This document shows, piece by piece, positions 1 through 50,381 of a stretch of 50,381 nucleotides of DNA. The notes below the pieces were generated by a model. The model did no database searches. It saw only the letters and a program-made list of their open reading frames with translations, and was not told the origin of the DNA. Within the stretch, counting starts at the first letter, position 1. Each line of letters starts with the position of its first letter. This DNA comes from Gemmatimonadota bacterium. GTDB taxonomy: Bacteria; Gemmatimonadota; Gemmatimonadetes; Longimicrobiales; Gaopeijiaceae. The translations under genes were made by a program, and so were the position numbers. Where the stretch lies: NCBI GenBank assembly GCA_022826005.1, contig JAJDVT010000089.1:1-50381 (forward strand). Direction: 5' to 3'.

Positions 1-106
1 GCACGAAGATACTCGGGGGCATGGTCCTGATCGGCGGGCTCGGCGCACCGGTTTCGCGGTCGCGAACACGGGGAACGGCGAAGATGGCGAGACCGGCACC
101 GTCGCC

Positions 107-1084
107 GTGGAGCGCGGCGAGATCGTGGACCGGGCGCTCGCGGTGGGACGCATCGAGCCGCTCGTCGAGGTGAGCGTGAAGTCACAGCTCGCGGGCGTCG
201 TCCGGCAGATGTTCAAGGAGCCCGGCGAGTACGTCCAGCGGGGCCAGCCCCTCGTCGAGGTCCAGCCCAACCCCACGCCGATCGAGTTGGTCGAGGCCCG
301 GCGCAACGTGGAGCTGCGGGAGATCGAACTTCAGCAGCTCGAGAGGCAGCGCGACCGGCTCACCGCACTGCGCGGCCGCGGATTCGTGTCCGAGGAGGAG
401 TACGAAACCGTGGCGCGACAGCACGACGAGGCCGCGCTCCAGGTCCAGATCGCGACGGAACGGCTGGCCCTCCTCTCCGAGGGCCGCGTGACGATCGGCG
501 ACGAAGCCGTCGAGACGGTCATCACCTCCCCGATCCAGGGCTTCATCCTCGAGAAGATGGTGGAGATCGGCGATCCCGTCGTCCCGCTGACGACGTTCCA
601 GGAAGGAACCGCCCTCATGACGATGGCGGAGATGGACGAGCTGCTCTTCCGCGGCACGGTGGATGAGATCGACGTGGGACGGCTGGCCGAGGGCATGCCG
701 GTGGAGATCACCATCGGCGCGCTCCCGGACGCGCGCATCGAGGGACGGCTGACGAAGATCTCGCTCAAGGGCCGCGACGAGGAGAACGCCACCCTCTTCC
801 CGGTCGAGATCGCGGTGGTTCCGCTGGACGGCGCGGCGCTGCGTGCGGGCTATTCCGCCAACGCGCACGTGATCATCGAGCGCCGTTCGGACGTGCTGGT
901 CATCCCCGAGCGCCTGGTCCGGTTCGAGGACGAGCGCACGCTCGTCACGGTCCGGCTGGGGCCCGAGGAGACGGAGGAACGCGAGATCCGCACCGGACTC
1001 AGCGACGGCATCACCGTCGAGGTGCTGGACGGCCTCGCGGAGGGCGAGCGCGTGCTCGAGCCCCCGCGGCGCGAGATCACCTAG
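107..1084 (+). CDS. Periplasmic adaptor subunit of a MacA/HlyD-type exporter, 5' end uncertain
   Basis: Membrane-fusion adaptor that would bridge an inner-membrane ABC exporter to the outer membrane. The order is typical: a biotinyl-lipoyl half at residues 25-50 (SQLAGVV, then GEYVQRGQPLVEV), an alpha-helical hairpin around 60-125 rich in Glu, Arg and Gln, the second lipoyl half (TSPIQGFILEKMVEIGDPV), then beta-barrel and membrane-proximal domains. The GTG at 107 is only the first start in frame. The frame stays open to base 2 and upstream codons still look coding (FAVANTGNGEDG). The expected N-terminal membrane anchor (ILGGMVLIGGLGA) lies in another frame at about 12-47, so a frameshift near 40-58 is suspected. 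It is followed by two permeases and probably forms one operon with them; no ATPase gene is visible here. Family is confident, start is not. Confidence 0.85.
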   Translation: MERGEIVDRALAVGRIEPLVEVSVKSQLAGVVRQMFKEPGEYVQRGQPLVEVQPNPTPIELVEARRNVELREIELQQLERQRDRLTALRGRGFVSEEEYETVARQHDEAALQVQIATERLALLSEGRVTIGDEAVETVITSPIQGFILEKMVEIGDPVVPLTTFQEGTALMTMAEMDELLFRGTVDEIDVGRLAEGMPVEITIGALPDARIEGRLTKISLKGRDEENATLFPVEIAVVPLDGAALRAGYSANAHVIIERRSDVLVIPERLVRFEDERTLVTVRLGPEETEEREIRTGLSDGITVEVLDGLAEGERVLEPPRREIT

Positions 1085-1129
1085 TGCGCGACACCAGCCG
1101 CCGGTGACGGCGCGCGGGGCCGGCCCCCG

Positions 1130-2362
1130 GTGAGGCTGCTCGACGCCGCACGGCAGCTGTGGGCCGACCTCTCGGCCCAGCGCGTCAGGACCACGCTCAC
1201 CGTGCTCGGCATCACCTGGGGCACCGTGGCGGTCGTCGTGCTGCTCGCCTTCTCCGTGGGGCTCGAGCGGCAGACGATCAAGCGGTTCCACGGGCTCGGC
1301 GACCGGATCGTCATCCTCTTCGGCGGACGCACGACGATGCCGCACGCGGGGTTCAGGGAGGGGCGCTCGATCCAGCTGCGGGAGGCGGACGCGGAGATTC
1401 TCGCCCGGCGCATCCCCGACATCACGATGATCAGCCCGGAGTACTCGACGCGGGCGGCGCCGGTCCGCTACGGCCGCAACGGCGTGAATCCGAACATCAC
1501 CGGCATCTATCCCGTGTACGGCGAGATGCGGAACATCATCCCGCTCCCGGGCGGCCGCTTCATCAACGAACGGGATCAGCGGGAGCGGCGACGCGTCGTG
1601 TTTCTCGGAGACGAGGTCGCCCGCGTCCTGTTCGGGGACGCCGATCCCGTCGGCGACCAGGTCCGGATCGGCGACTCGCCCTTCACCGTGATCGGCGTGC
1701 TCCAACCCAAGGTCCAGAACTCGTCGTACAACTCGCGGGACCAGGACCGCGTGTTCATCCCGGCCGGTACGCACGCGGCCCTGTTCGGCTCGCGCTTCGT
1801 CTCCAACCTCGTCTACCGCACCGCGGACGCGTCGCGGACGGAGGCCGTGGAGGCGCAGGTCTACGAGGTGCTCGGGGCGAAGTACCGCTTCAACGCGGGC
1901 GACGAGGACGCGCTGGCCGTATGGGACACGGCGGAGTGGGAGCGGATGTTCGGGTTCCTCTTCCTGGGATTCAAGATCTTCTTCGCGATCGTCGGCAGCT
2001 TCACGCTCAGCGTGGGCGGGATCGGGGTCGCGAACATCATGTACATCGTCGTGCGGGAACGGACGAACGAGATCGGGATCAAGCGCTCGCTCGGCGCCAC
2101 GCGGCGATCCATCCTGTGGCAGTTCCTCACCGAGAGCATGCTCATCGTCGTCGCGGGCGCGGCGCTCGGCGTCCTCGTCTCCCTCGGAGTCGTTGAACTC
2201 ATGTCGCTGGTCCCGATGCAGGAGTTCGTCGGCACGCCGACGATCTCGCTGCAGGTGGCCGCGGTGACCATGGCGCTCCTCGCGTTCATCGCGGTGCTGG
2301 CCGGGCTCTTCCCCGCCCGCCGCGCCGCAACGCTCGACCCCGTCGAATGTCTCCGCGACTAG
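1130..2362 (+). CDS. MacB/FtsX-type ABC transporter permease (first of two)
   Basis: Inner-membrane permease of the MacB/LolC type, about 410 residues, the family's usual length without a fused ATPase. There is one N-terminal membrane helix at residues 20-40 (TVLGITWGTVAVVVLLAF), a periplasmic core domain of about 230 residues, then the FtsX domain with three helices between about 280 and 400. The conserved block GGIGVANIMYIVVRERTNEI precedes a GATRRSI coupling loop. It starts with GTG at 1130, 45 bases after the adaptor stop. It is a paralogue of the next gene: both share the pattern FLGDE-A-LFGDA and the VANIMY-VVRERT block. The nucleotide-binding subunit is probably encoded outside this window. 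Substrate unknown. Confidence 0.9.
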   Translation: MRLLDAARQLWADLSAQRVRTTLTVLGITWGTVAVVVLLAFSVGLERQTIKRFHGLGDRIVILFGGRTTMPHAGFREGRSIQLREADAEILARRIPDITMISPEYSTRAAPVRYGRNGVNPNITGIYPVYGEMRNIIPLPGGRFINERDQRERRRVVFLGDEVARVLFGDADPVGDQVRIGDSPFTVIGVLQPKVQNSSYNSRDQDRVFIPAGTHAALFGSRFVSNLVYRTADASRTEAVEAQVYEVLGAKYRFNAGDEDALAVWDTAEWERMFGFLFLGFKIFFAIVGSFTLSVGGIGVANIMYIVVRERTNEIGIKRSLGATRRSILWQFLTESMLIVVAGAALGVLVSLGVVELMSLVPMQEFVGTPTISLQVAAVTMALLAFIAVLAGLFPARRAATLDPVECLRD

Positions 2363-2406
2363 CGGCCGGGCCGTCGGCGGCCCCCGCCCCGGCAACGGTC
2401 TGACCC

Positions 2407-3651
2407 ATGTGGAAGATCCTCCTCGAAGAGTTCCTCGGCGATCTGCGGGCCCAGAAGACGCGCGCCTTCCTCACGATCTTCGCCGTCGTGTGGGGGACGA
2501 TCTCGATCGTCCTCCTGCTCGCCTTCGGACAGGGACTCCGGAACCAGTTCTCGACGGGGCTGCTCAACGCCGGCGAACGGATCTTCATGGTCTACGGCGG
2601 CCAGACGAGCCTGGAACACGAGGGGCTGTCGAAGGGACGGCGGATCCGGCTGCGGGAGGAGGATCTCGACCTGCTCCTGCGCGCGGTGCCGGAGTTCGAG
2701 ATGGGCAGTCCCTCCTACGGCCGGGGCCGGACGCATCTGAAGGTCGGAGAGAACCAGACGACGACCTACATGGAGGGCGTGAACCCGGTCTTCTCCGAGT
2801 TGCGGCGCATGTTCCCCGCTCCGGGCGGCCGGTTCATCAACCAGCGCGACATCGACGAGAAGCGGCGCGTGCTGTTCCTCGGAGACGAACTCGCCGCGCG
2901 CCTGTTCGGCGACGCGCCGCCCGTGGGGCGCGCGGTCACGCTGGACGGGCTTCCCTTCCGCGTGATCGGCGTGATGGAGTCGAAGTTCCAGGACTCGAGC
3001 AACAACGGGCCGGACGAGGACCGGGCCGTGATCCCCGCCTCCACGTTCCGGAGCATCTACGGCCAGGAGTTTGTGAACCACCTGCTCCTGCGGCCCCGCG
3101 ACGTGAGGGACGCGGCGGTGGCCAAGGAGGAGTTGTTCCGGGTCCTGGGCGGCCGGTACCGGTTCGCCGCGGCGGACGAGCGGGCGCTCGCGATCTGGGA
3201 CTTTATCGAGGACGAGAAGATCGTGGGCCAGATCGGATTCGGGATTCAGATTTTCCTCGGACTCGTGGGCGCGTTCACGCTGATCGTGGCCGGGGTCGGC
3301 GTCGCGAACATCATGTACGTCGTGGTGCGGGAACGGACGCGTGAGATCGGCGTCAAGCTCGCCGTGGGCGCGAGGAAGCGGCACATCGTGAGCCAGTTCC
3401 TCTTCGAAGCGACCCTCATCGCCGTCGGCGGAGGTCTCGCGGGGCTCGCCATCGCCTCGCTGCTCGTGACGGGCATCGACGCCCTGCCGATCGACGACCC
3501 GGCGATGCAGTACATCGTGAATCCGAAGCTCTCCGCCCCCATCGCCGCGGTGTGCGCGGGGATCCTCATGGCGATCGGCCTGGTGGCCGGAATTCTCCCG
3601 GCCCGCAAGGCGGCCCGTCTCGATCCGGTGGAGTCGCTGAGATACGAATAG
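2407..3651 (+). CDS. MacB/FtsX-type ABC transporter permease (second of two)
   Basis: Second MacB-like permease of 414 residues with the same plan as its upstream neighbour: one helix near residues 20-45 (FLTIFAVVWGTISIVLLLAF), a MacB periplasmic core domain, then the FtsX domain with three C-terminal helices and the block VGVANIMYVVVRERTREIGV. Two different permeases in tandem suggest a heterodimeric channel paired with the adaptor. The ATG start at 2407 follows the first permease by 44 bases. Substrate cannot be deduced; families of this kind export peptides, lipoproteins, lipids or drugs. Confidence 0.9.
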   Translation: MWKILLEEFLGDLRAQKTRAFLTIFAVVWGTISIVLLLAFGQGLRNQFSTGLLNAGERIFMVYGGQTSLEHEGLSKGRRIRLREEDLDLLLRAVPEFEMGSPSYGRGRTHLKVGENQTTTYMEGVNPVFSELRRMFPAPGGRFINQRDIDEKRRVLFLGDELAARLFGDAPPVGRAVTLDGLPFRVIGVMESKFQDSSNNGPDEDRAVIPASTFRSIYGQEFVNHLLLRPRDVRDAAVAKEELFRVLGGRYRFAAADERALAIWDFIEDEKIVGQIGFGIQIFLGLVGAFTLIVAGVGVANIMYVVVRERTREIGVKLAVGARKRHIVSQFLFEATLIAVGGGLAGLAIASLLVTGIDALPIDDPAMQYIVNPKLSAPIAAVCAGILMAIGLVAGILPARKAARLDPVESLRYE

Positions 3652-3819
3652 CCGTGCTTTTCGGCGTTCTGCGCCCGTTACGCAAACCGCCGTCCGCCGT
3701 TACATTTGTCAGCGACTTTTCGGGTGCCGCAGGAGGTTCGGTTGGCAACGATATTTCGGGCGCTCGCGCCGCGGGTTGGCCGCGCGTCACGCTAAGCATC
3801 CATAACCGGAGGATGACCG

Positions 3820-6800
3820 ATGTCACGCACAATTCGTCTGAAGGCGCTCTGCGCCGCGCTCTTCATCCTCATCTTCACCACCGCCGATCTGGCCGCGCAG
3901 GAGACTGCGACCGTTACGGGCCGGGTGACGGATGACCTCGGCGCCGGCGTCGCGGGTGCGCAGGTCGTGGTCTCGCACGATCTGACCGGGGTCCAGGTGG
4001 GAGCGCTGTCGGGGAGCGATGGCGCCTATCGGGTGGAGGGCGTTCGTCCCGGCGGGCCGTACACCGTCACAGTGGTCCTTATCGGATACGGACGCGAGTC
4101 CGAGACCGAGGTCTCGCTGGAGGACGGCCAGTCCATCGCGCTGGACTTCAGCCTGAGCCGGGAGGCGATCGCCATGAATGCCCTCGAGGTCTTCGCCACT
4201 CGGGCGCAGGACCGGCAGACCCCGGTGGCGTTCACCAACGTGAGCAAGGCGCAGATCCAGAACCAGCTGGGCTCCAGGGATCTTCCGCTGGTGCTGAACG
4301 TCACCCCCAGCGTCTACGCGACCCAGCAGGGGGGCGGCGCCGGCGACGCGCGCATCAACGTGCGCGGCTTCAACCAGCGGAACACCGCCGTGATGATCAA
4401 CGGCGTGCCGGTCAACGACATGGAGAACGGCTGGGTGTACTGGTCCAACTGGGACGGTCTCGGCGACGCCGCCACGAGCATCCAGCTGCAGCGGGGCCTC
4501 AGCGCGATCAACCTCGCGACCCCGTCGATCGGCGGCACGCTCAACGTGATCACGGACCCGAGCGCCCAGGACCCCGGCTACACCCTCAAGCAGGAGTTCG
4601 GCAGCGGCAACTTCCGTAAGACGACGATGACCGCCTCGACCGGCCCGATCGGGAACTTCTCCATGACCGCGTCCGGAGTGCGCAAGGAGGGTGACGGCAT
4701 CGTCGACGGAACCTGGACGGACGCGTGGGCCTACTACCTGGCGTCGCAGTACAGGTTCAACGACCGGAACCGGCTGGAGCTGTACGCGGTCGGCGCCCCG
4801 CAGCGGCACGGGCAGAATCTGTACAGGCTGAACATCGCCACCATCGACCGCGACTTCGCGTTCTCGCTGGAGGACTACGACCGCGAGGCGCTGGCGCGCT
4901 TCGGGCTGGAGGCGGGGCGGTACTGGAGCCCCAACATCGGGGGCGTGTCCCCGAGCTACGTCGGCAGGCAGTTCACGAGCACCGGGCCGGGTTCCGGGGT
5001 GTTCAGCCGGCGTGACCGCGGCTTCATCAACGAGCGGGAGAACTACTTCCACAAGCCCCAGGTCAATCTGAACTGGTTCACCTACCTCGGCGACGGTCTG
5101 ACCGCCAACACCGTGCTGTACTACTCCGGCGGCCGGGGCGGCGGGACGGGCACCTACGGCTCGCTCGTATGGGACTACACCTTCACGCAGCGCTTCGCCG
5201 ACTGGGACGCGACGATAGCACGCAACGAGGGCAGTGACACCGGGTCCAGGGGAATCCTCCGCAACTCGGTGAACAACCAGGACACCTACGGCCTGATCAC
5301 CAAGGTGCAGAAGGTCTTCGGATCCGTGGTGACGGAAGCCGGGCTCGACTGGCGGACCGCGACGATAGAGCACTACCGCGAGGTCCGCGACCTGCTCGGC
5401 GGCCGTTACTACAACGACTGCTTCCGCGGGTGCAGCTCCGACTTCTGGAGCGACGCCGAGGGCAACCGTCTGTTGGGCGACAAGATCCACTACCACAACG
5501 AGAACGACGTCAACTGGCTCGGCGCGCACCTGCAGGCGGAGCAGTCGTCGTCGTCCGGATCCTACTACGGGATGGTCGGCGTGTCGCAGATTTCCTACGA
5601 CTTCACCGACTTCTTCACGCGCGGCCCCGCCGGCGGCTTCCTGGAGCTCAGCAGCGGTGGCCTCACCGGCTACCAGGTCAAGGGCGGCACCGTGCGGAAC
5701 GTGAGCAACGAGTGGTCCGTCTACGGGAACGCCGGATACGTCTCCAAGGTGCCTATCTTCGACGGTGTGATCGACGACGGCCGCGGGATCAAGAACCCGG
5801 ACCCGAAGAACGAGACGTTCCTCTCATTCGAGGCGGGAGCCCGTTTGCGCTCGATGAACCGCAAGGTGTCGCTGGACGCGAACCTGTACTTCACGCAGTG
5901 GAACAACCGCACGCGCAACCAGTTCATCCGCAACCTGCTGGGCGACAACCAGGACGGGCTGGTGAACCTGCTGGGCGTGAACGCGCGCCACATGGGGATC
6001 GAGGTAGAGGGCGCCTTCCGGGCGACCGACTTCCTGCGCTTCGACGGGGCGCTGTCGTTGGGGGACTGGAAGTACTCCAATGACCCGAGCGGCACCTTCA
6101 AGCCGGACGACCGCCAGGCGGAGACCGAGGAGTACACCTTCTACCTGGACGGACTCCTGGTAGGCGACGCGCCCCAGTTTCAGGTCGCGTACGCGGTGTC
6201 GCTGTATCCGACCGGCGGCTTCTTCATCCAGGGCGTCGGAAAGAGTTACGGGAAGCACTACGCGGACTACAGTCCCTTCGACCGCCGGACCAACATCGAC
6301 GCGGGGGTCCAGTCGTGGAGCCCGCCCGGGTACACGGTCTTCGACCTGCACATGTCGTACCGCCTTCCCGAGGACATGTCCTCGGCCTTCGGCGGGGGCG
6401 CCGTGAAGCTCTTCTTCAACGCCTACAACGTCTTCGACAGGGTCTACGTGCAGGACGCGCGGGACAACTCCTTCTTCAACGGATACCGGGACGACGCCGA
6501 GCGCGAACGCGGGATCCTGAGCCACAAGGCAGACGATGCAGAGGTCTTCCTGGGCAAACCCCGCTTCTTCAACTTCGGCTTCGAGCTCACGCCTGGCTCG
6601 ATCCGCCGGTCGTCGCTGATCTCGCGGGCGGGCCGCGGGGGCTCCGATGGCCCCGGCGGCCCGCGCCCATCCCCGGGCCCCTCCTCCTACCGCAAACCCG
6701 CCGCCAGCAGCGCGTGGATCGCGTCCGGATTCTCGGTGTTGAGCCAGTGCCCGCCCTCGGCCTCGTGGAGGACCACCCGGCCGGTCCGGCGGCCGGCGGC

Positions 6801-6918
6801 ACGAATCCGGACGACATCGGCCTCCGCCAGAACACTCGAACCGAGGGCCTTCACAAAGTGGATCGTCGTGCCGTGCGGCGGTGATTCGACCACATCCCAG
6901 GCGTCGACGCGGAAGTAG
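3820..6918 (+). CDS. SusC/RagA-like TonB-dependent receptor with an unusual C-terminal extension
   Basis: Outer-membrane TonB-dependent receptor. A signal peptide occupies residues 1-26 (cleavage near DLAAQ). A carboxypeptidase-regulatory-like beta domain follows at about 29-110 (VTGRVTDDLGAGVAGA), then a plug near 130-245 (RINVRGFNQRNTAVMINGVP; GGTLNVI), then a large beta-barrel. The start has a good ribosome site, GGAGG seven bases before ATG. The barrel appears to finish at FNFGFELT (about residue 924), where such receptors normally stop on an aromatic residue. Here the frame runs on for about 108 low-complexity Gly/Pro/Arg/Ser residues and overlaps the convergent hydrolase gene by 232 bases. 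No SusD partner is adjacent. The ligand is unknown. Confidence 0.9.
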   Translation: MSRTIRLKALCAALFILIFTTADLAAQETATVTGRVTDDLGAGVAGAQVVVSHDLTGVQVGALSGSDGAYRVEGVRPGGPYTVTVVLIGYGRESETEVSLEDGQSIALDFSLSREAIAMNALEVFATRAQDRQTPVAFTNVSKAQIQNQLGSRDLPLVLNVTPSVYATQQGGGAGDARINVRGFNQRNTAVMINGVPVNDMENGWVYWSNWDGLGDAATSIQLQRGLSAINLATPSIGGTLNVITDPSAQDPGYTLKQEFGSGNFRKTTMTASTGPIGNFSMTASGVRKEGDGIVDGTWTDAWAYYLASQYRFNDRNRLELYAVGAPQRHGQNLYRLNIATIDRDFAFSLEDYDREALARFGLEAGRYWSPNIGGVSPSYVGRQFTSTGPGSGVFSRRDRGFINERENYFHKPQVNLNWFTYLGDGLTANTVLYYSGGRGGGTGTYGSLVWDYTFTQRFADWDATIARNEGSDTGSRGILRNSVNNQDTYGLITKVQKVFGSVVTEAGLDWRTATIEHYREVRDLLGGRYYNDCFRGCSSDFWSDAEGNRLLGDKIHYHNENDVNWLGAHLQAEQSSSSGSYYGMVGVSQISYDFTDFFTRGPAGGFLELSSGGLTGYQVKGGTVRNVSNEWSVYGNAGYVSKVPIFDGVIDDGRGIKNPDPKNETFLSFEAGARLRSMNRKVSLDANLYFTQWNNRTRNQFIRNLLGDNQDGLVNLLGVNARHMGIEVEGAFRATDFLRFDGALSLGDWKYSNDPSGTFKPDDRQAETEEYTFYLDGLLVGDAPQFQVAYAVSLYPTGGFFIQGVGKSYGKHYADYSPFDRRTNIDAGVQSWSPPGYTVFDLHMSYRLPEDMSSAFGGGAVKLFFNAYNVFDRVYVQDARDNSFFNGYRDDAERERGILSHKADDAEVFLGKPRFFNFGFELTPGSIRRSSLISRAGRGGSDGPGGPRPSPGPSSYRKPAASSAWIASGFSVLSQCPPSASWRTTRPVRRPAARIRTTSASARTLEPRAFTKWIVVPCGGDSTTSQASTRK

Positions 6919-7559
6919 TCGCGCAGATAGGCCTCCATCTCGTCCGGGTCGAGCCGCCACCCCCACCCTTCCTCGCCCCTGACCGCATTGATCGCCATCC
7001 AGTTGGCCACGAGTGGCGAGTACCCCTCCCCCTCCACCGCCGCCACCGCCTCGGCCCGGCTCCCGAACGGACCCGGATGGCGGCGCAACACGCCCAGCAT
7101 GCGCCACGCCCCTCCCCCCGCACGGCCCGCACCCGGCGCGGAGTCGATGATCCAGAGCTGCCCCGGCCCCACCGCGCGGCCGCGCGCGTGGACCAGCGCC
7201 ACCTTCCCCCCGAAGGAGTGGCCCAGGACCGCGTCGGCGGCACCCCCGAGGTGCTCTTCGAGCCGCCCCAGGTCGTCGGCGCAGGCCCCGACCGTGTGCG
7301 GATCCAGCCGCGGCGACCGCCCATGCGACCTCAGGTCGACCAGCACGATGCTCCACTCCGGCCGCACCCGGACCAGCCTACGCGCGACGCTCCCCCAATT
7401 GCGCCCCGCGCCGTAGATCCCGTGCAGGAGGAGCATCCGCCGCGGCAGCACGGCCCCGGCCCCCGGCGCCCAAGCCCCCGCTGCCCCAGCCCCCGGCGCC
7501 CGGGCCTCCGGCGCCCAAGCCCCCGGCGCCGCGACGATTTCATGGTGGAGAATCGACAT
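6687..7559 (-). CDS. Alpha/beta-hydrolase fold protein
   Basis: A 290-residue alpha/beta hydrolase. The oxyanion motif LLLHGIYGAG precedes VDLRSHGRS; the nucleophile elbow is GHSFGG; IIDSAPG follows; and the catalytic His is in EGGHWLNTENP near the C-terminus. The arrangement matches the YbfF/esterase-like branch, but substrate is not predictable. Start chosen at the ATG of MSILHHEIVA (7559); in-frame ATGs at 7574 and 7586 are possible. Residues 11-35 are an Ala/Gly/Pro-rich insert encoded by GC-rich near-repeats at about 7456-7530 that looks like expansion. The 3' end overlaps the convergent TonB receptor frame by 232 bases. It diverges from the DUF5916 gene with about 79 bases between the starts. 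Confidence 0.85.
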   Translation of the reverse strand: MSILHHEIVAAPGAWAPEARAPGAGAAGAWAPGAGAVLPRRMLLLHGIYGAGRNWGSVARRLVRVRPEWSIVLVDLRSHGRSPRLDPHTVGACADDLGRLEEHLGGAADAVLGHSFGGKVALVHARGRAVGPGQLWIIDSAPGAGRAGGGAWRMLGVLRRHPGPFGSRAEAVAAVEGEGYSPLVANWMAINAVRGEEGWGWRLDPDEMEAYLRDYFRVDAWDVVESPPHGTTIHFVKALGSSVLAEADVVRIRAAGRRTGRVVLHEAEGGHWLNTENPDAIHALLAAGLR

Positions 7560-7637
7560 GGAGTATCTTATCATCGGCTGACGCATTCCCGTTGCCCGCT
7601 GACAGCGCCCCGGACCATTCACACGCATCGCATCCCG

Positions 7638-9899
7638 TTGAAACTCCCAGCCCGGTTTGCCAAACGCGCCGCCCTCACGGCCCGCGCCGCCCTCACGGCC
7701 TGCGCCGCCCTCGCCGCCCCTATCCCCCTCGCCGCCCAGCTTCCCCCCATCCCCCCCTCGCCCGGCGCCCCCATCGCGATCGCCCGCCTCTCCGGCCCGA
7801 TCGAGCTCGACGGCGTTGTGGACGAGCCCGCCTGGGACGCGGTCGCCCCCCTCGGCATGACCATGTACACGCCCAACTTCGGCGGCGCACTCACCGAGAG
7901 GACCGAAGTCCGGATCGCGCACGACGACCGTTTCCTGTACGTGGCGGGGCGCATGTACGACTCCGACCCCGACCAGATCCGGATCGGCACCTTCTACCGC
8001 GACCAGTACAGCGGCGACGACATCCTCGCGGTGATCATCGACAGCTACAACGACCACGAGACCGCCGTCTGGTTCGTCGCCAACCCGGCCGGCGTGCGGC
8101 AGGACCGCACCGTGTCGAACGACGCCGAGTTCACCAACGGCATGCCGATGAACGAAGACTGGAACTCGTACTGGGACGTCGCCACCTCGCGCAGCGGTGA
8201 AGGCTGGTTCGCGGAGTTCCGGATCCCGTTCTCCACCCTCGGCTTCCAGGCGGCCGGGGGAGAGGTGACCATGGGCCTCATCGTCTACCGGATGATCCCG
8301 CGCAAGAACGAGCGCCAGACCTTCCCGGCCCTGGACCCCAGCGGGGGCCGACTGGGGTTCGTCAAGCCGTCGCGGGCCCAGCGGGTGGTGCTGCGGGACG
8401 TGCGCCAGTCCGCGCCGCTTTACATGACGCCGTACGCGCTGGGCGGCTTCCAGCAGGCACCGGTCCTCGACGGGCAGTGGCGCACCGAGCGGGACCCGAC
8501 GTCGGAAGCCGGCCTCGACGTCAAGTACTCGCCGACCTCCAACCTCGCGCTGGACCTCACCGTCAACACCGACTTCGCGCAGGTCGAGGCGGACGACCAG
8601 CAGATCAACCTGACCCGCTTCCCGCTCTTCTTCCCCGAGAAGCGACAATTCTTCCAGGAGCGCGCCTCCACCTTCGACTTCAATACCGGCGGCTTCAACA
8701 ACCGGCTCTTCCACAGCCGCCAGATCGGGCTGGACGCGGGAGAGATCGTGCGGATCTACGGGGGCGCCCGGGCGGTCGGAAGGCTCGGCGGGACGGACTT
8801 CGGCCTGCTCAACATGCAGACCGCGCCCCACGGGGACCGGTCCACCGAGAATGTCGGGGTCGTGCGGCTGCGCCAGCAGATTCTCAACGCCAATTCGGCG
8901 GTCGGGGGGATGCTGACGACGCGCCTCGCCTCGGCCGGGCGGGACAATAGCGCGCTGGGACTCGACGCCGTCGTCAGGTGGCTGGGGGACGAATACATGA
9001 TCCTGCAATGGGCGCACACCTTCGACGAGGCGACCGAGCAGGAGGGGGGCCTGGAATCCGGGCTTCTCAGGGGACGGCTGGAGCGTCGCCGGGACGACGG
9101 GTTCTCGTACTACGCCGAGGCGATCCGGGTCGGCGCCGACTATCTGCCAGGGCTGGGGTTCCAATCGCGTCGGGGCTTCAGCAACGGCGGAGCCCAACTC
9201 CGCTACCGGCAGCTCAGAGACCCGACGTCACCCCTCGTGTCGCGCGCTCTCCAGGTCGCCACGACGCACTACTTCCGCAACGAAGACGGGTCCGCCGAGT
9301 CCCGCGAGATCCGGCCCGAGATCGAACTCGACTTCCGCCAGGGTTCGAACCTCACCTTCGGCGCGCTGTCGAGCTTCGAGAGCGTGCGCGAACCGTTCCC
9401 CATTTCGGATGTGGTGGTCCCCGCCGGCGAGTACTGGTTTCACGAAGCCAACTTCATGTTCCGGATGCCCCGGAGCAGCCGGTTCCGCGGCGAATACAAC
9501 GGGTCGGCCGGCACCTTCTACGACGGCAACCGCCTGAGCCTGGCTCTGAACCCGGCCTGGGTGCTCTCGAAGTACCTGGAGCTCGAGGCCGGCTACGAAG
9601 TCAACCGCATCGACTTCCCGGACCGGGACGCCTCTACCACCACCCAGCTGGCACGCCTCAAGGTCAACACGGCGCTGAATCCACGCATCTCACTCAGCAC
9701 TTTCGGGCAGTACAATAGCGCGATCGGCCAGACCACCTTCAACGTCCGCTTCCGCTACCACTTCCGCGAAGGCACGGACCTCTGGATCGTCTACAACGAA
9801 GGACTCCACAACGAGCGCGACAGCGGTCCCGGCCCCCGGCGCCCGCTCTCGTCGGGCCGCGGGGTAATGGTCAAGTACTCCCATACGTTTGTGGGCTGA
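7638..9899 (+). CDS. DUF5916 outer-membrane protein with N-terminal CBM9-like domain
   Basis: Exported protein of about 753 residues. The N-terminal part resembles a family 9 carbohydrate-binding module (IELDGVVDEPAWDAV; WFAEFRIPFSTLGF). It leads into the DUF5916 barrel-like region with its signature (VNTDFAQVEADDQQINLTRF, then FFPEKRQFFQE). The chosen start is TTG at 7638, because the next residues form a signal peptide (LKLPARFAKRAALTAR) ending near LAAQLPP. A lipobox-like LTAC also occurs within it, so a lipoprotein is possible. The frame is open further upstream, but that part is antisense to the hydrolase and looks non-coding. Function of DUF5916 proteins is not established; they are common in Gemmatimonadota and Bacteroidota beside TonB systems. 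Confidence 0.85.
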   Translation: MKLPARFAKRAALTARAALTACAALAAPIPLAAQLPPIPPSPGAPIAIARLSGPIELDGVVDEPAWDAVAPLGMTMYTPNFGGALTERTEVRIAHDDRFLYVAGRMYDSDPDQIRIGTFYRDQYSGDDILAVIIDSYNDHETAVWFVANPAGVRQDRTVSNDAEFTNGMPMNEDWNSYWDVATSRSGEGWFAEFRIPFSTLGFQAAGGEVTMGLIVYRMIPRKNERQTFPALDPSGGRLGFVKPSRAQRVVLRDVRQSAPLYMTPYALGGFQQAPVLDGQWRTERDPTSEAGLDVKYSPTSNLALDLTVNTDFAQVEADDQQINLTRFPLFFPEKRQFFQERASTFDFNTGGFNNRLFHSRQIGLDAGEIVRIYGGARAVGRLGGTDFGLLNMQTAPHGDRSTENVGVVRLRQQILNANSAVGGMLTTRLASAGRDNSALGLDAVVRWLGDEYMILQWAHTFDEATEQEGGLESGLLRGRLERRRDDGFSYYAEAIRVGADYLPGLGFQSRRGFSNGGAQLRYRQLRDPTSPLVSRALQVATTHYFRNEDGSAESREIRPEIELDFRQGSNLTFGALSSFESVREPFPISDVVVPAGEYWFHEANFMFRMPRSSRFRGEYNGSAGTFYDGNRLSLALNPAWVLSKYLELEAGYEVNRIDFPDRDASTTTQLARLKVNTALNPRISLSTFGQYNSAIGQTTFNVRFRYHFREGTDLWIVYNEGLHNERDSGPGPRRPLSSGRGVMVKYSHTFVG

Positions 9900-10080
9900 C
9901 GGGATGCGATCGCCCGCGCCAGCAAGCTCCGACGCCAACGCCGCGGCCGGCAGCGCCGCGGTTGCCGGCTGGCCCGCGGTTGCCGACCGGCCCTGCCTGC
10001 CGGCCGGCCCCCCGCCTGGCGCCCGGCCCCCCGCCCCTGGGGACGCCGCAAAGGTGTCTCGGCACACCGTGTCGGGTTTT

Positions 10081-10181
10081 TTACCGATCGGGACAATTCT
10101 GGCAGTTTTTTTCCCGATCGGGCATATTGTTGTCTGATAATGTCGCAACATGGCACTAATCTTACCGATCGGGAAAATTCT
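10081..10181 (+). promoter_or_regulatory. Three palindromic operator-like boxes upstream of hipB
   Basis: Three near-identical 20-bp boxes lie at 10081-10100, 10111-10130 and 10162-10181. Each contains the palindrome CCGATCGG framed by TT and an A/T-rich right flank. Starts are 30 and 51 bp apart, about three and five helical turns. A -10-like GATAAT (10136-10141) sits just after box 2, and box 3 ends one base before the preferred hipB ATG. HipB proteins are known to repress their own operons through multiple palindromes; assigning these boxes to HipB is inference from position. Confidence 0.7.
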
Positions 10182-10182
10182 C

Positions 10183-10494
10183 ATGACGCTGGCAGAAATA
10201 GGTAGTATCGTTCGCTCCGTGAGGCGAGCCCAGCACCTGCGGCAGGATCAGCTCGCGGGTGTGGCGGGCGTCGGAGTGCGGTTCCTCTCGGAGTTGGAAC
10301 GCGGGAAGACGACGGTCCGGTTCGGAAAGGTGCTCGCCGTCCTGGAGGCGCTGGGATGCACCTTGCACATTGAAGCGCCGCAGATCGGCCGGGACGGGGT
10401 CACGCGGGTGGTGGCCACGGAACCGCCGTGGCTGCGGCGCCGTCGGTTGCAGGGGCAGTCGCACGGGCTTTCCGGGGGGCGTTCGCGGCTGTGA
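10183..10494 (+). CDS. hipB: HipB-like XRE-family antitoxin (module 1)
   Basis: DNA-binding antitoxin of 103 residues with a helix-turn-helix at about residues 5-60 (LAEIGSIVRSVRRA, LAGVAGVGVRFLSELERGK, FGKVLAVLEALG), a classic HipB pattern. Residues after about 65 are a basic tail. The ATG at 10183 is preferred over an in-frame ATG at 10150, because the upstream 11 codons (LPIGKIL) are simply operator box 3 read as protein. The stop overlaps the hipA GTG as GTGA, so translation is probably coupled. Expected role: neutralise HipA and repress the operon through the upstream palindromes. Confidence 0.85.
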   Translation: MTLAEIGSIVRSVRRAQHLRQDQLAGVAGVGVRFLSELERGKTTVRFGKVLAVLEALGCTLHIEAPQIGRDGVTRVVATEPPWLRRRRLQGQSHGLSGGRSRL

Positions 10495-11762
10495 TCCGGA
10501 GCCTTGGCGTCTGGTGGGGCGACGCCCGGGTTGGTACGCTCCGCCCGGGCCGGTATGAGGAAGTGGACCCGATCGAGTTCGTCTATGACGACGCCTGGAT
10601 CGCCGATCCGGGGTTGCCGGCCGTGTCTCACTACCTGCCCAAGGAGCAGCGGCGCTTCCGGTCTCTGTACTGCCGCCCGTTCTTCGAGGGCCTGTTGCCC
10701 GAAGGGGCCCAGAAGGAGATGATCGGGGAATTGCTCGGAGTTGGGGAGGCGACGGCCCTGCCGCTGCTGGCGCACATGGGGGCAGAGTTGGCGGGGGCGC
10801 TCACGGTGCTGCGTGAAGACGAAGTGCCGCCGGACCCGGTACAGGACGGAGCTTCCGCGCCGCTGTCGGACGAGGAGCTGGCGGAACTTCTGGCCATGTT
10901 ACGTGAGTGGCCGTTCCTGGTGGGAGCGGAGCAGGGGCCTCGCCTGTCGCTGTCCGGAGCGCAGCCGAAGATTCCGGTGGTGGTGGTGGATGGTCGCGTC
11001 GCGCTGCCCGCCTTCGGCCAGCCGACCACCCACATTCTGAAGCCCGGGAGATCGGCATCCGACGAGTCTACGGAAAACGAAGCCTTTGCGATGCGCCTGG
11101 GAGCGTGTCTTGGTCTGAGGCCCGCGCCTGTCAGCGTCGGAAGTGTGGACGGCAGGTCGTATCTGCTGGTTGAGCGGTTTGACCGGCTGCGCCGAGACGA
11201 TGGGCCCATTCGCAGACTTCACCAGGAGGACTTCCGCCAGGCGTTCGGGATGGTGCCGCTGCCGAAGGTCGCGTGGAACGGCGGGCCCGGGTACGCCGAG
11301 TGCTTCGACCTCGTTCGGCGATCCTGCACCTTCCCCGCGACCGCTGTACTGCGCCTGGTCGACGCGGCCATTCTGCAGGTCCTCCTCGGCAACGCGCGGG
11401 CGCACGCAAGGAGCTACAGCCTGCTTTGGCGGCGGCCCGGCGAAATCGCTCTCGCCCCGCTTTGCGGCCTCGTCACCACCGCCACCGTTCCGTACCTCCC
11501 GGTGGAATTCCTCATGAAGGTGGCTGGACGGTCGACGCTGGAGGAGTTGCGGCGGGGTGACTGGGAGCGCTTTGCCGCCGAGTGCGGGCTGAGTCCGTCG
11601 TTCGTTCGGCGACGGGTGCGGGAACTGTGTGCGCTCACGGAGGAGTGCAGCGACGGAGTGGCGGCCGAGCTGGCGGTGCCGGGACTGCGCGAAGAAGCTC
11701 TGGCGGGGCTTGCGGCGTTGGTGCGGCGTCGGGCGCGGCGGCTGGCCGGGACGGCGCGATAG
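10491..11762 (+). CDS. hipA: HipA-fold protein with degenerate kinase active site (probable pseudokinase)
   Basis: HipA family Ser/Thr kinase fold, 423 residues. The N-subdomain, the ATP-loop block (RLSLSGAQPKIPVVVV), the ATP-binding Lys in THILKPG, VERFDR and LHQEDFRQAFG are all recognisable. The catalytic region is altered. Where E. coli HipA has TDGHAKNF, this protein has ARAHARSY, so the catalytic Asp309 position is Arg303 and the Mg-binding Asn314 position is Ser308. The Mg-binding Asp332 of the FYD motif is Gly326 (LAPLCG). His is retained. Activity as a kinase is therefore doubtful. The GTG at 10491 overlaps the hipB stop. The gene ends exactly where the PHP-domain gene begins, implying one transcript. 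Family assignment is strong; loss of activity is inference from residues. Confidence 0.85.
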   Translation: MIRSLGVWWGDARVGTLRPGRYEEVDPIEFVYDDAWIADPGLPAVSHYLPKEQRRFRSLYCRPFFEGLLPEGAQKEMIGELLGVGEATALPLLAHMGAELAGALTVLREDEVPPDPVQDGASAPLSDEELAELLAMLREWPFLVGAEQGPRLSLSGAQPKIPVVVVDGRVALPAFGQPTTHILKPGRSASDESTENEAFAMRLGACLGLRPAPVSVGSVDGRSYLLVERFDRLRRDDGPIRRLHQEDFRQAFGMVPLPKVAWNGGPGYAECFDLVRRSCTFPATAVLRLVDAAILQVLLGNARAHARSYSLLWRRPGEIALAPLCGLVTTATVPYLPVEFLMKVAGRSTLEELRRGDWERFAAECGLSPSFVRRRVRELCALTEECSDGVAAELAVPGLREEALAGLAALVRRRARRLAGTAR

Positions 11763-13157
11763 ATGGCGGGTGGGACGAACCGCAGACGGCGCCTGCGCGG
11801 ATCGCTGGCTGTCATCGCGCTGGCTGTCGGGTCAGCGCCGGTGGCCGTGCCTCCCCTGCGTGACGCGGCCACGCACGGGATCGTCGCCGACGCGGCGCTC
11901 GGCCAGCCGCTCGGCTACCTCGTCGGCACACCGCTGTTCGGCGTCTGGGACACGCTTACGCTGGTGACGGTTAGCCAGCACTACGCGGTTCTCGGCACCC
12001 TGATCCTGGTGTACGCGGGTTGGCGCCTGGTCGCGGCCTGGCGGCTGGTCGCGGCCCGGCGCCCGGTCGGGGCCCGGCGCTCGGTGGTGGCCCGGGCGCC
12101 CGGTGGCGGTCTCCGCGCGCTGGCGCGCCGCCTCGCGCTGGAACTCCTCCGCGCGCTCGGCGCCCTCGCCGCGCTGCTCGCCTTCTACGCGGCGGCGGCC
12201 CTGATCCCGCGGCCCATGACCGGGATCCGGCTCGCATCCGACGACCTCCTCGCGGTAGACTTCCACTCGCACACCAACCATTCCCACGACGGGTGGTCCC
12301 TCTTCACTGCGGCGCGCAACCGCGCGTGGCACGAAGCCGGGGGGTTCGATGCGGCCTACATCACCGACCACTACACCTGGGCGGGCGTGGACGAGGCCCT
12401 TCCCGCCAATCCCGCCCGGGCCGGCGACCGCACCGTCCTGCTGAGCGGCATGGAGGTGCGGCTGCGCGGCCGCCACACCAACATCCTCGGCGACCGATCC
12501 CGCTATGTCTTCGCCCTCGACAGCACCTGGCACCACCTCGACCCCGACTCCATCGCCGCCGCCACTGCACGCGGCGCGCCGCCCCCCACGATGCTCTACG
12601 CGATCCCGGGCCCGCTCGACCAGATCGTGCCGTTTGCGGGGGGAGGGGAGGGGGCCGCGGGTGGCGCCCCCGCGCCCGGCTCGCCCGCCGGCGTCGTCGG
12701 CGTCGAGCTCAGCGACGGGGCGCCGCGCGGGCTGGAGCAGGTGCGGTCGCAGCGCGGCGCGATCCTCGCGCTCGCCGACGCCATGGACTTGGCGGTGGTG
12801 GCCGGCACCAACCTGCATGGGTGGGGACGCACCGTCCCGGCCTGGAGCGTGATGCGCATCCCGGGGTGGCGCGAGATGTCGCCGGGCGAACTCGGCGGCG
12901 CGATCGAGGAGGTGCTGCACCGGGATCGCCGCCGCGCGGTGACGGTCGTCGAGCGCCGCGTCCCGTACCATGACGGCAGCGCGGCCGCGCTCGCCGCGAC
13001 CGTCCCCGTGCTTGCCTGGGAGCACTTCCGCGCGCTCACCCTCGCCGAGCGGCTGTCGTGGCTGGTGTGGGCCGCCCTCTGGATGGCGGTGCGGGCCAGG
13101 ACGGGAGCGGCGCCAGGGCGGCGGCATCGCCAAGGCGGAGGCACCGCCAGCCGCTAG
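11763..13157 (+). CDS. Membrane-anchored PHP-domain-like protein
   Basis: A 464-residue protein. The N-terminal region has hydrophobic segments (about residues 12-30, 60-90 and 120-145) separated by an Arg/Ala-rich stretch from low-complexity DNA at 12020-12110. The extracytoplasmic or soluble domain begins with DFHSHTNHSHDG (His168, His170) followed by AAYITDHY, the metal-binding hallmarks of PHP phosphoesterases. A Gly-rich insert occurs near residue 295, and a last hydrophobic helix near 430 (LSWLVWAALWMAV). It starts with ATG immediately after the hipA stop, and HupE-like follows two bases after its own stop, so all four genes are likely co-transcribed. Phosphatase or nuclease activity is possible; substrate unknown. 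Confidence 0.75.
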   Translation: MAGGTNRRRRLRGSLAVIALAVGSAPVAVPPLRDAATHGIVADAALGQPLGYLVGTPLFGVWDTLTLVTVSQHYAVLGTLILVYAGWRLVAAWRLVAARRPVGARRSVVARAPGGGLRALARRLALELLRALGALAALLAFYAAAALIPRPMTGIRLASDDLLAVDFHSHTNHSHDGWSLFTAARNRAWHEAGGFDAAYITDHYTWAGVDEALPANPARAGDRTVLLSGMEVRLRGRHTNILGDRSRYVFALDSTWHHLDPDSIAAATARGAPPPTMLYAIPGPLDQIVPFAGGGEGAAGGAPAPGSPAGVVGVELSDGAPRGLEQVRSQRGAILALADAMDLAVVAGTNLHGWGRTVPAWSVMRIPGWREMSPGELGGAIEEVLHRDRRRAVTVVERRVPYHDGSAAALAATVPVLAWEHFRALTLAERLSWLVWAALWMAVRARTGAAPGRRHRQGGGTASR

Positions 13158-13159
13158 CC

Positions 13160-13921
13160 ATGTTCGGCGTCTACCTGGAACTCGGCTTCGAGCACCTGCT
13201 CGACCTGCGGGGCTACGATCACATCCTCTTCATCGCGGGGCTGTGCGCGGCTTACTCCCTCCCTCGCTGGCGCGAACTCCTCGTGCTTGTGACCGCTTTC
13301 ACAATCGGCCACTCGGTGTCGCTCGCGCTCGCCACCCTCCGGCTGGTCTCGGTCAACTCCTCGCTGATCGAGTTCCTCATCCCCGTCACCATCGTCGCCA
13401 CCGCGCTCACCAACCTCGCCGGGCTGCAGCGAGAGGGACTGGCTGGCCTGCGGCGAGAGGGCCGCTCCGGGCAACCGTGCGAAGACCCCGCCGAGCAACG
13501 GAGCGAACGTTCCCCCGGGCACCGCGTCGCCGCCCGCCCCCTTCGCTACGCTCTCGCCCTCGGCTTCGGCCTCATCCACGGCCTGGGCTTCTCCAACTTC
13601 CTGCGCATCGCGCTCGGCGACGAGAGGAACCTCTTCGTCCCCCTGCTGTCCTTCAACATCGGGCTGGAACTGGCGCAGATCGTGGTAGCGGGCGCGGTGC
13701 TTGCGCTCGGGGCCGCGTTCGTGTGGGGCGTGCGCGCGGTCCGGGTTGCCGCCACGCCCGACGCGGGCCCGCTCGAAGCTGCCTCCGCGGGCGAAACGGG
13801 TACGCTCCGGGCCACCACCCCGCCGGACGCGCGTCTCCCCGAGAACGCCTGGAACGCCGCCGTCTCCCTCGCCGTCGGCGGCATCGCCGCCACCATGGCC
13901 GTCCAGCGCTGGCCCTGGTAA
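13160..13921 (+). CDS. HupE/UreJ-2-like membrane protein
   Basis: Polytopic membrane protein of 253 residues with the HupE/UreJ_2 motifs GYDHILFIAGL (residues 18-28), FTIGHSVSLALA and LGFGLIHGLGFSNFL, the His residues thought to bind metal in the family. Some members transport nickel or cobalt, but most in this family are uncharacterised. ATG at 13160 is chosen because the family starts exactly at this hydrophobic FGVYLELGFEHLLD block; an in-frame upstream start would lie inside the PHP gene. A hydrophilic insert at about residues 95-130 is longer than usual. It sits two bases after the PHP gene. Confidence 0.8.
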   Translation: MFGVYLELGFEHLLDLRGYDHILFIAGLCAAYSLPRWRELLVLVTAFTIGHSVSLALATLRLVSVNSSLIEFLIPVTIVATALTNLAGLQREGLAGLRREGRSGQPCEDPAEQRSERSPGHRVAARPLRYALALGFGLIHGLGFSNFLRIALGDERNLFVPLLSFNIGLELAQIVVAGAVLALGAAFVWGVRAVRVAATPDAGPLEAASAGETGTLRATTPPDARLPENAWNAAVSLAVGGIAATMAVQRWPW

Positions 13922-13999
13922 GCCCCGACTCGCTAGTTTGATCCCGGGCGGCCCGCCGGGGCACGCCCGCCAACGCCAGCCACCAACGGAGTCGGGCAA

Positions 14000-15340
14000 A
14001 TGAGTCTTCAGACGGTTCACACGAAATGCCTCGCCGCCGCGGCAGTTCTCCTCATCGCAACCCCCGCGGCCCACGCCCAGTGGACCCCCGTCAAGCCGGG
14101 GAGCGACAACATCGACATCCTCGGGCACATCCCGCTGGGCCCGCGCCTTTCCGTGGCCGACATCGACATGGAGCAGGAGATGGACCGCCCCTACGCGTAC
14201 GTCGCGCGCATGGTCTACGGGGACATCGGGCCGAAGGGCCTCGACATCATCTCGATCGCCGATCCGGAGCACCCCGAGGTCCTCTACGAGTGGCGGATCG
14301 AGAACCAGGACCTGCACATGCGCACCGGCGGCATGGACGTCAAGCACTTCAAGCTGGGCGGCCGCTACTATGTCGTGCAGTCGCTGCAGTTCGGGCAGGG
14401 CGGGCCGAACCCGGACCTGGGCGCGGTCGTCCTCGACGTCACCGGGCTGCCCGACGCCTCCACCGTCCGCGAAGTCGCCCGCATCCGCGAGCCCGAGCTC
14501 CCCGGCGGCTTCCACAACATCTTCGTCTACAAGCATTCGGACGGGCGGGTCCTCCTCTTCAGCACCGTGCGCGGCCCCTTCGCCCACGTCTACGACATGG
14601 CCCGGGTCGTCTCCGGCGACCTGGAGAACGCGCTGGTCGGCCGCGTCCCCGTCCCCGAGACCGAGTTCAACCGCGGCGGCCGCGGATACCACGACTTCTA
14701 CGTCGGCTATCACCCCGACACCGGCGAGGACCGCTTCTACGGCGGCGGCAGCGGCGGCTACTACATCTACGACGTCAGCGACCTCGAGAACCCCGAGCTG
14801 CGCGTCACCCTCGTGGGCGTCAGCGGCGTCCGCGGCGGGCACACCTTCACCCCGAGCCCCGACGGCCGCTACGTCGTCGCCGAGACCGAGTACCAGTACG
14901 CGCCCATCCGCATCTTCGACCTGCAGCCTGCCCTCGACGGCCAGGTCACCAACATCAGCCGCCCCATCTCCGCGTGGACCGCCGACTGGCAGAACCTCGT
15001 CCACAACCACGAGGTCCGCTGGCCCTACGTCTTCGCGTCCGGCTACCTCGACGGCCTCCAGATCTTCTCGCTGATGGACCCCGAGAACCCCGTAACCGTC
15101 GGCTACTACGACACCTACACCGGCCCCCCGAATCGGGACCGCACCCCCGTCTTCAACGGCGCCTTCGGAGTCGACATCCGCAACGCCGACGGCCTGATCG
15201 TCGTCAGCGACATGACCACCGGCTTCTGGACCTTCCGCATGGACGGATTCAGCGGCTGGAACGGCGAAGACTGGGGCGTTCCCAACATCTCGTCGGCCCA
15301 GGACTGGGACAACGGGCCGGTCAAGCGCCCGATCAGCTGA
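14000..15340 (+). CDS. Secreted LVIVD-repeat beta-propeller protein
   Basis: Exported 446-residue protein with a clean signal peptide (residues 1-26, AAHAQ). It consists of repeated blades of the LVIVD/choice-of-anchor type: GLDIISIADPEHPEVL, GAVVLDVTGLPDAS, GYYIYDVSDLENPEL, GLQIFSLMDPENPVTV. His/Asp-rich turns such as GYHDFYVGYHPDTGEDRFYGG suggest ligand or metal binding. Function in such proteins is unassigned; they are frequent in secretomes of Gemmatimonadota and Acidobacteriota. The start is ATG with a signal peptide directly after it. The next gene follows after a short gap and is probably co-transcribed. Confidence 0.85.
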   Translation: MSLQTVHTKCLAAAAVLLIATPAAHAQWTPVKPGSDNIDILGHIPLGPRLSVADIDMEQEMDRPYAYVARMVYGDIGPKGLDIISIADPEHPEVLYEWRIENQDLHMRTGGMDVKHFKLGGRYYVVQSLQFGQGGPNPDLGAVVLDVTGLPDASTVREVARIREPELPGGFHNIFVYKHSDGRVLLFSTVRGPFAHVYDMARVVSGDLENALVGRVPVPETEFNRGGRGYHDFYVGYHPDTGEDRFYGGGSGGYYIYDVSDLENPELRVTLVGVSGVRGGHTFTPSPDGRYVVAETEYQYAPIRIFDLQPALDGQVTNISRPISAWTADWQNLVHNHEVRWPYVFASGYLDGLQIFSLMDPENPVTVGYYDTYTGPPNRDRTPVFNGAFGVDIRNADGLIVVSDMTTGFWTFRMDGFSGWNGEDWGVPNISSAQDWDNGPVKRPIS

Positions 15341-15410
15341 CAGAGGAGGGGTACGCTGTATGGCCATATGGGTCGGTAATATGGGTAGATGGGTCTCGGG
15401 GAGGAAGGGC

Positions 15411-16073
15411 ATGAGCAGGGGGACTGGATCCGGGCGACCGGGAGGCTGGCTCGCGCTCGTGGCGGCGCTGGCCGTCATGGCCGCGGCTCCAGACGCCGAG
15501 AACGCCGGGCGGGTGGCCGGCTCGCCTTCCGAGGTGGCCGGATTGCTCGCCGGATGCGGCCCGGGCGCGGCCCCGGCTGCTGCGCCTGGCCTTCGCCCGG
15601 TGCCCGTCCCGGCGACCCGCGCCAACGGCCCCGACTACTACCGCTTCCCCATGGTGTCGACCCGGCGCGTCCCCGGCACCGGCAACGCCACCGGAGTCGG
15701 CGAGATCGTCTTCGCCAGGTCGCCCTTCGGCATCTCCCTCACCGAGGACGGCAGCTACCTCTACGACTTCACGGTCCGCTTCGAGCGCCTCAACCCGGCG
15801 CGCACCGGCACCTACGTCGTGTGGACCACCACCCCCGAGCTGGACGAGATCGTGCCCGCCGGCGAGATGACCGATCCGGCCGCCTTCTCCGGCAAGGTCG
15901 CGTGGAACAAGTTCCTCGTGGTCGTCACCCTGGAACCCGCCTTCGACCCCGACGCGGCCACGTGGACGGGCCCCATCGTGATCCGCGGCATGTCGCGCAG
16001 CGGGATGATGCACACGATGGCCGGCCACGGCCCCTTCGAACAGGAAAACTGCGCGGCCTACGGGTATGAGTAG
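15411..16073 (+). CDS. Secreted protein of unknown function
   Basis: Not recognised as a named family. The product (about 220 residues) has a hydrophobic signal segment (GGWLALVAALAVMAAAPD), an Ala/Pro linker, then a folded domain from about residue 70 rich in aromatic beta strands (DYYRFPMV, GSYLYDFTVRFERL, GTYVVWTTTPELDEI), ending with GMMHTMAGHGPF. Ile-Val-Thr-rich strands suggest an immunoglobulin-like or jelly-roll sandwich. Two good ribosome sites exist: one before ATG 15360, which would add 17 residues, and one before ATG 15411. The latter gives the more normal signal peptide. It sits between the LVIVD propeller and vapBC/multicopper oxidase; Met and His near the C-terminus could bind copper, which is speculative. 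Confidence 0.7.
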   Translation: MSRGTGSGRPGGWLALVAALAVMAAAPDAENAGRVAGSPSEVAGLLAGCGPGAAPAAAPGLRPVPVPATRANGPDYYRFPMVSTRRVPGTGNATGVGEIVFARSPFGISLTEDGSYLYDFTVRFERLNPARTGTYVVWTTTPELDEIVPAGEMTDPAAFSGKVAWNKFLVVVTLEPAFDPDAATWTGPIVIRGMSRSGMMHTMAGHGPFEQENCAAYGYE

Positions 16074-16148
16074 CCCATCGGGGATTATCGACGAACTGCC
16101 AGGCATCGCGCTTCCGCCACCCCTTGATTGCGCTGCCCAACGGAGGTA

Positions 16149-16177
16149 GGGTAGATACGGCGTTACGCGTTCTACCC
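16149..16177 (+). promoter_or_regulatory. Inverted repeat upstream of vapB (module 1)
   Basis: Arms GGGTAGA (16149-16155) and TCTACCC (16171-16177) flank a 15-base spacer, ending 12 bases before the vapB ATG. The position is right for a VapBC autorepression operator. Assignment is by position only. Confidence 0.55.
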
Positions 16178-16189
16178 TGGAAGACGACC

Positions 16190-16447
16190 ATGGGACTCAA
16201 CATCAAGAATGACGAGACCTGTCTGCTCGCCCGCGACCTCGCCCGGCTGACCGGTGAGACCATGACTGGCGCGATCACCGTCGCGCTTCGCGAGCGGCTC
16301 GCGCGCGAGAGGCGCCGGCGAGACATGGATGGCCGTGTCGACGAATTGCTGGCCATCGGCCGACGCTGCGCCGAGTCGCTGGAACCCGGGCCATCGGCGA
16401 TCGAACATGGCGACCTGCTGTATGACGATCAGGGCCTTCCCAGGTGA
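16190..16447 (+). CDS. vapB: VapB-like antitoxin (PSK/Rv0623 type)
   Basis: Small antitoxin of 85 residues. The N-terminus (MGLNIKNDETCLLARDLARL, then TGETMTGAITVALRERLARE) matches the Rv0623/PSK-type VapB family, which has a ribbon-helix-helix DNA-binding part, followed by a charged toxin-binding tail. The ATG at 16190 is the family start. An inverted repeat lies just upstream. The stop overlaps the vapC GTG (GTGA). Role: neutralise VapC and repress the operon. Confidence 0.9.
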   Translation: MGLNIKNDETCLLARDLARLTGETMTGAITVALRERLARERRRRDMDGRVDELLAIGRRCAESLEPGPSAIEHGDLLYDDQGLPR

Positions 16448-16830
16448 TCGTCGACAGCTCGGCGGTGCTCGCGATCCTGTTTGGCGAGGCGGACGCGCGG
16501 CGTCATGCCTCCGCGATCATGGCTGCGTACCCATGCCGCATGTCCGTCGCCAACGTACTCGAGGCCTCCATTGCCCTGGAGCGTCGGGGCGGTGCGACGG
16601 CTGCCCACGATCTCGATGCGCTGCTGGAGCGGGCGGAGATCGAGCTGGTGCCCGTCACGGTGGAACACCTGGAGGCGGCGCGCCGTGCGTGGCGCCGCTT
16701 TGGCAAGGGAAATCACCCGGCCGCCCTGACCTTCGGCGACTGCTTCGCGTACGCGCTCGCCAGGACGACAGGCGAGCCGCTCCTGTTCAAGGGCGGCGAT
16801 TTCTCTCAAACCGATATCGAAGCGGCGTGA
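16444..16830 (+). CDS. vapC: VapC-like PIN-domain ribonuclease toxin
   Basis: PIN-domain endoribonuclease, 128 residues, normal family length. Acidic metal-binding residues are all present: Asp4 (IVDSSA), Glu40 (VLEAS), Asp99 (FGDCFAYALA) and Asp119 (KGGDFSQTD), so the toxin looks intact. The GTG start overlaps the vapB stop as GTGA. Its own stop overlaps the GTG of the multicopper oxidase gene in the same way, giving a three-gene coupled cluster. Target RNA unknown; family members cut tRNA or rRNA. Confidence 0.9.
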   Translation: MIVDSSAVLAILFGEADARRHASAIMAAYPCRMSVANVLEASIALERRGGATAAHDLDALLERAEIELVPVTVEHLEAARRAWRRFGKGNHPAALTFGDCFAYALARTTGEPLLFKGGDFSQTDIEAA

Positions 16831-18530
16831 CCGTGCGACCGGCCCGGACCACCTCGGCTTCTTCGGCGCTGCAGTTGCTCGCTGCTGTGCTCGTTGTCCC
16901 CGCCACACCCGCGGCCCCCCAGGAGATGGACCACGCCGGCCACATGATGATGGGCGGCGGGTGGCGCATGCCGCCGATGGACCCGAACATGCCGATGATC
17001 CCGGGGCTGGAGATGGCGCTGCCGCCGGTCGAGCCGTTCCTCGCGGCGGCCGGCATCGACGTCATGACGCTCCCGGAGGCGCGGCCCGGCGAAGTCGTCC
17101 ACCTGGAGCCGGGCGACACCTTCGACGTCGAAGTCTCGATCGTGCGGCGTACCCTCAACGGCCACACTGCCGCGATGTACGGCTACAACGGCCAGTATCC
17201 CGGCCCCCTGATCGAGGCGCCGCAGGGCTCGACCGTCGTGGTGCGCGTCACCAACCGCATCGAGAGTCCCACCACCATCCACTGGCACGGCCTCCGCCTC
17301 GAGAACCGCTTCGACGGCGTCCCCGGGCTCACCCAGGACCCGATTCAAGTCGGCGAATCCTTCACCTACGAGCTCCGCGTCCCCGACGCCGGCATGTTCT
17401 GGTACCACCCGCACGTCCGCGAGGACGTCCAGCAGGACCTCGGCCTCTACGGCAACCTCCGCGTCACCTCCCCCGACCCGGACTACTACGGCCCTGCCCA
17501 CCGCGACGAGCTGCTCGTCCTGGACGACATCCTCATGGACGACGCCGGCTTCATCCCGTGGGGGAAGGAGGCGCCGACCCACGCGCTGATGGGGCGTTTC
17601 GGCAACGTCATGCTCGTCAATGGCGTGACGGGACACGCGCTCGGCGCGCGCCCGGGCGAGGTCATCCGTTTCTTCGTGACCAACGTCGCCAACACCCGCA
17701 CCTACAACGTCACCTTCGGGAACGCGCGGGTGAAGCTGGTCGCGTCGGACGTGGGCCGCTTCGAGCGGGAGATGTGGGTGCAGAGCGTGGTGATCGCGCC
17801 GGCCGAGCGGTACGTCGTCGATGTCGTCTTCCCCGCGGCCGGGGAGGTGGCGATCGCCAACACGATCCAGGCCATCAACCATTTCCGCGGCGAGTTCTAC
17901 CCGCATGTGGACACGCTGGCGCTGGTCACCGTCGCCGGCCCGCCCCTCGACGACGAAGTCACCCGCGCCCACGCGACCCTGCGCACAAACGAAGCGGTCG
18001 TGGCGGAAGTCGCGGCGTTGCGCGCCCACGCGGGCCGCCCCGCCGATCACACCATCGAGGCCACCGTCCGCGTCCAGGGCCTCCCGCTCCCGATCGTCCG
18101 CTCCATGGAGATCGACACGCTGTACATCCCCCCAATCGAGTGGAACGACGCGATGCCGATGATGAACTGGCTGTCGGCGGGCACCCAGGTCACCTGGATC
18201 CTGCGCGACGCCGACACCGGCCGCGAAAACGAGGACATCCACTGGACATTTCGGCAGGGCGACCTCGTGAAGATCCGCGTCTTCAACTCCCCCGACTCGT
18301 TCCACCCCATGAACCACCCCATCCACGTCCACGGCCAGCGCTTCGTGGTCCTCGCCCGCGACGACACGCCCAACGACAACCTGGTCTGGAAGGACACGGC
18401 GATCGTGCCGGTCGGCTCAACGATGGACATCCTGGTGGAGATGTCGAATCCGGGCGACTGGATGCTGCACTGTCATATCGCCGAGCACCTCAGCGCGGGG
18501 ATGATGTTCCACTTTTCGGTGGAGGGTTAG
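16827..18530 (+). CDS. Multicopper oxidase
   Basis: Exported multicopper oxidase, about 567 residues, with a signal peptide (LQLLAAVLVVPATPAA). A Met/His-rich segment follows (MDHAGHMMMGGGWRMPPMDP), as in copper-tolerance oxidases. The type 1/2/3 copper ligands are complete: TIHWHGL, FWYHPHV, HPMNHPIHVHGQ and LHCHIAEHLSAGMM. The three-cupredoxin order is normal. Probable role: oxidation of Cu(I), organics or Mn in the periplasm. GTG at 16827 overlaps vapC's stop; a second GTG at 16833 is possible. Coupling of an oxidase to a VapC toxin is unusual. A GC hairpin at 18537-18550 follows the stop, without a T-run. Confidence 0.9.
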   Translation: MTVRPARTTSASSALQLLAAVLVVPATPAAPQEMDHAGHMMMGGGWRMPPMDPNMPMIPGLEMALPPVEPFLAAAGIDVMTLPEARPGEVVHLEPGDTFDVEVSIVRRTLNGHTAAMYGYNGQYPGPLIEAPQGSTVVVRVTNRIESPTTIHWHGLRLENRFDGVPGLTQDPIQVGESFTYELRVPDAGMFWYHPHVREDVQQDLGLYGNLRVTSPDPDYYGPAHRDELLVLDDILMDDAGFIPWGKEAPTHALMGRFGNVMLVNGVTGHALGARPGEVIRFFVTNVANTRTYNVTFGNARVKLVASDVGRFEREMWVQSVVIAPAERYVVDVVFPAAGEVAIANTIQAINHFRGEFYPHVDTLALVTVAGPPLDDEVTRAHATLRTNEAVVAEVAALRAHAGRPADHTIEATVRVQGLPLPIVRSMEIDTLYIPPIEWNDAMPMMNWLSAGTQVTWILRDADTGRENEDIHWTFRQGDLVKIRVFNSPDSFHPMNHPIHVHGQRFVVLARDDTPNDNLVWKDTAIVPVGSTMDILVEMSNPGDWMLHCHIAEHLSAGMMFHFSVEG

Positions 18531-18641
18531 GGGACCGGGCGCTCACGCCCCCCGAGTCCCGGAGACGGACCCGGCTACATGGTTGCGGTGCACTTCAAGA
18601 AGTTGTTATTGTAGCACCCCGCTTGAGTAAAGGAGTGACCA

Positions 18642-19151
18642 ATGAATGAGCAACTCCGCAAGGATGTCTGGGAGGCGATGCTGGATACGGACAGGCTCGA
18701 ACGGTATTACGGGCGACGGGCTGCCAAACTGGCACGTTGGGAGACCGCGGTAACGGGAGTCACCTGCGCCTTCGCCGTTGTCAGCGCCATTCTCCTCACG
18801 GTCGTGGGCAATACCCGGTTGGCGGCTGTGGCGATCGTGGTCACGGCTCTCGTCAGCCTTGTCCCTCTGCTGTCCCGGCTGGGGGAACGGGTCCTTTCGG
18901 CCGCCTACTGCCAGAAGAGGCTCGGCGACCTGTCGATCGAGTGGTCCGCGCTCTGGCAGGAAGTGGAGGAGCTTCCGACCGATGAGCTCAGGTCACGCTG
19001 GCGGTCCCTGGCGCAACGCCTGAACGAGGCCACCGCTCACAAGGCTACCGAAGCTATTGACGACAGATTGCTTGTATTGACAGAAACGGAATCTGATGAG
19101 TATTGGACCGACGAAGCCGCCCCCACAACCAGGACCATCGCGCCCGCCTGA
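18642..19151 (+). CDS. Two-TM SLATT-like membrane protein
   Basis: A 169-residue protein: a charged N-terminal helix (EQLRKDVWEAMLDTDRLERYY), two adjacent membrane helices at about residues 33-55 and 59-78 with a short turn (VGNTRL), then cytosolic helices rich in Glu, Leu and Arg. This plan resembles SLATT/DUF4231-type 2TM proteins, described as putative pore-forming effectors in nucleotide-signalling conflict systems. No SMODS nucleotidyltransferase or SLOG sensor is next to it, so function is not shown. The start has a good ribosome site (AGGAG) six bases before ATG. A possible promoter is TTGCGG (18583) with TATTGT (18607). Its end overlaps a proline-rich micro-ORF. Confidence 0.7.
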   Translation: MNEQLRKDVWEAMLDTDRLERYYGRRAAKLARWETAVTGVTCAFAVVSAILLTVVGNTRLAAVAIVVTALVSLVPLLSRLGERVLSAAYCQKRLGDLSIEWSALWQEVEELPTDELRSRWRSLAQRLNEATAHKATEAIDDRLLVLTETESDEYWTDEAAPTTRTIAPA

Positions 19152-19248
19152 GCAGACACCACCCCCCGGTCGAATGCAGCCTCCGGGGTGGCCACCAAGA
19201 AAGACACCTCCCCCGCCACCCCCTCCAACGCCCAGGAAGAAGTCCTGA
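19096..19248 (+). CDS. Proline-rich 50-residue micro-ORF overlapping the SLATT-like gene
   Basis: ATG at 19096 in a different frame opens a 50-codon frame ending TGA at 19248. It overlaps the SLATT-like gene's last 56 bases and continues 97 bases past it. About half the residues are Pro, punctuated by basic and Gly residues (IGPTKPPPQPGPSRPPEQ; ending RKKS), with a run of seven prolines near the end. The part beyond the overlap has no other explanation. The ribosome site is weak, so translation could be coupled to the upstream gene. It could act as a partner or scaffold of the membrane protein. Reality as a gene is moderate; conservation would settle it. Confidence 0.5.
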   Translation: MSIGPTKPPPQPGPSRPPEQTPPPGRMQPPGWPPRKTPPPPPPPTPRKKS

Positions 19249-19305
19249 GATCGCGTGCCGAGGCCGCTCACATGGGGTCTTCACGGACCCCTATTCAGGA
19301 ACGCT

Positions 19306-19707
19306 TCAGGTATCCCCGGAGGGCTCCCAGCCCTTCTTCTTGAGGGCGTAGACGATCACCGCGATCAACAGCAGCGTGAACGAGCCCTTGATCAGAAGGG
19401 GCGAAAGCACCCACCACCACGACCAGTCGATGTGACCGGTCAGCTTCAGCCAGATGAACATCAGGCCGAGCGTCGAGGTAAAGCCTGGGAACTTGCCGAT
19501 TCTCAAGGACTTGAGATGGCGTTCAATGGGGTCGCGGGCCGGACGTTTGCGGCTTTCCCGGGAGTTGGCGGAACCGTTGGCGTCCGTGCAGTCGGCGGAA
19601 TCACCGTCGGCAGCGAAATCACCGTCGTCGGTGGAATCAGGGGCGTCGGCGGCGTCAGCGGCGTCAGCGGCGTCAGCGGCGTCAGTGGAGTTGTTGGCGT
19701 CGGGCAT
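19306..19707 (-). CDS. Small membrane protein with Asp/Ala repeats and C-terminal two-TM WWW motif
   Basis: A 133-residue protein. The N-terminal third is acidic low complexity (DAADAADAADAAD then more Asp/Ser/Ala) encoded by 9-bp tandem repeats. A basic linker follows, then two membrane helices: FTSTLGLMFIWLKLTGHI and WWWVLSPLLIKGSFTLLLIA. The DWSWWWVLSP motif resembles the transmembrane Fragile-X-F protein family seen in bacteria and phages; role unknown. The start at 19707 is chosen for a strong ribosome site, GGAGG five bases upstream, over the upstream in-frame ATG. It converges on the SLATT-like/proline-rich pair. Confidence 0.7.
   Translation of the reverse strand: MPDANNSTDAADAADAADAADAPDSTDDGDFAADGDSADCTDANGSANSRESRKRPARDPIERHLKSLRIGKFPGFTSTLGLMFIWLKLTGHIDWSWWWVLSPLLIKGSFTLLLIAVIVYALKKKGWEPSGDT
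19645..19689. repeat. 9-bp tandem repeat coding Asp-Ala-Ala
   Basis: Five 9-bp units of GTCAGCGGC (two with one or more changes) lie head to tail inside the small membrane protein gene. Length is a multiple of three, so expansion changes protein length without frameshift. Confidence 0.8.
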
Positions 19708-19936
19708 TGGGTCCTCCGGCTTGCTCTTTCGGGCCTGCGGCGCGTTGGCGGCCTGTTTGGGTCGGGTCCATCTCCATAATACGAATGAGCGGCGGAGAAT
19801 CTTCAAGTGGTTCGTATTCATGGGGGTGATTAGGGGTCGACGGGCCGAGAATCGGCCGGTTCGTCCGGATAGCTCAGGATCGTTGAAATACGTGCGATGG
19901 ACGTTCAGATTTCAAGGAACATCGAAGATCGGATTC

Positions 19937-21640
19937 ATGGTGAAGCCGAAGCCGAGGGACCAGCACACCGCCGGACAGGCCGCGGGACTTCTTGTGGCTG
20001 TCCTCGCGCGCCCCGCGCATGCCGCCGCGCCCGTCGCCGGACTGCTCGCGGCCGCCATCGTGGGGACCGCGCCACCCGCCGCAGCCCAGGAGCCGCCATA
20101 CAGCGTGGCGCTGATCAACCCGGAAGTGGTCTGCCACGTCGCGCCGGCGCATTCGGCGCGTGCGGCGGAGGTGCTCAAGGTCAAGGGTGGGGGCTGGGGT
20201 GGGGAGATCCGGGTCCAGCGGACCGAGACCGACGGGCGGGGCGAGACCTGGATCCACGTTGCAGCCGGGTACACCGATCGTCCGTGGGTGCGCGAGGGGT
20301 GCTGGGTGCCGCAATCGATGGTCGTTTCGACCGAGGGGGCCGGTCACCTGCGGGAGTTGGCCGACCGCCTGGTTTCCGCGGACGCGCTGCCTCCGTTCGA
20401 GCACCTGCTGGCCGTGCACAACCTGTTCGTACATGACCGGTACCGGGAGCAGGTGGAGGAGTCCGCTGTCCTCCGGCAACTGCGCACGGCCCTCGTGGCG
20501 AAGGCGGTGGAGGCGGCTCAGGCGCCGGTGCGGTTCCTTTATCGCCCGGTTGATCTCGACCCGCGGATCATCATATGGATCGAGTCGCTCGGAGACGGGG
20601 TGCGGTATTCGGAAAGCAGGTCCGGGTGGGGGACGTGGACGGTGAGCGCGGAGGCGCCTGCGGTGGACGTGGAGCCGGGTGAAAGGGAGCGGGAGCAGGT
20701 CGAGCCGGCGCCGCCTACCGAGGGCAGGGAGCTGGCGGTCATCGCCCCCGACGTGGCGTGCCGCATCCGACCGTCGCGGGCAGCCTCCGGCCCAGCGGTG
20801 CTTCGATTGGACCTCCACTTCCGGACCGACCGGGCGGACACCGTCGCGGCCGGCGAGGCGTGGGTCTTCTACCCGCCGGGGGATTGCTGGGTCGCGGCCG
20901 CGCACACCGCTCCTGGCCACACCGACGAACATGTCCTGACGATCGTCGACCGTTTCCTGACCTCCGGCGAGGGGTGGTCCACAGGGAATCACCTCGAACT
21001 GCTGACGGTGCTGTCGGTGAGCGGCCGCGGGCACCGGGACGCGGTCGAAGGGTCGGCGGCGCTGGGACTCCGGCGGCTGGAACTGCTCCGCCGGGTGCTG
21101 GGCGAGTACTGGACCCGGGAGGCCGATGCGGTGACGCTGGCGTGGATCGGGGCGCTCGGGAACGAGATCGCGTACACCGGCGAGGGCAGCGCCTGGACCG
21201 TGAGCGACGAGGCGTATCTTGCCCTTTACGCGAAGCACCGGGAGGACCCGTTCGCCGAGGAGATCCTGTGGAAGTACGCGAGCGAGTCGGATGCGTACTC
21301 CTGCGAGGGTGATCCCAATTGCGATATGGAGCAGGCCGTCAACAGGAGGCTGGCCAGGTATTGGACCGACTATCCCAACGGCCGTCACATCGCCGAGGCT
21401 GTGGAATCGGGGCGGACGGTGATCGGCTACGGCCTCGAGCAATGCAGCGCCGCGCGCGCGGCCGGGCCGGACTCGCGGGAGGCGAGAAACTGGCAATGGT
21501 ACAGGTGGGACCTGAGGGGCCCGGGAATCGTGCGGGCGTTGCGCGCGTCGCTGGAGGAGGTGAGCGAAACGTACAAGGCGCCGCTGATCGCGAGGCTGGA
21601 GGAGTTGGAGGAGTGTGCGGCGGAAGTGAAAGCGCCATAA
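19937..21640 (+). CDS. Secreted protein with duplicated SH3-like modules, function unknown
   Basis: Exported protein of about 567 residues. A long N-region leads to hydrophobic stretches ending APPAAAQEP. Two copies of a Cys-containing module follow: one near residues 55-130 (INPEVVCHVAP ... EGCWVPQSM) and one near 260-330 (IAPDVACRIRPS ... PGDCWVAAAH), each followed by a helical hairpin region. A third part has more cysteines (SCEGDPNCDMEQAVNRRLARYWTDYP). The paired Cys in each module could form a disulphide. ATG at 19937 is the only start giving a signal sequence. No named domain recognised; likely periplasmic. Confidence 0.7.
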   Translation: MVKPKPRDQHTAGQAAGLLVAVLARPAHAAAPVAGLLAAAIVGTAPPAAAQEPPYSVALINPEVVCHVAPAHSARAAEVLKVKGGGWGGEIRVQRTETDGRGETWIHVAAGYTDRPWVREGCWVPQSMVVSTEGAGHLRELADRLVSADALPPFEHLLAVHNLFVHDRYREQVEESAVLRQLRTALVAKAVEAAQAPVRFLYRPVDLDPRIIIWIESLGDGVRYSESRSGWGTWTVSAEAPAVDVEPGEREREQVEPAPPTEGRELAVIAPDVACRIRPSRAASGPAVLRLDLHFRTDRADTVAAGEAWVFYPPGDCWVAAAHTAPGHTDEHVLTIVDRFLTSGEGWSTGNHLELLTVLSVSGRGHRDAVEGSAALGLRRLELLRRVLGEYWTREADAVTLAWIGALGNEIAYTGEGSAWTVSDEAYLALYAKHREDPFAEEILWKYASESDAYSCEGDPNCDMEQAVNRRLARYWTDYPNGRHIAEAVESGRTVIGYGLEQCSAARAAGPDSREARNWQWYRWDLRGPGIVRALRASLEEVSETYKAPLIARLEELEECAAEVKAP

Positions 21641-21667
21641 CCGACGGATAAATAGATCGTTGGACTT

Positions 21668-21682
21668 GATTACGTCATAATC
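21668..21682 (+). promoter_or_regulatory. Palindrome upstream of second hipB
   Basis: GATTA (21668-21672) and TAATC (21678-21682) form a perfect inverted repeat with a five-base spacer, about 90 bases before the antitoxin ATG, in a locally AT-rich patch. A candidate autoregulatory operator; assigned by position only. Confidence 0.4.
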
Positions 21683-21773
21683 GGCGCATAAATTCAATCC
21701 GTATTCCGGTTTCCTCTGGACCAATCCCCCGTTCCCTCGGGATGGCACACCCCCCGCAGGTAGGCAACGAGCC

Positions 21774-22097
21774 ATGAGAGCGATCGTCGCCACGAGCCGA
21801 ACCCCGGATGTCCTTCGTGAAGTGGGTGCCCGGCTGAAGGCGCTTCGTCTTCAGCAGAACCTGCGGGTGAAGGACCTGGCCGCCGACGCCGGAGTGAGCC
21901 CTCGTACCATCGACCGGCTGGAGGCCGGGCGGAATATCGGCACCGAGAACCTGGTGCGGGTGATGCGGGGGCTTGGCCGGTTGCAGGCGTTCGAGGCGTT
22001 CATCCCGGTGCCCGAGGTGTCGCCCTACGATGTCGAAAGGCTGAAGGGGAAGGTTCGGCGGCGGGCCAGCAGCCCGCGGACGGACCGCCAGCAGTGA
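21774..22097 (+). CDS. hipB: HipB-like XRE-family antitoxin (module 2)
   Basis: Antitoxin of 107 residues with a helix-turn-helix at about residues 12-70 (LREVGARLKALRLQQNLRVK, LAADAGVSPRTIDRLEAGR, LVRVMRGLGRL), then a Pro-containing tail (FIPVPEVSPYDVERLKG) and a basic end, typical of the type of HipB partner found with two-domain HipA kinases. ATG start; stop overlaps hipA GTG as GTGA. The partner kinase is truncated (see next). Confidence 0.85.
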   Translation: MRAIVATSRTPDVLREVGARLKALRLQQNLRVKDLAADAGVSPRTIDRLEAGRNIGTENLVRVMRGLGRLQAFEAFIPVPEVSPYDVERLKGKVRRRASSPRTDRQQ

Positions 22098-23182
22098 CCG
22101 TGGCCGATGACGTAAGAGCGCGGGTCGGGCTTTGGGGACACGAGGTCGGCATGCTGCGGGAGGAGGCGGACGGGAAGGTCACCTTCGAGTACGACCCGGG
22201 ATTCCGCACGTCGGGGCTCGAGATCTCGCCGATCCGCCTTCCGGCCGGCCGGCGGGGGCCGGTCACCTTCCCGGAACTTGCCCGCAAACCGGCGTTTCTC
22301 GGCCTGCCCGGCGTCTTCGCGGATGCCCTGCCGGACCAGTTCGGCAACTCCGTCATCCGGCGCTATTTCGAGGAGCGGGGTCGGCCGGCCGACGCCATGT
22401 CGCCACTGCAGAGGCTCCTGTACATCGGCGGCCGGGCGATGGGGGCGCTGGAGTTCCATCCCGCATTGGATCCGGGAGGGGACACCGAGGAGGCGCTTGC
22501 GGTCCGGGACCTCGTCGACCAGGCCCGCAGGGTCATCGAAGGGGACGTGTCGGTGGCGGTGCCGGAGATCATGCAGGTCGGCGGCAGCGCGGGAGGGGCC
22601 CGGCCGAAGGCGCTGATCCTCTGGGACCGGAGCACGAACAGGGTGCGCTCCGGGTTCGCGCGCCCCGAGCCCGGTGAGGAGCCCTGGCTGATCAAGTTCG
22701 ACGGGGTGACGGCGGACGCAGCGGGGCAGGGGATGCGCCGTGCCCGCAGTCCGGGCCCGTGGGGGAGGATCGAGTACGCCTATTCGCGGATGGCGAAGGA
22801 AGCCGGGATCGACATGCCCGAGACGCACCTCCTTCGTGATGGGGCGCTTGCGCACTTCATGGTCAGGCGGTTCGACCGGGTGTTCGACGACGCCACGGGA
22901 ACCTTCGCCCGGCTTCACTACCACAGCCTGGGAGGGCTCCAGCACATCGACTTCAACGATCAGTACGTGTTCAGCTACGAGGGCTTCTTCGACACCATCC
23001 GCGCCATCGGCCTCGGCCAGCGCTCGGTGAACGAGGCGTTCCGGCGCATGGTTTTCCACGTGGCCACCGTCAACTTCGACGACCACGTCAAGAACTTCGG
23101 CTTCCTGATGAACCCGGCGGGCCGCTGGCGCCTCGCGCCCGCATTCGACGTGACCTACGCTCGACGCACCGCTCCCCGATGA
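22094..23182 (+). CDS. hipA: HipA-like kinase truncated at the C-terminus (module 2)
   Basis: HipA family kinase, 362 residues, against roughly 410-440 usual. The N-subdomain (GLWGHEVGMLREEADGKVTF; ALPDQFGNSVI), P-loop block (GGSAGGARPKALI), ATP Lys (EPWLIKFDG) and catalytic loop (NFDDHVKNFGF) are present. Asp329, His331, Asn334 and Asp352 match the E. coli catalytic and metal residues, so unlike module 1 the site is intact. The frame ends abruptly at FDVTYA followed by RRTAPR, just where the C-terminal helical lobe should continue. The DNA from 23160 instead encodes the tail of a DUF4143 ATPase in another frame, so a deletion joined two genes. Probably non-functional, or an unusual short form. 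Confidence 0.8.
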   Translation: MTVADDVRARVGLWGHEVGMLREEADGKVTFEYDPGFRTSGLEISPIRLPAGRRGPVTFPELARKPAFLGLPGVFADALPDQFGNSVIRRYFEERGRPADAMSPLQRLLYIGGRAMGALEFHPALDPGGDTEEALAVRDLVDQARRVIEGDVSVAVPEIMQVGGSAGGARPKALILWDRSTNRVRSGFARPEPGEEPWLIKFDGVTADAAGQGMRRARSPGPWGRIEYAYSRMAKEAGIDMPETHLLRDGALAHFMVRRFDRVFDDATGTFARLHYHSLGGLQHIDFNDQYVFSYEGFFDTIRAIGLGQRSVNEAFRRMVFHVATVNFDDHVKNFGFLMNPAGRWRLAPAFDVTYARRTAPR

Positions 23183-23510
23183 GCGCGGTATCCTGCTCGA
23201 GCACTTTGTCGCCTGCGAACTGCACCGCCGCCTGCGGACGCTGTGGCCGGAGGCTGCGCTCTTCCACTACCGCACCCGGTCCGGCGCCGAGGTGGACTGC
23301 GTGCTCGAGGTGGGACGCGACCTCTGGGGAATCGAGGTCAAGGCGGGCCATCGCGTAACGCGGAGCATGCTCCGGGGCCTGGCGTCCCTCACGGCGCGCA
23401 GCGACCGTGTCCGGCGGCGGATCGTGATCTTCCAGGGTGAGCGGCGGCAACTGCTCGACGGCGTCGAGGTGCTGCCGCTGGCGGACTTCCTGGAGGAGCT
23501 GCCCGGGTAG
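23160..23510 (+). pseudogene. C-terminal remnant of an AAA+/DUF4143 ATPase
   Basis: Read from 23160 in the frame ending TAG at 23510, this encodes LDAPLPDERGILLEHFVACE, then FHYRTRSGAEVDCVLE and WGIEVKAG, the nuclease-like DUF4143 C-terminal domain of a large family of ATPases usually about 400 residues long. The ATPase half and the middle are absent. The 5' junction falls inside the hipA coding region, within a few bases of 23157-23162. A GTG at 23292 could start the last 72 codons, but this is a gene relic, not an intact gene. Confidence 0.75.
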
Positions 23511-23615
23511 CCACGGCACCCCCGGAGTACGGCCGCCAGATCGGGGGCGACGCCAAGATCGGCATCAATCAGGCGCCACGAGACATGTTCAGCTCCTGAA
23601 CGAGGGATCACCGGA

Positions 23616-23633
23616 TGTAAAGTCGGGTTTACA
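23616..23633. promoter_or_regulatory. Inverted repeat TGTAAA-N6-TTTACA
   Basis: Perfect six-base arms with a six-base spacer in the non-coding gap after the DUF4143 relic and before the STAS gene; a further TGTA follows at 23637. It has the shape of a dimeric repressor site. The regulator is unknown. Apart from this and a promoter-like pair the gap 23511-23743 holds nothing recognised. Confidence 0.4.
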
Positions 23634-23682
23634 GAATGTAAGCTGGGGTTGTCAGCCCGGCGCATAGCCAACACCGCGCTGC

Positions 23683-23710
23683 TTGACACCGGTCCGCCAA
23701 GGCGTAGACT
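23683..23710 (+). promoter_or_regulatory. Sigma70-type promoter for the STAS gene
   Basis: TTGACA (23683-23688) and TAGACT (23705-23710) are 16 bases apart and lie about 35 bases before the STAS start. The -35 is a full consensus match; the -10 matches at four of six positions including the key TA and final T. Confidence 0.55.
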
Positions 23711-23743
23711 CAGGCGTGGACACTTCAAGGAGACGTGAGAACT

Positions 23744-24190
23744 GTGGATCTGCAAGTGAGTTGGAGCCGCGATACCGGAGTGCTGGTAGCGTCGTTGTCC
23801 GGCCGTGTCGACAGCAGCAACAGCGAGGCTTTCCACGAGGCCCTGAAGGAAGGGATGCCGGAGGGCGAACGCACTCTCGCGCTGGACTGCGGCCGGTTGA
23901 CATACATGAGCAGCGCGGGTCTTCGCATCCTGCTGGAGCTGGCCCGCAGGTTCCGGGGACCTGGCAAGGCGATGGGCCTGTGCGGACTCCCGGAGAGCAT
24001 CGATAGTGTCGTAAGGCTCAGCGGCTTCGACAAGATCATCCCGGTACATGAGTCAATCTCCGACGCTGTCGCGGCGATCTCCAGCAAGGTGGGCGCTGCC
24101 AAACCGCATGACGCCCCGGAGGAAGCGGACGTGGAAGAACCGGAGTCGAGTGGGGGTTTCCAATTCCGCCTCGGGAAGCGATCGATCTAG
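23744..24190 (+). CDS. STAS-domain anti-sigma factor antagonist-like protein
   Basis: STAS domain of the SpoIIAA/RsbV type at residues 1-110, about 148 residues in all. The signature YMSSAGLRILLEL places Ser57 at the position phosphorylated in SpoIIAA. An acidic tail (PEEADVEEPES) follows. It would act in a partner-switching cascade releasing a sigma factor, but no anti-sigma kinase or sigma gene is adjacent, so partners are elsewhere. GTG at 23744 is preferred because the AAGGAG ribosome site (23727-23732) lies only two bases before the alternative GTG at 23735. Confidence 0.85.
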   Translation: MDLQVSWSRDTGVLVASLSGRVDSSNSEAFHEALKEGMPEGERTLALDCGRLTYMSSAGLRILLELARRFRGPGKAMGLCGLPESIDSVVRLSGFDKIIPVHESISDAVAAISSKVGAAKPHDAPEEADVEEPESSGGFQFRLGKRSI

Positions 24191-24242
24191 CGGGGAAGCG
24201 CCCTCCGATCGACGACGATCCGGTTTTGAGGTCAGGAGGACA

Positions 24243-25514
24243 ATGAGAATGAGACCCTGTAAACGAGCGATTGCGTTCATGATTCCGGTCCTGTTCCCGC
24301 CGCTGCTCGGCGCGCAGGACGTATCCCTGGCCTGGGAGTTCGACGAGGTGTGGCGGGCCGGCGGGCTCCATGCGGCGGATTGGGCGCAGTTCACCCGAAG
24401 CGGCCCGGTGGCCTTCGACGGCAGCAGCAACCTCTATGTGGTGGACGGGGAAGCGCACCACATCGTGAAAGTCGGACCGGACGGCTCGCTGATCACCACG
24501 GTCGGCCGGGAGGGCGACGGGCCCGGGGAGTTCCAATGGATCACCGATGTGATCGTGTGGCCCGATGGCAGCTTCGCCGTGAACGACGGCCGCGCCAACG
24601 GTCTCCAGCTCTTCCAGGCCAACGGCAGGTTCGAGCGGATGGTGCGATGGCGGCCGGCGACCGGCCAGCTGGAGATGCCGTCCATTTTGTCGCGGCCCAT
24701 GCGTCCCGGCCCGCGTCCGGGGATCCTCTACGCCCAGGGCGATGACGCCCGTTTCGGCCAGATGTTCAACGCCCTGGCCGAGTTGATGGGCACCGAACCC
24801 CAGGAGCAGGCGGCCGACGAGCGCATGATCGAGGCGCTCGACCTCGCCGGCGATGTGGCGACCGGTGAAACCGTGCTCGAGGCGTGGCGTCCCCCGCGCC
24901 CAGAGAGCGAGAACGCAGAGATTGACCTTGAGGACCCGGCAAGCTTGATGGGCACCTTCGCCGAGGCGCCGATCTTCGAGCCCGAGCTCCGGTGGGACGT
25001 GCTGCCCGACGGTGCCATCGCCTATGCGGATTCGTCGACCTACACCGTCCGCATCGTCCGGGACGGCGTCGTGCTCAACACGCTGACGCGCCCGATCGCA
25101 CCGCAGCCGGTCACGGACGCTATCGAGTCCATGGCGCGTGAAGAAATGCTCGGTGCGCTCACCGGTGAGCTCGGCGTCGAGGTCTCCGAGACCGTGGAGA
25201 GGGAGACGCGGGCGGCCATGCGCGAGGTCTTCGAAAACCTGACGTTCTACCCCGAAATCCCCGTCATCGCCGAGATCCGCACGACGCCGGACGGGTTCGT
25301 GTGGGTGCACCGCCAGGATCCGGTGCTCGACGACAATGACGGCCTGATCGACGTGTTCGACCCCGAGGGCAGCTACGTCGGCACCTTCCCCAAGGGCGGA
25401 TTGCGGATGCCCGGCGCATTTGGCTCCGGCGGCCTGGTCGCCATCTGGGAGACCGACGACATGGACATCCCTAGCATCGTGGTGTACCGGTTGCCGGAGA
25501 AGTTGCGGAGGTGA
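24243..25514 (+). CDS. Secreted 6-bladed beta-propeller protein (tandem copy A)
   Basis: Exported propeller, 423 residues, with a signal peptide (residues 1-24, PPLLGAQDV). Blades carry the pattern VAFDGSSNLYVVDGEAHHIV, then VGREGDGPGEFQWITDVIVW and WPDGSFAVND, characteristic of the 6-bladed NHL-like group common in Gemmatimonadota. The middle has an acidic helical insert (about 190-220). Strong ribosome site AGGAGG before ATG. It is followed 32 bases later by a close paralogue sharing even the leader around the ribosome site. Function unknown; may bind a ligand in the periplasm. Confidence 0.85.
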   Translation: MRMRPCKRAIAFMIPVLFPPLLGAQDVSLAWEFDEVWRAGGLHAADWAQFTRSGPVAFDGSSNLYVVDGEAHHIVKVGPDGSLITTVGREGDGPGEFQWITDVIVWPDGSFAVNDGRANGLQLFQANGRFERMVRWRPATGQLEMPSILSRPMRPGPRPGILYAQGDDARFGQMFNALAELMGTEPQEQAADERMIEALDLAGDVATGETVLEAWRPPRPESENAEIDLEDPASLMGTFAEAPIFEPELRWDVLPDGAIAYADSSTYTVRIVRDGVVLNTLTRPIAPQPVTDAIESMAREEMLGALTGELGVEVSETVERETRAAMREVFENLTFYPEIPVIAEIRTTPDGFVWVHRQDPVLDDNDGLIDVFDPEGSYVGTFPKGGLRMPGAFGSGGLVAIWETDDMDIPSIVVYRLPEKLRR

Positions 25515-25546
25515 GGGGCCAGGCGCGTTGCTCGGTCAGGAGGACA

Positions 25547-26839
25547 ATGAGAATGAGACACTGCACACGAGCGACTGCGCTCATGATCCCGGTCCTGTTC
25601 CCGCCGTTGCTCGGTGCGCAGGACGTACCACTGGCGTGGGACTTCGACGAGGTGTGGCGAGCCGGCGGGCTCTATGCGCCGGATTGGGCGCAGTTCACCC
25701 GGAGGGGCCAAGTGGCCTTCGACGGCAGCGGCAACCTCTATGTGGTGGACGGGGAAGCCCACCACATCGTAAAGGTCGGGCCGGACGGCTCGCTGATCAC
25801 GACGGTCGGCCAGGAGGGCGACGGGCCAGGGGAGTTCAGGCTGATTTTCGGTGTGATCGTGTGGCCCGATGGCAGCTTCGCCGTGAGCGACTTCAGCCGC
25901 AACGGTCTCCAGCTCTTCAGTGCCGCCGGAAGGTTCGAGCGCGTCCTGCGATGGCGTCCGCAGACAGGCCAGCTGGACCTGCCGTCCAGCATGTCACGGA
26001 CCATGCGCGCCGGCCCGGGTCCGGGGATCCTCTACGCCCAGGGCACGGACGCCAGCCTGGGCCGAATGCTTGGCGCCCTGGCCGAGTTGGTAGGAACCGA
26101 ACCCGAGGAGGAAGAGGCGGACGAGCGAATGATCGAGGCGCTCGACCTTGCCGGCGAAGTGATGGCCGGTGAAGTCGTGCTCGAGGCGTGGCGTCCACCG
26201 CGACCCGAGAGCGCCAAACCAGAGATAGAGCTTGGCAACCTGGCAAGCATGATGAGCGTCATCGCCGAGGCACCGGTCTTCGAGCCCGAACTCCTGTGGG
26301 ACGTGCTCCCCGGCGGTGCCATCGCCTATGCGGATTCGTCGACCTACACCATCCGGATCGTCCGCGACGGCGTCGTGCTCAACACGCTGACGCGCCCGAT
26401 CGCGCCACAGCCGGTCACGCCCGAGATCGAGTCCCGGGCGCGTGAGGAAGCGCAACGGGTGGCCGACCCGGAGTCCTCCACCGAAGTCTCGGAGATATCG
26501 GGAATCGACATGACAGCCGCGCGGAGGGAGGCGCAGGCAGCCATGCTCGAGGCCTTCGGGAACATGACGTTCTACCCTGAAGTCCCCGTCATCGCCGAGA
26601 TCCGCGCCACGCCGGACGGGTTCGTGTGGGTTCAGCGCCAGGACCCGGTGAACGAGGACAACGACGGCGTGATCGACGTGTTCGACCCCGAGGGCAGCTA
26701 CGTCGGCACCTTCCCCAAGGAAGGGCTGCGGATGCCCAGAGCCTTCGGCCCCGGCGGCCTGGTTGCCTACTGGGAAACCGACGACATGGACATTCCGAGC
26801 ATTGTGGTGTACCGGCTGCCGGAGAAGTTGCGGCGGTGA
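25547..26839 (+). CDS. Secreted 6-bladed beta-propeller protein (tandem copy B)
   Basis: Paralogue of the preceding gene, 430 residues, same signal peptide and blade motifs (VGQEGDGPGEFRLIFGVIVW; YADSSTYTIRIVRDGV). Long identical stretches, including the final DDMDIPSIVVYRLPEKLRR and the AGGAGGACA ribosome-site leader, show a recent tandem duplication. It differs mainly by about seven extra residues in the helical insert near residue 320 (ADPESSTEVSEI). Both copies look intact. Confidence 0.85.
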   Translation: MRMRHCTRATALMIPVLFPPLLGAQDVPLAWDFDEVWRAGGLYAPDWAQFTRRGQVAFDGSGNLYVVDGEAHHIVKVGPDGSLITTVGQEGDGPGEFRLIFGVIVWPDGSFAVSDFSRNGLQLFSAAGRFERVLRWRPQTGQLDLPSSMSRTMRAGPGPGILYAQGTDASLGRMLGALAELVGTEPEEEEADERMIEALDLAGEVMAGEVVLEAWRPPRPESAKPEIELGNLASMMSVIAEAPVFEPELLWDVLPGGAIAYADSSTYTIRIVRDGVVLNTLTRPIAPQPVTPEIESRAREEAQRVADPESSTEVSEISGIDMTAARREAQAAMLEAFGNMTFYPEVPVIAEIRATPDGFVWVQRQDPVNEDNDGVIDVFDPEGSYVGTFPKEGLRMPRAFGPGGLVAYWETDDMDIPSIVVYRLPEKLRR

Positions 26840-27261
26840 GTGGGCAAGGCGCGTTCGCGACCGAGTCCTTCGGGATGCCTGTGCTCGCCGCCTGAAGCGG
26901 AGGTCCCGGAAGAACTCCCGCCGGCACGACGTTCCAGGAGTTGCTCGGCGTCCGCCAGGGCCTCGTCGCTCGGGCCGACCTCGCCGCCACGTTGGCGAAT
27001 TCGGACGGCCGTCCATCGCTATCGAGCTTGACGGATTGGGTGGGAGCTCTCCATCGGGAGGCCGTGACGTTCAACCGGGGCTCCGACCCGCGAGGCGCGG
27101 GCATGGGCGCGGGGCCAGGTCCGTCGGAGCGGTCTTGGAATCGAGGACATCGAGGTCGTCGATGGATTCGGCGGCAAGCAGGGCGGGTGTGCTCGGCGGG
27201 CTACCCGGAATCGGCTGAGGGGCGGCTTGGACGACAATCAGCGTGAGAACCCGCGCGGCAC
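26840..27261. other. Gene-free stretch
   Basis: About 420 bases between tandem propeller B and the AlbA_2 protein, both ending toward it. Only short open stretches occur in any frame. One plus-strand run of about 60 codons near 26930-27110 has protein-like composition but no start, family signature or ribosome site. It may be decayed coding DNA. Nothing is firmly supported. Confidence 0.4.
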
Positions 27262-29658
27262 TCAGAGCGTGGGGCGGAGCCAGGCCAGATACTGAGTATT
27301 CAGGTCCGCCAGCCTCCGTGCGACGGCGGGGACTTTGCCGGCAGGTGCCGAGTCCTCGGATGCCGCCGTTTGCCGCCCGGCGCCCGCCAGGAATGCCTGA
27401 GTGAGATCCCTGGCCACTTCCAGGCCCTTGTCGACCCGTTCGCCCCCGGGACCCTCCAGTCGCCTTCTTGCTGTGTGCAGGTCCTCAATCAGGTGCCGGA
27501 CATGTGGATCGCGTTTGTCAATCGCTACCGAAAGGGCATGCTTGAGTTCGTCAGCGGATTGCCGCAAGGCGTCCAACGTGGCGCTCTGCTTCGCGAATCC
27601 GGCTTCGCCATGGACCCCGGGCCCATAGAGGTGTTCCGGGACTTGCAGTTCGGCGAGTTGCCGGCCTTGCCACTCCAGCAAAGCCAGCGAGCCTCGTTCG
27701 CTGAATCGCCCCCACTCCCTAAGGAACCTCGTCTCGTCCGGGGCCAGTTCAGTTGCGTTGCCATACGCCTCGTCCACCGCCGAAGTCGGCTCGCCCAGCC
27801 AGCGCCGGATTCTCGCCAGCTCCCGCCAGGCCCAGGCGTGTCTGCGGCTCGGGGCATCCATGCGAAGAAGGCGTTCCAGAAGAAGGCGTGCATCGCCCAG
27901 CAGACTCCGGTTCCGATCAGTCGCGCCTTCGCGGTGGGCCTGTCCGGCCTGCCACAGCTTGTTCTGGGCGCATTCCAGCAGCGCCCGGGGATCTTGCAGA
28001 ATCGCGGAACCCGCGACATCGAACAGTCTCGCCGCCATTTCGGATTCCCGAAGCCTCCTGGCGACAATCGCCGCCCCGATCGCCTCGTGCGGAGACAGCC
28101 TTCCCGCCGCACGGACCAGGAAACGCCGCACACGATCACCCTGGCTGTCCGCGACCAGGGCTTCCAGCCAGGGCACGATGACTACTGGGCGCCGTGACTC
28201 GGGGTCCATGGAAAGTGCGGTCTCGATCATCGGCTCCGCACGGTCCAGGTCGCCTCCGGCCACCAGCTCGCGGATCAGTTCCTCCGCGATAACATGGGAC
28301 GTGGGATCTCCGCGCCAAGCGGACTCGAGTGCATCCCGCGCCTCGTCCGGCCGTCCCACAGCACGTAGCTCACCGGCCTTGCGGATGGCTGACTCGGCGC
28401 TCTGCCACGGGTGGGCGAACAGGGTCGCCTGGAAGAATGTGCGCTGCTCGTCAAAATCGAACCGCGGCGGCGGCGAACCGTTGCGTTCCATCGCCTGATA
28501 GACCTTGCCCAGGCCAGTCAGACGCTTCTCGGCCAGTCCGACCTCCTTGAACAACTCACCGATCCGCGGGTTGCGGGGAGGTACGAGCCGCGGTGTGGCT
28601 CCACGCTGGAGCTGGTCGAGGTCGATTCCGGGGACGGGACCCGGAGTGCTTCGGATGTCGATGCGGTCGGACATGACGCGAACCAGGGTCGTGTGCGGTG
28701 CGTCGTCACCATAACCGCGATGGAACACGGCGTTCACCAGAACTTCACGAAGTGCATTCTCTGGATAACTGGGGCGATTCAGAGCACTCACCTGATCGGG
28801 CACCTTGTCGATCCTCGACCCGATCACCTCGCGGCGCAGATAGTCCAGACATCCTCTAACCTGCTCCGCGAGGCCGCCCTTGAACGTTTTGTCACGAAAT
28901 GTGTCTCCGGCCGCGCCGGACTGCAGGATGCTCGTCTCGATGGCCGCGCCCGAAAACCAGCGCGACGGGTCACGGGAGAAGAAGAGAAGAGCCACGTTGA
29001 GGGGAAGCTCATGGTCGTTGACACGCCTGACCAGGTCCATCTTCCTGTAGATGTGTCGCGCGTCGGACTCGTCCGACAGAGCGCTTCCGCAATCCCGCAG
29101 ATGTTCCCGGACCTTCGTCTCGCTGATGTCGTCGACCGTGGCGTCCGTGGCCGTCCGGGAATCCCAGGGTAGGACGGCGGACCGTTCGTGCAACTGCGTC
29201 AGAAGACCGGCGGCGTCGGCGTCCACCGTCCTGTCGTCCACCCGAACCCAGTACTTCCTGGCCCCCCGTTCGCCGTCGGGAGCCCGGTGCGGCGGGGTCT
29301 CGCTGGCGGGCACCCAGACAACCAGAATCCTCCTGCCGTCCTTCTCTTCCCGGGAGACGCGGGGGACGTAGCGCGGCTCGATCGTACGGCACTTTCCCGT
29401 GATCCATCGATCGGCCTCGTCCATCTGCTCGGGAGTGAGTCCCTTCGGCGGCAACTCGGCGTGGCCGTCCTTCTCCGCGACGCCCAGGACGACGTATCCG
29501 CTGCCGTGACGCCTCAGGTCGTTCGCGAACGCGCAAATCGTCTTGAGCACTTGATGGCCCGTGACCTTCGAGTCCCACGTTGCCTTGAACTCGATGCGTT
29601 CGGACTCGACCGTGCGGGCGTGGAGCAAGTCGTCGAGGTTGATTCGGAGGTTGCTCAC
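27262..29658 (-). CDS. AlbA_2 (Schlafen-like) / RecG-like ATP-binding protein with TPR C-terminus
   Basis: A 798-residue protein. N-terminus: AlbA_2 (Schlafen-type) domain at about residues 5-150 (ESERIEFKATWD; TICAFANDLRRHGSGYVVLGV). Then a linker and a divergent histidine-kinase-like ATP-binding region near 285-400 (ENALREVLVNAVFHRGYGD; DRIDIRSTPGPVPGID; NPRIGELFKEVGLAEKRLTG), the usual second half of this family. The last 380 residues form TPR-like helical repeats (DEARDALESAWRGDPTS; DRAEPMIETALSMDPES), an uncommon addition. GTG start with AGGAAGAG upstream. AlbA_2 proteins are often found in defence islands, and broken genes including an mcrC piece lie next to it. Role unknown; defence or transcription regulation are possibilities. 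Confidence 0.85.
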   Translation of the reverse strand: MSNLRINLDDLLHARTVESERIEFKATWDSKVTGHQVLKTICAFANDLRRHGSGYVVLGVAEKDGHAELPPKGLTPEQMDEADRWITGKCRTIEPRYVPRVSREEKDGRRILVVWVPASETPPHRAPDGERGARKYWVRVDDRTVDADAAGLLTQLHERSAVLPWDSRTATDATVDDISETKVREHLRDCGSALSDESDARHIYRKMDLVRRVNDHELPLNVALLFFSRDPSRWFSGAAIETSILQSGAAGDTFRDKTFKGGLAEQVRGCLDYLRREVIGSRIDKVPDQVSALNRPSYPENALREVLVNAVFHRGYGDDAPHTTLVRVMSDRIDIRSTPGPVPGIDLDQLQRGATPRLVPPRNPRIGELFKEVGLAEKRLTGLGKVYQAMERNGSPPPRFDFDEQRTFFQATLFAHPWQSAESAIRKAGELRAVGRPDEARDALESAWRGDPTSHVIAEELIRELVAGGDLDRAEPMIETALSMDPESRRPVVIVPWLEALVADSQGDRVRRFLVRAAGRLSPHEAIGAAIVARRLRESEMAARLFDVAGSAILQDPRALLECAQNKLWQAGQAHREGATDRNRSLLGDARLLLERLLRMDAPSRRHAWAWRELARIRRWLGEPTSAVDEAYGNATELAPDETRFLREWGRFSERGSLALLEWQGRQLAELQVPEHLYGPGVHGEAGFAKQSATLDALRQSADELKHALSVAIDKRDPHVRHLIEDLHTARRRLEGPGGERVDKGLEVARDLTQAFLAGAGRQTAASEDSAPAGKVPAVARRLADLNTQYLAWLRPTL

Positions 29659-29739
29659 CGAGACGTGCTCTTCCTTTCCGTATCGGGGTCCTGGCGGGTC
29701 GCTCTCCTCGGGCTTACCTAATGTAATCTGCGCCTGTCA

Positions 29740-29880
29740 TTTCATCGGCAGGTCGGTCTGGTCGCCAACCACCCCCAGCATCTTGCCGCGGATGCCCGCG
29801 AGATCCTCGCGCCGTTCCACGTACCCGCGGTCGATGCCGCGGCGGACGAGGTGGTTGACGCCGGTGGCGAGATAGCCGCC
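29740..29880 (-). pseudogene. mcrC: Fragment of mcrC (5-methylcytosine restriction subunit)
   Basis: The minus strand encodes YLATGVNHLVRRGIDRGYVE followed by RREDLAGIRGK, matching the N-terminal third of McrC family proteins (NHL-RRGLDRGYV plus GIRGK). Neither the rest of McrC nor mcrB is present. The piece is fused in frame to a methyltransferase remnant upstream and runs into a stop at 29737. Identification rests on this one block of about 35 residues. Confidence 0.55.
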
Positions 29881-29899
29881 GGACAAGCTCCTCCCCCAC

Positions 29900-30330
29900 T
29901 TACGCCCTTGCGACTGAGAGGTCGTCGGAAGGTCGGGGGCGGCGTTCGCGAATTCCACACGGTCCCGGATATCGCGATGAACGGGGTCACTCTCGTCGAA
30001 GAGGCCGGTAAGGCACCACTCCGCCAGGGCAATCTGGCCGCCCGGCCTGAGCAGACGCCAAAGCTCGTTGAAACAGACATCCCTGTCGGGGGTGTGAGCG
30101 ATGGCCTCGAACGAGTAGGCGGCATCGAAACAGCCGTCGGCGACGTGATGCTGGCGCCGGCCGGCCTCGCAATGTTGATCGCGGGTCCCCCGACACCGCA
30201 GCCGATGTCGGCGACCCTCATGCCTGGCCCCAGCCATACTCGTAGAACTTGGTGACCACATCGTAGAACCGACTCACCATCCTGGCAATGAACCGTTGAC
30301 GCCGTCCCCGAAACCACCGATCGTCCTTGC
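29900..30330 (-). pseudogene. Broken sterol C24-methyltransferase-like (Erg6/SMT family) gene
   Basis: Three blocks of an SMT-family SAM methyltransferase remain in order but in different frames. Block 1: FYDVVTKFYEYGWGQ, the sterol-methyltransferase N-terminal box, about 30224-30310. Block 2: the SAM motif GMRVADIGCGVGGPAINIAR, about 30160-30226. Block 3: VADGCFDAAYSFEAIAHTPD followed by ELWRLLRPGG and AEWCLTG, about 29915-30148. Roughly 40 residues are missing at each of the two junctions, so the gene has suffered two internal deletions plus frame changes. The C-terminus is lost and joined to an mcrC piece. The order and box-1 wording favour SMT over general UbiE-type enzymes. Confidence 0.65.
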
Positions 30331-30389
30331 CATCGAAGCGTCGCGACCCAGGAGCCCAACTCCCCAACAGACATGGGAGGTAGCCGTCC

Positions 30390-31664
30390 ATGAAGCGCAT
30401 CCACGTCATCATCGCAGTCGGGGTTGTCGCGTTCCTTGTCGGAGCACTCGTCTCTCCCATGCTCGGCTGGGGCGGTCCGGAGGGTTCGGCGGCGGCATCC
30501 GAGGCTACGATCGACCTGCCCGCCGCAGTGGCACGGGCGTGGTTTCCCCCGATCGACGATTACGAAAACGGGGGCGGGGCGCTGGACGACGAGCAGTTCA
30601 CGGAGCTGATGGCAGCTCTCGATGCCGCGATGAGCGCCGAGGAAACCGCAGCCGACTTCGCAGGTGAAGCGAGCTACCATCTGGCCAACTTCGGCCGGCG
30701 CCTCGCGGTGCCCCGAATCACGGAGCCTCAGCAGGAGGAGATCGCCGCCTTTCTGACCGTTCTGGGCGAGAGGCATCCCGACCATCGTCAGCTCATCGAT
30801 CGTCAGAAGAGTGTCCTGACCCCGTTGTACTCGCCGAAGTCCACCGATGACATACCCGTGTTCTCCCGGCGCGTGGACCTGCTGCTGAGCGACTCGGAGC
30901 TTTATGCCGATGGTGACTTTGAAGACGGTCAGGTGGACCGAATCCTGGCCACGCTACGCGCGATCCTTGGCGCACCGGAGGTGTCCGACCGCTTCGCAGC
31001 GGAGGCCGAAAGCCACCTGCGGCACGCCGGCATGCTCCTCCAGTTCGGCCGCCTGTCGCCTGAACAGTTGGCGAGGGTCCTCGCCTACATCGATGAGGTC
31101 GCGGCAGCGCACCCCGGTGCGGCGGACCTGATCGCGAACACCCGCTACGTGATCGAGAACCTGACGCCGGGGAGGGTCGCCCCGAACATCACCGGAACGG
31201 ACACCGACGGTGAGCTATTCTCGCTGGAGGACTACCGGGGGAAGGTCGTCGCCCTCGTGTTCTCAGGGCATTGGTGCGGTCCCTGCCGGGTGGAATACCC
31301 CTTTCAGCGCGCCATGGTGAGTCTATATGAAGACATGAGCGAGGATGCGGTGCTCTTGAGCGTGAACTCCGACCCCGTCCTGGACACGATCCAGGCTGTG
31401 AAGGTGCGCGAGTCGCTGGACTACCGGACCTGGTGGGACGGCCATGGCGAAGTGTCCACCGAGGGTCCGATCGCGACCGCCTGGCATGTGGCCGCATGGC
31501 CGACGATCTACATCCTGGATGAGGAAGGGGTGATCCGGTTTGTGAACAAGCGCGGCGCCGACATGATCGCGACGGTGGACGGGCTTCTGAAGGAGAAGCG
31601 GTGGGCGGCGCTTGAGGCCAGCATGTTGGCGCCTGCCGGGGATGGGGCCGGGGAAGGGAAGTGA
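30390..31664 (+). CDS. TlpA-like membrane-anchored thioredoxin-fold protein
   Basis: Protein of 424 residues. An N-terminal membrane anchor or signal (HVIIAVGVVAFLVGALVSPM) leads to a helical domain at about 40-255 with no named family, then a TlpA/AhpC-type thioredoxin domain at about 260-405 (GRVAPNITGTDTDGELFSLE; the redox site WCGPC, Cys296 and Cys299; AWPTIYILDEEGVIRF with the cis-Pro). Probably a periplasmic thiol reductase or cytochrome c maturation-type oxidoreductase. Ribosome site GGGAGG precedes ATG at good spacing. It diverges from the gene remnants and stands alone. Confidence 0.85.
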   Translation: MKRIHVIIAVGVVAFLVGALVSPMLGWGGPEGSAAASEATIDLPAAVARAWFPPIDDYENGGGALDDEQFTELMAALDAAMSAEETAADFAGEASYHLANFGRRLAVPRITEPQQEEIAAFLTVLGERHPDHRQLIDRQKSVLTPLYSPKSTDDIPVFSRRVDLLLSDSELYADGDFEDGQVDRILATLRAILGAPEVSDRFAAEAESHLRHAGMLLQFGRLSPEQLARVLAYIDEVAAAHPGAADLIANTRYVIENLTPGRVAPNITGTDTDGELFSLEDYRGKVVALVFSGHWCGPCRVEYPFQRAMVSLYEDMSEDAVLLSVNSDPVLDTIQAVKVRESLDYRTWWDGHGEVSTEGPIATAWHVAAWPTIYILDEEGVIRFVNKRGADMIATVDGLLKEKRWAALEASMLAPAGDGAGEGK

Positions 31665-31709
31665 TATGCCGCTCCGGCCGGCCCTGGAATTCCAGCAGGA
31701 GCATTGCGC

Positions 31710-32444
31710 CTACGCGGAGGTTACACCCGGACGGCCGACAACCTCCCCCACCCCCGCCAACACCGCCCTCACGGGATAGCGGCTGAACACCTCCACCTCC
31801 GTAGTCCCCGACAGCACCGCGACGAACGCCAACCCCGCCGCCTCGGCCGCCATCGCATCCACCTTCGAGTCGCCCACGTAGACACAGTCGCCAGCCGGAA
31901 TCCCCAGCGCACCGGCCGCCCGCAGCAGCCCATCCGGCGCAGGCTTCGGCCTCGCCACGTCATCGATTCCGACAATCACCTCCACAAACCCCCGGAGCCC
32001 GTCCCGCTCAAGCGCGTCCTCGACACGGTGGCGGTACTTGGTCGTCACCACCCCGACGGGGTAGCCGATATCGTGAAGCGCCCGCAGCACCCTCGCCGCG
32101 CCCGGCAGGAAGAAGGTGCTGGGCACGATCACCTCGTCCGCCTTCCTGACGAAGTGCTCGAAGAACTCGTCCTCCCGTGACCTCCACTCCTCTCCCGCCA
32201 GGATCCCCAGCGCCGTTGGCAGATCGAGCCCGATGGTCCTGCGGATGGCTTCCGCCGGGGCCGGAGGGAGGCCCAGGCGGCCGAGCGCGTGATTCATGCA
32301 GACCACGACGCCTTCGGAAGAATCCGCCAGCGTGAAGTCGAAGTCGAAGAGGACGGCGCGGGCGGGCGCGACGGAGGGGTGCACGCGCGCCCCCAACCCG
32401 GTCACCACAGTCGGCGGCCCCTCATCCCACGCCCGCCACCTCAT
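31710..32444 (-). CDS. HAD-superfamily phosphatase (phosphoglycolate phosphatase-like)
   Basis: HAD hydrolase of about 244 residues. Motif I is FDFDFTLADSS, motif II VVTTKYRH, motif III the Lys of ARPKPAPDGLL, motif IV YVGDSKVDAMAAEAAG. Cap domain C1 is helical (residues 40-110). Note DFDFT instead of the usual DxDGT, giving an Asp nucleophile and Asp acid/base with Phe between. Likely substrate is a small phosphomonoester such as phosphoglycolate. Start uncertain: ATG 32444, or GTG 32408 which has a GAGGGG site and would avoid overlap with the upstream small frame. Confidence 0.85.
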   Translation of the reverse strand: MRWRAWDEGPPTVVTGLGARVHPSVAPARAVLFDFDFTLADSSEGVVVCMNHALGRLGLPPAPAEAIRRTIGLDLPTALGILAGEEWRSREDEFFEHFVRKADEVIVPSTFFLPGAARVLRALHDIGYPVGVVTTKYRHRVEDALERDGLRGFVEVIVGIDDVARPKPAPDGLLRAAGALGIPAGDCVYVGDSKVDAMAAEAAGLAFVAVLSGTTEVEVFSRYPVRAVLAGVGEVVGRPGVTSA

Positions 32445-32577
32445 ACCAGTCCACCGCCCGATCCGGCACTCCATCCGCACTGTCCGGGCCGGCGCACCCC
32501 AGAAGGGCGAGGGCGATCGGGCTGCGGGCCTCGCACCCGCGAAAGCGATACCGGCGAGGCAGCCTGCTGCAATTCAT
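32422..32577 (-). CDS. Possible small protein of 51 residues
   Basis: ATG at 32577 has a good ribosome site (AAGGGAG, seven bases away) and opens 51 codons ending just before the HAD gene's alternative start. A basic N-terminus is followed by a short hydrophobic run and Cys (SPIALALLGCAGP), reminiscent of a lipoprotein signal, then an acidic tail ending DWYEVAGVG. No family recognised. It may be translationally coupled to the HAD gene. Support is limited to the start signal and position. Confidence 0.3.
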   Translation of the reverse strand: MNCSRLPRRYRFRGCEARSPIALALLGCAGPDSADGVPDRAVDWYEVAGVG

Positions 32578-32626
32578 CGGGCACTCCCTTGTGACCCCGG
32601 GTGGCTCAAGTTCCACCTGTCTGAGA

Positions 32627-32992
32627 CTACTTCGCCGCCACACGCCGGAACAGCAACGCCGACCCGCACCACAGCGCGACGAAAAACCCGTTCGACAGCA
32701 CGATCTCGGGCACCGAACTTACCGCGACGTGCTGCTTTCCGACGATCAGCGCGATCATGATGACCAACGCCTGCGCCCCGGCCGTTGCGAACATCGCCCG
32801 CGCCATTCCAGCGGGCCGCAGCCGTGCGATTGCCGCCCCGACGACGCCCACCCCCAGCACCCCCGCGTAGATCCGGTCAAAGGGATCGCCCTCGACCCCG
32901 ATGAGCCCGACGGCCCCGATCACCCACATCAGGAGGAGAGCCGTCGCCACCGCAGCTCCGACCGCGAATCGATAGACTTTCCCGGTCTGCAT
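32627..32992 (-). CDS. Four-TM membrane protein of unknown function
   Basis: A 121-residue integral membrane protein with four predicted helices: RFAVGAAVATALLLMWVIGA, YAGVLGVGVVGAAIARL, MFATAGAQALVIMIALIVG and VLSNGFFVALWCGSALLF. The start at 32992 has a strong ribosome site (GGAGGGAG, eight bases upstream). Similar small proteins are widespread without known function. A 16-bp tandem repeat array lies 69 bases upstream of the start on the same strand, within its likely leader or promoter. Confidence 0.75.
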   Translation of the reverse strand: MQTGKVYRFAVGAAVATALLLMWVIGAVGLIGVEGDPFDRIYAGVLGVGVVGAAIARLRPAGMARAMFATAGAQALVIMIALIVGKQHVAVSSVPEIVLSNGFFVALWCGSALLFRRVAAK

Positions 32993-33060
32993 GCTGGGGA
33001 CTCCCTCCGGCCGTTCTCGGTTTCCCTCGCTGCGCCGCCCATTGGCGAGAGGCCCGTCGG

Positions 33061-33140
33061 GCAGCCAGCCCATCGGGCAGCCAGCCCATCGGGCAGCCAG
33101 CCCATCGGCCAGCCAGCCCATCGGCCAGCCAGCCCATCGG
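33061..33140. repeat. 16-bp x5 perfect-phase tandem repeat
   Basis: Five head-to-tail copies of GCAGCCAGCCCATCGG; copies 4 and 5 begin with C instead of G, otherwise identical. Sixteen is not a multiple of three, so it does not encode a stable peptide repeat. It lies between the DUF234 ATPase stop (33235, minus) and the small membrane gene's start (32992, minus), i.e. in the latter's upstream region, where a change in copy number could alter expression. Confidence 0.9.
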
Positions 33141-33234
33141 GCCCGTTGAAGGTACCGAGAATGAACCCCTGGACAACCATCCGGCCAACCCGGTGGCCTG
33201 CCGCACCGGGTTGGGCCAGGGGTCAGGACCACGG

Positions 33235-34659
33235 TCACCAGGGCTGGCGGGCCTCCGCGGCCAGCTCCTCCTCGCCGATCAGCCAGACCCGGGCGTCGCG
33301 GACCGCCATCCGCTGCAGTTCCCGTTCGAAACCGGTCAGGGAGAAGATCAGGCGCAGCCGGGCCTGGCGGCCGTAGCCGTAGCGGGTCGCGCGGATCTGG
33401 CGGTCGAGGTCCTGCAGGATCGCGGCGGGGGCGGGGGCCGGCCCGGGGTGGATGTGGCCGTAGCAGACCGCGCCGCTGGCCAGGGTGCCCGCGACGGGGA
33501 AGTCGAAGCCGGAGCCCCACAGCGGGCCGGCGGTGCGGGCGCGGGCGCCGAGGACGGGTTCGCAGCCGAAGCGCAGGTAGTTGCGGCAGATCAGCGGTAG
33601 CGCGTGACGGACGGCGTGGGCGAATGAGGGGCGGATGGCCTCCTTCCAGATCCTCTCGGCGGTGCTCTCGGGACCTGCCGCCGCCGCGGCTACCAGACCT
33701 GGGCGCAGCCGGTGGATCACCGACCACCAGAACGCCTCGTGGGGGTCGGAGAGGCGGTAGCGGGTGCGGCGGCTGCGTGGTGGGGCGTCCACCGGCCGCT
33801 GGGCGTCCACGAGTCCCAGCTCCCGCAGCCGGAGGAGGTACGGGCCGGCCGTCCCCGGGATTCGCGCCGACAGTTCCGGCCAGCTCTCCGCGCCGGTCGC
33901 GATGGCCCGCAGGATTGCGGCGTACCGGTTGGCCTTGCCGACCGCCCGCTCCAGCAGCGCCATCGGTCCTTCGACCAGAGGCCGGGAGCCGCGCAGAAGG
34001 CCGCGCCGGAGTGCCGCGGCAGGACTTCCCCGGCTGCCCGCGAGCCCCCACGATCCCGGCAAGCCGCCGAATACCGACCAGCCGAGCAGCAGTTCGCCGC
34101 CCTGCCAGCGCGGGACCGCCGCCGCAAGATCGTAGTGCGTGCCGATCCCCAGATGGACGACCCTGACCGGTGCGGGGGTGGCGCCCGGCTGAATCCGCAT
34201 GGCCGCTTCCCACAGCGGCGAATCGGGCGTGTTGAGCGTCTCCCCCAGCCCGCGTCCCTGGCTGGACAGGAACAGGTGTACCCGGGCTCCGCTCCGGCGC
34301 ACCTCGCTCCACGCCTGACCCAGCTCATGCCAGAAGGTGCGGTTCGCGGCCGCAAGCGCCCCGGGTTCTTCGATCACGAGGGTCAGGGGGGCCATCTCCG
34401 CCATCGCCGCGAACAACTCGCGCCAGTCGTCCGGCGGCACCTTCCAGGGCGCGAGGGGTGCGAGCCGGACCGCGAGGGCCCTGCGGTTGTCCCGATCGGT
34501 CAGCCCGGGCGGAACGAACAGCACCCGGCGCCCGCCCTCGGTCGCCTGCAGGACCACCGAAAGGGGCGAATGGCCGAGCCTTCCCTCGACCGACACCAGG
34601 AGCGGTTCCGGGTCCGCTGCCAGCGACCGCAAGCGCTCTACCGTCTCATAAAATAACAT
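33235..34659 (-). CDS. DUF234-type archaeal-ATPase-family protein with degenerate P-loop
   Basis: A 474-residue protein. The plan matches ATPases with a C-terminal DUF234 domain: an N-terminal AAA-like part (residues 1-200), a winged helix at about 250-310 (WPELSARIPGTAGPYLLRLR; GLVDAQRPV), then a C-terminal nuclease-like domain (ICRNYLRFGCEP; SGFDFPVAGTL). The Walker A position reads VEGRLGHSPLSVV, lacking the Lys-Thr/Ser of GKT, and the Walker B position is TLVIEEPGAL. ATP hydrolysis is therefore doubtful. ATG at 34659 lies at the edge of an AT-rich patch, the likely promoter, shared divergently with glutamine synthetase. These proteins are often mobile; role unknown. Confidence 0.7.
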   Translation of the reverse strand: MLFYETVERLRSLAADPEPLLVSVEGRLGHSPLSVVLQATEGGRRVLFVPPGLTDRDNRRALAVRLAPLAPWKVPPDDWRELFAAMAEMAPLTLVIEEPGALAAANRTFWHELGQAWSEVRRSGARVHLFLSSQGRGLGETLNTPDSPLWEAAMRIQPGATPAPVRVVHLGIGTHYDLAAAVPRWQGGELLLGWSVFGGLPGSWGLAGSRGSPAAALRRGLLRGSRPLVEGPMALLERAVGKANRYAAILRAIATGAESWPELSARIPGTAGPYLLRLRELGLVDAQRPVDAPPRSRRTRYRLSDPHEAFWWSVIHRLRPGLVAAAAAGPESTAERIWKEAIRPSFAHAVRHALPLICRNYLRFGCEPVLGARARTAGPLWGSGFDFPVAGTLASGAVCYGHIHPGPAPAPAAILQDLDRQIRATRYGYGRQARLRLIFSLTGFERELQRMAVRDARVWLIGEEELAAEARQPW

Positions 34660-34700
34660 TACTTAACATATAATATTTTTTCTTATTTTTCCTCTTGACA
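34640..34700. promoter_or_regulatory. AT-rich divergent promoter region
   Basis: A sharply AT-rich stretch in otherwise very GC-rich DNA, between the divergent ATPase and glutamine synthetase genes. It contains TATAAT at 34669-34674 (plus), TATTAT on the minus strand and TTGACA at 34695-34700 (plus). Exact promoter pairing is not clear. The ATPase ATG (34659) sits inside it. Confidence 0.4.
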
Positions 34701-34774
34701 TTGTCCGGCCGCCCACCAAGTTGGGTATGGAACACTCCCAGGAACCACTCCAGCCAGGCAAGGAAACCACCACG

Positions 34775-36952
34775 ATGACCCAGAGACGCTTCGACTCCGT
34801 CAGTGCCGCCAAGACGTGGAGCCGCGCACCGGAATCCCGGTCGGGCGACCGCGAACTCCTGCCGCGGATCTTCGGCGAGGACACCTTCGGACTGAGGGAG
34901 ATGCAGGCCCGCCTCCCGGAAAACGTCTTCAGGCAGCTGACAAGAACCATCGAACACGGGGAAGAGCTCGATCCCGGGATCGCGGACACGGTCGCTGCGG
35001 CGATGAAGGACTGGGCGCTCTCCCGCGGCGCCACCCACTACACGCACTGGTTCCAGCCGCTGACGGGAAGCACCGCGGAGAAGCACGACTCCTTCCTCAA
35101 GGTCGGCCGCGACGGCCGCGCGATCACCGATTTCGGCGGCGACGAACTCGTCCAGGGCGAGCCGGACGCGTCCTCCTTCCCCTCCGGCGGCCTGCGCGCC
35201 ACCTTCGAGGCCCGGGGCTACACGGCCTGGGATCCGACGTCCCCCGCCTTTATCCTCGGCGGCGAGACGGCCACCTTCCTCTGCATCCCCACCGCGTTCT
35301 CGAGCTGGGCCGGCGAGAGCCTCGATGCCAAGATCCCGCTGCTGCGCTCGATGGATGCCCTCGACCGGGTCACGCGCCGTGCGCTCAAAATCTTCGGCGT
35401 GGATGCCGGGCGCGTCACCGCCAACCTCGGCCCCGAGCAGGAGTTCTTCCTCGTCGACCGCGAGTTCTACTACCGCCGCCCGGACCTGATGACCTCCGGC
35501 CGCACCCTCTTCGGCGCCAAGCCGCCGCGCGGGCAGGAGCTCGACGACCACTACTTCGGTTCCATCCACGAGCGGGTGCTCGCCTACATCCAGTCCGTGG
35601 AGATGGACCTCTACCGCCTGGGCGTCCCGATGAAGACGCGCCACAACGAGGTGGCGCCGGGGCAGTACGAGATGGCGCCCGTCTACGAGAACGCGAACGT
35701 CGCGTCCGACCATCAGCAGCTGATGATGCGGATCCTGGAGCGGAACGCGCGCCGCTATGGGCTCGTCTGCCTCCTGCACGAGAAACCCTTCCGAGGGATC
35801 AACGGGAGCGGCAAGCACGTCAACTGGTCCTTCGGCACCGCGGACCGGAACCTGATGGACCCGGGCGACACGCCGCATGACAACCTCATCTTCCTCTTCT
35901 TCTGCACGGCGGTGATGAGCGCGGTGGAGAAGTACCAGGACCTGCTGCTGGCCTGCGTGTCCACAGCCGGCAACGACCACCGGCTGGGGGCCAACGAAGC
36001 GCCGCCGTCGATCATCTCGGTGTTCCTGGGCGACCAGCTGCAGGACATCTTCGAGCAGCTCGAGGAGTCGGGTTCGGCGGCGGAGCGGGAGCGCGAGGGG
36101 CTGCTGGGCCTCGGCGTCAGCGCCCTGCCGGACCTGCCGCGGCACTCCGGCGACCGCAACCGCACGTCGCCCTTCGCCTTCACCGGCAACAAGTTCGAAT
36201 TCCGCGCGGTGGGCTCCGCGTCGAGCATCTCGCTGCCGGCCACCGTGCTGAACACCATCGTCGCCGAGGCGATCGACCACTGGACCGACGTGCTCGAGGG
36301 CGTGGTCGAGTCCGGGGTGTCGCTGGAGACGGCGCTGTGGAAGCTCCTCTCCAACGAGATCCCGTCGTTCAAGCGGATCATCTTCAACGGCGACAACTAC
36401 TCCGACGAATGGGTCGAAGAGGCCGAGAGGCGCGGTCTGCTCAACACGGGGAACGCGGTGGCGGCGCTCCCGGCGCTCGCGGCCCACAAGAACGAGGAGC
36501 TCTTCGACAGGTACGGCGTGATGACGCCGCGGGAGCTGGAGGCGCGGCTCGAAGTCCTCACCGAGCAGTACTTCATCAAGATCAACATCGAGGGCGAGAC
36601 CGCGGCCCACATCGCCCGCTGCATGATCCTCCCGGCGGCGGTCACCTACCTCGAGAGGCTCGTGGCGGCGAGGAGCGGGACGCACGGCGCGGGGGTGCCC
36701 ACCAGCGGCCTCGACAGCAACATCGCACGGGTCTCCGGCCTCGTCGACGAGCTGACCGCCGCGCTCGACGAGCTCGACGCCCAGAACGAGGAGCTCGGCG
36801 GCGACGAGGTGTCCGAGAAGGTGTTCCACATGCGCGACAACGTGATTCCCGCGATGAACTCGGTGCGCGACGTGGCCGACCGGATGGAGAAGGTGATTCC
36901 GGACGATCTGTGGCCGATGCCGAGCTACCGCGACATCCTGTTCGTGAAGTAG
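34775..36952 (+). CDS. glnN: Type III glutamine synthetase
   Basis: Glutamine synthetase III, about 725 residues, family-typical length. It condenses glutamate and ammonia with ATP in the cytoplasm. Motifs: TDFGGDELVQGEPDASSFPS in the N-terminal region; NLGPEQEFFLVD for metal/ATP; RHNEVAPGQYEMAPV; KPFRGINGSGKHVNWS; and the C-terminal GS III block (YFIKINIEGETAAHIARCMI). ATG 34775 with AAGGA upstream is chosen; an in-frame ATG at 34727 would add 16 residues. It runs close to the following lipoprotein propeller (nine bases) and may share its transcript. Intact by motif inspection. Confidence 0.92.
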   Translation: MTQRRFDSVSAAKTWSRAPESRSGDRELLPRIFGEDTFGLREMQARLPENVFRQLTRTIEHGEELDPGIADTVAAAMKDWALSRGATHYTHWFQPLTGSTAEKHDSFLKVGRDGRAITDFGGDELVQGEPDASSFPSGGLRATFEARGYTAWDPTSPAFILGGETATFLCIPTAFSSWAGESLDAKIPLLRSMDALDRVTRRALKIFGVDAGRVTANLGPEQEFFLVDREFYYRRPDLMTSGRTLFGAKPPRGQELDDHYFGSIHERVLAYIQSVEMDLYRLGVPMKTRHNEVAPGQYEMAPVYENANVASDHQQLMMRILERNARRYGLVCLLHEKPFRGINGSGKHVNWSFGTADRNLMDPGDTPHDNLIFLFFCTAVMSAVEKYQDLLLACVSTAGNDHRLGANEAPPSIISVFLGDQLQDIFEQLEESGSAAEREREGLLGLGVSALPDLPRHSGDRNRTSPFAFTGNKFEFRAVGSASSISLPATVLNTIVAEAIDHWTDVLEGVVESGVSLETALWKLLSNEIPSFKRIIFNGDNYSDEWVEEAERRGLLNTGNAVAALPALAAHKNEELFDRYGVMTPRELEARLEVLTEQYFIKINIEGETAAHIARCMILPAAVTYLERLVAARSGTHGAGVPTSGLDSNIARVSGLVDELTAALDELDAQNEELGGDEVSEKVFHMRDNVIPAMNSVRDVADRMEKVIPDDLWPMPSYRDILFVK

Positions 36953-36961
36953 GGGTCGCGG

Positions 36962-38206
36962 ATGCGGAGGAGACCGCCGGTGAAGGGACCGGAGGGCGTG
37001 CCGGCCGGGGGATCGGCGTGGGCGTCGGCCGCTGCCGGGTTCGGCGCCGCGCTGGCCGCGGTCGTCGCCGCCGGCTGTGCGGGCGGTGATGGCGGCGGGG
37101 CCGCGGGCGCGGTGCCGGTCGTGCAGCTGGGCGAGGTCGAGGCGGAGTGGGGCGAGGCGTTCGCGGTGGTCTCCACGGTGCGCGAGCTGCCGGGCGGCCG
37201 CGTGCTGGTGGCCGATCCGCTCGGCCAGGTGGTGGTGTCGCTGGATATGGCGACGGGCGCGGCCGACACGATCGGGGGCGTCGGCGGGGGGCCGGCGGAG
37301 TACCGGCAGCCGGACGCGGTCTGGCCGCTCCCGGACGGCCGGACCCTGCTCGTCGACCTGGGCAACGGCCGTCTCACGGTGCTGAGCCCGGAGCTGGAGT
37401 TCGGCGACACGCGCCCCTACTCCGTCCTGGACCCCGCGGCGGGCATCGCGCTCATGGCCGTGCCGCAGGGGGTGGACGCGATGGGGCGCCTCTACTTCCG
37501 CGGAATGCCGGCTTTCGGCCAGGAGACCGATTCGCTGAAGATCCTCCGCATGGACCTCGAAGCCGAGGCCGCCGACTCGCTGGGGGTGTTCAAGCGGCAG
37601 GGCAGCACCCGGGAGGAATCGGGAAGCGCGGGGAGCCAGAACGTCCGGATCACTCCGATTCCTCTGTCGCCTGAGGATGCCTGGGGGGTGGCGCCCGACG
37701 GCCGGGTGGTGGTCGCGAGGGCCGGGGACTATCACGTCGACTGGATCGAAACGGACGGGTCGATCACGAGCGGACCGCCGATCCCCTACACGCCGGTGCC
37801 TATCGGGCAGGCGGAGAAGGAGGAGTGGCGCGACAACGGGGCTGAGACCGGGGGCGGGATGTCGGTCCAGGTCTCGATCAGCAACGGCGACATGAGGATG
37901 ATCGCCGCGCGCGGCGGCGACACCGACGCCGACGACAACCTGGACGACTACCCATGGCCCGAGGTGAAGCCGGCCTTCTACAGCCGCCCGGTCCCCGTGG
38001 ACCGGACGGGACGGGCCTGGGTCCGGCGCCACCAGGAGGCGGGTGAGCTGCCGCGCTACGACCTCTTCGACGGCACCGGCGCGCTGGTGATGAGCGTCGA
38101 ACTGCCGATGGGCCGACGCGTGGTGAACTTCGGCGAGAGCGGGCTCTACGCGGTGCGGATGGACGAGTTCGGCCTGCAGTACCTGGAGCGCTACGCGGTC
38201 CCCTGA
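36962..38206 (+). CDS. Lipoprotein 6-bladed propeller
   Basis: Exported lipoprotein of 414 residues. The lipobox is in AAVVAAGCAGG (Cys about residue 40) after a hydrophobic helix. The body is propeller-like, with VVSTVRELPGGRVLVADPLG, GGVGGGPAEYRQPDAVWPLP and DAMGRLYFRGMPAFGQETD, the same general family as the tandem propellers upstream but divergent. It starts nine bases after glutamine synthetase. Function unknown. Confidence 0.8.
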   Translation: MRRRPPVKGPEGVPAGGSAWASAAAGFGAALAAVVAAGCAGGDGGGAAGAVPVVQLGEVEAEWGEAFAVVSTVRELPGGRVLVADPLGQVVVSLDMATGAADTIGGVGGGPAEYRQPDAVWPLPDGRTLLVDLGNGRLTVLSPELEFGDTRPYSVLDPAAGIALMAVPQGVDAMGRLYFRGMPAFGQETDSLKILRMDLEAEAADSLGVFKRQGSTREESGSAGSQNVRITPIPLSPEDAWGVAPDGRVVVARAGDYHVDWIETDGSITSGPPIPYTPVPIGQAEKEEWRDNGAETGGGMSVQVSISNGDMRMIAARGGDTDADDNLDDYPWPEVKPAFYSRPVPVDRTGRAWVRRHQEAGELPRYDLFDGTGALVMSVELPMGRRVVNFGESGLYAVRMDEFGLQYLERYAVP

Positions 38207-38269
38207 GGGGGGATGCACAGTACTGCCCGAGTGCCGGTGCTGTTGGGGGTGCTCGCGGGTCCCGGCGGG

Positions 38270-38692
38270 TCAGCGCGGGCCGGCCACGTGCAGCACCGCG
38301 TCCGACAACGTCGCCGGGTGGCCGTCCAGCTCCGCGAGCCGCCTGACCCCGGACCCGCCCACCTGCAGCATCGGAACGGTGGGGTAGCCGAGTTCCCGCG
38401 CGACGAGGATTCCCAGCACGAGGATCGCGTCGGGCCGCGCGATGACGATCCCGGCCGGTGCGACGTCCCCGCGCAGCAGCTCCAGCATGATGGCGCTCGA
38501 GGAGCTCGAGCCGATCGTGCGCTCCATGACGAGGATGCGGCCGCGCACAGAGTCCCCTTGGCGGGGATGGCGCGGGTCGCAGATCTTCCCGGTCGCGGGG
38601 TCGACTCCGCCCCAGAAGCTGATTGGCTTGCCGAGGACGAGGAGGCGGCCTTCGGTGGCGCCGCCGTGGACGACGGTGCCGCTCAGCTCCAC
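38270..38692 (-). CDS. Aconitase X small (swivel) subunit
   Basis: Small subunit of a split aconitase-X enzyme, 140 residues. Signature GGVDPATGKICDPRHPRQGD, then RTIGSSSSSAIMLELLRG with the serine-rich active-site loop, and IGPDA-like IARPDAILVLG. Overlaps the large subunit by ten bases, so translation is coupled. Bacterial AcnX pairs often act as cis-3-hydroxy-L-proline dehydratase; archaeal ones dehydrate mevalonate 5-phosphate. The neighbours do not tell which applies. Confidence 0.85.
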   Translation of the reverse strand: MELSGTVVHGGATEGRLLVLGKPISFWGGVDPATGKICDPRHPRQGDSVRGRILVMERTIGSSSSSAIMLELLRGDVAPAGIVIARPDAILVLGILVARELGYPTVPMLQVGGSGVRRLAELDGHPATLSDAVLHVAGPR

Positions 38693-39933
38693 AGGCCCTC
38701 GTCCCGGGTTACCCGGCCGTGGACCCCGGAGCGGACGCAGTCCTCCAGGCTGCCGTAGACGACGCCGTAGCCGGTGTTGGGCGGGGTGTAGTGCGCGAAC
38801 TTGCCGGAGTTGGTCATGAGCACGCCGCCGTCCGGGGGCAGGATGGGGGTGACGACGACGCAGGTGTCGACGACGATCTCGATGCCGGCGGCTTCGAAGC
38901 GGGGGAGGCGGCCGGCCTCCTCGAGTGAGCGGTACTCGGAGCGGCCCGTGCAGACGTAGAAGGGGACCGCGAAGGGGGAGGCCGGGAGCAGGACTTCGAG
39001 CTGGCGGAATTCGCCCAGGGAGAAATGGGGGCTGCCCACCGCGACGGCGTCAATGCGGCCGTCGGGGGCGGTGCTGAGGGTGTCGCGGACGGCCCGAAGC
39101 GCGTCCGGCTGCACGGTGAGCACCGATTCCGCGGTGCGGCCGCCCAGCGCGGTCTCCAGGTCGGGCGCCTCCGGGGTGACGCCCTCGACGTGGAAGAGCC
39201 CGACGGCGCCGGACGTGGCCGCTGCGGCCCCCATTGCCTTGAGCCGGTCCTCGCTGACCGACTCGGGCAGACCCGTTACCACCGCCACCCGGTCCCCCAC
39301 CTCCGCCCCCAGCCACGTGCCCAGCACGGGGTAGAACACGTCCCGCCCCTTCAGCCCTGCATCGACCCCGCCCGTGTCCACCACCACCGTCGCGCGCCGC
39401 CGCTCGTCGAGGTGAAGACCCATGCGCGGCGCCCGACCCGCCAGCGCACAGCAGATGTCCATGAAATCCCCGTAGCGGTTCGTGCGGGCCCCCAGCACCG
39501 AGTTGGCGAACGCGACCGCGTTGCTCTCGCCCCAGGCCACGTGTTCGCCGAGGGCGGGCCGGTGCCCTGCCTGGTAGGGTGCACAGGTCCACGTCGGCGT
39601 GCACCCCAGCGCCTGGTAGGCCCGCATCTGGCGCAGCGCCATCTCGCGGCGCCGGTTCCCCGCGCGCACCCGCCCGGGATGGAGCAGGTCCAGCGCGCCC
39701 ACATTGAGCGTTGCCGGGACCGCAACGCTGCCGCCCAGCTCCACCAGCCGCTCGGCGAACTCGACCCCGCCGTCCCCGTGGTACAGGCACCCGTCGATGT
39801 GCGACGAGGTGATCGGCACCAGTTCGCGCGCCCCGAGGATCTCGGCCATGCGCACCACGATTCTCATCGCGAGCTCGGCCGCGGGGCCGGAGGCTCCATC
39901 GAGCAGGCGGTTTTCGTCGTCAGTGAGTCGCAA
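38683..39933 (-). CDS. Aconitase X large (catalytic) subunit
   Basis: Catalytic subunit of aconitase X, about 416 residues. Recognisable blocks: SSHIDGCLYHGDGGVEFAER, PATLNVGALDLLHPGRV, CTPTWTCAPYQAGHRPALGE, WGESNAVAFANSVLGARTNR, DICCALAGRAPRMGLH, TNSGKFAHYTP. Conserved cysteines for an Fe-S or metal site are present. The start is weak: TTG 39933 fits the family N-terminus (RLTDDENRLLDG), though no good ribosome site is visible; an in-frame ATG at 40080 would read back across the next gene's leader. The reaction is a dehydration, either of cis-3-hydroxyproline or mevalonate 5-phosphate; not decidable here. Confidence 0.85.
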   Translation of the reverse strand: MRLTDDENRLLDGASGPAAELAMRIVVRMAEILGARELVPITSSHIDGCLYHGDGGVEFAERLVELGGSVAVPATLNVGALDLLHPGRVRAGNRRREMALRQMRAYQALGCTPTWTCAPYQAGHRPALGEHVAWGESNAVAFANSVLGARTNRYGDFMDICCALAGRAPRMGLHLDERRRATVVVDTGGVDAGLKGRDVFYPVLGTWLGAEVGDRVAVVTGLPESVSEDRLKAMGAAAATSGAVGLFHVEGVTPEAPDLETALGGRTAESVLTVQPDALRAVRDTLSTAPDGRIDAVAVGSPHFSLGEFRQLEVLLPASPFAVPFYVCTGRSEYRSLEEAGRLPRFEAAGIEIVVDTCVVVTPILPPDGGVLMTNSGKFAHYTPPNTGYGVVYGSLEDCVRSGVHGRVTRDEGLWS

Positions 39934-39988
39934 TTCTGATACAGGACGCGGAACGGAGAGACCTTGAGCGGGGTAATGATAAACTATG

Positions 39989-40031
39989 GCCAGTCGTGAA
40001 CGGCTGGCATCGTGTGGGCGGGAAACCCGCC
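39989..40031 (+). promoter_or_regulatory. Two successive RNA hairpins in lipoprotein leader
   Basis: Hairpin 1: GCCAGTCG (39989-39996), TGAA loop, CGGCTGGC (one G-U pair). Hairpin 2: GGCGGG (40017-40022), AAA loop, CCCGCC (40026-40031). They lie between the divergent aconitase X and lipoprotein genes, about 50 bases before the lipoprotein ATG, and neither is followed by a T-run. Possible leader structure or operators. Confidence 0.45.
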
Positions 40032-40080
40032 GGGCGACGGGCCGGCCTGCCCGGAGACAGCCATCGGAGGAGGCAAGCAA

Positions 40081-40734
40081 ATGTCGGCATCATCGAGGGC
40101 GGGAAGCCCCCTGGCGGGAATCACCCTGTCAGCGTGGGTCCTGGTGGTCGCCTGCTCGGACTCCACGGGACCCGAAAGCGATCCGCTTACGCTCAAGGAG
40201 GCCACGGCGCTGTTCGTCGGCCTCAGGTCCAGCCCGGCGGACGCCGATTTCGAGACTACCCTGGTGTCGGAGGACAGCGTCATCGTGCAGTGCCCGCGCG
40301 GCGGGCAGCTCAAGGTGGTCGAATCGACCGTCATAAGACCACCGGTGAACGACACGGCGTCCATGGTGTCGGACTTCCGGATCACGCCCACGGGATGCGG
40401 ATTCACCGCCTCGGGTTTTCGGTTCACCGTCGACGGGCATCCCGGCATCCGCGACATCACCACCGTCTCGACCATCGGCAGGCCATTGCAGACCTGGCTC
40501 GAGGGGAGCACGTCCGGCACTCTGGACTGGGAGTTGGCCGGGAGGACCGGAACCTGCGACCTGGCCCTGACGCTGAGCGGTCACCCCGGCGTGCCCGGGT
40601 TGCCATCGCCTTCCGCGGCGAGGTACACGGGGGCGGTGTGCGGCCATGAAGTCGACATCGACGCCTCGTCGATTGTCAGGCAGCTGTTCGGTCGCTGGAT
40701 GCAACACGGTGTAGACGCAACGCGTTATAATTGA
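40081..40734 (+). CDS. Lipoprotein of unknown function (tandem copy 1)
   Basis: Exported lipoprotein of 217 residues: signal sequence (GITLSAWVLVVACSDS, lipobox VVAC at residue 25), then a beta-rich domain with four spaced cysteines (VQCPRGG, GCGF, GTCDL, VCGHEV) likely forming disulphides. Ribosome site GGAGG before ATG 40081. No named domain. A paralogue follows. The C-terminal 20 residues (VRQLFGRWMQHGVDATRYN) are not shared by the paralogue, and their DNA doubles as a promoter for it. Confidence 0.75.
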   Translation: MSASSRAGSPLAGITLSAWVLVVACSDSTGPESDPLTLKEATALFVGLRSSPADADFETTLVSEDSVIVQCPRGGQLKVVESTVIRPPVNDTASMVSDFRITPTGCGFTASGFRFTVDGHPGIRDITTVSTIGRPLQTWLEGSTSGTLDWELAGRTGTCDLALTLSGHPGVPGLPSPSAARYTGAVCGHEVDIDASSIVRQLFGRWMQHGVDATRYN

Positions 40735-40741
40735 TTTGCGT
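40715..40741 (+). promoter_or_regulatory. Internal promoter with flanking inverted repeat
   Basis: TATAAT at 40726-40731 overlaps the last codons of copy 1. The arms ACGCAA (40715-40720) and TTGCGT (40736-40741) flank it symmetrically, so a dimeric regulator could cover the -10 region. The second lipoprotein ATG lies 34 bases downstream. Confidence 0.45.
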
Positions 40742-40774
40742 CCGGTCCAGAGACAGCCACCAGAGGAGGCGAAC

Positions 40775-41389
40775 ATGTCGGCATCGGCAAGGGCGGAAAT
40801 CACCGTATGGGCCGTTACCCTGTCAGTGTGCGCCGTCGCCGTGGGTGCCTGCACCGACTCCACGGAGCCCGATAGCAGTCCGCTGGCACTGCCGGAGGCC
40901 ACGGCGCTGTTCGTCGGCCTGAGAGCCGCCACATCGGACACCACCTTCACGCCGATCTTCTTCTCGGCGGACAGCATCGTCGTGCGCTGTCCGCTCGCCG
41001 GGCGGGCCAAGCTGGTCGGGTCGATCGAGGAGAGGCCACCGGTGAACGACACTGCGCGCCTGGTGACGGATTTCGACATCACGCCCACGGGGTGCGGATT
41101 CACCAGCCTGGGGTTCGAGTTCACCGTCGACGGGAATCCGAGCATCCGGGACATCAGCACGACATCGATCGTAACCACGACGCTCCAGTTCCTGCTCGAC
41201 GGCAGCACGTCCGGCGCCCTGGACTGGGAGTTGGCGGGCAGGACGGGAACCTGCGAGATCGACCTGACGTTGACCGGCCGACCGGACTTCTCGGGGACCG
41301 AGCCGAGCTTCAGCGCGAGGTACACGGGGATGATGTGCGGCTATGAGGTCGACTTCGACGCCTCGGAGTTGATATCGCCGCCAGGCTGA
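40775..41389 (+). CDS. Lipoprotein of unknown function (tandem copy 2)
   Basis: Paralogue of the previous gene, 204 residues, with lipobox VGAC and the same Cys pattern (VRCPLAG, GCGF, GTCEI, MCGYEV). Shared blocks include DITPTGCGF, STSGALDWELAGRTGTC and RPPVNDTA. A strong AGGAGG ribosome site precedes ATG. The duplication is older than that of the propellers, since long identical runs are absent. It abuts the M14 peptidase region with no gap. Confidence 0.75.
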   Translation: MSASARAEITVWAVTLSVCAVAVGACTDSTEPDSSPLALPEATALFVGLRAATSDTTFTPIFFSADSIVVRCPLAGRAKLVGSIEERPPVNDTARLVTDFDITPTGCGFTSLGFEFTVDGNPSIRDISTTSIVTTTLQFLLDGSTSGALDWELAGRTGTCEIDLTLTGRPDFSGTEPSFSARYTGMMCGYEVDFDASELISPPG

Positions 41390-42503
41390 CCGGAGGGCCA
41401 CCGCAGGGCGCTGAGGCCGGACAAGCCGCGAAGGCCCCGCGGAACGCGGAAGCCGGGCAGGGTACCCGGGACCCGCAGGATGCCCGCGAGATCGGCCGCT
41501 CGCGCGAGGGCTGGCCGATCGTCGCGTACCGGCTTGGCGCGGGTCCGCTGAGAGTCAGCCTGATCGCGGGGTGCCACGCGGACGAGCCCGTGGGTCCCCG
41601 CTTCCTGCGGCAGCTGGTCGGTCTGCTCTCCGGTCCGGGTGGGCGCGAGTTGCGCCGGCGGGCGACCTGGTTCGTCATCCCGCACCTCAACCCGGACGGA
41701 GCCGCCGCCAACGCTGCGTGGCAGACGCCGGACGCCGAGCGCTACGACTTAGCCGACTGGCTGCGCCACCGCGTGCGCGAGCTTCCCGGCGACGACATCG
41801 AGTTCGGATTCCCGCGTGGGGAGCACGACGCCGGTGCCCGCCCCGAGAACCGCGCCGCCTGGGAATTCTGGCGCGGCGCAGCCCCCTTCGACCTGCACGT
41901 CAGCCTTCACGGGATGAGCATCGCGGCGGGCCCGTATTTCCTGGTCGAGCGGTCGTGGTGGCCGCGCTTCCAGGAGGCGGCCCGCGCCCTGGCCGGCGAG
42001 GTCCGGCGAGCCGGGTACGAGCTGCACGATGTCGAACGCGAGGGCGAGAAGGGCTTCCACCGGCTGGCGCGCGGGTTCTGCAGCCGCCCCGACTCGCGCG
42101 CGATGCGGCAGCACTTTCGGGACCTCGGCGACCCGGCGACGGCGGCGCGGTTCCGTCCCAGCTCCATGGAGGCGGTCCGCGCGCTGGGCGGCGACCCCCT
42201 TACGCTGGTGACCGAGATGCCGCTGTTCATCACGCCGGGGGTGGGCGTCGAGCTGGGGCCGCCGGACCCGGCGCTGATGCGGTGGCGGGAGCGGGTCGCC
42301 GCGTGGGATGGGCGGATTCGGGGGGTGGAGGGGCCGGGGCGGTCGGGCGTGGGGGGCGAGCGCGAGGCCGTGGCGCGCGAGATGGAGGCCGTGCGGGGGG
42401 AGGCGGGGGGGCGGGGCTGCGCGCGATGCCCGTGCGGGACCAGGTGCGGTTCCAGTGGGCCTTCATCCAGGCCGGGCTGGAGGTGGTGGGCCGTGCGGAC
42501 TGA
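41386..42503 (+). CDS. M14-family zinc carboxypeptidase-like protein with apparent frameshift
   Basis: Coding similarity begins by about 41479 (REIGRSREGWPIVAYRLGAG). It continues with the zinc motif CHADEP, PHLNPDGAAANA, and the third zinc ligand in DLHVSLHGMS, all features of M14 peptidases or deacylases. No ATG, GTG or TTG precedes the zinc motif in frame; only CTG at 41386 is available, and the first GTG (41590) would remove it. Near 42395-42416 a run of G residues separates this frame from the plausible C-terminus (AMPVRDQVRFQWAFIQAGLE) in another frame, ending TGA 42503. Either a sequencing slip or a decaying gene. Peptidase specificity unknown. Confidence 0.65.
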
Positions 42504-42544
42504 CAGCCCCAGCGACCGGCCACGCCAGGTGCGACCCGTGGCGG

Positions 42545-42988
42545 TCAGCTTCCGGCCACAAACGGACTCCGCGTCTTCAATTCGGGGAACAGGGAGAAGT
42601 CACGGTCGCGCGTAAGCAGCTCGTCGGCGCCATGCGCCAGGCACAGAGCGGCCACGCGGGCGTCGTGGACCACCGGGCCGCGCACGCGCGGCCGCACGAG
42701 CAGCCTTTCCAGAATGTCGATGAAGTCGCGGGTCTCCCCGAGGAGGCGGATCGAGGGTGAGTCGGTCCACGCCCGCAGCTGGCTCCACGCCTGGTCGGGT
42801 GTCGACTGCGCACCCCGCCAGATCCGCCGGTTCGTTACGACGCTGAAGAACTCGTAGCAGCAAGGCCAGGGGATGGCCCAGGTGGCGTTGCCCCCGGCCA
42901 GATCCCGGAGAATGCGAGCGGCATCTTCGTGCACCCGCGATTCCCGGCGGTGCGCGTAGACCAGCACACTCGTGTCGACCGCGATCAC
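42545..42988 (-). CDS. vapC: VapC-like PIN-domain toxin (module 2)
   Basis: PIN-domain ribonuclease, 147 residues. Acidic residues Asp5 (IAVDTSVLVYAHRR), Glu46 (CCYEFFSV), and Asps in VVHDARVAALCLAHGA and TRDRDFSLF are present, so the active site is intact. Start GTG overlaps the antitoxin stop as GTGA. Transcribed leftward, converging on the M14 gene. Family members cut tRNA or rRNA; the target here is unknown. Confidence 0.88.
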   Translation of the reverse strand: MIAVDTSVLVYAHRRESRVHEDAARILRDLAGGNATWAIPWPCCYEFFSVVTNRRIWRGAQSTPDQAWSQLRAWTDSPSIRLLGETRDFIDILERLLVRPRVRGPVVHDARVAALCLAHGADELLTRDRDFSLFPELKTRSPFVAGS

Positions 42989-43233
42989 GGCTCCGCCGGG
43001 TGTTCGTAGATGATCTCGGAGAGGTCCTGCCAGGAGTATGCCTCCAGGGGATCGTCGTCGGTCGGGTCGCCGACGCTGAGCTCGGGCAACCGGTAGGGTT
43101 CCGAGGATGCAGGCGTCGCCAGGACCATTCGGAGTCCCTCCTCGACGACCGACCGCAGGGTGCCGCCGACCTCCCGCGCGTGCTGCTTGGCCCGGGCCAG
43201 CAACTCGTCATGAATCTCGATGGTGGTTTTCAT
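42985..43233 (-). CDS. vapB: VapB-like ribbon-helix-helix antitoxin (module 2)
   Basis: Antitoxin of 82 residues. The N-terminus (MKTTIEIHDELLARAKQHAR) is a ribbon-helix-helix DNA-binding unit of the kind in VapB/type II antitoxins; then EVGGTLRSVVEEGLRMVL, and an acidic tail (DPTDDDPLEAYSWQDLSEII) that would bind VapC. ATG at 43233 is preferred; GTG at 43236 is immediately before it. A clear palindrome lies just upstream. Confidence 0.88.
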   Translation of the reverse strand: MKTTIEIHDELLARAKQHAREVGGTLRSVVEEGLRMVLATPASSEPYRLPELSVGDPTDDDPLEAYSWQDLSEIIYEHPAEP

Positions 43234-43245
43234 CACCCATACTAC

Positions 43246-43263
43246 CCATATAATTCAATATGG
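43246..43263 (-). promoter_or_regulatory. VapB operator candidate: CCATAT-N6-ATATGG palindrome
   Basis: CCATAT (43246-43251), six-base spacer AATTCA, ATATGG (43258-43263). Further CCCATA half-sites occur at about 43237 and 43268, so several dimers could bind. It starts 13 bases from the antitoxin start. Autorepression by VapB is a known mechanism; the site is assigned by position. Confidence 0.6.
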
Positions 43264-43321
43264 TCAACCCATATACTGTGGTCCATGGCCCGGTGGCCCC
43301 CCATCGCCGTATCTTCTTCGC

Positions 43322-46845
<3,524 letters not shown>

Positions 46846-46850
46846 GGGCC

Positions 46851-47099
46851 ATGCCAAACGGAGGTTCGGACTGCTGCGGCACCTGCTGGTTCAATCGGGC
46901 TAACGGCGGCAGGAAGGGCAGTCCCAGTCACGACCATTCAATCCCCAGCCACTGTGAAATCCGGGATCTGCGGATCGAGGACCCCTTCTACACCTACTGC
47001 TCGAATCACCCTTATCGGATGCAACGACGGGTCGAGGTGCCAGAGTGTCCAGGACGCGATCGCGAGGATCGAGAAGTCGGTGCGCGAGGCTCCAGGTGA
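46851..47099 (+). CDS. Cys-rich small protein, possibly metal-binding
   Basis: An 82-residue protein starting at ATG 46851, six bases after the amidohydrolase stop. The N-terminal 55 residues are rich in Cys and His: GGSDCCGTCWFNRANGG, HDHSIPSHCEIRDL, YTYCSNHPYR. Spacing of the cysteines suggests a zinc-ribbon-like site. The last 25 residues are basic and less ordered. No named family recognised. Confidence 0.6.
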   Translation: MPNGGSDCCGTCWFNRANGGRKGSPSHDHSIPSHCEIRDLRIEDPFYTYCSNHPYRMQRRVEVPECPGRDREDREVGARGSR

Positions 47100-47114
47100 T
47101 TGACCACGAGGAGA

Positions 47115-47145
47115 GTGACCGGTCATTGTGCCCCAGTGACCGGTC
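47115..47145 (+). promoter_or_regulatory. Paired palindromic boxes upstream of the dehydrogenase gene
   Basis: Two copies of GTGACCGGTC (47115-47124 and 47136-47145), each centred on the perfect palindrome GACCGGTC, with starts exactly 21 bp apart (two helical turns), in the gap 47100-47202 before the dehydrogenase ATG. Suggests a repressor or activator dimer bound twice; regulator unknown. Confidence 0.5.
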
Positions 47146-47202
47146 TCGTTCGCCAAGGCCCGCCCCTGGTCCGCCAACACCCGCCCCCTGTCGGCCGAAG
47201 AC

Positions 47203-49749
47203 ATGAACCCCCCGCCAGCCGCGCCCCCCAGGGCCAGGGTTGCCGTCATCGGCGCCGGCATCGTCGGGAACTGCCTGGTTGAGCACCTGGCCCGACTCGG
47301 TTGGGACGACCTTGTCCTGATCGACAAGGGCCCGCTGCCCGACCCCGGCGGATCGACCGGCCACGCGTCCAACTTCATCTTCCCGACCGATCACGGCCGC
47401 GAGATTGCGCTGATCACCCTGGAGAGCCAGCGGCAGTACGAGGCGCTCGGGGTGAACACGACCTGCGGCGGCATCGAGGTCGCGCGCACCGGGGAGCGCA
47501 TGGAGGAGCTGCGGCGTCGGATGACCTCGGCGCGCGTGTGGGGGATCGAGAGCGAGTTGCTGACGCCGGCGGAGGTTGTCAAGAAGGTGCCGTTCGTCAG
47601 CCCGGACGTGATCCTGGGCGGATTCTACACGCCGAGCGTGTCGGTGGTCGACTCCGTGCGGGCGGGGACGATCATGCGTGAGCGGGCCCTCGCCAGGGGA
47701 TTGCTGACCGTGCTGGACGAAACCGAGGTGACCGGCCTGGAGGTGGAGCCGGTGGCGTTCGGTCGCCCGCGCGTCCGTGCGGTGGTGACGACGCGGGGCA
47801 CCATCGAAGTGGACCACGCGGTCATCGCCTGCGGCGCCTGGAGCCCGCGGATCGCCGCAATGGCCGATGCCACGATCCCGCTAACCCCGGCGGTTCATCA
47901 GATGGCCGACTTCGGCCCGGTCGAAATCCTGCTTGCGACCGGCAACGAGATCGGCTACCCCATCGTGCGCGACATGGACTCGTTCATGTACGAGCGCCAG
48001 AGCCACGGAGCGATGGAAGTGGGCTCGTACGCGCACCGTCCCATCCTGTTGCACCCGGACGACATCCCCTCCGTCGCCGAGGCGGAGCGGTCGCCGACCG
48101 AACTACCCTTCACGCCCGACGACTTCGCGCCGCAACTGGAACGGGCACACGAAATCATGGGCGAGCTCCTGGCCGGCACCCGGATGGAGTACGCCGTCAA
48201 CGGCCTGCTCTCGCTCACCCCCGATACCCAGCAGGTACTGGGCGAGACCGCGGAGGTGGCGAACCTGTGGTCGGCGGCGGCGGTCTGGGTGCGGGAGGGC
48301 CCCGGGTCGGCCCAGCTCATCGCCGAGTGGATGACGTACGGCTACCCGCGCCTCCTCGACCCGCACGGCTCGGACGTCACCCGCTTCCAGCCGCACGAGC
48401 GCACCGGGCATCACGTCCGCACACGCTGTCGCGAGCACTTCCGCAAGACGTACGGGATCGTGCATCCGCGCGAGCAGTGGGAGTCGGCGCGCGGCGTGAA
48501 CCGGTCGCCCTTCCACCCCCGCACCGAGGCGCTGGGGGCCGAGTACTTCGAGGCGCGTGGGTGGGAGCGCCCGCAGTGGTACACGTCGAACGAGGATCTG
48601 GTGGCGCGCTACGACGTCCCCGACCGCCCGCACGAATGGGACCGCCGCTGGTGGTCACCCATCATCAACGCGGAGCACCTGCACCTGCGCGAGAAGGTCG
48701 GGTTGGTGGATCTCGGCGCCTTCCAGATCTTCGACCTCTCGGGGCCCGGCGTGGGCCCGTACCTCGAGCGGATGACCGTCAACGAGTGCGACCGTCCGGC
48801 CGGCAGCTCGATCTATACGCCCCTGCTGACGCCGGACGGCGGTTTCCGGGCCGACCTGACCATCCAGCGGCTCGCGGATGACCGGTTTCGCGTCGTCACG
48901 GGCGTGTTCGACGGGGCCCGGGACGCCTTCTGGTTCCGCAAGCACCTGCCGGCGGACGGATCGGTGCGCTTCGAGGACCGGTCGTCCGCGGTGTCCACCC
49001 TCGGGGTGTGGGGACCCGACGCACGCGCCTTGCTCTCCAGGATCGCGGACTGCGGGCTCGGCCAGGCCGATTTCCCATACGGCGCGGTGCGCCCCGTCCT
49101 GATCGACGGCATCCCCACCACCATGTTGCGCATCTCCTACGTAGGCGAGAGCGGCTGGGAGATCTACACCCGCACGGAGCACGGCCAGGCGCTGTGGGAT
49201 GCGATTTGGGAAGCGGGCCGCGACTTCGACGCCCGCCCCGTCGGGATCGGCGTCTACGGCACCACCGGACGCATGGAAAAGGGCTACCTGCTCATGGGCG
49301 CCGAACTCACGTCGGAGTATTCGCCGGTCGAAGCCGGGCTGGCGCGGCCCCGGATGAAGCGGGCGGACTTCATCGGCAGGACGGCCTACCTGAAGGCTCG
49401 CGAGCGGGGCCCGGCGGCGAGGATCTGCACCCTCACCGTGGACGACCACACGAGCGCCTCCGGCCAGCGACGCTTCCCCACCGGCGGAAACGAGCCGATC
49501 CTGACGCCGGGCGGGAAGCGCATCGTCGATGCACTGGGCAGAGAGTCCCGCGTCACCTCCGCCGGGATGGGCCCGTCCGTGGCCAGGTACCTGCTGATGG
49601 CCTATCTGCCGGTGGAACACGCCCGAGTAGGCGCCCACCTGCAGGTGATGTACATGAACGAATGTTTCCCGGTCACGGTGGCGGCCGTCGGTGGGGTCGG
49701 GGGGAGCACGGCCCTGTTCGACCCGTCCGGGAGCCGGATGAAGGGATAG
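47203..49749 (+). CDS. Dimethylglycine/sarcosine dehydrogenase-like FAD enzyme with GcvT C-terminus
   Basis: Flavoprotein of 848 residues. The N-terminal FAD domain has VAVIGAGIVGNCLVEHLARL (GxGxxG) and His54 in STGHASNF, at the position that carries covalent FAD in dimethylglycine dehydrogenase. The substrate domain runs to about 400, a short middle domain follows, and the C-terminal half is a GcvT-like folate-binding region (REKVGLVDLGAFQIFDLSGP; YVGESGWEIYTRTEHGQALW; CTLTVDDHT). It would demethylate dimethylglycine, sarcosine or a related betaine product, passing the methyl as formaldehyde or to tetrahydrofolate. Start ATG after a non-coding gap with two palindromes. Intact. Confidence 0.88.
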   Translation: MNPPPAAPPRARVAVIGAGIVGNCLVEHLARLGWDDLVLIDKGPLPDPGGSTGHASNFIFPTDHGREIALITLESQRQYEALGVNTTCGGIEVARTGERMEELRRRMTSARVWGIESELLTPAEVVKKVPFVSPDVILGGFYTPSVSVVDSVRAGTIMRERALARGLLTVLDETEVTGLEVEPVAFGRPRVRAVVTTRGTIEVDHAVIACGAWSPRIAAMADATIPLTPAVHQMADFGPVEILLATGNEIGYPIVRDMDSFMYERQSHGAMEVGSYAHRPILLHPDDIPSVAEAERSPTELPFTPDDFAPQLERAHEIMGELLAGTRMEYAVNGLLSLTPDTQQVLGETAEVANLWSAAAVWVREGPGSAQLIAEWMTYGYPRLLDPHGSDVTRFQPHERTGHHVRTRCREHFRKTYGIVHPREQWESARGVNRSPFHPRTEALGAEYFEARGWERPQWYTSNEDLVARYDVPDRPHEWDRRWWSPIINAEHLHLREKVGLVDLGAFQIFDLSGPGVGPYLERMTVNECDRPAGSSIYTPLLTPDGGFRADLTIQRLADDRFRVVTGVFDGARDAFWFRKHLPADGSVRFEDRSSAVSTLGVWGPDARALLSRIADCGLGQADFPYGAVRPVLIDGIPTTMLRISYVGESGWEIYTRTEHGQALWDAIWEAGRDFDARPVGIGVYGTTGRMEKGYLLMGAELTSEYSPVEAGLARPRMKRADFIGRTAYLKARERGPAARICTLTVDDHTSASGQRRFPTGGNEPILTPGGKRIVDALGRESRVTSAGMGPSVARYLLMAYLPVEHARVGAHLQVMYMNECFPVTVAAVGGVGGSTALFDPSGSRMKG

Positions 49750-49783
49750 TCCCGCGCCGACGGTCTCCCCCTCCTCCCCAGGC

Positions 49784-50381
49784 TCACCGCGCCTCCGCCA
49801 GCCTGGCCCCATCAACGACGCCGTCACCTCCTTCCCTCCCCCAGAGGCAGGCCAGAGCCCAGCCCCAGTCGATGCGTTCCCCCCGCCACAGCGAGCCGCC
49901 GGCCGAGGGTCCGATGCCGCGCTGCCCATGCCAGCGGGCCAGTCCGAAGTCCGGTGTGGCGGGTGGTAGGAGGTCCGCCGGTGCTGCCGCCGGGTCGTCC
50001 GCCAGGGCCGCCGTCGGTTCGTCCGCCAGGGCCGCCGTCGGTTCGTCCGCCAGAGTCGCGACCGGGGCCGCCGCCGGATCATCCGCCGGAGTCACCGCCG
50101 GAATGTCGGCCGCTGGCACCCCCGCCACCTCGGACGCCCCGCCAGGCAGCAGCCCGCCGATGTCCGGGGCCTCGGGCACCGCCGGCATATGCACGCCTAG
50201 CGGATTGAAGAACTGCGGAACCCCGTGCTCGTCCATCTCGACCCGCCAGCCGCCTTCGTGCACCGCCCGGTGGTGGAAGGGACAGAGCAATACGAGGTTG
50301 TGCATGGCGGTCTCTCCGCCGCGGGCCCAGTGGGTGATGTGGTGCGCGTGGGTGCGCAGCCGCGACCCGCAGCCGGGGAAG
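49784..50381 (-). CDS. HNH endonuclease, 13E12/DUF222-type (partial, 5' end beyond window)
   Basis: C-terminal part of a protein whose start lies beyond base 50381; the frame is open to the edge. The HNH nuclease motif is RLRTHAHHITHWARGGETAM then NLVLLCPFHHRAVHEGGW. The C-terminus has 8-residue repeats (ADEPTAAL) from 24-bp DNA repeats, then an ordinary tail. Such proteins usually carry an N-terminal DUF222 domain, outside the view. Many are domesticated or mobile-element related. Confidence 0.75.
   Translation of the reverse strand, partial: FPGCGSRLRTHAHHITHWARGGETAMHNLVLLCPFHHRAVHEGGWRVEMDEHGVPQFFNPLGVHMPAVPEAPDIGGLLPGGASEVAGVPAADIPAVTPADDPAAAPVATLADEPTAALADEPTAALADDPAAAPADLLPPATPDFGLARWHGQRGIGPSAGGSLWRGERIDWGWALACLWGREGGDGVVDGARLAEAR
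50007..50054. repeat. 24-bp tandem duplication in HNH gene
   Basis: Two copies (50007-50030, 50031-50054) of a 24-bp unit coding an 8-residue repeat; the second differs in its last base, and further diverged copies follow. In-frame, so protein length can vary. Confidence 0.75.

Follow-up and report, generated by a model that had tools for sequence, protein, structure and literature searches.

At positions 29714-30307, the stretch of DNA that we analysed (the window, 50,381 nucleotides) carries what we take, with a probability of nearly 90%, to be a non-functional chimeric pseudogene, in which pieces of a sterol methyltransferase (SMT) gene and of mcrC have been brought together as illegitimate deletions eroded what had been an mcrBC-AlbA_2 locus. 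We favour this reading because the pieces are ordered, the deletions can be mapped, the mcrC match reaches 98%, and congeners supply both the expected gene order (G022) and a comparable remnant (G018). The sequence lies in some 600 bases without a complete gene, between an AlbA_2 gene (27262-29658, minus strand) and a redoxin-type gene (30390-31664, plus strand). An initial annotation, made from the letters alone, had described a mosaic of the two genes at 29740-30330, and the recognisable sequence, 29714-30307, fits that placement. Read along the minus strand, the elements are as follows:

30224-30307, minus strand: SMT block 1, SRFYDVVTKFYEYGWGQ, SMT profile positions 41-68, with a TGA in its own frame right past the junction
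30224-30233, minus strand: junction 1, a 97-bp deletion with CTGGGGCCAG common to both edges
30144-30242, minus strand: SMT block 2, GPGMRVADIGCGVGGPAINIARPAGASIT, containing the SAM-binding motif, in a second frame
30143-30144, minus strand: junction 2, a 109-bp deletion relative to the SMT gene of a Holophagales genome (L066), with at most 2 bp of common sequence
29914-30147, minus strand: SMT block 3, from DGCFDAAYSFEAIAHTPDRDVCFNELWRLLRPGGQIALAEWCLTG to APDLPTT, in a third frame, with no SMT C-terminal third beyond it
29872-29913, minus strand: junction 3, about 40 bp separating SMT and mcrC
29782-29871, minus strand: mcrC block, LATGVNHLVRRGIDRGYVERREDLAGIRGK, 90 bp or 30 codons, with up to 98% DNA identity to the intact mcrC of congeners
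29781-29782, minus strand: junction 4, an 819-bp in-frame deletion within mcrC relative to congener G019 (L004 625/1445), with about 2 bp in common
29714-29781, minus strand: mcrC 3' end and the start of the mcrC/AlbA_2 intergenic stretch, 77-83% identity
29737-30261, minus strand: open reading frame of 174 aa spanning SMT block 3 and the mcrC pieces, with no SAM motif in frame
27262-29658, minus strand: intact protein of 798 aa with AlbA_2 (Schlafen), HATPase_c_4 and TPR domains

The SMT pieces were identified with a search profile of 51 intact SMTs, from which the relic was left out, run on all six frames of the window. Three colinear minus-strand pieces between 30307 and 29914, each in another frame, match profile positions 41-68 (30307-30224, E 1.5e-7), 95-127 (30242-30144, E 2e-10) and 163-240 (30147-29914, E 4.4e-24). 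The window's six frames hold no further significant match to this profile, the next best having an E of 5.8, and three such matches in order are far beyond chance. The initial annotation's three ordered blocks, with two deletions and frame changes, are therefore borne out by profile matches in three frames and by the 97 and 109 bp that are missing. Near the N-terminus, where SMTs carry the motif YEYGWGQ(S)FHF, the relic has FYEYGWGQ, the FHF having been lost at junction 1. The SAM-binding methyltransferase domain is colinear with that of intact SMTs over profile positions 95-127 and 163-240, in different frames. Set beside the SMT/ERG6 sterol 24-C-methyltransferases known from sponge symbionts (PMC10070321, PMC9531527), the relic has three blocks that agree with the SMT profile, yet it is broken by two internal deletions and frame changes and lacks the C-terminal Sterol_MT_C region. 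No match to that domain (PF08498) was found in the relic, whose SMT sequence ends at profile position 240; the domain is present in the intact SMTs of the genus, including the one on contig C103 of the same genome, and in the intact relatives. Nor is there an open reading frame for the whole enzyme, since the pieces occupy three frames and a TGA follows block 1.

Pfam assigns block 3 to general methyltransferase families (Methyltransf_11, E 5.9e-9; UbiE weakly) and does not match block 1, while NCBIfam gives the relic methyltransferase weak matches to several kinds. Such results might suggest an ordinary enzyme of the UbiE or ArsM type rather than an SMT, a reading to which we give very little credence. 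On the SMT profile, block 3 reaches 80.6 bits, compared with 13.6 bits for Pfam Ubie_methyltran, and block 1 reaches 26 bits; in addition, the FYEYGWG motif is present, and the blocks are 70-90% identical to full-length SMT-like proteins. We rejected a UbiE-type origin on the SMT-profile scores set against those of Ubie_methyltran and Pfam.

In a scan of named genomes, the intact SMTs nearest to the relic were those of two MAGs titled Holophagales bacterium (L066 and L067), with 90% identity over 21 residues in block 1, 70% over 30 in block 2 and 70% over 74 in block 3; the next SMT lineages reach 57%, up to about 66%, and 48%, respectively. A maximum-likelihood tree groups the relic with these two SMTs at a support of 100/100, although the relic occupies just 34% of the tree columns and its branch length is rough. 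Together with the profile scores, this grouping with intact SMTs upholds the initial annotation's choice of SMT over UbiE as the best match of blocks 1 and 3. Inside the phylum, no closer intact SMT was found among 395 sampled genomes, the best being about 42% identical. The relic SMT was probably foreign, given that the closest relatives known belong to Acidobacteriota and its own genome keeps a different intact SMT; we infer the direction of transfer. As for carriers, IMG/VR gave one weak partial match to the SMT, and plasmid matches were all below 60% identity, with the best-ranked at 29%.

Aligned to L066, the relic retains positions 3000-3057, 3145-3234 and 3344-3569 of that locus. The intact Holophagales SMT has CTGGGGCCAG and CTCGGGCCAG/CTCGGGCCGG 97 bp apart, and the repeat at junction 1 matches 10/10 on one edge and, on the other, 9/10 in L067 and 8/10 in L066. 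To judge by the sequence, these near-identical 10-bp repeats are the usual trace of deletion between short direct repeats. The sizes of the deletions, 97 and 109 bp, account for the frames of the SMT pieces. A source for the filler of about 40 bp at junction 3 was found neither elsewhere in the same genome, with as many as 3 mismatches allowed, nor, at a convincing level, in the loci compared. Junction 1 is the only one of the four with a convincing repeat. The repeated illegitimate recombination proposed initially is consistent with all four junctions, with a long repeat at one alone. Pseudogenes that arise by deletion between short repeats are ordinary.

Beyond the filler, 29871-29779 is 76-98% identical (mostly at least 85%) to mcrC DNA in related genomes and 88% identical to an intact mcrC of the same genome (C25). 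The best DNA match is 98% over 93 bp, and the fragment also matches NCBIfam PRK09736 (E 1.5e-5). The true edge of the block is likely at 29782. The mcrC codons share their reading frame with SMT block 3, as had been noted initially, and show no amino-acid change relative to G019; the significant match expected of an McrC block is provided by mcrC DNA of up to 98% identity. While the block itself is real, the initial annotation missed both the mcrC 3' end at 29781-29714 and the internal mcrC deletion, which, relative to G019, removed 819 bp, or 273 codons, between the two remaining pieces. Measured against the McrBC 5-methylcytosine restriction system (McrC, PF10117), the locus preserves 30 codons and a 3' end that agree with the mcrC DNA of congeners, but it is without mcrB and without most of mcrC. 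It is the SMT, not mcrB, that stands upstream of the mcrC remnant, and mcrB is gone.

The joins between SMT and mcrC rest on one MAG contig, and the joined mcrC block resembles many mcrC copies in related genomes, the kind of sequence that is apt to mislead assemblers. An assembler could thus have joined an SMT fragment to an mcrC/AlbA_2 locus from a different place or organism. We consider this improbable: the SMT piece has two internal deletions, which are not an assembler's product, the mcrC block is flanked by two junctions within 90 bp, and the intact mcrC on C25, at 88% identity over the block, is too distant for an exact overlap.

A second alternative is that the 174-aa open reading frame is translated and has been kept as a small functional chimeric protein, for example as an McrC decoy. 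One open frame is indeed common to SMT block 3 and the mcrC pieces, and the mcrC block lacks amino-acid changes relative to G019. However, this frame excludes the SAM-binding motif and takes its N-terminus from out-of-frame sequence, chance alone produces many such frames in GC-rich DNA, the same frame was found in no relative, and a recent event would likewise explain so few changes over 30 codons. We therefore read this frame as accidental and regard a functional product as highly unlikely.

The pseudogene reading also draws on related loci. The neighbour that the initial annotation had called a defence-type protein is the AlbA_2/HATPase_c_4/TPR gene, which adjoins mcrBC in a congener and is under purifying selection (dN/dS 0.19 against G018). 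That congener, G022 (C89), has mcrB, mcrC and AlbA_2 in order on one strand, and the window has the same order and strand, with the mcrC remnant followed by AlbA_2. Unlike the window, the G022 locus shows no SMT match in 15 kb, and its mcrB and mcrC are matched over most of their length. In congener G018 (L168:6640-6900), whose AlbA_2 protein is 90% identical to that of the window, an alignment read by eye shows no more of mcrC upstream of AlbA_2 than a remnant of its 3' end. The pairing of AlbA_2 with a ruined mcrC thus has at least one parallel, a second mcrC loss at a locus of this type. In no relative did we find an intact SMT adjoining mcrBC, and the window holds no tRNA that might have served as a landing site.

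On this evidence, the locus would once have held mcrB, mcrC and AlbA_2, with an SMT gene upstream on the same strand. Deletions at short or absent repeats would have taken out two stretches within the SMT; a deletion would then have taken the 3' third of the SMT, mcrB and the start of mcrC; and a further one most of the remaining mcrC, leaving the downstream AlbA_2 gene intact. The order of these events is our reconstruction.

Some other sequences in and around such loci may be recorded here. Two overlapping mcrC pieces of 54-76% identity in G003:C228 (L179:3729-4135) are another decayed copy. At 27090-27226, sequences of 91 bp and 46 bp recur on both flanks of mcrBC in G008:C368 (89-96% identity), the 91-bp sequence also being found in G003:C228 and G012:C138; these are possibly boundary sequences of mcrBC loci. 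At 32900-33250 there are short in-frame repeats, GWPMGWLADG on the minus strand and SQPIGQPAHR on the plus strand, among overlapping reading frames.

The check suggested initially, a search of the same genome for intact SMT or mcrBC, turned up an SMT on C103 and mcrC on C25 and C79. The SMT (G000:C103, L045; 90433-91155) carries Sterol_MT_C, is 42-53% identical to parts of the relic, and groups in the tree with SMTs of Rhodospirillaceae, Bryobacterales and Opitutales MAGs; both mcrC genes are intact. Across the genus, Sterol_MT_C matches occur in 15 of 23 genomes, the SMTs placed in the tree represent three distant lineages, and mcrC occurs in 19 of 23 genomes with up to five matches each. Contig C79 (L175:12481-12843) also bears, 9 kb from an mcrBC pair, a contig-end fragment closest to oxidosqualene cyclases, while no match to the squalene epoxidase family PF08491 was found in the same genome.

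Congener G002 and a record titled Gemmatimonadetes bacterium SB0664_bin_10 have 3222 identical bases in common, which places the window in a genus of Gemmatimonadota; the SB06 bins we take to be from sponges, and the bacterium of the window is close kin of sponge symbionts. A contig (L092) of a MAG titled Gammaproteobacteria (SB0675_bin_31) agrees over 3.2 kb, at 97.8% identity, with G033, a member of the window's family, through either misbinning or very recent transfer.

That the relic's ancestor alkylated sterols is plausible. In L066 (2851-5071), a Rieske/KshA_C oxygenase gene lies 20 bp beyond the SMT gene, and its product has 4beta-methylsterol monooxygenase SdmA as its best NCBIfam match (E 4e-15, far under the model's own cut-off), making a sterol substrate plausible; sterol is the presumed substrate of the relic's SMT. 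Methylation of sterols in vitro is known for bacterial SMTs that come from sponge symbionts, and C-24 methylation has been demonstrated for other bacterial SMTs (PMC10070321). Ircinia symbionts of ten phyla, including Gemmatimonadota, carry steroid gene clusters with evidence of horizontal transfer (PMC9531527). Bacterial SMTs and steroid-gene transfer among sponge symbionts are therefore already published, and what is new is this instance.

One might go further and propose that SMT genes cross phyla of sponge symbionts, entering and leaving genomes at mcrBC/AlbA_2 defence loci. We think this unlikely; if true, it would make sterol-alkylation genes passengers of defence islands. The relic itself is sequence evidence of the gain and loss of an SMT in Gemmatimonadota, another SMT lineage having been kept. 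Together, a dead SMT and three distant SMT lineages in one genus suggest that the set of SMTs carried by a sponge bacterium can change within a short time, and this bears on the question of which sponge partner produces alkylated sterols, from which disputed fossil biomarkers derive.
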